Source: Opeltia flavorubescens (lineage: Eukaryota > Ascomycota > Lecanoromycetes > Teloschistales > Teloschistaceae). From it: 64,000 bases of DNA. Positions 1 to 64,000 of the stretch are shown here, piece after piece. A program made the translations under genes and the position numbers. Positions within the stretch are counted from its first letter, which is position 1, and each line of letters opens with the position of its first letter. The stretch lies in contig KE546979.1 of assembly GCA_000442125.1 (NCBI GenBank), positions 496,001 through 560,000 of the forward strand, read 5' to 3'. A model generated the notes under the pieces. It saw only the letters and a program-made list of their open reading frames with translations. It searched no databases and was not told where the DNA came from.

Positions 1-809
1 AGCTGCTTCCGTAAGACACGTTGATTGAATCGGCGCGGTTCGAAGAGGTGGCCTCATGCAGGTAAATAGACTAGAATCATACCTTGAGCATGCCCTTAGC
101 AAACCGATACAATGAAACACTAGCTCCGTTTTTCACACTTCTCGAGTACCCATGTTACTTACAGTACATATACAAAACGAGCAAAGGAAAACTGGATAAT
201 TCGAAACCAACATAGCATGCCCATGGTAGTAGATTTACATGGCAGGTAACTTACTAGAAGAAAGAAGAGAGGCCAAAAGGGAGCCGCGTTTTGGATTGAA
301 CGCTTGCTGCTCCAGAAGTATTTGCCATTAGTTCAGTGCCAAAAGAAATTCTCTACTGCGGGATTCAAAGCCTTGCCGTATTATGACAGTAAGAGAATAT
401 TGAACATCTGATGTGCTATGACGACAAAGCAAAAGCACTGTCCCCAACCTAGCAGGGCTGGATCCACCAACTCTTAGAGATTTGAAAGCCTTACACTTGC
501 GCGTAGAATCCGGCTAAGAATAGGACTTACGCAGACGGTCTTCTCAACCGTACCAAGTTGGGGAAATGGCGCCGGACGAACCACTGCGCCATCCGCCTGA
601 TCATTTTAACACAGAAACATATACCAAACAAATGTTTGCTCAGTGTTAGCCGCGCTTAGCGCCTGACGTCATGCCAAGATTCCCTCGGACTGGATTACTA
701 AACAGATTTCTATGTATGAACAGAGATCCGAGCTTTAGGAACTCCTTTCCCTCTTCCAATCCATCTACATCTTCCCCTGTGTTCATTTCTAGCGTTCTTA
801 TCATATATA
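1..809. other. Left-edge non-coding stretch, 5' of MIA40
   Basis: I see no supported coding region, tRNA or repeat here. A GGTTCGA string near position 38 resembles a tRNA B box but has no matching stem. The last part should hold the MIA40 promoter and leader. Confidence 0.5.
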
Positions 810-1786
810 ATGTCACGGCACATTTCACGGTCATTACTACGATCATCCAATTTCATCACCCCCATCCACCGCGCTCCCCAGACAAGACGCTTACTCTCCA
901 CTGCGCCACCAGCTCAAAAGTCAAGATCATGGAAGAGCAGCGCAGTCCGATGGGGTCTCGCTGCAGGCGCCGTTTACTATTACAATACAAGCCCTCTCTT
1001 CGCCGATAACCCGACCCGTTCGTACTTTCTTCCCCTCTATTCCGGAGTAAACAAGCTTACCACCATTTCCCAGTACTTGAGCCTCTCCTCCCCGACTCCC
1101 CAGCCGAAGACGCCCCCCTCCCCACCCTAGACTCAATATCCAAATCCCGCTCCTCGCGCAGTGCTTCGCTCACAAACCCTTCTCCAAACATATCCACCGC
1201 CACTCTCCCCCCTATAACAGACGAGCCCACTCCATCACCGCTGACAGAACCGCCCCTCACCGAATCCGAATCCGAACAACCGCCCCCGGAAGGTGCCTAC
1301 AATGAAGAAACGGGCGAGATAAACTGGGACTGCGCCTGCCTAGGTGGCATGGCGCATGGGCCCTGTGGTGAACAGTTCAAACAGGCCTTCTCCTGCTTCG
1401 TGTACTCCAAGGAAGAACCAAAGGGTATGGATTGCATCGAGCATTTCAAAACGATGCAGAACTGCTTTAGGGAGTATCCGGATGTCTATGGTGGGGAGCT
1501 TGAGGATGACGAGATGGATGAACAGGAAGCAAGTGGTGACGATGGAATGGGAACTAGGTTGAGCGTTGCGGAGGGCACGGAGAAAGCTCCTCCTGCGGCG
1601 AATGTGGCAGTCGATGTGGAGAAGCCGGCACCGGCTCCGGTGGAAGATCGATCTGGGGCAGCGCAGACGAAAAGGACTAAAGAGGCAACGGCACAGGTGG
1701 AGAGGGATCATGCGCCGCTGAGCGAGACAGATGAGCTTGTGCCTAAGGCAGCGCACGAGGCGCGGAGTGCCAGTGAACAGTCGTAG
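810..1786 (+). CDS. MIA40: Mitochondrial intermembrane-space import oxidoreductase Mia40 (CHCH domain)
   Basis: Mia40 oxidises small cysteine-motif proteins in the mitochondrial intermembrane space, so trapping them there, and is re-oxidised by Erv1. Exons are 810-1017 and 1074-1786, giving 306 residues; the 56-nt intron has donor GTTCGT and acceptor CAG. The N-terminus is a basic presequence followed by one membrane anchor ([11 protein letters not shown]), as in the membrane-bound fungal form. An acidic, proline-rich linker leads to the conserved core: [16 protein letters not shown], then twin CX9C pairs [11 protein letters not shown] and [11 protein letters not shown]. The tail is acidic. 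Oddity: the redox motif reads Cys156-Ala157-Cys158, whereas I know it as CPC in yeast and animal Mia40. Identity is sure. The intron borders are inferred from frame and from the LPTLDSIS block that resumes after it. Confidence 0.93.
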
Positions 1787-2244
1787 AGGTACTTTTCGAA
1801 AGTCCTCGTATCGACCGAGAACGACTGGCTCGGACGCTTCCCACCTGCCTAGAAAACAGTGGACGGATGAACGCTTCATCGAATTGGAGAGCTCGAAGAA
1901 GCGATAATATCATGCGAGAATTAGAACTTTTTCACTGTGGAACAGGTTAAATTTTCCAGCAACTCGCGGCATTTACAAAGGGGTAAGTCAGGGAAAGGAA
2001 TGCGCGGCATCTTTGTAAACCAGTATCATAGCAGCGCACATATTAGACGGGCATCAATACCTGCGTTTCTCCACTCCTATGATCTTTTCTATTCTCAAAT
2101 CGAGAAACCTATGCATGCGTAGCACTCATGAGCGATGGCCGCTCCAATTCCGAACGCTATCATGCAGTCATTGAACGCTGCTATCCAGCTTAACGTCAAC
2201 CACGTTCTCTTTCCTCCTTCAGCACCCTCCTCCCCTCTCACCAC
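1787..2244. other. Convergent intergenic gap MIA40 / SulP
   Basis: 458 bp between two converging 3' ends. It should contain both terminators. No gene is supported; the open frames on the plus strand beyond 2135 are shadows of the transporter gene. Confidence 0.5.
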
Positions 2245-5075
2245 TCAAACACTCATCTCTCTATCCGCAGCCCTCAACGCCTCCTCCACGCTCTTCAAGA
2301 AATGTCCCCTTCCCCCACAAACCTCCACAATACCACTCTTCTCAAAAAGCTTCCAAACCACACTCTCTTCCCTCGGACACCTGCAAAAGAACACCCGCAC
2401 CCCCTTCTCCACATACCCACTCACAATCTCCTTCAAAACCTGTGTCCCACTCCCATCCAACCCCGTCACCCCATGAATATCAAAGATGACATTGGAATTA
2501 TGCCTCTGATCCCTCACCCTCGGCAGCGCCGGATGCGCCGCCGTCGTACCATACAATTCCAACCTCCTCAACCTGCCCTTCAGATCGCCCGTATTGGCAA
2601 ACGTGAGCGGTTCCGGAATCTTCACAATCAAGCACCCATCCACAAACTCCACTTTTCCGGGTGAAGTTTCCGCGTTTTCGAATTCGGTGGAGGTACCGGG
2701 GACTTTTCCCAAGATTTGAATGCGGGGTTTTGTCGCGTGGCGGATTACGGAGAGGAGGGAGAGGCCGATGCCGAGGGCGATGCCGAGGGAGAGGGAGTAG
2801 AAGATTGTGGCGAGGAAGATTAGGGACATGAGGAAGAGTTCGGGGATGGCGCGGAGGCGGAGGAAGAAGGAGATGTCGTGCGGGGCTTCTTCGATGAGGG
2901 AGTAGGCGACGACGGAGATCATGGCGGAGAGGACGGCTTTCTGTTCGTTTTGTTATGGTCAGTATAGAATAGGCCAGTGTATGACTTGATTTGAGGCTGA
3001 TGCGAAAAAAGTTCGAAGAGGTTGAGATGGAGGTTACGTACCGGTAGGTAGTAAAAATACGGTACGAGGAAAAGAATGCAGATAACAGTGATGACGCTTA
3101 GAAGAATACTACTCATCGGCGTCTTCCCACCCGTCGACGCATTCACTTTACTCCTGCCATACCCGCCAAATGCCGGTAATGCCATGAAGCACCCGCCAAC
3201 AACGTTAGCAACACCTAGAGCCACGAGCTCACGATTGGCGCTAAGCGATATGCCTTGCAAGCTATCTTCATGTTTCCCCTCACCACCTCCGAGGCTTTTC
3301 GCCGCGACCGAAGATTCGAAGAAGCCGAGTAGAGCTATCAAGAATGAGGTACTCATCGCTGAACGGACATGCTGCATGTGGGTCGGAATGAAAGGGAAGC
3401 GAAATGGGAAGGGAGAACCGGTGCTAGAGCTGACATCGCCAAGGACCTGGAGGCCTTGTTCGTCCCAGCTGAACGTCCAGGTGAAAACAGCGGAAAGCAC
3501 GACAACGATAAAGCGATCCGGTACATAGGCAACTGAAGGAAAGCGAGGCTGGAGGCGCCTTTTGAGTTCCCTAGAAGTAGCATGTTATCAGCAACGAAGT
3601 AATGACTTCAGAACGGAAGATACAAGTTCTTTAATACAAGCAGGAAATACTGACCGGCAGATCATAATGATCACAAAACTCCCAAACGCCACCGCACAAG
3701 TCAACTTATGTGCATGCTTCACATTCTCGACCAGAAAGACAATTTTGTCCATACTGCTCCCGTGGCTCACACCTCCAACGTGCTTGGCCAAGTGAGTTAG
3801 GCCCATCTCAGGAATGAGCTGATCAACCAAGATAACGAAGCCTATGGCGCTGATGAACCCTCTGAGGAAAGGCCGTGAAAGTACACTGTCAAGGAACCCC
3901 AACCTCGTTAGTCCCGCAATAAAGATGACAGCGCCCGCCATGCCCGTAACAACACCTGCTATCCTGGCATTCATTACATCATCTTCATCCCCGGACTGGC
4001 CGCCTTCGATACTTGTCTTGACAACAGTACCAAGAAGGAGGGATCCGGCGGCCTCAGGGCCAACAACCATTTGTGGGCAGCTGCCGAGAAGAGCATAGAT
4101 GAACGGGTTGAAAACGAAAGAGTACAATCCATTGATAGGCGGGATATGGCCGAGATTCTCGGCGTAAGAAAGCGACATGGGTATATAGAACGACGCCATT
4201 GTCAAGGCCGCTACTAAATCGCCTTTGAAGAATGACCAACGGTATTGTGTAATCCATTGCAAAAAGGGGAAGTAGTAGACCAAGTACCTATATCTTTATC
4301 AGCGGTTCATCCGAACAGAAAGTATATTGTGACGAGGATTCAAGGGGCAAGGTAATTCTATCCCTCTCGTGGAGTGGTGTTTTGATACGTACATACGCCT
4401 TTTGTTTCGTACCCCATGCTTTTTGGCAAGCCAGCGTGTTGTACTCATCGTCTTCTTCTTCCCTCCGCCATTATCGTCACCTCCACCTCCCCACCAATGG
4501 TTCCAACTGTCCGACCATCCTCCTTTTTTGCCATCGCCAGTGTTGCCAGTCTCGTTCCGACCCCCAAAGATGTTTCCATCTCCGAAAACAGTATCTCCTA
4601 CTGCATCCCCGAGGACCCCGTTTACTCCACCCACGATAGATTGACCCCGGGCGTACCTCCCGCCGAACCCGTTGTCGCTTTCCTCATCCAATGTAGAAGT
4701 GACGGATGTCGACCTGCTGGATCTGATCTGTGGGGAGAAATTGCCATGCTCGCATGGTTCGCCCGCTGACTGCGAACAGTTGTGGTAACTATAGTTGCGT
4801 GAATGGCGGGGTCGGAAAGGTGAAGGGCTGGTGGGATTAGGTCGGGAGTTATCCTCCACTGGATCGGTGCGTTGATCATGATTGAAAGGGTTCAGAGGCG
4901 CAGGAAAGCGACTAGATGGAGTTGCGAAGGGTGGTGACTGAGCGTCATCCTGTGGTGAAGTTCCTGGAGCGCGAGAATGCTTCAGACGAGAAGGGGTGGA
5001 AGGTTGATGTAGCGAATGGGAGCGGGAATGGGAATGGGTGTGCGGGGTCGAGGGGCGGGAGCCGGAAGGCGACAT
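2245..5075 (-). CDS. SulP-family anion/sulfate transporter with STAS domain (YPR003C type)
   Basis: Predicted multi-pass anion transporter of the SLC26/SulP family. Four exons (5075-4393, 4287-3655, 3570-3042, 2940-2245) give 846 residues. The first ~225 residues are low-complexity Ser/Pro/His/Gly sequence without homology signals. The SulP core begins at YLVYYFPFLQWI and continues with the family stretch MASFYIPMSLSYAE and then PQMVVGPEAAGSLL. Hydrophobic segments continue to LGIALGIGLSLLSV, followed by a C-terminal STAS domain with VIFDIHGVTGLDGSG. Length and the long disordered head fit the fungal YPR003C-like branch, which is intracellular in yeast, rather than the high-affinity Sul1/Sul2 permeases. 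The substrate is therefore inference. Introns have donors GTACGT, GTCAGT and GTACGT, and all joins keep frame. Confidence 0.88.
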
Positions 5076-5606
5076 GACCGTTGCGAAGAGGCTGGCTCAA
5101 CAATGGTTATGCCGTTGGACAATGAGTGGGTTCCATCTTGTCTTCATAACGGTCGCCGTTTGAACAGTAGTATCGGATGATTGGAGAACGTGATACACTT
5201 AGAATTAATGTGCCGAGGCCAACCGAAGCACGCAAGATCTGACGACTTCGACTGCTCATGTGGCTATTTTGTTGCGACAGATCCAATGTGCATTAGAGCT
5301 GCTGATCTAATCTACTACGGAAAGTGATCTTGCTCGATACGTACAAAGACCCTGGAATCGTGAGGAAAGTCAGAGCCAGGCGCAAAAGGGTATGCACTCG
5401 AATTAATAGAAAACCTCGAAAAACCCCGACTGCCGTTTTCAACCTTCCTCCATATTCTCACCTCGTGCAGTTACCTGTGTCCACCGACACCACTTGTGTC
5501 CTATTCAGTATCGCTCGCATCTGGTCGTTGCGTCGAGTTTTAGAGATGTTGGTGTTTGATGTGGCTCTCTGTCCATCTGACATGACCGACTTTCTCATTC
5601 AGACCT
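5076..5606. other. Gap between SulP 5' end and POM33 3' end
   Basis: 531 bp holding the SulP promoter and the POM33 3' end. The 110-codon plus-strand frame at 5324-5656 overlaps the POM33 C-terminus antisense and has no recognisable protein features, so I do not call it. Confidence 0.45.
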
Positions 5607-6581
5607 TTACTGTGCTTTCTTCATTCCTGGACCTTGACCCCCAACATACCGAGTGATGTCGGTAGCATCCGTAGCCTGCCTTCCAAGTCCTTTGACGGTT
5701 TCCCATCCTTGTCTCGCGACAGGTGGAGTGCTCTGATTAGCCACAAGAGCATCAACTCTAGCAACGCCTTGGCCTACTGCACCCTGAACGAAGCTACTCT
5801 GGCTGTATCTTGCGCGGACAAACACGGTGTAGATAACAAGAAGGACCCAACTGCCTTTGGTGAAGATAATGGCCGAGAACAAGACACGGAACCAAAGGAA
5901 AATCTCGAGGCTGGCGACAAGAGTCATGGACGCATCATAATAATCTTTAACAAAGCGACCAATAGTATCAGCAAGAGGCGATGACTTGGTAACTGGCCGA
6001 CCTCCGGACGGACCCGGCGCAGGAGCTTGCTGGGGGGGCTGTATGGTTGGGATTAAGTTTGCGCGAGTGTAGGTGGCCACATGGAAGACCGAGTAGACGG
6101 TAAATGGAAGCAACGCCAGAGGGATCTGGCGGCTGAACAGCCACACTAGTGCCATGACTGGTTGAAGACTTATCAGTCTCCCTTCTTCGTGGTCTGCTCC
6201 AGCAGTGATAGTGACTTACGCAGATATTGCACGTTTTCGTCCCCCAGCAAGGCTAATGCTCCAGGCTGTTGACGACCGCCTGCTCTAGCTCGAGCACGGA
6301 ATGCTTTGTAAACGACAATCCCGTAGGTAGCAGCCGCAGCAACGAATGCTGTGCGATAGGAAAAGCGAGCCCAACGAGAGTAGTAGTTGAAGAAGATGTA
6401 AGACAAGCTGTAGCGGAGCGAACAGAAGAGTAGGGTCAAGTGGCCGACAAACCATCCAAATCTATATTGCTCAATCAATGATATCGTCACGTATGATGGG
6501 TTCAGGTGCTTACTGGAGTGTTTGTGCCAAGTGCATCATGCGTTGACCCAGTGGCATAGATGCCGGAGGAGGAGGTGCCAT
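5607..6581 (-). CDS. POM33: Pom33/TMEM33-family ER and nuclear-pore membrane protein
   Basis: Family members (yeast Pom33/Per33, fission yeast Tts1, animal TMEM33) shape ER tubules and help nuclear pore distribution. Exons 6581-6514, 6461-6220 and 6157-5607 give 286 residues. The protein begins MAPPPPASMPLGQRMMHLAQ and has hydrophobic segments around FGWFVGHLTLLFCSLRYSL, FVAAAATYGIVVYKA, LLMALVWLFSRQIPLALLPF and SLEIFLWFRVLFSAI, then a soluble tail ending PGMKKAQ. This matches the four-segment TMEM33 layout. Introns are 52 and 62 nt with GTAAGC and GTAAGT donors. The ATG is the first in frame after a plausible leader. Pom33 against Per33-type function cannot be separated from the sequence. 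Confidence 0.88.
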
Positions 6582-7288
6582 TGTTGACGGTAGACAAATT
6601 TGTCAAGCAACGTACTTTGACTATTGCAGCTTTATCTTTGGGAGGTAAAAGATAATTGAGGTCGGAAAGGGTTTTATTGAATCGGATGATGTGAAATAGT
6701 TAGACTTGCCGATTGATGAGTTGTGAAGTTTGTGTGGGACAAGCCACTGAGGGAATGACGAAGCGGCTCCGGCCTATGTGGTCCCTGGAAGATGAGCACC
6801 CAAGCAAGAATCGGGCGAGGCGCGGCAATTGGAGAGACAACCGGCCTTGAGCACGTGACTGGTGCGAAATCAGTTTAAAGTCAATATCGACAGGTCGGAT
6901 CAATTACAAGAAAGTGTCATGCTGCAGAAAATGTCATCCTAATTGACCGAAACACGCACTTCCCCTGACAAGGGAAGATTGTCTCTGCCCATTAATGTTG
7001 GTTGGAAATACACTTTGAAGAAGCAAGTCAAAACTACACGCTATCATACTCGCATCCCTCTACTCTCTCACTCCCCTCTTCCCAAGCCCTTTTGCAATCT
7101 TATTACCGGACCTCCTGCCAAATCCGCCCTGCAGACTGAAGAAGGAAAGTAATCGGGGATATCCATTCGCTAAAGAAAAGAAAAGTAGTGCTTCCAAGCG
7201 TGTGGCAGCTGGGGATTTGTAAAAAGGTAGATAGCAGGGAACGTATGAATGACTGCTCGCTGGCTGGCCATGCATCTTCCACAAGGCT
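6582..7288. other. Gap between POM33 5' end and CDC3 3' end
   Basis: 707 bp. It should hold the POM33 promoter and the septin 3' UTR. I see no supported gene or repeat. Confidence 0.5.
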
Positions 7289-9046
7289 CTAGCGGAGCGA
7301 GAAACCCTTCTTCTTTCCAGTACCTTCCAACGGTCTTCCACTCTCGATTCGCTGCTTCTTCTCCTCCAACTCCAAGCGTTGCTTTTCCAATTGATCCTTC
7401 ATTTCCCGGTGCCTAGCGTACAGCTCCTCCTCGCTCTGCTTCAGCTTGCTCTCCTTCTCCGCCACCTTTTGGTTGAACACCATCTTCATTTCTGATTCCA
7501 TCTTTTGCAATTTCTGCTCGTGCAGCGTACGCTCTTCCTCCTGCTTGACCGCTGGATTCACCTCTTTGAAGACGCTTGGATCTTGGGCAACACCCATTCC
7601 TACCAGCTTATCGGATCGGTAGTTTTCGTACAATGCGTTGTTTGTGTGCTCTTTCAGTTCCTCCATATGTGTGCGAATAAGCATCTGTCGTAACTTGACG
7701 AAGTCGCAATGATCCTCGTTGTCCACCTCGATGACGCCCCATGGGTAACTACGACCGCGGACCGTACGTCCTTCACCATTGACCACTTCTGAATTTGCAC
7801 CCACAACCGCAAACGGAACCTTGGACATGATCTCCTGATTCTCTGCTATTGTCTCATCATCATCTAGTTCGTACCGCGGTCCCTCGAAGATCTGGATGTG
7901 GTGGTGGTTGATGTCGGTTAGTATCTAGACGATTGCAATAATTAGCGTAGGAGTGAATGAGTTTGCGACAGACGTACACGTTGCTTGAACATGGCGATTT
8001 CTTCATCTGTCAGAGTATCTGCCTTTGCAATGACCGGAATCAAATTGACCTTGGTGTGTAATCGACGCATCACTTCGATATCCAATGGCTTGAGCGAGTG
8101 ACCAGTCGGTTGAATGAAGTAGACGCAAGCATGTACTCGATTATCAACAATGTTCATCCTGTTGACCTTATTCTCAGCGTCAAGATAGGCATCGAAGCGC
8201 TGCTCAATGTTCTGCACGATCGGCCCCCATGAATCTTCGTTATTCACAAAATCACCAAATCCTGGAGTATCAACCACAGTGAGCCGCAAGCGAACACCAT
8301 TCTCCTCGATATCTGCGCTGATAGATTGTATGGCAACTGTCTTGGGAGAGAAGTCGACGGTGGGTGCTTTACGTTCCTTTGGTGGGTAAAGGGATGTATT
8401 AAACAAGGTGTTGACGAGAGTCGATTTTCCGAGACCAGATTCACCTGGCAATCGTCAATCAGACCGAAGCAACCATAACCGTTCCAAATTGTACTAACCA
8501 ACGACCATCACGTTGAAGTTAAAGCCCTTCCGAACACTCTTGCGGTGCCATTGATTGGGCAGGTTGGCAAATCCAACGTAGCCAGTCAGCTTCCTCCTCA
8601 CTACATTTCTCATATCACTGGCCGCCTGAGCAGCAGCTTTCGGATCCCGAGAGCTCACGGTTTGTGCCGCGATTTGTGCGTTCGGACTCATTGGGTTAGA
8701 CTTCTCGTTGTAGGGTGAAGTAGGTTTGCCGTTAGGCACTGGTGGACCGGGGGAGGCTTGGTTCGACCGCACAGGCAGAGGTCCGTTGGCAGCTAGAGGA
8801 GACACCGAGCGTCAGCGCTGTCTTCTTCTTGAAAGATGTGGGATGGATGACGAAAGACCTTTGGCGGGAAGTTGATCAGGACTGCGAGGAGAGTCGCCAG
8901 ACATGACGTAGTCCTTGGCCGCTCTTAGTGCTTGGGGCATTTCTAGAATACGCATTAAGCTTGCTCGCATGAAACCGAGAATAAGGGCGGGTAGATTCAG
9001 GACGGATATTGTCACTATGGCAATCGGGTGGGGAAGACGTACCCAT
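7289..9046 (-). CDS. CDC3: Septin, Cdc3 group (AspB-like)
   Basis: Septins are GTP-binding filament proteins of septa, hyphal bases and branch points. Exons 9046-9043, 8942-8859, 8792-8499, 8444-7978 and 7924-7289 give 494 residues. A Ser/Pro/Asn-rich head is followed by the polybasic stretch [19 protein letters not shown], the P-loop GESGLGKST (about residues 128-136), DTPGFGDF, and the septin element [12 protein letters not shown]...[10 protein letters not shown]-terminal coiled coil ([12 protein letters not shown] onward) ends GFSLR. Length and sequence match the Cdc3/AspB group best. Oddity: the best splice model puts the start in a 4-nt exon (ATGG, then a GTACGT...TTCTAG intron). The in-frame ATG at 8940, two residues shorter, is the simpler alternative. 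The donor of the second intron is a weak GTCTTT, but the frame requires it. Confidence 0.92.
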
Positions 9047-10235
9047 TGTGATGGTTTGGATTGATAACGGTCAAACTGGTCTTGCTGTATCTCCCAGCAG
9101 AATTAGCAAGGAATCAAAAGTTTGATGTAGGCGCAAGCTCGATTGATTTACACCACCACAGTGAAGAGTGTCATCAACAGATTGATGGATGTTGCCTCGG
9201 CTAGACTCACGTTGCTTCGAAAGTGGGCCAAGCAATCAGAGAGGCGACTGCTGCCCGATTCTCAGGTCAATGATGAAACGAGCGAGGTTGTACAGGATGA
9301 TGGGGAGATGGTGAGGATGATGGTCAACAAGTACGACGTGTTGTCACCTACTGACGGCTGGTCCAGAAAGGGGGACCGTTAGAGCAGCTTAGTGAAAAAA
9401 GTTTGGTAGGCGACAGGGATTGGTCTAGTCTGCCGCTTCTACTGCACCATTCGCCGCCCAAAAAAAAGACCAATCTCTACGAAACATCAAAGCGCACCCT
9501 TCAAGCCATGCTTCAACGCTTTTCTTTTGTTGCTCTCCCGGCTGTCGTCGCAATCTGGTAATTGCGTAGTACAGGCAGACTCGATCTACCCATCTTGTGG
9601 AACGGGAAGGATGAGGGGAAGTACGTGGAGACGGCTCGTTACATTGAACATCCCACCACTGCTCCGATAATTCCTTCTCCTCCTGTCAAAGGTCAGGTTC
9701 GACTCAAAATTGTTGGTGACAATGAAAGAAATTTTATAATCTAGCCTGAAAATATTCTTCACGCCGAAGAATTACATATTTACATCCATAGTGGTCACTA
9801 CCTAACACTCGTATGTTATAAATACTGAAATCCGAGCGACGATATTCGGTCGGATATGCAACTGCCAGATGCGGCTGTCATGCTGTACGATATCCAGGAA
9901 CATGGCACTGTCAGAGCTTAAGCTCGAAAAGGGAGTGCTGGGGGTCGGTGTCACCACATGAGAAATGATTGTTGAGCCCTACCTCTTTATATCAAGGCTG
10001 GCTATCTGAATACAATCTTCTGGTGGTTTCATTCTACTGTTCAAGATACACGGATTTCGTAAAGTCGACCAGGTGAGCAGCGATGTTTGGCACTGACGCT
10101 TAAAAGCGAAAGAACTGTCATGGTGCATAAGGTTTGGATCTCTCATGCATGTGCCATTTCTTTTGGTGCTTTCTCAATAAATTGCCCTATCCAGTCGTTT
10201 TCCTTTCCTCCGTCGCAAACGCTGCTCTCGCTTTT
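9047..10235. other. 1.2 kb gap between CDC3 promoter and M28 peptidase 3' end
   Basis: It contains the septin promoter. A short frame at 9509-9562 (MLQRFSFVALPAVVAIW then stop) looks like a signal peptide but has no convincing continuation, so it is not called. No repeat, tRNA or other gene is supported. Confidence 0.45.
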
Positions 10236-11949
10236 TTATCCAGGAAACGGGAATGTTGCAGGGCTCGCATAGCCATTCTTCCCAACTGCTCGAATACCAA
10301 ATATTACGTTATCTTTCGAGAGGTTAATTGTGGCTGTATTGACATTCCCGAGCGGGACAACGTGCGTCTAGGATAATCTCTGGATCAGTATCATTCCTCC
10401 TTTAGGTCACTGAACAGTGCTAAAAGAAGTCATGTGACTATGGGCAGCGGGTCTTCAATGGGGAAAGAATCAAAAGATACTCACCCAGAATGGTGCGTTT
10501 GTCGGTCTCCAGAGCGCTTCGTATCCAGCGAGCAATGTCTCGTTGCTCATCAGCCATTTGAATTGGCTATCGTTGCTGAGAAGTGTGGCGTTGACCGTGA
10601 CGTTTCGCGGCGATGCAGGAGCATTCGCAAGGCTCCAAAGTGCCGCGCCGTTGACCTTGCCTACACGAGCAATAAAGTCAAAGTCAACGAATTCTATCAG
10701 ATCTCCATATTGCGTTCCGTTTTCGACGCGAACGTCCTGATGTTGATGCGCGAAATTCTCGTTCGGCTCCGTGAAACGGCATGCAGCATAGCCTGCTTCA
10801 AGGAACGGTCTATGGTCTCCTCCTCTTAAGAATCGATCTAGGCGATAGACCACGGGGATGTTCATCTGCGTATAATTGTTCTCTGCAACTCCAACAACAA
10901 AACGAGCCAGCTCCCGAGCCGGTGAATCATTCTCACCGCCAATCGTCGCCCTCACACTAGCTCTCGCAGCGCTCTCGGTCGTTGGGCTTCCTTGAGCGAA
11001 AATCCGAATAGTAAACGGGTCCTTTGTTCCGTCGTCTGCGGTACTCGATCCTACGATATCGTTCGTGAACCTTTGACATAATCATCAGATCTGGCCTTGA
11101 GAGAAGAGCACTTGGATTGCACTAACATCCCTTGAACGTTTACCGACGCGTTCTTATATGTCTGTGCCAGGAATGTGCTTCCAAACAAGCCCTGTTCCTC
11201 TCCCGCGACAGCTGCAAATACAATTGTCGCAGCTGGTCTCCTGGTAGCCATGATCCTCGCCAGCTCCATAGATATTGCAACGCCAGAGGCGCTATTCCCA
11301 AAATTAGCATTTTCACATTCTATCATGCATTTCTTGGCGCGAAGGATTGGGCCCATACTTACTCATCGTCGGCTCCCGGTGCATCGCATATATAATTGTT
11401 TGCATCGGAGCATCTTGTGTCGTAATGTCCACTCACAACATAATATCTACCTGGATCTACACTACCTTTCAACGTTGCTACAACATCGCTAATCCGGACA
11501 GGGAAAGTGATCCGATCCCCATCAGGCTGTTGGATATAACTTGGTACTGTCACTACCATCTGACCATCGCTGGCTGCAGCAAAGGATTGCATTTGCTGTT
11601 CAATCCAATCTCTCGCAGCCCCGATACCGCGGTCTGGATCGGTCTGGCTGCTCAAGGTGTGCCTTGTTCCAAAGCTGACAAGTTTTGTTATGATTGCCTC
11701 AATTCTCTGAGGATCGATCTCAGACAAGATAGCTTGCAGCTCCGCGTCTGGCACTTGGGGCGTGAGGAGTGAACCGATGGAGTCGGTAGGCCAGGAGGCG
11801 GCAGGGCAAGAGAAAATATCGCTGGAGGAAGGGAAGGGAGAGATTTGACGAGAACGAAGAGGCCATGGCGAAGTAGGTGGTGACGGTGAGGGCAGAGTGA
11901 CAGTCAGTGGGATCAATGGGAAAAGAAGTATGGCGGGTTTGATAAACAT
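10236..11949 (-). CDS. Secreted M28-family zinc aminopeptidase
   Basis: Extracellular or vacuolar two-zinc exopeptidase. Exons 11949-11363, 11291-11127, 11070-10485 and 10367-10236 give 489 residues. The N-terminus [19 protein letters not shown] is a signal peptide. All M28 zinc and catalytic motifs are present: SGHYDTR (His, about residue 175), GADDDASG (Asp, formed across the first junction), [10 protein letters not shown] (Glu-Glu), NDIVGSS (Asp) and GGDHRPF (His). Several N-glycosylation sequons (NVT, NAT, NET) support secretion. The last exon is easy to miss: the frame after APFW appears to stop, but a 117-nt intron leads to [10 protein letters not shown] and [20 protein letters not shown], the usual family C-terminus. 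Substrate specificity cannot be told. Confidence 0.9.
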
Positions 11950-13323
11950 GATTTAATCTTTGGAGACCGACAATAGAAAAGTGACAGCAAGCAGCGAGAA
12001 CAATGAAGGAGATGTATAGATCGAGGTCCAAAGGGCAGATTGATATATGTACCCAGTCTCCAGTTCTTTGGTGCTAATCCTATCCCCTCAGAACCCCTTC
12101 CAAGGTTCATCATAACTTACGTCGTTCTCCTCAGACAATCTTTTGGTGGTGACGTACAACGGTTATCACCGTTTTAAGCGGACTTTCCTTATCGAGAAGC
12201 TGGATCGAAAGCCGGCGTCTTGGCTGCGATTGAGAAGTATCACCTGCCCATTTGNGCCATGAGCTTTGGCGAACTTACAAGTTACCATAGGAAAAGCACA
12301 ATAGAAATATGCGAAAAATAAATTGTGAATCTTGGCATACAGGAATGGTAAGAATACGAATCATAGAGACGTTCATACAGACAGCGCCTGGTGGCGCTAC
12401 TCAAATGGATCGACCAGTGAGAGAGAGGGTTGCCTTATAGGGCTGCAGAATGATTGCCTTTTTTCGCCGTTCATTTTCCTCGTTCACAAGCAGCCGTGTA
12501 TTTTTGTCCAGTGTCTTGGATGGAGCCACGGTAATACTGACGACTTAGTATTTGATTGCTTTATATTTGCGCAAGTTGCTCAGCAAGGATACCTGAGGAC
12601 TCATGATGTATAGATTGAAAGTCTCAGCTTTTACTTTTGTGGGTCAGACCGAAGGGCAAAAGGATATATCAAACGGTACTGGTCGGATAACACAACCAAA
12701 CGCGATCTACCGTAGCATGGCCTCAAGACACTGTAAGAAGTTTTATGTTACTCGTCCCCAAAATCACGCGCATGAATGAAGGAGAGAATAATCAACCTCC
12801 GTCGGGGAGTCGGAACGACAACTAAAGTTCTGACATGTACACTTGAGCGACACGGCGGACATGCTAGAGGTAAAAGATTGGGCGGAGATCGAGCGTTGAA
12901 TATAAGATCAGGTAGGGATCAGTAGGAGCAAGCTTCAAGAAGGCTATTCAGCAAGACTTTATCGATTTCACAGGTTCTAAAAGCACCGAGTCGTATCTTC
13001 TTCGAATCCAGACCTCATGTTTCCGTTTTAATCATTTTGCAGCTGATAATTCCCTTTGCTTTCGGAACCAGCTGTGGAGAGGATGGTGGTTCAGCATACT
13101 TTACGAACCATATGCATCTTACGCGGGGTATGCATATACTCCGTGGTGGGTACCACAACAGCAGGTGGTATTATCTTATTCTATTTGTCTGACCATAAGC
13201 TTCATCAATGTTTTGCTACAAATACGGTGGGATTCCCAGGAACATGTCATCTCTCGTTGTCGTATTGGTCGTCCCGAACTTCTTTCCTGCCATTTTCGAA
13301 TTTGCTTTCACCTAGCTGCCATC
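11950..13323. other. Divergent 1.37 kb promoter region, M28 peptidase / AA7 oxidase
   Basis: Two secreted-enzyme genes diverge from this interval. One ambiguous base (N) lies at 12255. The frames seen here are short and featureless. The frame entering the AA7 gene opens at 13165 but lacks a plausible start before 13324. Confidence 0.45.
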
Positions 13324-15238
13324 ATGGTATTCTTCACACCCATTTCCCTACTGCTTGGAGCTATCTTCCTGTCAGACGTGGTAGTCAGCGGAGCTACAAA
13401 TCTTGCAGATTGTCTGTCCAGTGCAAAGGTTCCCGTTGCTTTACCTACATCCCCTTCTTTTCCTAAATTGGCCGAGCCGTACAATCTTCGCCTTCAGTAC
13501 GCTCCAGCCGCCATCGTACTGCCAACCACAACCGAGCATGTCTCGAACGCAGTGCTTTGTGCTGCCAAATCGAAACTAAAGGTTCAAGCCAAGAGTGGAG
13601 GTCATTCATAGTAGGTCGACCAGAAGCTCGTTCGATCACTCTTCTTTATCTTGGGATGGTCTTGTCCCCTTCATTGGCACCTTTTCATTCTTTGAGTACT
13701 CCACGAGCATGAGCTGAATCTTTACTCCGAAATAGCGCTTCTTTCAGCTCTGGTGGCAAGAATGGCAGCATGATCATTAGTCTAGAAGCCTTTCAGAGCA
13801 TTACTGTCGGTCGCAGAGATATTGCTCAAGTCGGAGGAGGCGTGAGATTGGGTAATCTTGCAACAGGCATCTATAATCAGAGTCAGCGCGCTTTACCTCA
13901 TGGCGTATGCCCAGGGGTCGGAATAGGTGGCCATGCTACCCATGGAGGCTACTGTAGGTGCTTAGCAACGTCGTCATTCCATGCATTTCGATACTTGCAA
14001 GCCCTCTAACAGAATCGCAGGGTATAGCAGCAGAGTCTGGGGACTTACTTTAGACAACATCGTTGGTCTCGACGTAGTACTTGCCAATGGGAGCGCAATT
14101 CATGCGACTTCTACTTCGTATACAGACATCTTCTGGGTAGGTAGAATTCGAAGTCACGATAACGAGTCATATGCTAATTCTCGTAGGCTCTTCGTGGTGC
14201 AGCAGATAGGTACTGCGCCAATCCTCCCTTCAAGACCGTTTGGGCTACTGACAGGAAAAGTATCGGCATAATCACGACCTTCTACTTTAGGACGCATCCC
14301 GCACCGACTTCGATCCTCAACTGGGGCTATACAATACCAATAGCGAATCCCAGTGTTGCCGCAGCGGCATTCTCGCACATTCAGAGCTTCGCACTCAACA
14401 CGTCCATCGTCGATGACAGAATAGGGTTCGGAGTCACTCCTTCCCCTTCTTCCTGGTTCATCAACGGCACCTACCGCGGTGATAAAGCCACATTTGAGGC
14501 CAAGGTATGATGCAAGATCCTAAAGCCATCATATAAAACCCTCATAATCGTCTCGGAACTTAATAGATAGCCCCCGCTCTCCTCCACACTCTTCCGAAAC
14601 CCTCATCTAGCAGCCTAAAATCACTCTCATGGCTCGCTTCCCTCGCAGATCTCTGGGGCAGTCCACTCCCTCAGCCCCTATCAGGCTACAACGCCCACGA
14701 TACCTTCTACGCAAAAAGCGTTCTCGTTCCGGAAGCCACACCTTTGAATGTTCGTGCTCTTTACCATCAACTTCCCTTCTATTGAACACCATTACCCATA
14801 CATTAATGACTGCCGTAGGACTCAGCTCTCCTGAGCTACTTCACTTATATCTCTAACGCTCCAGCCACCTTCCCCGCTTCCTGGTTCTCAGAATTGAACC
14901 TCCTCGGCGGCCCCGGCTCCCGCATTAATAACCCATCTCCTGCGGCAGCAGACAGCGCATATAGCGGCCGTGGTGCATTATGGGTCCTGCAGCATTACTC
15001 CGGCATACCATCGCCATCTGCAGGCGGGGTAAAGAAAGCGATAGAATTTGTGAATGGTCTCAATGATGCGTTAGGAGTGCCGTATGGGGGTTATCTGAAC
15101 TACGTAGATCCTGAGCTGAGCGCGGAGGAAGCGCATAACATCTATTATAGTCCAAGTACGTATGAGAGGTTGGTGAGCATCAAGAGGAGGGTGGATCCGG
15201 ACGATGTTTTCTGGAATCCGCAAGCCGTGGGGATATGA
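13324..15238 (+). CDS. Secreted FAD-linked oxidase, BBE/AA7 family (glucooligosaccharide-oxidase-like)
   Basis: Flavin oxidase that in characterised relatives oxidises sugars or alkaloid-like substrates to give H2O2. Seven exons: 13324-13610, 13736-13953, 14021-14136, 14187-14209 (23 nt), 14261-14504, 14567-14749 and 14819-15238, total 496 residues. It starts with a signal peptide (MVFFTPISLLLGAIFLSDVV). The FAD-binding PCMH domain shows both covalent FAD anchors: His94 in KSGGHSY and Cys154 in HGVCPGVGIGGHATHGG. The C-terminal BBE domain ends with YYSPSTYERLVSIKRRVDPD and VFWNPQ. Introns are 50-125 nt with clear branch sites. Oddity: the third junction yields Tyr-Trp-Tyr where relatives usually have Tyr-Gly-Phe/Tyr, so either that splice or the residue is unusual. 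The exon 6/7 border is the least certain. Substrate unknown. Confidence 0.87.
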
Positions 15239-15733
15239 ATGTCTTGACGGAATGGCGGAGAGGGAACGACAGAGGCTTGGCAGTGACGTAAGGAGCTCGG
15301 AGAGGAAATACTTTGGGTTGATGATGTCCGATCTGGGAGTGGGATTACTTTCACTAAGCCAGTAAGAACAATGACAGCAGTATCAAAATAAACAGAGATC
15401 GATACATCGGCTCAAAATAAATGAATACACTGCAAGAGCTACTCGAAAGTATATCAACTGAGTTGTCACCGCATCAACAACCAGATAGGACTTTATCATA
15501 TATATTCACATCAACCCTAAGTCCTTCCCATCTGACTTTTGACTTTCTTTTGATAAGCGCCAGAAAACTATGTACGGAAAGTCAGATGTAGCCAGTTTAA
15601 CCTGGTTCAAGCGAATATTTTATTGAAAGCACAGTACCCATTGTAGATCGGGCTTTAGACATACCACTTCTTTCGTCCAATTTTACTACAATATATATTC
15701 ATCAGAGACCCTCAGGGCATTTCATTTTCTATC
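15239..15733. other. Intergenic gap with a short inverted repeat
   Basis: 495 bp between two plus-strand genes. An 11-nt perfect inverted repeat, CATCTGACTTT at 15529-15539 and AAAGTCAGATG at 15578-15588, flanks a 38-nt spacer about 150 bp upstream of the methyltransferase start. It could be a paired activator site or a chance hairpin. Nothing else was recognised. Confidence 0.4.
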
Positions 15734-16900
15734 ATGTCAAGCAAAATACCAGTTCGTTTGCTCGACGCTGGGCTGGGGACTACCCTTGAATCGCCACCTC
15801 ACAATGCCAAATTCCCTGCTAATACTTGCCTTTGGTCTTCCTATTTTCTCATCACCTCACCTGATACACTCAGTCGTGTTCACAGAGCCTTTGTCGAAGC
15901 CGGAGCTGATGTCTTACTCACGGCAACTTATCAAGCCAGCCTTCAAGGCTTTACCGCCACTCGGAAACCTACGAGCTTGCAGGGAGGTTTGGATACCACG
16001 CAGGGTAATCAGAGATCCAAAACCCCGGAACTCGATACCTTTAGTTCTCATGAGGCAGCTGAAATGATGAGAAGTGCCGTGCCATTAGCAAGACAAGCAT
16101 TTTCGTCCACCAATCGTACCCTCACAGGAAACACCAAAGGAGGCGTGGCGCTGAGTCTCGGTGCTTACGGAGCAACGATGCAGCCAAGCACGGAATATTC
16201 AGGTGACTACAGACCTGAAAGCATGCAGAAAGTAGAAGGGCTCTGCAATTGGCACGAGGAGCGCCTCAGGGTGTTCAAGGATGACGAGGCCACATGGAAC
16301 GACATCGACTACGTCTCCTTTGAAACCCTGCCCGTGCTCCAGGAAATCCAAGCCGTCAAGCGGGTCATGGCGAAGCACAACCGCACCCCAAACCCCAAAC
16401 CGTGGTGGATCAGCTGCGTGTTTCCTAATGATGATTTGACACTACCGGATGGAAGTTCTGCAGAGGCAGTCGTCAATGCAATGCTGGAAGTTTCGGACTC
16501 TGAAATTCAACGCCCATGGGGCATCGGTATCAATTGCACCGACATCAAAAAACTGCATAACCTTATCCTCAAGTATGAAGCAGCTGCGGAGAAAGTTCTT
16601 GGTAGTGGTTCCCTTTCTGATCAATGGCCATGGATTGTCATATATCCGGACGGCGCCCAGGGCTCTGTATACAACACGGAGACAAGGGAGTGGGAGCTGG
16701 ATCCGGAGATGAAAGCCCAAGGACCGCAGATCCCGTGGCATGAAGAGCTAACGGAGATCGTGACGAAGACGGCGGAGCGAGGGCGTTGGAAGGGAATCAT
16801 GGTTGGTGGGTGCTGTAAGACGACGCCTGAGAGTATCCAAGATCTGCGGTCGCAGCTGGCGGCGTCAAAATCCGATGCTTTTTATTTGGAGAATGGTTGA
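15734..16900 (+). CDS. Homocysteine S-methyltransferase (Mht1/Sam4-type)
   Basis: Zinc enzyme that transfers a methyl group from S-methylmethionine or S-adenosylmethionine to homocysteine, making methionine in the cytosol. Single exon, 388 residues, near the family's usual length of about 325-350 plus a few insertions. The start MSSKIPVRLLDAGLGTTLE holds the conserved LDxGLGTxLE. GADVLLTATYQAS follows. The zinc ligands are visible as Cys268 in GINCTD and Cys360-Cys361 in GGCCKTTP near the C-terminus. It is intronless, unlike most neighbours. Which methyl donor is used, and so which yeast paralogue fits, cannot be decided from the sequence. Confidence 0.93.
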   Translation: MSSKIPVRLLDAGLGTTLESPPHNAKFPANTCLWSSYFLITSPDTLSRVHRAFVEAGADVLLTATYQASLQGFTATRKPTSLQGGLDTTQGNQRSKTPELDTFSSHEAAEMMRSAVPLARQAFSSTNRTLTGNTKGGVALSLGAYGATMQPSTEYSGDYRPESMQKVEGLCNWHEERLRVFKDDEATWNDIDYVSFETLPVLQEIQAVKRVMAKHNRTPNPKPWWISCVFPNDDLTLPDGSSAEAVVNAMLEVSDSEIQRPWGIGINCTDIKKLHNLILKYEAAAEKVLGSGSLSDQWPWIVIYPDGAQGSVYNTETREWELDPEMKAQGPQIPWHEELTEIVTKTAERGRWKGIMVGGCCKTTPESIQDLRSQLAASKSDAFYLENG

Positions 16901-17246
16901 AGTAGATGATCTTCGATGTGGGGATTTGTGGCATGCTTGCTGCCGGCATATATGTGACATTGAAACACGAATTGATCTAAAGAGAATCGATACCCCATGT
17001 AGCTGAAAGGCTCTATAGTGTCTCATAAGATATAATGTGTATGACAGCGAGAAATTTTTTTCAGGACAGAAAGAGAATCGTTGCAACCATGCCAGGTTCA
17101 GAGAGTGATCCGCAGTGACTTCCGATACTGATCTTGAACAATAATGCAGAACTTGCCTCGCAGTACCTCCCCAACGCCTCGCTAAGACCCAGGATCAATA
17201 TACAAATCTTCTTTTCTTATGCAACCGGGATTTTGCAAGCATTGCC
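16901..17246. other. Convergent gap, methyltransferase / BOS1
   Basis: 346 bp between two converging 3' ends; presumably both terminators. Nothing else supported. Confidence 0.5.
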
Positions 17247-18224
17247 TTATCGTAGATAATGCAATACCAGCCAGCAAAATCCAAAGAAAACCACCACCCC
17301 AGCCCAAAATATCCACTTATCCTGCTTCGCCCTCCTCTCAACCATCCGAATCGTATCCCCACTGATTCCCAACGTGTTCGCCACACTATACAGTCGTTTC
17401 TGCGTTCCCTTCAGGATCTCTTTCTGCTGGCCCAGGTCCCCAAGCACTGCTCTGCCGCGCTCGAGGTACTCGTCCAAGGCGGCGTTGGTGTTGGACATGA
17501 AGGACTGTTCACGGAAAGCGTGCGTCTCGCGAGTATAGTCATTTGGAGAGGCACCGAGGGTAAGAGAGGACGACGATTGCTGGTTTCTTGGGTTGTTTGT
17601 CGTGGAGAAGAGGGGGGAGGAGGATGGAAGGTTTTGGGCATAGGGGTTTTCGGGGGTAGAGGTGTGGTGAGGGCGGCGGCCGAGGAGCTCGGTGCGGGCT
17701 TGTGTTGTTTGCTGCAAGTTGACAAAGCATATGTCAGCCGTAGCGCAATGATTGACCGTTGGTCGTTGATGAGGGCGTCGAATCAGGGAGAACGGGAGAG
17801 TATCAGAAAGATCGGGCTATGCGTACACTATCTTCGCGGTCTTTCTTGAGATGATCAAACGTCTGTCGGTAGTCAAGTAGCTCGGACCGGAAACTTTTAA
17901 TGCGCTCGTAGGCTTTTTCTTGCTTGGCAGGTATCAGCTCCTTTTTGGCGGTTTCCGAGTAGTCGTCTATCGTACGAGACAGCGAGGTGAGGGATGCAGA
18001 TATTTGACCTTCAATCTCGTCAGCTTGGTCCAGGATTCATGTGAGTTGTGAGATCTTATGAAGCCTATGACTGACCTTGTAACGCTGGCGATGACGCCGC
18101 AGGGTTCTCGGCGAAGGCATCTAGGTCTCGACGTACCGCAGATGACTGTTTCAGAGCAGAATTGAAGAGTGAGTTCTACGTTGATCAGTGAGGGTCAAGA
18201 TTTTACTCAGATTAGACGTACCAT
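17247..18224 (-). CDS. BOS1: ER-Golgi Qb-SNARE Bos1 (membrin)
   Basis: SNARE for vesicle fusion between ER and Golgi; partners are Sec22, Bet1 and Sed5. Exons 18224-18222, 18175-18076, 18008-17827 and 17711-17247 give 249 residues. The protein begins MNSLFNSALKQSSAVRRDLD, the typical Bos1 start, has an Habc-like helical region (DYSETAKKELIPAKQEKAYE), a SNARE helix (AFREQSFMSNTNAALDEYLE onward) and a C-terminal tail anchor WIFWAGVVVFFGFCWLVLHY. Oddity: the start codon alone forms the coding part of the first exon (ATG|GTACGT...CGTAG|AAC, 46-nt intron). The next in-frame Met lies far inside the protein, and the following residues NSLFNSAL are the conserved N-terminus, so this split is needed. 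Confidence 0.92.
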
Positions 18225-19034
18225 TGCCAAAAGATAGAGGAATGCATCGAGACGATTAATTGAAGACAGCTGGAGCTTATTGAGGCGCCAGTTAAGCCTC
18301 ATCGGCGCTACGGATCGCTTGCTCCTTCTGGCTAAAAGCCGCTGGACCCTGTGCGCGCTATCCTGAGCCTGCATTAAAGGGCCTCTCCACTATCGTGGCT
18401 TGCTAGCCTATGATCAAGCCCATGATCACCCTAGAAGCATGATGACGGGCAGCATTTTGCACACACAGCTGAACGCGGGGCTGTGCAGCTCAGGCCCCAA
18501 CAGACAGAAAAATATCCGAGGACCAGTCCGGAGTTATCGATAGGTCGAAAGCGGACGGTAAGCCTACAACCTACGCCGGAAGCAGGATCAAAAGCTTAAG
18601 CGAGAACCTTCCGTCGCCGTCTCCGTCATCCGTTCTTACTTCTTATGATCGGCTACATATTCTGTACTTGGTCAAATTTTGGTCCACTGGACTAGAGTAT
18701 TGAGCTTCATATGCTTTCCACATGTCGCCGATACAACTGCAAATTCATCTTCCTACATTCACCCCACGGGTGAAACGCCAGTCTACCAGCTACAGAGTGG
18801 ATCGACAAATCAACGTCCACGCTTCCACCTTAATACTGCTGGAACAACTACATGATTGCTGTCAGAAATCTTCCTAAAACCGTTGTGATCACCGGTTTCT
18901 GCACTGCGCTACACAACGTCCACTAGGCTGCAACATACAGCATCCGCTCCAGAGCAGGCATATCATAGGTACTGTCGCATTACTCCACAGCAGAGGGTAT
19001 CTTACAGCAAACTCTCAATTTCCACAATTCAAAT
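18225..19034. other. Divergent promoter, BOS1 / unknown 179-aa gene
   Basis: 810 bp with unremarkable composition and no frame worth calling. It should carry both promoters. Confidence 0.5.
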
Positions 19035-19574
19035 ATGCACCCAGCAGTGTCGGCAAATTATCCCTACTTGCTACCGGCAATCTTCCTCAACCCTGTCCTC
19101 TTCCTGCATGGATTGAACACAATTCTATCTCGAATCATCCCGCCGGTAGTGGTTGCAGGACCTATCCAGCCTCCACCATATTCCACTTTGGGTCCGTCGG
19201 CAAATCATCCTCATCTTGATGTTCATGCGTCGGAGAATTTGTGTTGGAGCTACACACTGGTGATGATATTTGCTCAGCTTGTGGCGTTTGTGCGAGTCCA
19301 CCGGCTCAGTGAAGAGGGCAAAGAGAAAAGAGAGCTAAAGACGAAACATAAGGAGAATGGCAATGTTGAAGCAGTGGACCGACACCCCAAATTAGCAAAT
19401 GGGTATTCAACCTCGCACTCTACAGTCACCAAATCTAGGAGCAGCACCAACGGCAGTATCAGAAAGAGAGGGTCATGGTTATTTCCGGCGAGCTCAGCAG
19501 ATTCTAATATTGATGGAAGTCCTACGGAACGCTACTCCTCAGACACAAGCGAAGAGTCGGAGATTATCCTATGA
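19035..19574 (+). CDS. Unrecognised small protein, possibly membrane-associated
   Basis: I do not recognise this 179-residue single-exon frame. It starts MHPAVSANYPYLLPAIFLNP. Two moderately hydrophobic stretches stand out: YLLPAIFLNPVLFLHGLNTI near the N-terminus and WSYTLVMIFAQLVAFVRV near residues 76-93. A charged Lys/Glu-rich segment (EEGKEKRELKTKHKENGN) and a Ser/Thr-rich tail with acidic clusters (SSDTSEESEIIL) follow. The pattern suggests a small two-pass or peripheral membrane protein with a cytosolic, possibly phosphorylated tail. It lies alone between BOS1 (divergent) and OM14 (downstream, same strand). Codon texture looks coding, but an extra intron or a different start is possible. 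Confidence 0.55.
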   Translation: MHPAVSANYPYLLPAIFLNPVLFLHGLNTILSRIIPPVVVAGPIQPPPYSTLGPSANHPHLDVHASENLCWSYTLVMIFAQLVAFVRVHRLSEEGKEKRELKTKHKENGNVEAVDRHPKLANGYSTSHSTVTKSRSSTNGSIRKRGSWLFPASSADSNIDGSPTERYSSDTSEESEIIL

Positions 19575-20032
19575 CCATCATGAGCATGTTCGGCGTTGGC
19601 GACTAGAATTATTTTTCTGGAGGCACGGTTTTGACCTTCAATTAAGGATTTGAATTAGGCATTCACACTGAGCGGAGCTAAAGCCCCTCGAAATGGAGAA
19701 CAGCTTCTCAAATTATTTGTGCTTCTGTTTCGATTGTTCATACATGTAAGAACGACTTTGTGAGCAAGATAGTTCATAATGTTGATATCGGGTAAAACCG
19801 GTGCGAGTATACCCACCTATTGGCTTGTGACGTACACGCCAAGCGTTCACATGCCAAGATTGAGCAGGTTGTGACCTTCACTCGGCCAAACAACCTCCCC
19901 GCTGACCTTGCACCCTACTTTACATCGACCGAACTCGTACCACCTTCGTACCCAATTGGTGACATTATCCTCTTATCTTCAAATAGCACGTTTTGCTATC
20001 TTTAAAGCTTCTCTCAGAAGTTTCTGCGGCTA
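19575..20032. other. Intergenic gap upstream of OM14
   Basis: 458 bp; 3' end of the preceding gene and OM14 promoter. A 61-codon frame at 19820-20005 has no recognisable features. Confidence 0.5.
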
Positions 20033-20955
20033 ATGTCGTACGCTGACGCTGCTGCCAAAGGACCCAAGCAAACACCAGAAGAAGTATGTCCCGCACTCAT
20101 GATAGGGTATGCTTGGTTTCACTTTGATGCTAACATGCTCTAGGCGTAAGTCTTCCTTGGCAATTTCAGGGCAATCTCCTTGTATCTCCCGCACGTTCCT
20201 CGCGACCACATTCCTGTGCATGTGATCATTGTCATTGAAAAGACTTCAAACCTGCCAATCTGACTTTGTTCCAGTCGAGCACCCGCTCCACCTTCATTAG
20301 AGAATACTGAAAGCTCTGCGTCTTCTCTCGTCGACGTCGACTCTCCACACGTTTCTTCTGTCCCATCCGACTTCGAATCCCAAGCTACCAAAACAAAAAC
20401 CCAGGCCGACAGGATGGCTCACGAAGCAGAAGACCAAGCACGAGAGACCTCCGCCAAAGCTAGTCAGAAGACCAAGGAAACTTCTGCGGAGGCCGAGAAG
20501 AAAGCGTCAGAGGCCTCTTCCAAGGCTTCTGACAAAGCCAAGGAATTCAGTCAATATGCATCAGAGAAGAGTGAGGAGCTAAGCAAGGAAGCTGGTGATA
20601 AGTTTGATAAGGCGAAGAAGAGTACTGCACGAAACTACAGAGAGGGAAAGGAGGAAGCGAGAGAGAAGGGCAACGAATTGAGCAGGAATCGCGATAACCC
20701 TGTTGTTGTTGGAAATGCTGTGATCATTGGAGTGGGCAGTGTAGCCTTGGGATTCAGCGCGTATCAGAAGTACGCGCAGGGCGAACTATCGTGGCAGCTG
20801 GCAGGCATCACGGCAGCTGCTGTTGGCGCCTTCGCAGTAGGAGACTACTACATAAGCCAGTAAGTTCGATCGCTCTGCTACTTCGGTAAAGTCCCACGAT
20901 GTACTGACCTGTTTGTTCCAGGTATCTGTTCCAGAACAAATACCCGAAGAAATGA
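20033..20955 (+). CDS. OM14: OM14-like mitochondrial outer-membrane protein
   Basis: Yeast OM14 is a major mitochondrial outer-membrane protein that serves as a receptor for ribosome-nascent-chain complexes. Exons 20033-20083, 20144-20145, 20275-20859 and 20922-20955 give 223 residues. The protein begins MSYADAAAKGPKQTPEEARA, then a Ser/Asp-rich linker (SLVDVDSPHVSSVPSDF) and a long Ala/Lys/Glu helical region of LEA-like repeats (ASEASSKASDKAKE). Hydrophobic segments follow at NPVVVGNAVIIGVGSVALGF and LAGITAAAVGAFAVGDYYIS, then a short tail YLFQNKYPKK. Oddity: the model needs a 2-nt internal exon (GC) flanked by TGCTAAC...CTCTAG and GTAAGT. Joining the outer exons directly gives a stop within 12 codons. 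The family name rests on the recalled N-terminal and C-terminal pattern. Confidence 0.8.
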
Positions 20956-21350
20956 GTATGGGGAGAAAGATTGGGCAGGTTAGAGGAGTAGTGGCGGCTG
21001 CAGCTCTTATGTACTCTTGAATTGTAATCCGAGGCTCTCGACTCACTTTGAATGATTCTATTTCTCATGATCGACGGGCTTGTTGGAATCGCTGATTGAA
21101 TTAGTGAAGTCGATACAACGAATGTGCAATCAAGCAACTCGATGACTGTCAAACAGACTTTCTCTCCTTGGTCTTGCTTCCTAAAATGTTTTGTGCCATG
21201 ACGCCTCGTTTTATTGCCCAGCAACACTTTTTTTGTTGATTCGGTATCAAGAAAATTCAAATTTTGGCCCGACATCATAATTTCTCCCCAAGCAAGTTGT
21301 ACACCTCCTGGAGATCTCTGCTTGGAAATTCATTCACGCTTGATACCACC
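20956..21350. other. Intergenic gap OM14 / pepsin-fold protein
   Basis: 395 bp between two plus-strand genes. The downstream frame is open from 21264, but the first ATG in it with a following signal peptide is 21351. Confidence 0.5.
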
Positions 21351-23148
21351 ATGTCCAATTCATTCGTCTGTTCCCTTCTAGCCTTGGTGCTGTGCACCTT
21401 TATTCGCAATGTCTCTTGTTATCAAACAGTCCTACAAGCCCTTGACGAGGAACCTGTCATTCATCTTCCACTCATTCGCCGTGGTGGAACGTTCGAAGCG
21501 ACAAGACCAGGCAATGACTCTCTGGAAATGGATTCATTGCTTCAAGAGCTGGAGAAGATAGAAGCCAAATTCAACCTCACTCGGCGGGAGGTGAAGGGCA
21601 ATAAGCTGGTTAGAAAGGCCAAGTCACGAGGTGTGGGCGGCAAGGATGATGATGGCCTGATGGGAGATCTCGCATTGAATGGGACTTGGTCAGTTCACAC
21701 TCATCGTTGCGAGTCGTCCTCTTGCATCTCACTTAAAGTACGTCAGGTTTGCCCGTCTATCCATTGGCGAACCTCCGCAATCGATCGAACTCGACCTCAA
21801 CATGTTGACCTCGGACTTCTATGTCCGGCACACCACAAGTCATCTTGGGACTCGATACGACGACCTCTTCTCGAAAACATTCGGTATGTCTGTGCGTGCC
21901 ACTCAGGACTGGCATTTGCCCTGATGTCACAATCCATAGTCAAGTCCAATGAGCACCCTTACCGCAGCTGTACATTACCTAAAGACATGTTCCGCTTCTC
22001 CACTGATGGCAAACCGGTTTTACTACCCTTCGCCTATTGTCGACCTTTAAAGGGATCTCAGCATACTCTCGAGGCTTCTGGTAGCATGCTTGGTCTTGCT
22101 CCCTCAAAACATTTGCGGCAGATAGAGACCCCTTTCTTCCTCCACCAACTCATGAAAGAGGGCATTGTCAAGCGCCCGATTTACTCTATAATGCTGATTA
22201 CCGGTCACGAAGGAGTCCTGAGTATTGGAGGCACGGCAGTACAAGCGGCTCATATGGCGGACAAGCAAACAGCTGAGAAGCTTGATCGAGCTAGTGCCCA
22301 AGAAAAGATCGATGCCTTCACGAAGCAGAACGGTAGGATTTTCGAAAGCGGTGCTAGCAGCCACGATGAAACGATCACCGAGGCAAAGACAATATTGCAA
22401 AAGAGGGAAGTTGATGTTAAGGATTTCAAGGCCACACTGGAGAATTGGGAAGAAGGATGGACATGGACGAAAGTCCAAGGCGCCGAAGGCTGGTGGCAGA
22501 CTTTGATGCAGGGCGTCTGGGTGGGTAGGAGTCGAATACTGCGGAATCAAGCAGCCGTAATAGATGTGCGATTGAACGACAAGAAGCAAATCCTACCTGA
22601 CTAACAAAATGACAGATGAATACGCCCTTCATCCTCGCTCCGCCACTAGCAGCAAAGACGTTCTACTCATCAATGGCAGGCTCCCGTCCCCTCGACCCTC
22701 CATACTCGAATTTCTACGTCTTTCCGTGCATGAACCCACCTTTGATCGAGTTCGAGTTTAGCGGCACACGATATCCAGCCATGAGCGGAGGTAGGGGCCT
22801 AGAGTACAGCTCAGCAATCATACCAGGTGGAAAATTCAGCCTCGGGAGATTGAAGCATGGTAGCGGGTACTGTGTAGGAGCCATCGTAGAAACAAGAATG
22901 GGTTTGAAGGAGGAAAAGGAAGGGATGACAGGCAACGGTAAGCAAGGCTTGGGCTCTGCGGGTGCCAGTGTCGGCAGCCTTGCGGGCAATGGTATGAGAG
23001 ATGTGTGGGTAATTGGTGAAAGATTTTTCAGAGGGGTTGGTGGAGTTTTTGATGTGAGTATCATCAGTGTTCTGATTGAAATACAGCCGAAGCTAACGAA
23101 GTTACGCAATAGTTTGAAGAAAAACGAGTCGGATTTCAAGCATACTAA
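21351..23148 (+). CDS. Secreted pepsin-fold (A1) protein lacking both catalytic motifs
   Basis: Peptidase A1-like protein that is probably not a protease. Exons 21351-21688, 21747-21883, 21940-22565, 22616-23053 and 23113-23148 give 524 residues. A signal peptide (MSNSFVCSLLALVLCTFIRN) and a basic propeptide precede the fold. Family landmarks are GTWFARLSIGEPPQSIELDL, HEGVLSIGG, FILAPPLAAKTFY and the C-terminal FDFEEKRVGFQAY. The first active-site motif, normally DTGSSxLWV, reads Asp129-Leu-Asn-Met-Leu-Thr-Ser-Asp-Phe-Tyr-Val. The second, normally DTGT, reads Asp367-Met-Asn-Thr. The glycines and threonines essential for the catalytic dyad are therefore missing. A charged, Lys/Glu-rich insertion (about residues 240-320) is also unusual. 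The first intron's acceptor has a nearby alternative, TAAAG. Confidence 0.82.
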
Positions 23149-23642
23149 ACCCCAGCCTTGTCGAGCCTGCTCTACAATTCTATTCTTCCGTTCTGATATG
23201 AGAGAAATTTAATACTGCTATCCAACATGCTCTTTATATAAGACGTAGCAAATTGCATACCACAGTTGCTGGCTTGGTGTGCATGCATTGCGATTGACTA
23301 CGAAGATCAACATTAATTATTGCTTTAACCCCTGCAGTAGATCAAGCCCGCCTAATCCAAGAGGCATTGATTAGATCCGTTATCTTATGCACGCCACATA
23401 CGCTACTGACTGCTCCACATCGAAGGTAAATCATCCCACCACACTATGATCAACCAACTCTCTTTAAAGTCGTTGTCACTTTTCACGTGCGAAAAAAATC
23501 ACTTGATGACTCACATCTGGATAGATGTAGCGCTCCTCCGCTGCGGCGCTATATTCTGCATTTTCAGTCAAATGATATATCCGTGAACTCACACTTACAC
23601 CTCAGACCTCCTCTTATCTGGCCACACCAATAAACAATCGAG
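23149..23642. other. Intergenic gap upstream of UPF2
   Basis: 494 bp between two plus-strand genes; UPF2 promoter expected. Nothing else recognised. Confidence 0.5.
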
Positions 23643-26600
23643 ATGGATCGTAGGAGGAAGCGTACGTATAAGGCTATCTTACTCGAACAGATTTAACGAT
23701 CTGAGTTACAGGCGATTTACGCGACCTTAATTCCAAAGCATGGGCTGGCGAAAAAGGTAAAGGCTACACTGACATCCCAACTCATAACATTGGACTTTGA
23801 ATTGAGATGTTATAGATGTCTTTGAAACGAGCCCCTCGCTCGACACCTCTTTGAAGAAGAATACGGCCTTTATCAAGCGATTGCGGACATCAATCACAGC
23901 CTCTAGCACCAGTGTCCTCTTGCAGGAAGCGCGATCCCTCTCGCTACACAAATACCTTTCCGAGGTTATTTCTGCAAGCTATGAAGGCCTTTGCAAGGTG
24001 AAGACTACTGGAGACATCGCCGCCGGGATAGAGATCATAAGTGCTTTACATCAGCGCTTCGGAGCAGGAGATTTCACTGGCTTCCTTGGATGGCTATTAG
24101 GGCGAGGCATGAGCACACCAGACAGAACGCAATTGAAGACCCTGAGCCAGGATGCAAGGGATAAAGAAGAAAAGGAAAGGCTGGTCCGACAAAGAGCTTT
24201 GCTAAAGGTCATCACGGAGCTTTGGCTGGTGGGTGTCTTGAGGAGTCTGGACGATATTGCTCGACCAGAGGATGCAGCAGCCAAAGGAAAGGAAAATGCG
24301 GCCGTCGGATCAAGCAAACTTAGCGAAGCTTTTGGTAAGACAAAGTCTGCAAACGGGGTCGTCAGACAAGACCGGAATTTGGATGCAGAACCATTTCCAC
24401 TTGAGGTGTTGAAGGATTTACTCGGACACGACAAAGAGCATTCAAATCTCCCTTTAGTCGTTCTTTTTGTGAAGAGCTTCGGATGGGATATATTAGGTGT
24501 CAAATCTGCCTCAATGGAAGGACCAAAGGCTAGCCGAACACAAGATATCCAGAGTGCAGCTGCGGAGGGCGGCAATCAAAGCTCGGCGGACGAGGATGCT
24601 AGCTCCCTGACCGCTTCGAATGATCCGCCTCTGATTAAGTCAGAACTTCAGCAGCGTTTTCGGAACGTTCTTGAGCGATATTTCGTCGACACCAAACACC
24701 ACATTGTCCGGGACCACAAGAACATCATTGCACAAGAAAAACGCAACGCTGAGGCCTATGTAAAATCTGGCGAGGTGTTTGAGGATCGTCAAGCGAATTA
24801 TGACAAGCAGCTCAAAGCACAAGAAAGGCTGATTTCCAACGCCCAAATTTTATGTGATGTGCTTGAGTCTCAAGAAATGCCCAATCTTACCGAAGAAGAT
24901 ACACAGGCCACCGGCGGGAGTGCTGGTATTGGACTCATAAAAACAGGTGAATACCTACGCGGACAAACCGAAGGGCCAGGCATATGGGAGGATGAAGAGG
25001 AGCGCCGCTTCTACGAAAACTTAATTGATCTCCAAGACCGAGTGCCAGGCATATTATTGGAGGACAGTAAAAGGAAGAAACAGGAAGAAGAAGTTCAGGT
25101 GGGAAGAAAATCCGAAGCTGTTGCCGCGTATAGAGGGACGAATGGTGCTCAGGACGATTCAACTGCTGATGATGTAGTTGAAGATCATTCAACGGTCATC
25201 GCCAACAAAACTGTTGGCGCTCAGGTGGACGCACTTCTAGCCCGTCTTCCCGAACTTCAGACCAGAGAAATGGTTGATCAGCTTGCTCTAGACTTTTGCT
25301 TTCTCAATTCCAAAGCTTCCCGTAATCGCTTGGCCAAAGCTTTGCAAGACGTTCCTAAAGGACGATCGGATTTGTTACCCAACTATTCCCGATTAGTGGC
25401 AACTCTTGGGAAATATCTACCGGACGTGTCCCAGGTTTTAGTTTCTTATTTAGATGAAGAATTTCGAAGTCTCCAGCGCCGGAAGCAAAAGGACTTTTTG
25501 GGCCAAGCGCGGACTGGCAACGTCAGATACCTGGCTGAACTCACCAAATTCGGCGTTGTCCCGGAACATGTCATATTTCATTGCCTGAAGGTCAGCTTGG
25601 ACGATTTCTCTCGGATGAATATTGAGATCATCGGCAATCTCCTCGAAAACTGTGGGCGCTACCTCCTCCGCAACCCGGACACCGCACCTCGGATGAACTC
25701 TTTCCTGGAAACACTGCAGAGGAAAAAAGCCGCTCAACATCTTGGACAGCAGGAGCGGATGTTGATCGAGAATGCCATGTACTATGTCAATCCTCCTGAG
25801 CGGGCTGCCATCCAACAAAAGGAGAAAACCCCAATGCAGCAATTCATATCGAAACTAATTTACCTGGACATGAACAAGCGAACTTATGCCCGAGTTCTCA
25901 AGTCGCTACGGAAGCTGCATTGGGAAGAACCAGAAGTAAGCTGCCTGATGTGTTTGCATGGGCGCTTTAACAGTGTCACCTAGGTCGTCTCAATTCTAGA
26001 AAAGGTATTTTCCAAACCAGGAAAAGTAAAGTTTGGTAACATCAACCTTCTCGCCTACCTGGTCGCCCAACAAGGGAAATTTCATCATGAGTTCGAGGTG
26101 GCAATCGTCGACAACATTCTTGAACAGATCACTCTGGGCTTGGAACAGAATGATTTCAAGTTCAACCAGCGTCGTATCGCCGAGGTCAAATATCTCGCGG
26201 AGCTCTACAGCTACAAAGCCGTTGACTCATTCGTCATATTTGACACTCTTTATCGAATCGTCACATTTGGTCATCGTAAGTCCGGTTATTGAGGGTATAT
26301 CTGAGAGGATGCTGAATGAATTTAGCCGGTGGAACACCTTCAAAAGGGAATCTTAATCTTCTTGATCTTCCTGACGACTTTTTCCGCATTAGGCTCGTCT
26401 GCACTATGCTAGACTTCTGTGGAGGTTATTTTGATCGCGGTGTTGCCAAGAAAAAACTTGATTTCTTCCTAACGTTCTTTCAGGTATACCTTGCAATTGA
26501 CCCTTTGGAGGATCTTCTACTGACTGAAGGCAGTACTACATCACAACTAAGGAGAGTCTGCCCATGGACATAGACTTCATAATCCAGGACAGCTTTGCTC

Positions 26601-27723
26601 AAACGAGGCCGCAATGGAAACTGATCACGGAATATGAAGAAGCCGGCAGGCTCTTTGCCAACCTGGTTAAGCAAAATTATAAAACTCAGGGGCCTGAAAA
26701 ATCGCAAATACCAGAGCCAGCAGAAGATGAAGCATCCTCCTCCGATGAAGGCGATGGAGAAGACGCACCCGTCCCAGAAATGGATGACGCCCAAGAGTCG
26801 AGCGATGAAGCAGAAGCAGAAGTAAGTCCGAAAGATTATTTGGTATCCTGCTTAGTATGGCTAATCTGCGGCGTAGCCGGTGAGCAACGGAGAGACCAAA
26901 CACGACTCCGACTTCGAAGAAGATATCATCGTTACTCGTCAACAAGAGGAACGCGACCCTGAGGCCGACGCCGAGTTTGATCGCGAACTTGCGAAGATGA
27001 CGTCCGAGAGCCTGGACTCGCGAAAGTTCGAACGCAAAGCTTTGTTTGACGTCCCTCTGCCCATGCGTCGGGCACAACGCGAAGCGGGATCCACTAGCAA
27101 CGACAGCGGATACGAACGAATAGCCACACCCCCTAATGCAAATACCACAGCGTTCTCCCTGATGACCAAGAAAGGGAACCGACAGCAGGTAAATTGGTTG
27201 AGGCTCAGGCGCGGAGTGTGAGGTGCTGATTGATGGATAGACTCGTACGATTGAGATGCCGTCGGATTCACAATTTGCCATTGCATTGAAGTCTCAAAAG
27301 GAGGCCGAGCGGGCCGAGCAGCAGCGGATCAAGAATCTTGTCTTGAATTACGATCTGACCGATTCTGGGGCAGATCAAGTTGGTATAGACCAAAGTCTTT
27401 ACTTGGACCCTTTTTCCCATCCCAACCCCAACCTTTCACACAGTCTCAAGGCTAGAACAATGGCTCACAGTGGTATATGTGAAGGTCCCGGTGGTGAAAA
27501 GCAGCAGCCAACTCACCATCCGCACAATGCGCCGCTACAACAGTCGCCGATGACAAATGGAACGAGCAGCAGAGCGGTCGAACGGCCGGGTGGAGGACGA
27601 CGTGGACAGCAAGCACGGAAGCTGCAACTTAGCGACGTTAACTGGTATGAATCTAAACACGGTTCTTCCCGGAGTTCCAACGGAGAAGAGCCCTTCAGAG
27701 CAATTGCAAGGAGAATAGGCTAA
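23643..27723 (+). CDS. UPF2: Nonsense-mediated decay factor Upf2/Nmd2
   Basis: Upf2 bridges Upf1 and Upf3 in nonsense-mediated mRNA decay in the cytoplasm. Eight exons: 23643-23661, 23712-23756, 23816-25935, 25984-26275, 26326-26483, 26534-26821, 26877-27188 and 27241-27723, giving 1238 residues. The N-terminus MDRRRKRDLRDLNSKAWAGE leads into the first MIF4G repeat (NTAFIKRLRTS...GWLLGRG). The second MIF4G spans roughly residues 460-690 (REMVDQLALDFCFLNSKASR, ENCGRYLLRNPDT). The third follows (FGNINLLAYLVAQQGKF, MLDFCGGYFDRG). An acidic linker (SSDEGDGEDAP) and the Upf1-binding C-terminal region (FSLMTKKGNRQQ, TRTIEMPSDSQFAIALKSQ) end with the conserved KLQLSDVNWY. Introns are 48-59 nt. Exon 8 reads through its length without needing another intron. 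Confidence 0.95.
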
Positions 27724-29513
27724 TGTAACCCAAATTGGGTTTCTAGGACGTGATAGTTGATGTTACTTGCTACCTAAACAGCAAGCATAATTTCTATCAT
27801 ACCAATCGCAGGCTTCTATTGAGCTCATTGCTCAGAAGCATTACCTGACCTGGAAGGGTAGGAGCACCTACATGGAAGCCTAGCGGCGCCAGCAACCGAT
27901 GACCTCTCGGGAAGACAGAGTCCAGGAACAAGCAGTCTAGAGCAAGCGAGGTCGAAAGAACGGGCAGTGCATTCTACCTGCGCAAGGCAGACGATGGGCT
28001 GCTTGGAATAGCAGAACATGCTTATTCAGGTAATGGAAAGCCTGGCAGAGACAGCGGGAAGATTGGACGAGAGAGCTTTGAGGTGTGGGCACCAATGTGC
28101 TCAGTTGTATTTGTGTATTTGTTATTATTGAAGGGGGAGTAATGGATAGAGGAAGATGCTGATGAGATAATAAATTGACATGCATGTTTACCAAATCCTC
28201 CAAAAGTTATCGTTTCAGTGCAGGCCGAGACGACTTGGCTTGGGCCGATAGAAACACTAACGAGAAATGGGTCGACATCAGTACCAACTTGATTGCTGCT
28301 GTTTAGAAACTTGATTGACGCCGGCTTGGCTGGTCTGACTCCATGGCCATAAGATGTGAGAAATGACGTCGCAACCGTTGAACTGGCCTTGGTGAACAAC
28401 GGTGTCGCGTGTTCAGGGAGGGTCCAGGGTATTCCACGTGAACTTCTTGATTTATGTCAACTCCTCCATGATCCAAAACTTTTTGCCCGACTAGAGTCAC
28501 CCACAAATCTCTATTTCAAGATATTTGAAGAGATAGCCGTGAATGAGTAAATCTTGAATTTCATGCATAACTTGTGTGTACCCCGCAAATGGGAATAATG
28601 ATCTTCAGGGGCGGATGACGATCCCTGCGGTATTTCTTGCGACTTGAGTGGAGGAAAATACGGGACTTGGTGAAACAGGACAAGTGCATGTTATGGTTTC
28701 TAAATTTGTGCCTCACTCCTTCACCCTGTCGCCCTGACACCCTGTTCATCGACCGTTCTTTCTTGGCCCCTGTTTTCACTTCGACACAAATCAATCACTC
28801 TTCGACTCATCAGTCTCTTGGTTCACGAGAATCACGAACTGATGCTTGCCTGTCGTTACCCGCTTTAACCTTCCTCTTCTTCCTTCGATCCGAATGACGT
28901 GAGAGTCTCGAAACCAAGTAAAGGCCGGCCCTGGGATGCATATGCGCTCGCTCCACCTGCATCCATTCTCTACCGCCGCATTCAATACTACCTTGCCTCG
29001 ATTTTTTCCATAGCCCACCCCAAAACACCTTCAGAAGGCCACTCGTTCAATCAAAAATTCATCCGCTCGCTTCTCCCCACATCTTTTCGCTGTCAGATCC
29101 AGAGAGAATAGACACTCGTTCAAGGCTCTTCAGAAGCCCCACCCAAGTCGGTCCTTTGAAAAGACGAGTTTCCAGCTTCGCTTCTAGGACTTTTACCCTT
29201 TCAAATATCCTCTACCAATACGAAAACATGATAGTTTGATTCTCTGCCTGAAAGCACCACCGGCAATCAGCTCCGATCGGAAGTAGGTTGCACTTTCCCT
29301 CCGTTTGGTTTCGATCTTTATGCTTGGGAAACTTCGACACATCGGTTCCTACGTGCCTTCAACATTAGATCATCTAGTTAACGTTGGGGTTTAAATTAGT
29401 CAACCGACTTTCCTATCAGTATCTCCTCATCAACTCCTCTGCTGCCAGTTGTGGTTGATAGACCAAGCATTGCGAAATACCTCCCCAGCTCTTAAGGTCA
29501 CGCTTCCGCCTCG
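27724..29513. other. 1.8 kb gap upstream of chitin synthase
   Basis: The longest gene-free host interval in the window. Several frames of 60-125 codons exist on both strands, but none shows a domain, signal peptide or credible splice partners. The last ~700 bp are pyrimidine-rich (many TTCC/CTTC runs), as expected for a long chitin-synthase leader. I see no tRNA or repeat. Confidence 0.45.
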
Positions 29514-32311
29514 ATGGGGACCAACGATAATGGGGTCGCCTCCATTACCGACCCCTGGCCTACGAATGATGTAAGTCCAAACAGGGCCACCACCGACGGC
29601 GAGCATGTCGACTAATTATGCAATAGATCATCTATGTATCCATCATGGGGACCGTCATGCTCGCAGCTTTCCTTGAATGGTTTTTATGGCTGGCCGCCTT
29701 TCTCTATTGTCTCATCAAGGTTTTTCAAAAGGCGGAGCACTGGACCATACGGCTGCTGGCAGTTATCATGATGATCCTCTTCACACTTCTGAGGTATTCC
29801 ACGCGACTAATTGCATTGCGTGCCCCTGCTGACTAGCTCTACAGATGTATATTCCTTCCCATCATGATCGTCACACTCCCCCTCCCCGCTCGTGTCACTC
29901 AATACTTCCCCCACTCCATGGTCAGCTTCATGCAATGGTTTGCTTTCTGGTCCTTTGCCGGTCTTCTTACCATCCCATGGCTTTTCTGTGTCTTCCAACT
30001 TGTGACCAATTCTCTCGGTCGGACGAAGCGCATCAAGCACGTCCTCGATGAATCCTCGGCGCCGAAAACGGTTATTGTAATGCCGGTATACAAGGAGGAG
30101 CCTGATGTTCTGGTAACAGCCATTGATTCTGTTGTCGACTGCGATTACCCTCCATCGTGCTTGCACGTCTTCCTTTCATTCGACGGGGATCAAGAAGACG
30201 AGCTGTACCTACAAACGATCGAGAGATTGGGAGTGCCGCTTACGTTGGAGAGCTACCCAAAGAGTATTGATGTAACGTATCGCAAAGCTCGTATCACAGT
30301 GTCGAGGTTTCCGCATGGTGGCAAGCGTCATTGTCAGAAGTCCACCTTCAAGCTTATCGACAAGATTTACACCGAGTATCTCAAGCGGAACGACAATCTC
30401 TTCATTCTCTTCATCGACTCGGATTGTATCTTGGACAAGGTCTGCATCCAGAACTTTATGTATGAAATGGTATGTAGACATGTCTTCTTTCCCTTTGAAT
30501 CTATCCGCTACCGCTGCTGCAACAATTTTTGATGGTAGATGATGGCTAACTTAGCTGGTGGTTAGGAACTTAAACCCGGAAGCAAGCAAAACATGCTTGC
30601 CATGACAGGCATCATTACCGCTACGACAGAGAAGAACTCATTGATCACCATATTGCAGGATATGGAGTACATTCACGGGCAGCTGTTTGAGCGATCTGTA
30701 GAGTCTGGATGCGGCGCTGTCACTTGCTTGCCAGGCGCACTCACAATGCTTCGATTCTCCGCCTTCCGACGGATGGCGAAATACTACTTCGCGGACAAAG
30801 CAGAACAATGTGACGATCTCTTCGATTACGGCAAGTGCCATTTGGGTGAAGATCGGTGGTTAACTCATCTTTTCATGATTGGCGCGAAAGAGAGGTATCA
30901 GATCCAGCTCTGCACTGGCGCATTCTGCAAGACAGAGGCAGTCCAAACCTATCGAAGTTTGCTCAAACAGCGGCGGCGGTGGTTTTTGGGGTTTATCACC
31001 AATGAAGTCTGTATGTTGACGGACGTACGACTCTGGCGACGATATCCGCTTCTTTGCATCGTCCGCTTTATGCAAAACACTATCCGCACAACGGCTTTAT
31101 TGTTCTTCATTATGGTTCTTTCAATCATCACGACATCCAACAAAATCAAAAACTTACCGGTTGGCTTTATTGCAGTTTCTCTTGGACTGAACTGGCTGCT
31201 CATGCTCTACTTTGGTGCCAAATTGCGACGGTTTAAGATCTGGCTATATCCCATCATGTTCATCATCAATCCATTCTTCAATTGGGTGTACATGGTTTAC
31301 GGCATTTTCACAGCTGGTCAGCGGACTTGGGGTGGTCCCAGAGCAGATGCTGGTGCAGCAGATCCCAATACTTCACCGCAACAAGCTATCGAGCATGCCG
31401 AAGCAACTGGAGATGACCTCAACGTTGTCCCAGAAACCTTTAAGCCTTCCGTTGAAGCACGACATCCCGAAAAGCGACCTGGTGTTGTCCCTTTGCAGCC
31501 GTCAGAACACCTCGAGGGCCGCTTCGCTCCCGCCGAACGTCTGCCTGGCGGCTGGTACATGCAGAATAACGACTCTGGTCTAACCCTTCCTAACATGCTT
31601 CCACGGAATCCAAACGCCCCGCATATCCCTCTCCACCCTCGTGACTCGATGGATTCATTCATTACGGCTGCCTCAGCGGGTAATTCGGTCTACATGCCTC
31701 GCCGCGTTGAGAGTATCATGGGCGAGGAAGATCGAAGGAAATATTTCTTCGCTCAGCAGGCACAGCGTGAGCCAGGTGGACACTACATGGAATCTGGTCA
31801 TCACGGTCAAGTCTACGAGGTCAGCGATGACGGCAAGGGTGATTGGAATGAATCGGTCGAGTCGTTGGGATACGATTATCCGAACAACCATAGTCAAGAT
31901 CAGCACCTCCATCCTTATGGCGGTGGTGGCCACGGAAATCACTCGCCCATCGGATCCCGCTCTCCGAGTTTCTTGCCTGCCCATCCCAGCCATCTTTCGT
32001 CAGAGGTCCTCAGCAGCAGCGAGAATAACCTCACTCTTCCCGAAGCGTCTTTGATACCGGGTGACCGGTCGTCGAGTCCAGCTGCAGGACATATTCGCTC
32101 GGCAAGGAGTCCTTTAGGCCGTATGCCACTCACAAGGAGAGCAACAGGCGATGAAGCTGGAATTGAGTTGGACCAACGCCGCCAACAGCGTGATCCCTTG
32201 ATGGGTGAGAGGTCGAGTTCCAGGGCGCCAAGTGAGAGAAGCAGAGAAGGGCCTGGGGAGGGCGACAAGAAGAGAAGAGCGAGATTGTCGAAAAAGCCAC
32301 CAGGACAATGA
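29514..32311 (+). CDS. Chitin synthase, class VI (ChsD-like)
   Basis: Plasma-membrane processive glycosyltransferase (GT2) that makes chitin from UDP-GlcNAc. Exons 29514-29570, 29627-29793, 29845-30469 and 30566-32311 give 864 residues. It opens MGTNDNGVASITDPWPTNDI followed by N-terminal membrane segments (AAFLEWFLWLAAFLYCLIKV, TLLRCIFLPIMIVTLPLP). The catalytic core shows VIVMPVYKEEPDVL, LSFDGDQED, FIDSDCILD, EDRW (residues 378-381) and QRRRW (418-422). C-terminal membrane spans (TALLFFIMVLSIIT, GFIAVSLGLNWLLMLYFG) are followed by a ~270-residue disordered, Pro/Ser/His-rich cytosolic tail. There is no myosin head (class V/VII) or cytochrome b5 domain (class IV), and the short N-terminus points to class VI. 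The class call is from memory of domain layout, not an alignment. Confidence 0.9.
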
Positions 32312-33180
32312 AGTTACAATCATGAGGAGGATGACTTTAGGCGTCGATCGCCAAATCAAGGACGGTCTATCGTGATGCATTTTATTTGGCGGCATGAAAA
32401 AGGGGTTTGTTCGGAGTCATCTTTATAGCATTGGACAAAAAGGAAAAAAATGTTCTGTTCTCAATAGATTGGCGGGCGGCTGGCATCAGCGGGTTCGTGT
32501 GAAGAGGGAAAGAGAGAGAGAGCGCGCTTTTTAGGAGAATCAAGGGTGGATAATGTCTATTATTGCATCAGTGAGTTAAAGAAGTCGATTCTTCGAACTC
32601 TATGATGTGACTTGAGAGTTTTCTACGGATGTATCCTTGGGGTGTGTGATTCTGTGTTTCATGACGTGCCACAGGCTCGGTCTATGAATGAAGGGGAACA
32701 CTGTCAATCTCTAGAGTAGTTTCTAAGCGCCATCATAGGAGAAAGCAAGACCTCGTGACAATGATGAAGATAGAATCGGGGTATGGAATACTCGTAACAT
32801 TCAAATCCGGTCACGTAAAGCATCGCCTCTCATGACAGACAACTGCTGAAGATGAACACGCTTTTTTTGGCGTCGATGAGTCCATCGTGGCTAGTGGTTT
32901 ATTCAACGTCTAATTCACCTCGTGGTATGTGCTATTATCCTTTTGGTAATTCAATGGCTTCAACTTACGGGTGGACAACTTTCCGGGAATACAAGAAGGC
33001 GGGCACGTTTCCTCCGAGTAGTAAAGATGATCTTGCGAACGAACACTCTGTTACTCCGCTCATCTATCTATCGTAAAGGTCTTTCTATTTCATTAAAAGT
33101 GCACCGTTCAAGCATGCAGCAGAAAGGAATCGGTGGGTTGCACCCATTCATGCGTCACACCCATCCCTATCAACGACCGT
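32312..33180. other. Convergent gap, chitin synthase / HSP88
   Basis: 869 bp between two converging 3' ends. It contains a short AG/GA run near 32511-32524 and no supported gene. Confidence 0.5.
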
Positions 33181-35779
33181 CTATTTCTTTACATCATCCA
33201 TCGGTTCCTCCACCCCGTCAGGCTGTGCCCCTTCCACATCCGCGTCCTTCATCTCCGTATCCGGCTGCTGGTCCGTTTTCTTAGGCGCCTCCTTCTCCTC
33301 CTTAGCCTTCTTAGCCTCCTCCTCCGCCTTCTTCTTGGCTTCTATCTCCGCTCGTTTCTTCGCCATCTTCTCCTCTTCAGCTTTCAGGACCGCTTGTCGC
33401 TCCTCTTCGATCTTTTCTTGGTAGCGCCCGACGATCGGGCCAGCAAGGAAGCGGATCTCGTCCATTTTTGCTACGTAAACACCACGAGTGGCATCCTCGC
33501 CTTCTTCGTAGAGCCAGTCCTGTTGATGAATATCACGTTAGTAATGTTCGAGAAGAGCAGAAGCAAGTTTCATAGGTAGCAACACTGACCTCCGACTGCT
33601 CTAGCTTCTCCTTCAGCTTAGTTTTTTCATCGTCGCTGGCAAACTCTGCGTACTGCTCGTCGATCTTGCTCCGCAACTCGTAGATATAGCTCTCCAGCTC
33701 GTTCTTCTTATCTTCGGTGTCCGCAACAAGCTTGTCTTCCATAAACATCTGGTTCTCCTTTTCCGCCGCGGCGTTTTTGCTATCGAGATCTAAAGAAGCT
33801 GTGCCTGATGACAAGGGAAGTTCTCCCTTGCGAACCTGCTTTTTGATCTTGCGAGTCTTTGGCTTGGGTTCAGCCGTCCCGTTGGCTTTGTCGTCCGTGT
33901 CCATTGCCTGTTTGGATGAATTCGTCAGCGACTTGTTGCCCAGGAATGTTCGTTTCGCATCGGCATATGCGTCTTTAAACAATCCTTTCAATTTATGAGG
34001 GGTTGACGCCGAGGGTTCCTCCGAAACACTTGTAAGAGGGGCTGGAGTGTCAAAGTGCAAGGGATAACTTACATCGCCGTCCTTCTTTTCGCCTTCCTTG
34101 TTCTCCTTTGTGTCCTTCTTCTCCGCTTCTTTCTCTTCAGGTATAGGCTCTTCAATCTCAACATCCTCGACATAGTAGCCAGATTCGACATTCAGTACTC
34201 CGTGTTGATTAAGACGAGCTTTGAGTTTACAGATCATGAATTCTTCAACCGTGGATGAATCGGCTTTAACACCTTTCACGGAAAATCTTCCAATCCAGGG
34301 GTTAATTTTCCCGGGAAGCATGTCCGGCTTGGCGTATCTTGCTTCCAGGTCGAATGGATGCTTGCGGTAGAAGGTTAATATTTTTGTTGAAGGCATGACA
34401 TTGCCCTTGTTGAATACGGTGAGACTGGTATCTTCATCAGGTATGTCCGGGGATTTCTCCCATGCGAACTCTATCGGGTAATTGACCATGTCATGAACAG
34501 AAAAATCGCGAACACGGAAAACTGGGGAAAGGATGGCGCAACTGAAGGCACAACCTCGAGCAACAGCTTCATCTTGATTGAGGGTGAACGACAGTGATTT
34601 GCCGAAAAACTTGCTGATTCTGTCTTTGAGGGCTGGTATACGAGTGCAGCCTCCAACCATCTCGATCGAATCAATATCTTCTGGCTTCAGCTTGGCATCG
34701 GCGAGAGCCTGCTCAAGAGGAACAGTAGCTTTATCAAGAAGAGGCTGAAGAAGCGCCTCGAGTTCATCCCGCTTCAATGAACTTGAAACATCGACATCGT
34801 TCATTAAAGACTCGATGCTTATGGGTGCCTGCGAGTTGGCCGAGAGAATTTTCTTCATCTTCTCGGCAGCTGTGGCAACTCGAACGCGAGCTTTGGGATT
34901 CGTGTTGATATCGATCTTGTATTTCTCCTTGAACTCTTTCGCAAAGTGATCGACGAGAGCTTTGTCAAAATCCCGTCCACCGAAATGGCGGTCCCAGGCC
35001 GTAGACTTGACGGTCAGCTCGCCTTTCTTGAACTCCACGATGGAGCACGCATAGTTACTGTGCCCAATGTCGACGAACGCGACTCGTCTTGGCTTCTCCT
35101 CGGCGGTTGGTAGATCCCCCTTGGTGATACCATAGCCAAGTGCGGTGGCAGTGGTGTCGTTGATGAGTCTCAAGAGTTTCAAACCTGCAATCTCGGCCGC
35201 ATCGACAATGCTTCTTCGTTGTACATCGGTGAACCATGCCGGTACGCTGATGACAATGTCGGAAACAGGAAGTTTGAGCTCTGCGGAGGCGGTAGATTTG
35301 ACTTTGTTGAAGAACATGGACACGAGTTGGGTGGCCGTGAACTGCTCCTTATTGCCTAGATATGACACTTCAACACCAACCTGGCCTTTCATATCCACCA
35401 ATGGTGCCGAGACAAATTCCTTTTCTATTTGTACATCAGGATCGTTGAGGGAGCGGCCTGCTAGCCGCTTGAGGGAGCTGACGGTGTTTTTGATGTTCGA
35501 TATTTCCTGGGTCTTCGCAGGTTCGCCGAGATATCTGTTCTTGGGTCCAAAGCCAACGAGAGATCTGCTTGCTATTAGCTAAGGCTCGGGGCAGCTTAGA
35601 AGGCAGATACTGACGGTGTCGCCCGGTTCGAAACTTCATTTGTGATCTGCAACGTCGTCAGCGGGTGGGATTATACTATAGAAAGTAAAGCAATGTAGAC
35701 ATACAACATCGACCCCCCTATTTCGAGCAACAGCTATCACTGTATTTTGCGTACCGAAATCCACCCCCACAACACTCAT
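33181..35779 (-). CDS. HSP88: Hsp110-family chaperone Hsp88/Sse1
   Basis: Cytosolic Hsp110, nucleotide exchange factor for Hsp70 and holdase. Exons 35779-35705, 35646-35615 (32 nt), 35564-34073, 33907-33590 and 33519-33181 give 751 residues. The ATPase domain opens MSVVGVDFGTQNTVIAVARN, with ITNEVSNRATPSLVGFGPKN and the phosphate loops FVDIGHSNYACSIVEF and MVGGCTRIPALKDRISKFFG. The beta domain, an acidic KE-rich linker (EEKEAEKKDTKENKEGEKKD) and the C-terminal helical part (LEQSEDWLYEEGEDATRGVY) follow, ending in a charged tail. Oddity: the fourth intron (33908-34072) is exactly 165 nt, has no stop in frame, and would add 55 residues to the acidic linker if retained. Its GTAAGT donor and GCTGACG branch argue that it is a real intron. 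Confidence 0.94.
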
Positions 35780-36154
35780 TTTGGCAGCTTGATGTTTTTC
35801 GAAGTCGGAAGTATAGAAGAGGTTGCTCAGTGGCAGATGCAGTGCGCAATGCAAGGTGCGAAATGAAGTGTTTGAAGCTGAAATTCAAAGTGGGAAAGTG
35901 CGCGAAAGTGTCAACAAACGGTGGTCAACGAATGAAGCTGGTAGAAATTTCAAGAAGATGCTGGAACCAATCAGAGCATTCGCCGAGACCGATATGCGAA
36001 AGCTATGGCCAACCGAGCCTACCCCAAACAGTCAAGATATACTCATAATCTACTTCTAGGCGTCAAGCAGAGTAGAATTGAAGGTGCAGACAGATTTCAA
36101 AGTGGATCACGTATTACAGAAAACCATACTCATAACTTATGAATGCATGTTTAG
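35780..36154. other. Gap between HSP88 5' end and niiA 3' end
   Basis: 375 bp with the HSP88 promoter and niiA terminator. I see no clear cluster of nGAAn heat-shock elements. Nothing else supported. Confidence 0.4.
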
Positions 36155-39100
36155 CTACCAATCAATACCCCCATTCCCGCCAGCTGTGATAGCTTTTGCA
36201 GTTGCTACTTCACCCATTCCGCCGCTAAAGTGACTATCCTGGAATGGTTTACGGCCTTTCATGCCCTTCAACTTCTCATCGAGTTTCTTGAATGGCTCCT
36301 CCCTCTCTCCTTGCCTTACTTTCCACTTGCTTGTTCCCAGCCTCTCATCCAGCTCCTCGACTGGTGGCAGCTTGAGGTACACCCAACCATCCTCTCGTGC
36401 TTCAACCGGGAACGTTGCTAAATTCACCTCGGAATCGTTACTGCACTTACCCTCATCTTCGCCGCCAAGAGCAAAGTTCCGCTTGTGGTATGGACAGGAT
36501 ACCCAGAGCTTGTTGTTCGTCACATCGTCGCCAATGAGCCCTTCGCTCATCGCAAACGTTCGCTTGTGCGGGCACATCTGTTGCGTAGCATACCACTTCC
36601 CTTTGATCTTGAAGATAGCTAGCTGTGTGTCTCCACGCTTGATGTTTGCGCTACTACCTGTCGGAGCATCAACGAATTTACTGGCCTCGATCATTGGTTG
36701 CCATGATAGCGAGCTCCATTTGGTTCCCCGGAAGTCCTCGGTTGTGCTGGCATTTGGCCAGTACGCAGGCCTTGACTGCCCTCGCTCTTCAACTTTCTCC
36801 ACCATCTCCTGAGTCTCTGTTGTGTTGCCAAATTGCTGGAAGGCTTTACGCCGTTCCGGGTTGTTGATGGTCTCGGTCCACTCACAGAAAAACGTACCCA
36901 CGAGCTCATTCATTTGTTTCTCCAGGTCGGCACATATGCCCAGCTTATCTTCGAGTACAACTTCCCGAAGATATTGGATACCGCCAGGTAGCTGCTCCAG
37001 CCATCGTGCCGTTCGCTGCAGCTTGTCGGCTGTGCGAATATAGAACATGAGATAGCGGTCCAGGATGGGAACCACATCGTCCGGAGGCACGTCCTTGGCC
37101 AGCAGTTCCGAATGTCGAGGATTAGCTCCACCGTTGCCACCAACAAACACATTGAACCCTTTCTCCGTTGCGATGAGCCCAAAGTCCTTGTTTTGCGCTT
37201 CGGCACACTCTCGAACACACCCAGAAACTCCCCCTTTCATCTTATGCGGTGAACGAATGCTCTTGTATCGCTCCTCTAGCCTGACTGCCATACCAACGCT
37301 GTCTCCAATACCAAAGCGACACCACGTAGTTCCTACACATGATTTGACAGTCCGGAGAGACTTGGCATATGCGTGGCCCGACTCCATCCCACCATTCACA
37401 AGTTCCGTCCATATGGAAATCAGGTCTTGCTTTTTCGCTCCAAACATATCGATCCGTTGACCGCCAGTAATCTTACAGTAGAGACCATACTTTTTGGCCA
37501 CGGTGCCGATGATGATTAGCTTCTCAGCCGTTATCTCACCACCAGCTACCCTTGGAATAACAGAGAAAGTTCCATTACGCTGAATGTTTGCTAGGAATTG
37601 ATCGTTGGTGTCCTGCAGGCCATGCAGTGGTTTGTCCATAACGTGCTGATTATATAGAGATGCAAGGATCGAGCCTAAGGTCGGTTTGCACACTTCACAG
37701 CCCAATGATTCAGGGGTTTTCCCGCAATCTTTCATGACTTCCTGAAAGCTCTTCAGCTTCTTTACAGAGATGATGTTGAATAAGTCAGCGCGTGAGTATG
37801 CAAAATGCGGACAGAGATGGTTGAGGACTTCGGTGCCCATCGCTTTCATCTCGGCGTTGAATATACTCTGAACCAACGGCATACAACCACCGCAGCCTGT
37901 TCCCGCCTTGGTACATGATTTGACCTCTCCAATCGACTTGCATGATCCATCTCGGATGACCGTCGCAACGTCGCCTTTAGTAACGTTGTGACATGAACAA
38001 ATTTGGGTGTCACTACTCAAGTCACCAGAATCATCTTCACCATCTTTCTTTGCTCCGAGGATGAATTGACTTGGCGAGACATCTAACGCTTTCTGATTCT
38101 TGACCATTGGTACCAATTTGACGTAATCTTTCGTATCTCCGATCATCATCCCTCCAAGCAGATATTTGCCGTCCAGGGTGAAGAGGAATTTCTTGTATAC
38201 AGCCTGAAAAGGATCCTTATAAGTTAATGCCTTCACAGGCGGCGGCGGCGGACCATCAGTGATATCCTTGACCTTGCTCTTCTCTATTGTGGCACCATTC
38301 ATTCTCTTTGCTGCATGTTTCCTTCCTGGCATTTCCAGTGGCCCGTCCCTGTCAGCGAAAAAGTCGCCAAAGCTTGCCACTTCCACTCCAAGGAGTTTAA
38401 GTTTGGTACTCAAATCTGGACGTTTGAATTTTCTCGGTGCATGTACTTTGGCCTGTGTCAAATTGAAGGCAAGGACTTCTGCCATCTCAATACCAGGAGC
38501 GATGAGACCAAAAGTCTGGTTCTCCCAACTGGCACATTCACCAATGGCGTAAATATCCTCTGTACTCGTCATGAGACTCGGATCCACTACAACTCCTCCG
38601 CCGCGGTCCGCACATTTGATACCCGCTATCCTGGCTAACTCATCCCGAGCTTTGATCCCGATCGCAAACATCAAACACTTACAATCCATGCGCTCACCGT
38701 CTTCGAAAACAACACCTTTAACAGCGTTATCGTCATCAACCTCGATCTTCCCGACTCTTTTACTTAGCAACACATCCAACCCCAATTGCCGGACTAAATC
38801 AACCACCATTCCACCCGCATCGCCATCGAGTTGCCGACTTAATACCCATCGGTTTCTTTCTATCAGCTTCACCGTTCCAAAACTTTCTAGGTCCATCATG
38901 GCCTTAGCGGCTTCAAGACCCAGCAGCCCACCACCCACGACAGCACCCGTGCTTCCGGAACATGTCTCCGAATATTGGATGAGTTTCTCCAGATCTTCAA
39001 TGGTTCTGTAAACAAAAACACCTTTCGCATCGTGTCCGGGTGTATGACGGGGAAGCAGAGCATCCGAGCCAGTGGCAAGAACGAGGATATCATAGGGCAC

Positions 39101-39577
39101 AGTGGCGCCTGTGGATGTAGACACGACGCGGTTTGAAGGATGTATTTCAGTCACTCGTGTGTTCAGGTGGTAATTCAGAGTTCCTTCCGGCATGCCAGCA
39201 TACTACACCATGGCCAAAAGTTAGTCGGTGGCATCTCTTTCGTCGGAGGAAGAGAAGGTGTGTGCACTCACCCAGTCGTGTTTATTGAGGTACAGATTCT
39301 CTACTTCTCTATGCTGGAAATAGCTACTCAAGCCGACACGATTGTAGGCCAGATGTGGCTCCTCCCCAATGACCACAATATCGTATTCTCTCCTCTTCAC
39401 ATCCATCTTGATCAACTTCTCTATGAATGCAATACCCACCATACCAAGCCCAACCACAACAACTTTCTTTCTCTTATCTCGTGGCAAGGGATACTGAGGA
39501 CTATCTTCTTCTGGGTGGTGACCATTGACTGGTGTTTTCCCAGCCTGCATACCTGGCGAAGAATCCGCCCAGGACAT
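36155..39577 (-). CDS. niiA: Nitrite reductase [NAD(P)H], siroheme
   Basis: Reduces nitrite to ammonium with six electrons in the cytosol. Exons 39577-39272 and 39202-36155 give 1117 residues, the usual length of fungal NiiA/NIT-6. In order: FAD/NAD(P)H domain ([30 protein letters not shown]), a BFD-type [2Fe-2S] site ([11 protein letters not shown]...[11 protein letters not shown]), ferredoxin-like repeats, and the siroheme/[4Fe-4S] ligands CVGTTWC (Cx5C) and SGCVREC (Cx3C). A C-terminal Rieske-like domain carries CPHKRTF and CPYHKRNF. All cofactor cysteines look intact. The gene diverges from niaD, and both would be driven from the shared promoter interrupted by a transposon. The 69-nt intron has a GTGAGT donor. 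Confidence 0.97.
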
Positions 39578-40072
39578 CTTGGCTTAATCGATCTAAGATA
39601 GGCTCCAACGAGCAATGGACAGTCGTATACACACGTAAGTGATCCAGAGGAGCCACGGCAAAGAGGAGCACCCAAACACCTATTTCTAAGGTAGATATAA
39701 TATTGAACTGAATGAGAAAGAAATACAAGCCTACCGTTGTCAGTTGAAAGTAGGAGATGACGGACAGGACCAGCAGCTATCAAACGTCAAGCTGCTGTTC
39801 CAGGGATTAGCCACCGCCCAGGATCTACCAAATCCGCGGGGAAGTGTGCAGCGGATGCATGTATATCCTATTGGGCGCTGTTGTAAGCTCCCATGAAAGC
39901 TCGGGCATGAGAATGGATACTGAGGTGGGGTGGTCCAGATTCAAATTGGCCATGCTTTCCTGTCTTCTCCTCGGGAATATCTTCACTGCCCAGAAGAATG
40001 GCCAATTACGCACGATAAGACAAAAGGACGTTCCGATAAGCTGCGGCCAAGACTCGGCTAGCGTGTGTACTA

Positions 40073-40188
40073 CTGTCATATTCATAATTCTTGAGCCTGG
40101 GAGGCACGGGAGCCATTTGGTTTTTTTTAGTGCCCCGCACACATAAAATAACCATAGAAATCCTATTACTCCCACCACCACTATAGTT
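40073..40188 (+). repeat. Left terminal inverted repeat of the transposon
   Basis: Starts CTGTCATATTCATAATTC and ends CTATAGTT. Its first 65 bp are identical to the reverse complement of the right end. The inner 51 bp differ at eight positions, all C/T or G/A transitions, the kind RIP makes. Confidence 0.93.
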
Positions 40189-43100
40189 ATATAAATTCCT
40201 AGACTATTTTTATAGCCTAATTAGGAAATTTTAAAGCTGTAATACCGTTTTATATATCTTCTCGCTAGAAATCTAAAGCTCCTTCCTTATAACTACCGAA
40301 GAAGCTCCTTTAGATACTTCGCTAGCGTAAAAAAGGTCTATTATAAGTATATCCTACTACTCTTTTTAAATCTAAACTTAAATTAAATATTAAAGGATTT
40401 TTTTAAAATTTACTACTACCGCTACCGCCGCTTTAAATAAAGGTAAAAGAAGTAAATTTAATAAAAAACGTATATATTTCTTTACCGATAAAAATTTATA
40501 TTAATTAAGTCTATTTTTTATATATAATAGATCCTAATATTTATAGTATAGTAGAAACGTTTATATATTAGAGTATAATTTAATTTAATACTTTATTTAA
40601 TTACCGTTTAAATCTTTATAATAATTAGTTTTTTTTTATTTAATTTTAATATAATTTATTTAATTAGACGGAAATATCTACTATAATTATTATATAAAAC
40701 TAGTATTATTATAAATTTAATAGTAGAATATTTTAACTAGCGCTTTTTTTAGATAATAAAAAAAAGATAATAAAGTTATATAAATTAATATAAAAAATAG
40801 TTTTTAAAAAAAATTTTATTAAAAAAAGTTAAAATTTTTATATATAAATAAGAGATAATAATTTAATTAATTTAAATTTAATTTAATTAATATATTATAA
40901 AATTATTTAATAATATATTTATAGTAAATATTTATTATATTATCTAATTTCTATTTAAATAGAGATTATATTTTATAGAATTTTTATATATAAAAAGTAT
41001 ATTTATAATATTAAAAATAATTTTACTACTATAAATAGATAAAATAAATATTTAAAAATAATAAATATCTTTTATATTAAAAAAAAAAGTATAATATTAA
41101 ATATTTATTTTATTTATATATATATAGATTATAATATTCTTTTATATAAAAATACCGCTTCGACTTTATTAAAAAAAGGTACTTTTATAAAATAATTAAT
41201 AGTATAAATAATATCGTATATTAAAATAAAAAAATTAAATATTATATTTTAAAATATTTTATTTTATAAATAAAAGTATTTTTATAAATTATATAAAAAT
41301 ATAGATTTTATATATTATTAGAATAAAAAGAATATCTATTATAAAATTATACCTTTTTTAATTATTATATAGACTAATATAATTAAAAAAAATCTAATAA
41401 TAGATAAAATTCCTCTATATTTAATTAGATAATAGATTATTTATAAATATTATTTAAATTATAATAAATAAAAAAAGGATAAAAAAAAAATAAATCTATC
41501 TATTATATAAAATATAAATAGATTAATTAATTTAATACTATAAATTTTATTTATTAAAAATATATTAAAGAAAAAAAATAAAAAATCTATTTAAATACCG
41601 CCTATAATACTATATAATTATTATATACTTTTTCCGTATTTTTATATAGCGCTTCCGTTTATTTAATATTCTTTTTCTCTATTTTTTTTATTTTAAAGCT
41701 TTTTATAAAAATTTTTTTTTATAAATAATTCTATTAAATCTAATAAGCCTAATAAATATTTTTAATAGTTTTTTTAATAATTATTATATAAAAGCGCGGC
41801 GTTAAAAAAAGTATTTTAAAAAATATTTAATAAAGGCTATAATTTTTAAACTATTTAAATCTAAAAAAATAATATTATAATAGAATATTAATAAAAAAAG
41901 CTAAATATATTTTATAGTATTTAAATAATAATATTACGCGATATAAATAAATTCTATAAAAAATAAAAGCGCTATTAGTAGAAAATCTTATAAAAAATAC
42001 CTATATATTTAGAATAACGATTTTTATCCTCTATTCCCTCCCTTTAATTTTATTAATAAAAAAATAGAAATCCTCCGTTTAAATATATAATAGAAGAGTT
42101 TTTGTTATTATAAATAACTATTATTAATAAAAAAAAAATAGATAAAAACGAGTTATATAAATCTAAAATAGATCCGGCGGATATAATTATTTAAAAATTA
42201 AAATAGAAAATTATAAAAAATTTTTTTATTAAATTAGCGGTATATTTTAATTCTTTTTTTAAATAACTATATAGATTTTTTTTAATTTACTACCTTTTTT
42301 TTATAAGTAATATATATATTATAAAATAAATTATTTAGTTTATTTATTTTATTTCGCTCGTTTATTATATAAATAAAAATTAATTAAAGCTATTTATTTT
42401 TTTTATATAAAAGCTAGCTAGTTTATAATTATATTTTATATATACTTTTAAAATTATAAATAAAATCTTTATTAAATTTAAATCCGGCGAATAAAATAAT
42501 AAATATACTAGCTCTATTTTTATTTTAATATATATTATTTTAAATTCTATTAATTAATAAATAAAATAGTTATTTATTATAATAACTAATTTAAAGCCGC
42601 TATTATTATTATAATAAAATAATATTTTATTTTTAATAAAAATATTAAATAATTTTATATTATAAAAATTATAAAGGACTTTTTAAATAATATAACTATT
42701 AATAATAAATACTAGTAATATACTTTATTTTTTATTTCGGCTAAAATTTTATTTAATTTTTAAAAGCTCGTTTTAAAAGTTTTATTTAAATTTTTTATTA
42801 ATTAAAAAAATAGTAATTAATTATTTTATTATTAAAAAACTTAATATAATTAATATTAACCGGTTTATTTATAAGCTGTATTTTTATTAAAAAAAACCAG
42901 CTAATTTAATTATTATTCCGCGAGTTTTTTTATCTATTCTCTCTATAAATTATTATTTTATTATTTTATAATATATTAAATTTTTTTCCTATTATATTTA
43001 AATTAAATAAAAGCCTTATTAATTATTAATTATAAAATAATAATATTAAATTTATTAAAAAGGAACTATTATATTTTATTTTAATAGGTAAAAGGTTTAA

Positions 43101-43419
43101 AATAAAGGAAGTTTATAAAATACTAATAGTAATAGTTATTTAATATTAATAACCTATTTTTATTATTTAATTTTAGAGATATTATATTATTATATAATTT
43201 TAAATTACGTTTTATCCTTTTAATCTAAACTAGATTAATATTTATAATAACGATAATAGCTTTATTATTATCGCCGCGTAATAGCCGGAAAATAATATTA
43301 TTTTAAAATAATTTTAAAAGCGGCGGAGGTATATTAGATAAAACGAATTTCTAAATATATAAAGTAATATTAAAAAAATAGTAATCTAATAAAATTACGG
43401 TTTTAAATTAGCTTAAAAA

Positions 43420-43535
43420 AACTATAGTGGTAGTAGGAGCAATAGGATTTCTATAGTCATTTTATATATACGGGGCACTAAAAAAAACCAAATGGCTCCC
43501 GTGCCTCCCAGGCTCAAGAATTATGAATATGACAG
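43420..43535 (-). repeat. Right terminal inverted repeat of the transposon
   Basis: Reverse complement of the left repeat over 116 bp with eight transitions, all in the inner part. It ends GAATATGACAG before the TA target duplication. Confidence 0.93.
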
Positions 43536-44138
43536 TATTATCTCAGTCTCTTCTCTATTTTCACTCTGCCATCAAGACCACAGCGTTGGATCAACTGGTA
43601 CTTGTACTTCATCCATCTGCAGCCATCCCTCGCGTGGTGAATTCGACTTCCAGACTGGGTTTCTGGGCCAGTCGATTTTCAGCTAATGGTGATTGCACAA
43701 TGACTAAGCCTCTACGAGGATCCCATGTGCTCCGCAATCCAAGTGGCTCCGAGGGTTCATTATCTGTGGCACTAACAGATAAGAGCTCTGACTTCGCCAT
43801 CTGGGGAAAGAAGATGACAGACCTCTCTCCACCATCAGCCACTTCCGCGGGGTCGCTTGCAAGATGATCCTTCATATCATTTTCCTCTCTCATTGGCTTC
43901 TCATGCCATGGATGACAGCCTTACTGACCGTCTCCAACGCTCCGGAAAAATGATATTCCGTTGTCGATTTAAGCCCGAGAGTCTAAGATGACTGTCTGTC
44001 CTTGCATTATGTTACCATTGCTGGGACGGCTGTTAATGTGCGCTCTTATCATGTTTCTGTGATCCCCCTGGTCACAGGAAGTTATAGTACACTCCATGAG
44101 TTCCATCTTTGGCAGAAGGATTCTCGTTTCTTTCAATA

Positions 44139-46901
44139 ATGGAAGATCCATCATCTCTGCGGCATGACGAGCATTCTCGAATAATCGTAGAAAAGCACCA
44201 ACAACTACCACCCACGCCGCCCAATTCAGATGACAATGTTTCTACCTCAAGTGACTATCAAACAGAGGACGTTGAAATTCCGCTGCCCCCGCCAACCAAA
44301 ATCCCAGCCCAGGTACTCGATCAAGACAAGAAGACACCAGACGCTCATGTACCGCGAGATCCTCGGTTGATTCGGTTGACAGGCGTTCATCCTTTCAACG
44401 TAGAACCACCACTCTCCGCCTTGTTCAACGAGGGATTCCTTACCAGTCCCGAACTTTTCTACGTCAGAAATCATGGAGCAGTCCCTGAGGTCCATGAGAA
44501 AGACATCCCTGACTGGGAGTTCAGCATCGAGGGGTATGCTCAAAGCCTCCAGACCCCTAGGCCCTTTTTTGACATGAACTCGCAGGCTTGTCGAGAGGCC
44601 CATGACCGTCACTCTGCGCCAGCTCATCGCCGAGTACGAGCAGATCACCTGTCCGGTTACACTGGTCTGTGCCGGTAATCGAAGGAAAGAGCAGAATCAG
44701 GTCAGAAAGAGCAAAGGCTTTTCATGGGGCGCCGCGGGAGTCTCGACTGCCCTGTTCACCGGCGTAGCCATGGCTGATCTTGTCCGCAAAGCACGGCCGA
44801 GGAGGAGAGCAAGATTCGTCTGCATGGAAGGAGCAGATAAATTAGTACGATTCTCGCCCAGGCTGTTTCCATACGTATAAGAAGATTTACTAAAATACTC
44901 TCACTACAGCCTAACGGCTTCTACGGAACATCTGTGAAACTCAATTGGGTGATGGACCCTAACAAGGGTATGATGTTAGCTTACAAAATGAATGGCGAGC
45001 CCCTCCGACCAGACCACGGCAAGCCTTTGCGAGCTGTAATACCTGGGCAGATAGGAGGTCGAAGTGTCAAATGGCTGAAAAAGCTAATACTGACCGAGGG
45101 GCCAAGCGATAACTGGTATCACATCTACGACAATCGGGTATTGCCTACGATGATCAGTCCAGAGGAATCTGCAAATAATCCAAAATGGTGGGTGGACGAT
45201 CGGTATGCGATCTACGACTTGAGTACCAATTCTGCGACTGTCTATCCAGCACATGAAGAGCAACTTAGCCTTATCGGCGGGCCCGACAAGTATGTTGCGA
45301 AGGGATACGCTTACGGTGGAGGAGGCCGAAGAATCACGCGAGTCGAGCTATCCGTGGACAAAGGCAAATCTTGGAGATTAGCACATATCGAATACCCTGA
45401 AGACAGGTATCGTAATTGCGAGCGAGACCTATTCGATGGGCGATTGGATATGTCTTGGAGGGAGAGCTGCTTTTGTTGGTGTTTCTGGTCCTTGGATATA
45501 CCTGTATCGGACCTAGCAAATGCGAATGACCTACTTGTAAGAGCAATGGACGACAGCATGAACATACAACCCCGAGATATGTATTGGAGCGTCCTCGGTA
45601 TGATGAACAATCCCTGGTTCAGGGTGACCATAAGCAGAGAGGGTGACTTCTTGCGCTTTGAACATCCAACACAGCCAGCGATGATGCCTGGAGGATGGAT
45701 GGAACGTGTGAAGAATGCAGGCGGAAATCTAGCCAACGGCTACTGGGGTGAAAAGCTTGGGGACGAGGGAACTGATGAAACCGTCCCAGAGGTGGCGAAA
45801 GAGATCTCGATGAAGAAAGACGACATCAACCGTACCATCACTATCGACGAGCTCCGTAAACACGACGATGAACATGATCCGTGGTTTGTCGTCAACGGAG
45901 AAGTCTATTCAGGGACATCATTCATGAAAGAACACCCCGGTGGAGCCCAATCCATCATTAGCGCAGCCGGCTCAGACACCACCGATGAATTCATGGCAAT
46001 CCACAGTGAAACAGCCAAATCAATGATGCCAGGTTACCACATCGGCACCCTAGACGCCGTCGCCCAGAAAACCCTCAGCGAGCCCGAAATCCATTCTACC
46101 AACTCTGCAAACGAACCTGGACCGATCTTCCTTCGCCCCAAAGCGTGGACAACAGCTCCCCTCCACTCCAAAAAGATTATTAACAGCGACACCCGTATCT
46201 TCACCTTCCGCCTCGCTCACAATGATCAAACTGTGGGCCTTCCTATCGGTCAACATCTCATGATACGCCTCCGCGACCCCGTCACCAGAGAAGCGATTAT
46301 CCGCTCCTACACCCCTATCTCGAACCCCGAAAAAGCAGGCTTCCTCGATGTCCTCTTGAAAATCTACTTCGACACCTCCACCATCAAAGGCGGCAAAATG
46401 AGCCAAGCCATGGACGCACTTCCCATCGGCCACGGCGTCGACTTCAAAGGCCCGATCGGTAAATTCGAATACCTAGGCCGCGGCCTCTGCGCCATCAATG
46501 GTACCGAAAGGAGAGTACGCAAGTTTGCCATGATCTGCGCCGGCAGCGGCATCACGCCTATTTTCCAGGTTTTCCGCGCTGTCATGAGCGATAAGGATGA
46601 TACGACGGCTTGTAAAGTACTCAATGGGAATCGCATGGTGGAGGATATCCTCTGTAAAGAGGATCTGGATGCGCTGGTTAAGGGGAATGAGGAGAGGGCT
46701 GAGGTGCTGTATACGCTCACCAAGGCTCCAGAGGGGTGGAAGGGGTTGAAGGGGAGGATTGGTGCGGAGTTGGTTGGGAGGCATTGCGTGAGGGATGAAG
46801 GGACATTGGTGCTGGTTTGCGGACCGGAGGCGCTTGAGATGGCTATTCGGGTTGCATTGAAGGAGCAGGGGTGGCCGGATGAGCAGGTGTTGTTTTTCTG
46901 A
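44139..46901 (+). CDS. niaD: Nitrate reductase [NADPH], molybdenum-cofactor enzyme
   Basis: Reduces nitrate to nitrite in the cytosol, feeding niiA. Exons 44139-44533, 44586-44844 and 44910-46901 give 881 residues, normal for the family. The order is an acidic N-terminus, the Mo-pterin domain with the molybdenum-ligand cysteine in TCPVTLVCAGNRR, the dimerisation domain (RVELSVDKGKSW, NNPWFRV), a cytochrome b5 domain with heme-binding HPGGAQS, and a FAD/NADPH reductase with RSYTPIS, GGKMSQ, CAGSGITPIFQV and CGPEALE, ending EQVLFF. Introns fall in the first fifth of the gene (52 and 65 nt). The ATG at 44139 is the first in frame and lies near the expected promoter end. It appears fully intact despite the transposon upstream. 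No nitrate transporter gene follows within the window. Confidence 0.97.
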
Positions 46902-47269
46902 GGTGATACAGGGGAACCGAGGTTTGGGAGTGGCTTTGATTTGGTCTGCAGGAAAGAGTATCAATGATACTCCTGGGCATCTAGAGCTAGTAAGCAGGCT
47001 ACCTAACATTTTAGTAGTGCCTATCCATATGCATATCCATCTATTCTTTGTCAAACGTATCAGGCATTCACTACCTCGGTATCCGAGATTTGAGTGTGAA
47101 AAATTCGAGTTACCTTTCTCTAATGAATATGCAGTAATAGTAGCGAGCCTAGCATACACATCGACTGACCAATAGTATGATATTTACTGTATGCAGCTAT
47201 CTTACATCTTTCGTGCAAGCAAATTGCCAGCCCTTTCCCATGAAGCTTTCGTAAAGTGTCATCCTTATT
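46902..47269. other. Convergent gap, niaD / thiolase
   Basis: 368 bp between two converging 3' ends; nothing beyond terminators expected. Confidence 0.5.
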
Positions 47270-48623
47270 CTACACCATCTCATTGACAAACAACCCAGCC
47301 ATCCCCTGTCCGGTTCCAATACACATGCTCGTCAACAGAATCTTCTTCTTCTGCCTCCTGCACTCGCTCAGCCCTGTACATATCTGCCTCGTCCCTGTTG
47401 CTCCGAGCGGATGCCCCAATGCGATAGCCCCACCTCGAACATTCATCTTGCTGGCATCAATTCCAAGCGTATTGATGCAGTAAACCGCCATCGATGCAAA
47501 GGCTTCGTTGAGCTCGATGATATCGATATCACCTAGCGAGAGGTTGTACTTGCCAAGCAGCTTTGGGATAGCGAGGGAAGGACCAATACCCATGATCCGA
47601 GGAGCGAGACCGACGACAGTGGCACCGACGTATTTGGCGAGGATGGGTTGGTTCATTCTCAGAGCTGTGGATCGCTTCATCATGAGCACCGCTGCGGCGC
47701 CATCGGTGACTTGGCTGGAGTTGCCGCCTGTGGACTTATCGCCGTAATCCGGGAAGGCGGGGCGGACTTTGCTGAGGCTCTCGAACGTGGTGCCCCACCT
47801 TGGTCCCTCGTCCTTTGTAAGCGTGACTATTTTCTCCTCGCCCGTCTTCGGGTCTTTGACGGTGGTTGTGATGGGGACGATCTCGTCATCAAACCAGCCG
47901 GCCTTCTGTGCCCGCTCTGCCCGTTGGTAAGATTCGGCGGCGAAGCGGTCTTGCGCTTCCCTTGTGATATTAAAGTCTTTGCCGACATTTTCTGATGTTT
48001 GACCCATGGGTTGCATGCAGTCGGCTGCTTCTTGCGTCTTCATGATTTCCTCGTGAAATGGTTGGGAGAGACGTTCGCTAGGTGCAGACATCATCTCGGC
48101 CCCAATGGCGACACCACATTCTATATTACCGAGACTGATCTGGTTGGCGATATCTTGCGTGGCCTTAAGGCCGGATGAGCAGAAGCGGTTGACGGATGAT
48201 GCGGCGGTGGTATTTGGGAAGCCAGCGGCGAGAGCAGCGGCACGGACAATATAGGCAGCTTTACCATCGTTGACCTATTCGATAATGAGCGTTCCTCTTA
48301 TAATGTTCGGACACAAGTGACGTACGTTTCCCAGACATATATCTTCGACCATCTGTGGGTCTATATTCGACTTCTCAACGACCTTTTTCAGTAATGAATA
48401 TACAAGGTAATCAAGCTGTGTATCCTTGAAACCCCCTTTGAAGCCCTTCGCTAGAGGCGTTCGTATCGCCAGAGTGATAACAACATCGTCAGGATTCTGC
48501 TGCGTTCTGTATCCGTCGTCAGCAAGCGTTCAAGCTTTTAGTGCATGTGCCATACATCGTGGAAAGTCCACTTCTGCTTGGTGTCAAATGGTTCACAATC
48601 GAGTTGAGTCGCTCCACAGCCAT
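47270..48623 (-). CDS. POT1: Peroxisomal 3-ketoacyl-CoA thiolase
   Basis: Last step of peroxisomal beta-oxidation: cleaves 3-ketoacyl-CoA with CoA to acetyl-CoA and a shortened acyl-CoA. Exons 48623-48556, 48506-48326 and 48274-47270 give 417 residues. The N-terminus MAVERLNSIVNHLTPSRSG holds a clear PTS2 signal, RLNSIVNHL (R-L-x5-H-L), so import should be by Pex7. The core starts NPDDVVITLAIRTPLAKGFK. The active-site nucleophile is Cys115 in NRFCSSG; the second cysteine lies in SMCIGTGQGMAG and the catalytic His in ALGHPLGATG. Introns are 49 and 51 nt. The PTS2 distinguishes it from the mitochondrial and cytosolic acetyl-CoA acetyltransferases. Confidence 0.94.
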
Positions 48624-49163
48624 GTTGATGATAATTGCGAGTGAAGAGAATAGCTGTCTGTTGCCAAATTGTAATCGTAGTTACTTGTAGAGCGAGCGGG
48701 GGATATATTTGTTCGGCCCGCAGCGCAGCCGAGGTAAATACATCATAGTCTGTACCCAAAACGGAAATGCTCCCTGCACGAGCTTCAGCCGAGGTTGAAA
48801 CAGCAACATATGTTCTGTGCTTCTTTGGTCCCTCACATAAAAATTTAAAGAGTGAATGAAGTAGACTTAATACGCGAACACCGCAGTAACATTCGTTATG
48901 CAACCAATGCAGTCGATACCTCGGTTACCTCAATGATCTTTAGCTTTTTGTATAAGATTCGGTGACTTCTGGCTGGGAACGGTAATGTCCCGTTTGTCCC
49001 GTCTCAAGATATGACACGCTCTTCTTTTGAAGCCTAAAACTCAGGAGACCCACATTCATGAATGAAAAGAAACGGGCAATAAGATCAAGAAAAGTGCTAA
49101 AGTCGATACTCTGCAAGAGGAGCACGTTGAGAACACAGAAGTAATAGATTTGATAGTCACCAT
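48624..49163. other. Gap between thiolase 5' end and VPS52 3' end
   Basis: 540 bp. The minus-strand frame over 48538-48903 overlaps the thiolase first exon in another frame and is a shadow. I see no CCTCGG-type FarA/FarB site with certainty; one CCTCGG occurs near 48922 (TACCTCGGTTACC) but alone it is weak evidence. Confidence 0.4.
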
Positions 49164-51411
49164 CTATGTCCCTCCAACGCTATCCTTTAACCCCTCAAAA
49201 TGATCTCTGACTTCTCCAGCTAATTTCCCTCCTGTGTCCCCAACGATGGTAAGGATCAGGCTGTAATTGTTTGCCATGAACCTATCTCTTTTCCTCTCTC
49301 CTGCACTACCAAACCCCTTTCCTACCTTGGTCAAGAAAGCCTCCACTTCACTTCTTAGCCTTCGTAGGCTATTTCCCACAGGCTCATCATCTCCTGCATC
49401 CCTGCTTAAGATCAGAAGACCCTGCAGAAATTGGCCAAAGCGTTGTGTAAGCATGTGTGGTGCAGTCGATTGTTTTGCCGCTGAGTCCGAGGAGCTTGAA
49501 AGACCCAGCGCCGAGGCGGCGCCACGAGTAGAGACGGACGAAGCTGCTCGTTTGATTGACTCTGCATGCATGTCCATAGCGAGCTGAAAGCGGGGCCATA
49601 GCAGCATGTTCGTGCCGTTAATATAGCCATCGGCCACGGGAGTTTTTCGGCGCTGGAGCTCGAACGCGAAATGCTGGTTCAATCGAACGCAGAGGAGGAT
49701 ACCTAAACAGTCGTCGGATTCTTCGACAAGGGATTTGGTGAAAGCATGACCCAGAGCGAAAGTGGGTGAGAAAATGGCGGAGAAATGATGAGAGATGGTC
49801 TGGAAGCTGACGGTTGGTGAGAAGAATTTGGCTAGGAAGGAATATTCGGCAGCCGCGTTGTCAATGAGTGCAAGGTTGTAATGCAAAAATGGTGTTTCGA
49901 GGTAATGAGTCTGCTTATTGTCTTCGGCAAGATGAGACGGAAGTGCGGACTGATTTGATCGCTTCAAAATATCTAATCGACGTCCAATAGCTAAAGGGTC
50001 ATGGGAAGGTTGAGACGCCCTGTTTGTAGAAGCTACATCTTCTTAATATAAACCGAGAGTAAGGATTGAACGTGTACAATACCTCGTTGACTATTTGAAT
50101 CAGTACCGATTGCGTCGTTCTTGTCGACGATGAAGATTGGAATCCGTTCGAGGGATTGCTTGTATCGAGAGAAGTTGCTAAGATAGTACCAACGTATCGT
50201 GTTGATATAAGCCTGCCCTATCTCTTCCGCAAGCACCGGGTGATGTCCGGCGAGAAACGAATATAGATCCTTATAACGAAGAAAGGACTGCTGCTGGATT
50301 ATCTGAGCGTTGATATTTGGAGATCTTATGGCTTTGATCTGGGAAACGAAGAAATCTCGGATCCGTTCCACAGCCTGGGATTGTTTAGCCTTCAATCCAG
50401 AGCAAATATTTGTCAACGAATACCTTGCTGGTCAAATCATCCAGTAGCGGCTTAACATCCACCGCAGCTTTGGCCTGATCAGAGTCCTTCGATCTAGCAT
50501 GAAACGTCCTTGAACGTTTTTCTAGTTCATGAAGTGCTTTGGTCCAGGTCGCATCAACGGGACCTTCGGCTATCGTTGTTACTACTGCTGGCGGTATTGA
50601 GACATCTTCTACTGCCGGACCCAAAAGCTTTTCAACCACCTTTCGGTTCTCCACCCTTGTGTTCATAGCTGTGGATCGGGACTGAAGGGTCTCAATCTCT
50701 GCGGACACCGCCCCTAGGTCCTGCTGGAAGCTCGTCAAGGAGGTTTGGACAGACCGGAGAACATCATCACACGCCTGAGATAGTCCAAGTCAGTTTCAAA
50801 AGACTGATATCGCTTTGGCCTAGTTTTACCAAGATTGATCGGTGCAAATCCTCAAACCTGTCCTTTTCGCTCTCATCTAGGAAATTTGCTTAGTTCTGCC
50901 TAAGAAGAAAAGTAAAGGTGTATACATACTCACATTCCTCAACAGTCTGACTAGTAAAGTGCTGAGACTCTTCGGTCTCTTCCTGCTCTTCACTTTCTGC
51001 AAATGCGTGTAAACTCATTCCACCAAAATCCACATCGCCGACAAAAAGTGCTGGTTTCTGATTCCTTGCTGAGTTTTCTCCATCCACTTGCCCATTGGCG
51101 CCATTGTCAAGCGTCTTTCCGAGTACATCTCTCAGCACATCCAATGGGTCGGTGATGTTGGGAGGGGGTATGATTTGCTGCCTCAAGGATGAGCCGTTAG
51201 GTAATCGGGACAAAGTGAGAGAAGTAGTAGAGTTGTTTTGTCTTGAGCCAATGCCTAGAGACGATGTGCGCGATCCAAAAGGAGGACGTGTTGCAGTCGC
51301 AGGTGCAAGGTGACTTGATCGAACAGGAGCTGGAGAGTAGGATCTCTTCTGAGCTGGCGGAGACGATGGTGAAGGTGTAGATTGCCCCGAAAGCCGATCA
51401 AGCCACATCAC
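49164..51411 (-). CDS. VPS52: GARP-complex subunit Vps52/Sac2
   Basis: Tethering-complex subunit (with Vps51, Vps53, Vps54) for endosome-to-Golgi retrograde traffic. Exons 51411-50934, 50876-50830 (47 nt), 50774-50424, 50374-50083 and 50032-49164 give 678 residues. A Ser/Pro-rich N-terminal ~100 residues leads to the Vps52 core: DRFEDLHRSILACDDVL, FQQDLGAVSAEIETLQSRST (coiled coil), LTSKAVERIRDFFVSQIKAI and RSPNINAQIIQQQSFLRYKD. The C-terminal part continues with THYLETPFLHYNLALIDNAA. Two ATGs stand in tandem at the start; the first is used here. The join at LTSK|AVERI removes a 49-nt intron that otherwise causes a stop. Confidence 0.93.
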
Positions 51412-51773
51412 AGCTACCCAGGCTATCGAGACACAGGATTGACTACTAGAGCTTCAGACAAATTATTGGAGTCATGAGGTTTGAGTGTTCATGCCAGAAA
51501 TCTTGGCACTTCCTCCTGCTCACCGCGCCGTGATTCTTCAGAGTGATATTGAGTCATTACTATGGAGACAGGACCATTGCCATAATAAGCTAGATCGATG
51601 GATTGCCCGCTTCAGATCTCCCCGCCAAATTCACAGTCGAGATCCTCGGTCACAAAAGTCTCAGGACATCCGGTTCTATTATACCACACTCACTCCCGCT
51701 TCATCGAATTTCTTGAACCTGCAACCTTCTCTTTTCTTCTTCTTTACCTCATCTCTTAACCAAACAAGTCATC
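51412..51773. other. Divergent promoter, VPS52 / eIF5A
   Basis: 362 bp shared 5' region. The part just before the eIF5A ATG is pyrimidine-rich (TTCTCTTTTCTTCTTC), common for highly expressed fungal translation genes. Confidence 0.5.
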
Positions 51774-52461
51774 ATGGCGGACGATGCGCAGGTACGTCAC
51801 CTCGAGTCATACATCGAAGCCCTTGTCCCACAAACTACAAGATTTTCACTCTGCTGTTTGTGCGCAATGTTCGCTGACTGCTCCAATTTCAGCATGAGCA
51901 CACCTTCGATAGTGCCGATGCTGGCGCCTCGACCACCTACCCTATGCAATGTTCTGCCTTGAGAAAGAACGGTTTCGTCGTCATCAAAAATCGTCCCTGC
52001 AAGATCGTCGAAATGTCCACTTCAAAGACCGGCAAGCACGGTCATGCAAAGGTTCATCTCGTTGCCATTGATATCTTTACTGGCAAGAAGCTTGAAGATC
52101 TTTGCCCTTCCACCCATAACATGGACGTCCCCAATGTCACCCGCAAGGAATACCAGCTCGTTAGTGACACTGATCAGATTGGCGATTACATGGCTGACGG
52201 CAACTAGCTCGACGTCTCCGATGATGGATTCTTGTCTCTTATGGCCGACGATGGCGACACCAAGGATGATGTAAAAGTTCCCGACGGTGAGGTTGGCGAC
52301 AAAATCACTAAACTCTTCCGTGAGGAGGAAAAAGACACCAGTATGATTGCCATTCATGCTGTCCTAGTTTGAAACCACTAACTCCTACAGACGTTATCGT
52401 TCTTACCTCCATGGGTGAAGAAGTCGCTATCGAAGCGAAGGAGGCTCCCCGTGCTGGTTGA
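51774..52461 (+). CDS. HYP2: Translation factor eIF5A (hypusine-containing)
   Basis: eIF5A relieves ribosome stalling, notably at polyproline, and aids termination. Exons 51774-51791, 51893-52159, 52208-52340 and 52391-52461 give 162 residues. The start [20 protein letters not shown] is typical. The hypusine site is Lys54 in [12 protein letters not shown]. The OB-fold C-terminal domain continues [20 protein letters not shown] and ends EAKEAPRAG. Read without splicing, the frame hits TAG at 52205-52207, but that TAG is the acceptor of a 48-nt intron (GTTAGT donor, GGCTGACGG branch), so the gene is intact. Four exons, with donors GTACGT, GTTAGT and GTATGA. Confidence 0.96.
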
Positions 52462-52947
52462 TCGCCTGCGCTGAAAACTTTCAAAACGCTTCCTTTTGCT
52501 GGTCGGGATGAAATCTGGAAACGGACGATATGTTGATATGTTTTGGCGAAAAGTGCTTGTAGGCTTTCATCAGGAGCACGAAGGTACTTTGCGCTAATTG
52601 TGGCTGCAAATCGCTCTGTCTATTTTCTGGGTTTTGACTGGCCTGACTTCTGCATCTATCTTACGAGGGTTTTGGCGATATGGCATAGACTCTGCATGTG
52701 GAGATCACGATAGGGATGGAGCCCATGTAGAAATGATATTCAAGAGTCACGCATACCCCCAGTGATAGTATATTGAAAGATTTGATGGCTCTATGTAACC
52801 AGCTGCATTATCATTGAACTACAATCACTCGATCGTTTGAAACAGCCCATTTAGCATATCTTCTCAATTATTCAAATTTGATTTGACCCACTTGTTCCAT
52901 AATACAGTTGAGACTTAAGACTTTTATGGGTATCGTCGCTTAAAGGC
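52462..52947. other. Intergenic gap eIF5A / RRN7
   Basis: 486 bp between two plus-strand genes. Nothing recognised. Confidence 0.5.
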
Positions 52948-55013
52948 ATGTCCGCTCCAGAGACCTGGAGAGATACCACCCGGTGCGGTATCGACAATTG
53001 CCGATCGAAAGATTACTATAGAGAAGGTGGCTACACATATTGTAGCCAAGGACACCTACAGCATGTCCGTCCTGAGTCCCTAGTCTCCAGCCTGGTTTCT
53101 AAGATTGACACTCTGCGATAGGCGGTCCCTTCGACTCAACCGGATGAAGATGATTTTGGCACACAGGGTCGAAAGACTAAACAAAAGAAAGAGGAAGAAG
53201 TGACCGCTTCTCAAAGTGATTTTATTTTCTTCCGTTTTCCTGCTTAATTCTGACTCTCTGTTCAAGACTACAGCGGCGCTGAAGCTTTGAAATTGTATCT
53301 TCAATCGTATCAGTTCATTCTCTGGAAGCAATGTTATGTTTTGATTCATAATATGGGTCTGCCAGCAGAGCTAGAGGTCATTGTCAAGGACTTATGGTCT
53401 TTACGGCTTCAGCTACTTCAGGACAGGGTCGATGCTAGCTCTCAAGAGAATACGGTCTTCAGCTCGCAAAATACTAGTACAAATGATCTAGCCGATCAAG
53501 ATGGCCAACGCGGACGAGAGCGATTATCCAGGAGCAGAACCGTCCCAAGCTTGATCGACAGTCTAGGAACATGCTATCTAGGAATTATTTTGCTCCGGTT
53601 ACCAATTAGCATCGGAGACATACACCGGTATGTCACCGTCCCATACCTTTCTCTCTGGCTCAATAATTGCAATCTTTATTGGCTAATGTGCGTTAGATGG
53701 GCCTACAAAGAAGACATTCCATACATGAGAGCGGTACGATTCGTACCAAGAACCATGAAAGACAAGCTACCGGCGACCTATCTCATGGCACTGGATACCC
53801 AAGTAAGTCGATAGTGCAGAATTATTGTTGCTTGAGTTTACAATGCAGTCTGTCCTAGAAGCCGACGACTTCCGTAAGGCCGTTCACGAATTATCACTCT
53901 TCTATAGTGAACATTTTGAGATGGCTTTCCCTGTCCTGAACCATCCGTTGCTACTTTTCAAGCACATACGAGCCCTCGCATTACCTCGTGAGTATATCAG
54001 TCTTTTCATGAAACTCTAGTTAACAAGCTTTAGTCGAGATATTCCCAGCGGTTCGCCGCATGGCGAGGCTTCTTGACATCAAGTTCACATTTCCAACGCC
54101 TCGGTCTCGTCAACGGATCTCAACCTTTCCCGAAATAGCTCTCATGGCTCTTTTAGTAATTGCAGTTAAAATCTACCACCCTTTTGATGCTGCCGAAAGG
54201 AATCCTCGGTCCATTGATGATCTGGGCCTTCTCGCCCTCGATTGGGACTACTGGTGTAAAGCTCATACAACACAGAAATCCGAATATTCATCTATTGGTA
54301 AGCTTCAACGAGGGGACGAGATACAAGTTAAGGAAGAAGACATCTTCAAACTCTCCGGGGACCAAATCGATACATATCTCGACTGGTTTGAGAAGACATG
54401 GATCGACGAAGAACGAGCGAGGAAACGCCCTCGAGGGTACCCGGAGCAACTGCTTGACATGTTTCCTACGGGAAGATCAGATGGTTCTATTCCTACAGCA
54501 GTGGATCCGAAATTGGAACGTCAGAAAGACGACGAAGAGGTAGAGGAAAAGCTTAGAGCTGTCCAGGGAAGTCTGAAACCACGACAGGTGGTACATGATG
54601 ACGATGTCAAGGAGCCCGATGATAAGCTAGTGAATCGAATTGGAAGCAATTATAAGAGATGCAAAAAGCGCGAAGATTTAACTCCTACTGAGAAGGCGTT
54701 CTACCAGGCCGCAGCAGATTTGGTCGCTATCAAGCCGCAAAGTCTGCTAGTGGCGGTAGCGCAGATCGAGAACAAGCTGTTGTCTTGGAGAAAAAAGCAG
54801 CTCAAGAAAGCCAATGACTTGAACGACGACGTGGCCGAAGAGCAGAGGGAGAATGAGCATTCCGAGCGAGCATTGACGGACTCAAACGTTCAGATGGGCG
54901 CTGATACAGATTCATCGCAAGGAGAGCCTGGGACAGATTCATCCCGGAGGTTGTATCAGGATGATCTCGATGATAATTCAGATAGTGTCTATGAAAAAGA
55001 TAGTCCGATGTGA
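52948..55013 (+). CDS. RRN7: RNA polymerase I core-factor subunit Rrn7 (TAF1B-like)
   Basis: Rrn7 is the TFIIB-like subunit of the Pol I core factor that recruits polymerase to the rDNA promoter. Exons 52948-53064, 53122-53215, 53267-53627, 53697-53802, 53849-53987 and 54034-55013 give 598 residues. An N-terminal zinc ribbon is visible (CGIDNC...YCSQGH), followed by the linker DEDDFGTQGRKTKQKK and the first cyclin fold (LKLYLQSYQFILWKQCYVLI, LPAELEVIVKDLWSLRLQLL). The second cyclin fold contains ALALPLEIFPAVRRMARLLD. The C-terminal ~250 residues are acidic and disordered. The second and third exon borders were set by frame and the CTGAC branch. The ribbon plus paired folds make RRN7 more likely than other TFIIB-like factors. 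Confidence 0.85.
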
Positions 55014-55059
55014 GGACGTTTGCTGTCTGTCTCCTTAACATTGCGAAACCATAAATCGG

Positions 55060-55108
55060 GATATCACGTGAGCTCAGGAGAATAATTCTCCTGAGCTCAC
55101 GTGATATC
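55060..55108. repeat. Perfect 23-bp palindrome with two TCACGTGA boxes
   Basis: Arms 55060-55082 (GATATCACGTGAGCTCAGGA plus GAA) and 55086-55108 are exact reverse complements around a 3-nt centre, TAA. Each arm contains TCACGTGA, itself a palindromic E-box bound by bHLH proteins of the Cbf1 type. It lies 47 bp after the RRN7 stop and 139 bp before the A that begins the ubiquitin-L40 start codon. It could form a stable hairpin or cruciform. Confidence 0.9.
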
Positions 55109-55246
55109 TTAAAACTACGGGCCCACGGGGCCATTGTACCTTTTAGGGCTTTGAGCACGATAAACCTAAATCTTAACTTTCGTCTGCATCATAATCCTCA
55201 CTACACCAGAATCCTTCAACCACATACCACCCCCAACACCGCAATC

Positions 55247-56062
<816 letters not shown>

Positions 56063-56644
56063 ATGTGGAGGCCGAGGGCAAGGAGATGGATGGAGGAGAA
56101 ATGATGGTGTTTGGGAGGGCTGGAAGGAGGATGAGATAGATCTTGCAAGCAATGCAGAATGAAAACGCTGCTTTGTCTACAATCCCTCGATAAATACGCT
56201 TTGATGTTGAAAGTGACAAGAGTTCTTCTCGAAACGCTGCTAGAGAACTTAAGCCATCGGTTCATAAGCTTGAGAAACTTATCCCTCGACATAATTCGAA
56301 GGTACAATAATAGAATCCGCGATCAATGCCAAGCCATATGCCATAAAGAAATCATCATTCGGTTATTTCAAACATCTATCCGTGTAGACGCAAAGATAAA
56401 TCCTCCACTATGTACAGAGTAGAGACAACTATTTTCCGCTCCAACAATATCATCCTTGAGTCCCTTTCTCGTGATTTCCGAATCCTTTCATAGCGCATTG
56501 ACCGAACAAATTCCATAAGACTCCTTATTTCAGTCACGATACTTCAAATCGTCCTCCCCCCCCCCCCCCGCCTGAAAATTTCCCCTGCCTCTTCTGTTCT
56601 TCCCCACGCCCTCTCAATCCTCCTTAAAGGCTGACATGCTGCAT
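56063..56644. other. Convergent gap, RPL40 / eIF5B, with a 14-C run
   Basis: 582 bp between two converging 3' ends. A run of 14 C residues lies at 56556-56569, the longest homopolymer outside the transposon that I noticed. No gene supported. Confidence 0.6.
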
Positions 56645-59600
56645 CTAAGCAACATCAAACAAGCCCTTCAATTTCTTCACAAGCGCCCACTCCTCATTAC
56701 TGACATCCGCCCTATAGAACTCCTTCAGCGTATCGATACTCTGCCTTGAGATCATCGAATACAGCATATCCTTCTCCTCCAACTGCCGGCCATACATGGG
56801 CTGGTTCGGTCCTTCGATCTTGACCGCCACGGACGGTTGACCCTTTTTGCAGATGGGGATTTGTTTGTGGTCGCGTTCGATGGATTGACTAGGGTTAATA
56901 GTCAGCGGATTGCACTTGATTCTATTTTTTTATTTTTTTTATTTTTAGATAACGCGAGAAGACTTACACTCTGCCCAAGCTGACGATTTCCTTGACGTTA
57001 GTGACGGGATTAATCCTAACCGCCGCGACGGGTGTCAGGAGTCGGAGATTTCCCTCTGTCACATCCACGCCTACGACGATGGGATCCTTTTTGTTGAACA
57101 CCGCCACTGGCGATAACACGCACGGGAACACAGCCAGCAGCTTACTATCCTCCTTCTTCTGCTCCACAAGCTGCGCCATATGTTTCGTGAAATCATCAAA
57201 GAGGTGATAAATGATGTCCGCCGTGAAAATTTTAATCCCCGCCTCATCCGCATACGCTTGGGCTTCTTTATCCACTTTCACGTCGAAGCAGAGCATGACA
57301 GCGAATTCTTTTGCTTTTTCCAGCATGATGCCAGCTTGCATGACGTCGCGCTTGTAGACGGGGCCAATAGAGATATTGGCAACGGGAATCTTGCTGACTT
57401 TGAGGAACTCAAGCAAGGCTTCGAGGGAGCCGAGGGTGGAAGCTTGTACGGAGACGCCGCGGCCGGTCTTGCTGACTTTTCCGAGGAGGTTCTCAATGTC
57501 GGACATGACTTCTTCTTCCAAGTCTTCTTCATCGTCGCCTGGTCCGACCACCAGTAATCTGGAGCCTGCGATGGCGTGTTCAAGGTCGTTGGCAGCGATC
57601 TTCACACCGAGGGATGCTTTGACTTCTTGATTATGGACATATTGCGATTTGATGCGGAGTTCTTTCAGAGGAGCTGGGGTAAGTAAGGCTCGGATGTTGG
57701 TCGTTATGGCGCCGTTGAGACCGCAGAGAACTATTCTGTCGCCCTCTCGAAGAACACCGTTGGATAGGACTACGTCGATAGTAGTGCCTAAACCTTCTAT
57801 GACTTTGACTTCGAGGACTGTACATTCAACCTCAGAGAGGTACATCAATTTATTGGTCATCCGTTCTTGAGTAAGAATGGCCAATAATTTGAGCAAATCT
57901 GGGATACCTTCGCCGGTGTGGGCTGAGGTTGGGACTAGAGATACGTTCCTTGCCATTGATGTGTTTTCATAGTACAGCTCGGCGTTGAATCCTTGCTCGG
58001 CGAAAAGGACTTTCGTCTTTTCGAGTCGGTCTCTGAACTCATTATGGACAGCTTTATTCTGCATGGCCAGACTGTCTTGAAACCCGTTATTATCGATCTT
58101 CTTCCAACCGTAAAGACGATCAATTTTGTTCAAAGCAACTATGAAAGGTGTTTTCCGATCTCTAAGCAACCTCATAGATTCCAAAGTCTGTGGTTCGAGA
58201 CCGTGCATGATGTCCACCACTAAGATAGCGATATTACACAGTGACGAGCCACGAGACCGTAGATTCGTAAATGACTCGTGGCCAGGAGTATCAATGACGA
58301 GAAGACCGGGTACTTTGAATTCGAAAGAACCGTCCTTATTTACAACACTGGTCTTGGCTTGTAATGCTTCCACTGGGAAATAAGTTGCACCAATTTGTTG
58401 GGTGATGCCACCAGCTTCACCCTCTTGCACGTTCGTTTGCCGTATCTTGTCGAGAATCTTGGTTTTCCCTGTATCCACGTGCCCAAGGATACAGCAAATG
58501 GGCGATCGAAGGTTGTCCTTTGACCGAGCTGCAAGAGCTTCTTCATGCTGCTGCTTCCGTCTGGCTGCTGCCTCTGCCTTCTTCTGCGCAGCTAATCGCT
58601 GAGCAACTGTTCCAGTCTCGGCTGCAGATTCTTCTGACTCGGATTCAGATTCGGACTCTGATTCTTGTGCTTTGTTTTGAGGCTTTGTTTGAGCTTTTTC
58701 GTGAGTCTTAGAGGACGTTCTCACAGGCAGAGTCTTGGTATCGCCATTTGTCAGAACTTTGTCCTGCTTCGTCGAAGCAGGTTTTGGAGAATTCGACTTT
58801 GTGGATTCGTCACCAGATTCAGCATCCCAGCTGTCTTTGACATCAGCGTCCGCATCGGCTACTGCCTCCCAGTCTTCAAGTCCATCACTCTCGGATTCAG
58901 CTTCTGCCTCGGCTGCAGCGGCTGCTTCGGCCTTTGCTTTTTCTTCAGCTTCGACCCTCAGACGTTCCCGTTCTTCAGCTTGCCTTCGGGCTTCTGCTTC
59001 AGCTGCAGCCTGCTCTTCTGCCAGGCGAGCGTCATCGCCTGCCTTTTTAAGCCCCTTCTTCTTCCTGTTGTCGTACACGGGTTTCTTCTTGTCTCCAGCC
59101 TCATGATCCTCAAGACCAGCCACCTTGCCTCCTGCAGCAAGCATCTGCTCCCGCTTCAGTTCATTGCGTTTGTTCTGTTCTATCTGGGCTTTCGTCAACA
59201 GCTTGCCCTCTTTTTTCAGCTGCTCTTTCTTTTCTTTCTCCTTTTCTTTCTTGCGCGCCCTAGCCTCTTCCTTTTTCTTCTCCTCTTCGGCAGCTAGCCT
59301 CTCTTCCTCGGCTATCCGAGCTTTTTCCTCAGCTTCTAATCTTTCCTCCTCCTCTTTACGCTTCCTTAATGCTTCCTGCTGCTTTTGCAGTGCAGCAAGC
59401 GCGCCGGGAACCTTCTTCTTGCCTTTAGCTGGCTCTGAAGCGGATGCTGGAGTTGGCTCGACTTTGGCTTCGGGAACCGGCTTCACGGGCTCGGCTTTGG
59501 GCGCGGGTGTAGGGGCAGTGGTCTTTTTCTTAGCAGCCTACATTGGAAAAGGGTACAGCTTAGCACATTGTATAATCAAAAATATTGCCCATGAGACAAA

Positions 59601-60111
59601 CTTGTTCCTTCTTCCTCTGCTTCTCCCTCTCCTTCTTCTCCCGCTCTTTCTCTTTCTTGCTCTTCAAACTCCCACCCTCTTCATCTGACTCTTCCTCACC
59701 ATTTCCGGCGCCTGCATCAGGTTTCGTCGGCTTGCCTTTGCCTCCCTTCTGATTTGTTGGAATCTGAGCCGCAAATAGGTCGTCCGCATTTGCCTCTTCG
59801 GGAGCTTGGATCGCCGACTTCTCTGTCGTATCTGGCACGCCATTGGCCGTGACTCCGTCTGCAGTGGGTGCATCTTCTCCATCAAGATAGTCTTCTTGAA
59901 CCGGCTTCCCTTTCTTCTGCTTTTTGCTTTTGTTCTTCTTTAGGGCCGCTAAGAGACCGCCTCCACCGCTAGTCTCTTCCTCGGCGGCATCTTGTGCAGC
60001 ATCATTTTGCTTGGCTTCTTCAGCTGCGGCGGCGATAGGATCAACCGTTTCTCCTAGATCAGCCTCCCAGTCATCGTTACCCTTCTTATTGCCCTTCTTT
60101 TTTGGCGCCAT
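56645..60111 (-). CDS. FUN12: Translation initiation GTPase eIF5B
   Basis: eIF5B catalyses ribosomal subunit joining. Exons 60111-59602, 59537-56968 and 56888-56645 give 1107 residues. The N-terminal ~450 residues are low-complexity Lys/Glu-rich ([19 protein letters not shown]) with acidic Ser clusters ([11 protein letters not shown]), as in yeast Fun12. The G domain has GHVDTGKT at about residues 522-529, [28 protein letters not shown] and NKIDRLYGW. Domain II follows ([20 protein letters not shown]), then domain III and the C-terminal domain IV ([20 protein letters not shown]), ending LKGLFDVA. Introns are 64 nt (donor GTTTGT) and 79 nt (GTAAGT). It converges on RPL40. Confidence 0.96.
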
Positions 60112-60521
60112 GGTACATGATTCGCTCCAGAGTTTTTAAAGATGAGCCGTCTACCTTAGAGGATCTGAAAGTATGCATTCGGTGGATGCAAATGGGGGTC
60201 TTGTATTTCTTATGTGTGGATAGAAGAGGCAATAAAGGTGACTCTTATCCGTAACAGCGGGGTTAAATCCGAAATCTCGCTTAATATTCACATTTCAATT
60301 GTGATCACAACTATGCTTTATCTCTTTTCACATGCATGTCTGAAAATGTTTCCAGAGAGTTGCGATGTTTCGAGACACATAGAACAGGTATGGAATGGAA
60401 AGCACTTATTCTATCGACATGAAACAACCTAAAAATCCTCCCTTATGTAACAATTGAAATCTCCAATAATGNGGGAGCTTTTTGTCCCGAGTCTCTCCTT
60501 CTTCATCCAACTCAAAGTCTC
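60112..60521. other. Gap between eIF5B promoter and DDB1-like 3' end
   Basis: 410 bp with an ambiguous base (N) at 60472. It should hold the eIF5B promoter. Nothing else seen. Confidence 0.5.
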
Positions 60522-63500
60522 TCAAATAGCAGGCAGGAGAAGGCTGCGTATTAGCTCCAAGGTAGTCTCTATGAGGTCATCTACCTGATCACCAAAGAAG
60601 TCTGTGACAAGCTCATTGAATCTCTCGCGTCGTGCCTGTGCTGTTGCGTAATCTGATTCGCTGAAGTCTGGATTTGGTTCCTTTCTAAGCATCTCTTCCA
60701 GTAACGATGCGCCTCCCAGTTCCAATAATCTCGTCAATATGTCTCCGTCAATATGCATGTTTCTCTTCCTTGTCGTAGAAGGTTCGATATGCTTTTCCTG
60801 TATCAAAGGATGGGGATAGGGGCAAATCTTTGCTTCTCTTCTAGCCATGTTCTGGATGAATGCCAGCAGCCTCCATGCTGGCTCACCGAGGACAGTCAGC
60901 TGGTAAAGTGCTCCATCTTCACTAGAACCAAGATGAACTTGTGGCTCCAGGTAGCGGAACTTTCGTTGCCAAACGGGCCTTGTGAGCTTGCAAAATCTCG
61001 TAATCGAGGAGGGAAGGGTCGCTTCAAACACTAGAGGTGCGGTCTTGCTAAGTCGAGGATCTGGCGGTAGCCATAATCCGGCGACTCTACCTTCGCGATC
61101 CGAAGTCACCACCATCAAATCTTTCGAAAGTGTAAGATGATGTAACTCGGATTTCCCGCTTGCATCAGCACAAATTGGAACCAGCTTACCGTCGTCGACA
61201 TGGATGATAAGGTGGCCCGAGCCTTTCGTCGAAACGTGAATGATCTTTTCATCAACCGAGATATAAGCCGCTGGACTGTGCAATGTGATGGTGATCTCTG
61301 GACCGAATCCCTTCCGCGCTCCCATGTTCAGAGTTTGCAAGACTAGTTCATTCCCACACCCATATATCAAAGAGCTATCACCGTAGGGCGCCACGCACCA
61401 CACTGGAGCGTCGCGGTCCAGGAGCTTTTTCGCATCTGCAAAGATCTGGCCGTCTTCCCTGATACCTGGCACAAACAGTAACAAACGCCCAGTGGCCTCG
61501 TCGCTTGCCGCTCGCTTAATCGTAGTATTGATGACGAGCATATGATACTTTTTTCCATCCGCATCCGTTGGATACCATTCCATGACACCGAGGAAATTCT
61601 CTCCAGTCTTCACTTTTAGGCCTTCCAACACGTTGACCTCGTTATCTGTTCTATCCAGCAGAGGCCGAAGAACTCCAGAGTCTGGCTCAACGAAGGCAAA
61701 TGCAGGTTTCGACATCCTCGGATTGGAACGATCAAGCTGCAAACTTGCCGGACTATACGGTTTGACTGTGATGGTTTTGTACAGGACAATAAGCCCATTC
61801 AGATGCTCGGAATAGATCATCGTCATTGGAGTGCCAGTGAGAGTAATTCGCCGAGGTACCATCTCAAGGCTAGGTGATAAGCTCAGATCCGCCAGTAGCA
61901 GAGTGCTACCCGACACATGGAATAACGAGCCAGCACCGAATTGTGAATATCCCTTCGGTACGTTAGAGCTTGCTTGTGTAAAACAATCCAAGCGGCATTG
62001 TGGAGAAGTGGGTGTGCTGGGGTCCGTCAGCCAAACCTTATGTACGATGGCTGGATTTGTTCGTGACGGGTGTTGAAGGTATTCTAGTGTGTACAGTCTC
62101 TGCTCGCATTCAAGAATCACCCTGCTGCTACGTGTCGTATCGGTGAGGACCCGGACAGAGGTAGTTCCAATTTCTATCTTCTCACAAAATGATAGAGTTT
62201 CATCTGTATGGGGATCAGTAAGCCCATGCTAGACTCTTGAGCGCCATGTAGGCTTACCAAAGTCATCCTGGTTATAGAAAAGCGTCTGGACTGTGCCATC
62301 TCGCAACCCGCATACCAGCAGAAGATCCGACCCCATATGCGAATCTCTCTCTGTCGTGATCATTGCAAGACTGTCGCATACAGAAAACTCATCCTCAAAG
62401 CTGTATTCGAAGGAAGGTACGAGACTCGATCCGGGTTCTGCCGTGTAGCTTTGCATCTTACCGGCCAACGTTCCCACAAAAGCAGTGATTCGATCGTTTA
62501 CCCAGTGTAGAGACACAACTGAGACTTCTGAACACAGTAAGATAGGCTCGCCAAGCTCGGCAAAGGCAATGTGGCCATTCTGGCAACCAAAATGACCGTG
62601 ATGAAGATAAGATCCATCTTCCTTTTGCACAACCGTCAGAAGAACGGTGGTTNTCATGGGAATTGTCAGAAAAGAAGCGGCAGTAATGGTAGTATTGGTC
62701 AGTCTTGATTTGAACGGGAGGATGCCGTGTTCCTGTGCAATGGCATTGATAGAAGTCGAAGTGACCTGGATAATAGATCCCTCAGCAGTACTTCCTGCCG
62801 CAATTGTTTTGACGTCAAGATCGAGCTCTTCTATATCGCTTGATAATTGTGGGTCTTGGTCGTTTGCAGATGGCAACAGAATCAACTCCGTGCCTGTTGA
62901 ATGAGATACCATAAGGTAAACACCGATATTTGATTGGTCTGGTAAAGCCCATATTTTATCGATACCCTTCTCCGCCAGCCCCTCGATATCAATACTCGGC
63001 CCTATTTTTACAGCTTCGGTACCAATCCGAACCTCTATTATCACGCCGTTCCGAGGTCCCCGACCACTGAAGGCGAAGAAGCGTTCCGTGCTGGCTGTCG
63101 ATGCCGCCTCGACTTTTGTAGAACGCCTGAATGGAAGGGTAGATGGCGTAATTGTAAGATCTTTGAGAGGCGTCCAGTTGCGGATTGTCCCTGCGAGCTC
63201 GAGCGGTTCTCGAGGTTTGGAATACCACATTCCTCCATCGCCCATCTCACCAGCAGCAACAAGCAAGTCGTTGCTCTCGTCACCAAGATCCAGTGTTGCA
63301 AAAGCGTTACCGACGTTCGCATTCAAAATTCCTGCTTTGTAGTTACTGGTGATCATCGGATCGGAGTCTTCCCTGATATCAATGTAGCGAACCACGCCAT
63401 CTTCACGGCACAAGTAGATATTATCCATATTGGGTTTACATCTATCCACTGGTCTCATTGGCCTCGCCCATTGTGTCCAGATTGGCAAGCTTTTGGAATT

Positions 63501-64000
63501 TCCAGGCTCTTCCGGTGGCTCGTAATGTTCGAGTCTGCAAATCTGACCGCTCGCCATACCCGTGAGGATGTTCTTGTATACTACAATTTGGTCCTCGCAT
63601 ACCAGCGCAAAGGCGGTCCCGTAGGTAAGTGGTATGAGTAGAAGCGGGAGCCGTTCGGGATGCGGTAGCACTTGTCCTGGTTTCTGATCAATCTCGCTCA
63701 AGTTGGATCGGCAATCCCACTCAACACGCACCAATCGGGATTTATTTCCCTTGGATACGATGAGGAGAAGGATAACGTGGTGTTCATCTCCGTTGGAGGG
63801 ATGCAGAAAATCCATTTTGAGTATAGACCCATCCACCTTAAGATGATACTCCTTTATCGATACCATTAGTGAAGCTCCAGTACAGTAGGGAGAAACATAC
63901 TTGGCGAATAGGCATGAAATTTGCAGCGTTCAAGCTCCCCGACCTCTGCACCTCGCTCCTTAGACGATCCATGTTCTTTAGCGCGTAGACTGTGACTCGG
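60522..64000 (-). CDS. DDB1/MMS1/CPSF160-like beta-propeller protein, 5' end cut by the window
   Basis: Large WD-like propeller protein of the superfamily that includes DDB1, Mms1, Rse1/SF3b3 and Cft1, scaffolds in ubiquitin ligases or RNA processing. Visible exons are 64000-63901 (partial), 63851-62258 and 62203-60522, about 1124 residues without the N-terminus. The MMS1_N-like region runs through LVRVEWDCRSNL, LPLLLIPLTYGTAFALV and GMASGQICRLEHYEPPEEPG, with repeated short beta-strand blocks after it. The C-terminus has HIDGDILTRLLELG, which resembles the IDGDL segment of the CPSF_A domain of DDB1. One codon is unreadable (N at 62653). The first visible intron (63852-63900) has a GTATGT donor and CTAAT branch; a second acceptor (CTTAAG) is also in frame. 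Which superfamily member it is cannot be settled here. Confidence 0.75.

What the first reader, a model, noticed from the sequence alone, without database searches (positions are those of the whole stretch)
40073..43535. RIP-degraded transposon inserted in the niiA-niaD divergent promoter
A 3.46 kb element with 116-bp TIRs and a TA duplication cuts the shared nitrate-assimilation promoter in two. Both genes look intact, so the pair either works from half promoters or is now uncoupled. The AT-rich block may also attract heterochromatin between the two genes. In Aspergillus the two genes share a nucleosome-free bidirectional region, so this is a natural test of that architecture.
Basis: partly seen in the sequence, partly recalled or inferred. 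Interest (0 to 1): 0.72.

Follow-up and report, generated by a model that had tools for sequence, protein, structure and literature searches.

The report
Dead transposon splits nitrate-gene promoter
In an unnamed fungus, a jumping gene wrecked by the fungus's own genome defence sits in the shared promoter of two nitrate-use genes, and each gene appears to keep its own set of control sites.

Summary
Window 40073-43535 is a 3463-bp element with 116-bp inverted ends (93% alike), 14.8% GC against 49.8% in its flanks, with TA on both sides. Two more full copies were found in the genome; all six ends lie next to TA, and no solo ends were found. RIP is well supported: copies differ mainly by transitions (360-398 against 32-33 transversions per pair) and CpA is nearly gone inside; copies lost C/G at different positions, so RIP acted at least partly after dispersal. 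A weak DDE_3 trace suggests an IS630/Tc1/mariner-type element. niiA and niaD are intact; niaD is single-copy. The ~1.1-kb shared promoter was cut so that each half keeps one TCCGCGG (NirA/NIT4-type core) and two GATAAG (AreA-type) sites; 0 of 5000 shuffles match this. Best reading: an old insertion, tolerated because two self-sufficient half-promoters remain. Heterochromatin, expression and an empty site in relatives could not be tested. The kind of event is ordinary; the place, and the escape of the outer 60 bp from RIP (3 of 54 site-ends changed), are the interesting parts.

The parts
40073..43535 (.). RIP-mutated TIR DNA transposon, 3463 bp, 14.8% GC
40073..40188 (+). left terminal inverted repeat, 116 bp
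43420..43535 (-). right terminal inverted repeat, 116 bp
40071..40072 (.). TA flanking the left end (presumed target duplication)
   Evidence: TA at 6 of 6 ends of the three copies
43536..43537 (.). TA flanking the right end (presumed target duplication)
42422..42718 (-). weak DDE_3 (PF13358) transposase trace, read with stops as X
   Evidence: 18.8 bits, E 0.0016, below the curated cut-off of 28.6; coordinates converted by hand from residues 273-371
36155..39577 (-). niiA-type nitrite reductase, 1117 aa, exons 39577-39272 and 39202-36155
   Evidence: introns placed by eye
44139..46901 (+). niaD-type nitrate reductase, 881 aa, exons 44139-44533, 44586-44844, 44910-46901
   Evidence: introns placed by eye
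39578..40072 (-). niiA half of the shared promoter, 495 bp: TCCGCGG at 39833, GATAAG at 40014 and 40035
43536..44138 (+). niaD half of the shared promoter, 603 bp: AGATAA at 43538 and 43760 (minus), CTCCGAGG 43747, GATAAG 43778 and 44045, TCCGCGG 43844

Best explanation
A cut-and-paste DNA transposon of probable IS630/Tc1/mariner type inserted at a TA in the middle of the ~1.1-kb shared 5' region of niiA and niaD. RIP then mutated it in place, together with its two sister copies, down to about 13-15% GC, and left the promoter DNA and the outermost ~60 bp of the element almost untouched. The cut left one NirA/NIT4-type core (TCCGCGG) and two GATAAG sites on each side, so each gene probably still responds to nitrate and nitrogen state from its own half-promoter. 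Shown by sequence: the element, TIRs, copies, RIP pattern, intact genes, motif partition. Inferred: transposon class, TA duplication, that the motifs work, that both genes are still induced.
For: TIRs, TA at 6 of 6 ends, three copies. RIP: 360/398/372 transitions against 33/32/32 transversions per pair; CpA makes up 3 of 304, 7 of 267 and 4 of 245 retained C in the interiors of the three copies; RIP substrate index 0.03 inside against 1.14-1.62 in the promoter flanks. RIP after dispersal: 530 of 643 interior columns that still hold a C/G in at least one copy have lost it in another, and the CpG/CpA class fits independent loss (69/62/25 seen, 66.5/67.0/22.5 expected). niiA and niaD domains complete above Pfam cut-offs; niaD has no second copy, the next hits being partial at 40% identity or less. 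Motifs: TCCGCGG in both halves in 0.06% of 5000 dinucleotide shuffles, with two GATAAG in each half as well in 0 of 5000; 2 seen against 0.02 expected from the rest of the window and about 0.06 from 1965 hits genome-wide. One of two nitrate-transporter candidates, unlinked (L037, contig C6), has 2 TCCGCGG, 2 CTCCGHGG and 3 GATAAG upstream.
Against: No expression, chromatin or comparative data. The left half has no exact A. nidulans NirA consensus CTCCGHGG, only the shorter core. Motifs were noticed by eye before the shuffle test, so its p-values are optimistic. TCCGCGG is not enriched genome-wide (1965 against 2321 for the reversed pattern). The better-scoring transporter candidate (L036) has no NirA-type site in the stretch examined, only 3 GATAAG. 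DDE_3 is below the cut-off in one copy, 12.5 bits (E 0.13) in the second, absent in the third, and the genome-wide DDE_3 search listed four places, none of them these copies. Over all C/G columns the independent-loss model is over-dispersed (312/218/113 seen, 285/272/86 expected), so some RIP before dispersal, or context effects, is not excluded.
Confidence: 0.72

Rival explanations
1. Same insertion, but the gene pair is now mis-regulated: the mutated block draws H3K9me3/DNA methylation that dampens or uncouples one or both genes.
For: Interior is 9-15% GC in most 1-kb windows; candidate DIM-2-like methyltransferase with BAH, Pre-SET protein, weak chromoshadow match.
Against: Both reading frames remain intact with private transversions already accumulated in the copies (10/13/13), which suggests continued selection on the genes; promoter flanks show no RIP spill-over. 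No chromatin data.
Confidence: 0.18
2. The element was mutated elsewhere and moved here afterwards, mobilised in trans through its intact ends.
For: All six ends keep their outer 60 bp; all three copies are strongly depleted of C/G; over all columns the loss pattern is over-dispersed.
Against: 530 of 643 retained-C/G columns differ among the copies and the CpG/CpA class fits independent loss, so much of the RIP followed dispersal; spared ends are also expected from an edge effect.
Confidence: 0.07
3. Assembly artefact that joins a repeat into the promoter.
For: No reads were available to check the junctions.
Against: Copies differ by 11-12%, each sits in different unique flanks, and TA flanks both sides at all three places; no N in the region.
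Confidence: 0.03

Closest known systems
IS630/Tc1/mariner DNA transposons (fungal DDE_3 type)
   Same: TIRs, TA at both ends, DDE_3 trace; by eye the presumed D and E in the read-through are 34 residues apart (motifs recalled).
   Different: 3463 bp is longer than the usual 1.3-2.4 kb (recalled); about 2 kb has no identified gene; the transposase match is below the curated cut-off.
RIP (repeat-induced point mutation) of Neurospora type
   Same: CpA-directed C-to-T on both strands, confined to the repeated element, with RID/Masc1-like methyltransferases in the genome.
   Different: Nothing basic; the outer ~60 bp of each end escapes.
Aspergillus nidulans niiA-niaD bidirectional promoter
   Same: Same divergent pair, similar length once the insert is left out (~1.1 kb; 1.2 kb in A. 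nidulans is recalled), NirA- and AreA-type motifs.
   Different: Physically split by 3.46 kb of AT-rich DNA; transporter candidates lie on other contigs (C13, C6), whereas nrtA is clustered in A. nidulans (PMC5348485 passages).
Scattered nitrate genes of Fusarium fujikuroi
   Same: The genes must be driven by separate promoters; its authors suggest more uncoupled regulation (PMC5348485 passages).
   Different: Here the pair is still adjacent; the split is by insertion, not relocation.

Membership tests
IS630/Tc1/mariner superfamily | terminal inverted repeats | tested here: met
   116 bp, 93% alike
IS630/Tc1/mariner superfamily | TA target-site duplication | tested here: inconclusive
   TA outside 6 of 6 ends, but no empty site to show it is a duplication and not part of the end
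IS630/Tc1/mariner superfamily | DDE/DDD transposase | tested here: inconclusive
   DDE_3 18.8 bits (E 0.0016) in this copy, 12.5 bits (E 0.13) in C17, none in C4; cut-off 28.6; 0 of 6 AT-rich control stretches hit; genome-wide DDE_3 search did not list these copies
RIP-mutated DNA | strand-symmetric C-to-T changes with CpA preference | tested here: met
RIP-mutated DNA | target present in more than one copy | tested here: met
   three copies
RIP-mutated DNA | RID-type methyltransferase in the genome | tested here: inconclusive
   two PF00145 loci without a detected BAH domain (L033, L034) look RID/Masc1-like; the assignment rests on recalled motifs
niiA-niaD bidirectional promoter | divergent nitrite and nitrate reductase genes | tested here: met
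niiA-niaD bidirectional promoter | NirA consensus CTCCGHGG and AreA (GATA) sites | tested here: inconclusive
   one exact CTCCGHGG (right half only); TCCGCGG one in each half; GATAAG two in each half; consensus from PMC3020322 and PMC5348485 passages
niiA-niaD bidirectional promoter | nitrate-dependent loss of nucleosome positioning | not testable with these tools
   needs chromatin data
heterochromatin island | H3K9me3 / DNA methylation over the block | not testable with these tools
   only candidate machinery found

The most novel reading that the evidence does not exclude
A long-standing natural split of the niiA-niaD promoter in which a constitutive heterochromatin island lies between two co-induced genes and the two halves, each with its own NirA-type and AreA-type sites, act as independent but still nitrate-synchronised promoters: a natural intermediate between the clustered Aspergillus state and the scattered Fusarium state.
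Probability: 0.3. Interest if true: 0.65.

Novelty: new member of a known kind. Interest (0 to 1): 0.42.

Why it matters
The niiA-niaD region is a textbook fungal bidirectional promoter. A natural strain in which it is cut in two, with both genes intact, lets one ask whether co-regulation needs a shared chromatin domain or only the same binding sites on each side. The three copies also give six ends on which the reach of RIP towards the edge of a repeat can be measured: about 60 bp is spared.

Tried and rejected
First alignment of the three copies had two copies in the wrong orientation; redone. First niaD splice began one base late; corrected. The DDE_3 re-test of the window (protein 4) was in the wrong frame and is not used. 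BLASTP of read-through frames against other DDE_3 relics gave many matches in most frames, an effect of AT-rich composition, and is not used. Of the partial hits at 64-71% identity, the many interior ones are taken as AT-rich similarity, not copies; one search scored 40 of 1128 candidates, so the copy number rests (6 of 6 candidates scored). Capture-recapture estimate of the pre-RIP GC is a lower bound only and not relied on. A preference for divergent promoters was considered because the C17 copy also lies between divergent ORFs, but 2 of 3 is no evidence. No paper on a transposon in the niiA-niaD promoter was found in searches (listings only; open-licence library). Muro-Pastor 1999 and Punt 1995 are not held. 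The species was not identified; niiA copy number was not searched.

Full report
The element. Window 40073-43535 is bounded by inverted repeats of 116 bp, 93% alike, and has 14.8% GC against 49.8% in 1.5 kb on each side. The window is part of contig C15 of a 34.4-Mb, 23-contig assembly. Two other full-length copies exist, on C17 (926736-930184, minus) and C4 (848995-852460, minus). A search with the TIR gave six matches, the two ends of each copy, and a TIR-end pattern with up to 3 mismatches gave 3 forward and 3 reverse, with 0 for the reversed control. I therefore see no solo ends or short relatives at this sensitivity. All six ends are next to TA.

RIP. After correct orientation the copies are 87.6-88.6% identical, with 360, 398 and 372 transitions against 33, 32 and 32 transversions per pair. 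In the interior, CpA accounts for only 3 of 304, 7 of 267 and 4 of 245 retained C (both strands) in the three copies, although A makes up about 45% of bases. The RIP substrate index is 0.03 in the interior and 1.14-1.62 in the promoter stretches on either side, so the promoter itself was not mutated. Of 643 interior C/G columns that keep the base in at least one copy, 530 lost it in another; the CpG/CpA class fits independent loss (69/62/25 seen against 66.5/67.0/22.5), while all columns together are over-dispersed (312/218/113 against 285/272/86), as context differences or some earlier shared RIP would give. I conclude that RIP acted at least in part after the copies had dispersed, that is, in place. 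The genome has a DIM-2-like methyltransferase with BAH, two shorter methyltransferase loci that I take from recalled motifs as RID/Masc1-like, one Pre-SET place and one weak chromoshadow match.

The edge. In the outer 60 bp of the six ends, 3 of 54 CpA/TpG site-ends are in the mutated (TA) state; from 60 to 120 bp it is 41 of 78; from 120 to 360 bp only 4 CpA/TpG remain in 24 bins of 60 bp, against 4 to 13 per bin in the flanks. A TA at such a site could also be ancestral, which would make the spared fraction larger. This looks like an edge effect of RIP.

Class. Read with stops as X, one minus-strand frame of this copy matches DDE_3 at 18.8 bits (E 0.0016, cut-off 28.6); the same frame gives 12.5 bits in C17 and nothing in C4, and the five other frames of this copy (the two minus ones in part) give nothing at E up to 1. 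Six AT-rich control stretches gave none. A genome-wide DDE_3 search listed four other places and not these copies. By eye, the presumed catalytic D (now N) and E (now K) are 34 residues apart, both RIP-type changes; the motifs are recalled. I call it probably IS630/Tc1/mariner-type. About 2 kb of the element is unassigned.

The genes. niiA (1117 aa, minus) and niaD (881 aa, plus) have no internal stops and hold their expected domains above the Pfam cut-offs. niaD has no second copy; other matches are partial at 40% identity or less. Copies of niiA were not searched. Nitrate-transporter candidates lie on other contigs, C13 and C6.

The promoter. Without the insert the shared region would be about 1.1 kb: 495 bp on the niiA side and 603 bp on the niaD side. 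The left half has TCCGCGG at 39833 and GATAAG at 40014 and 40035; the right half has AGATAA at 43538 right at the junction, CTCCGAGG at 43747, AGATAA at 43760, GATAAG at 43778 and 44045, and TCCGCGG at 43844. CTCCGHGG is the A. nidulans NirA consensus (passages of PMC3020322; PMC5348485); TCCGCGG as the NIT4-type core is recalled. In 5000 dinucleotide shuffles TCCGCGG fell in both halves in 0.06%, and in 0 of 5000 together with two GATAAG in each half. From the rest of the window 0.02 TCCGCGG and 0.46 GATAAG are expected, against 2 and 4; from 1965 genome-wide hits about 0.06 TCCGCGG. I saw the motifs before testing them, so these figures are optimistic. One transporter candidate (L037) has the same mix upstream; the other (L036) has GATAAG only.

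Reading. The insertion separates a small cluster of GATA motifs: two lie 33-59 bp to the left of the junction and one just to the right. Each gene keeps a plausible set of sites, and the frames have stayed open while the copies gathered private transversions (10, 13 and 13 away from gaps). An absolute age is not given because the rate is unknown. The same paper reports that the nitrate genes are scattered in F. fujikuroi and suggests looser coupling; the present locus would be a natural in-between state.

Limits. No relatives, reads, expression or chromatin data were available. The kind of event is ordinary; the place makes it useful.

Noticed in passing
window 40073-40188 and 43420-43535, and both ends of the C17 and C4 copies (L002, L003): RIP spares the outer ~60 bp of all six ends (3 of 54 CpA/TpG site-ends mutated) and rises steeply after that (41 of 78 at 60-120 bp): a measurable edge effect.
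   Followed up: partly
G000:C17:926736-930184 (L021, L022): The C17 copy also lies between divergent ORFs: a DUF7582 ORF on the left (minus) and a metallophosphoesterase ORF on the right (plus), 664 and 75 bp from the listed ORF starts.
   Followed up: partly
G000:C6:1857810, C13:234437, C2:243883, C11:1596000 (L025-L028): Other DDE_3 relics; the one on C6 has an open 131-aa frame, the other three contain stops.
   Followed up: no
G000:C9:1.04-1.09 Mb, C3:1.03 Mb, C15:1.02-1.06 Mb: Clusters of AT-rich sequence that resemble the element only by composition; possibly centromeres.
   Followed up: no
window 41.0-42.3 kb and 40.3-41.0 kb (element interior): About 2 kb of the element has no identifiable gene; the family is long for a Tc1/mariner-type element.
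   Followed up: partly
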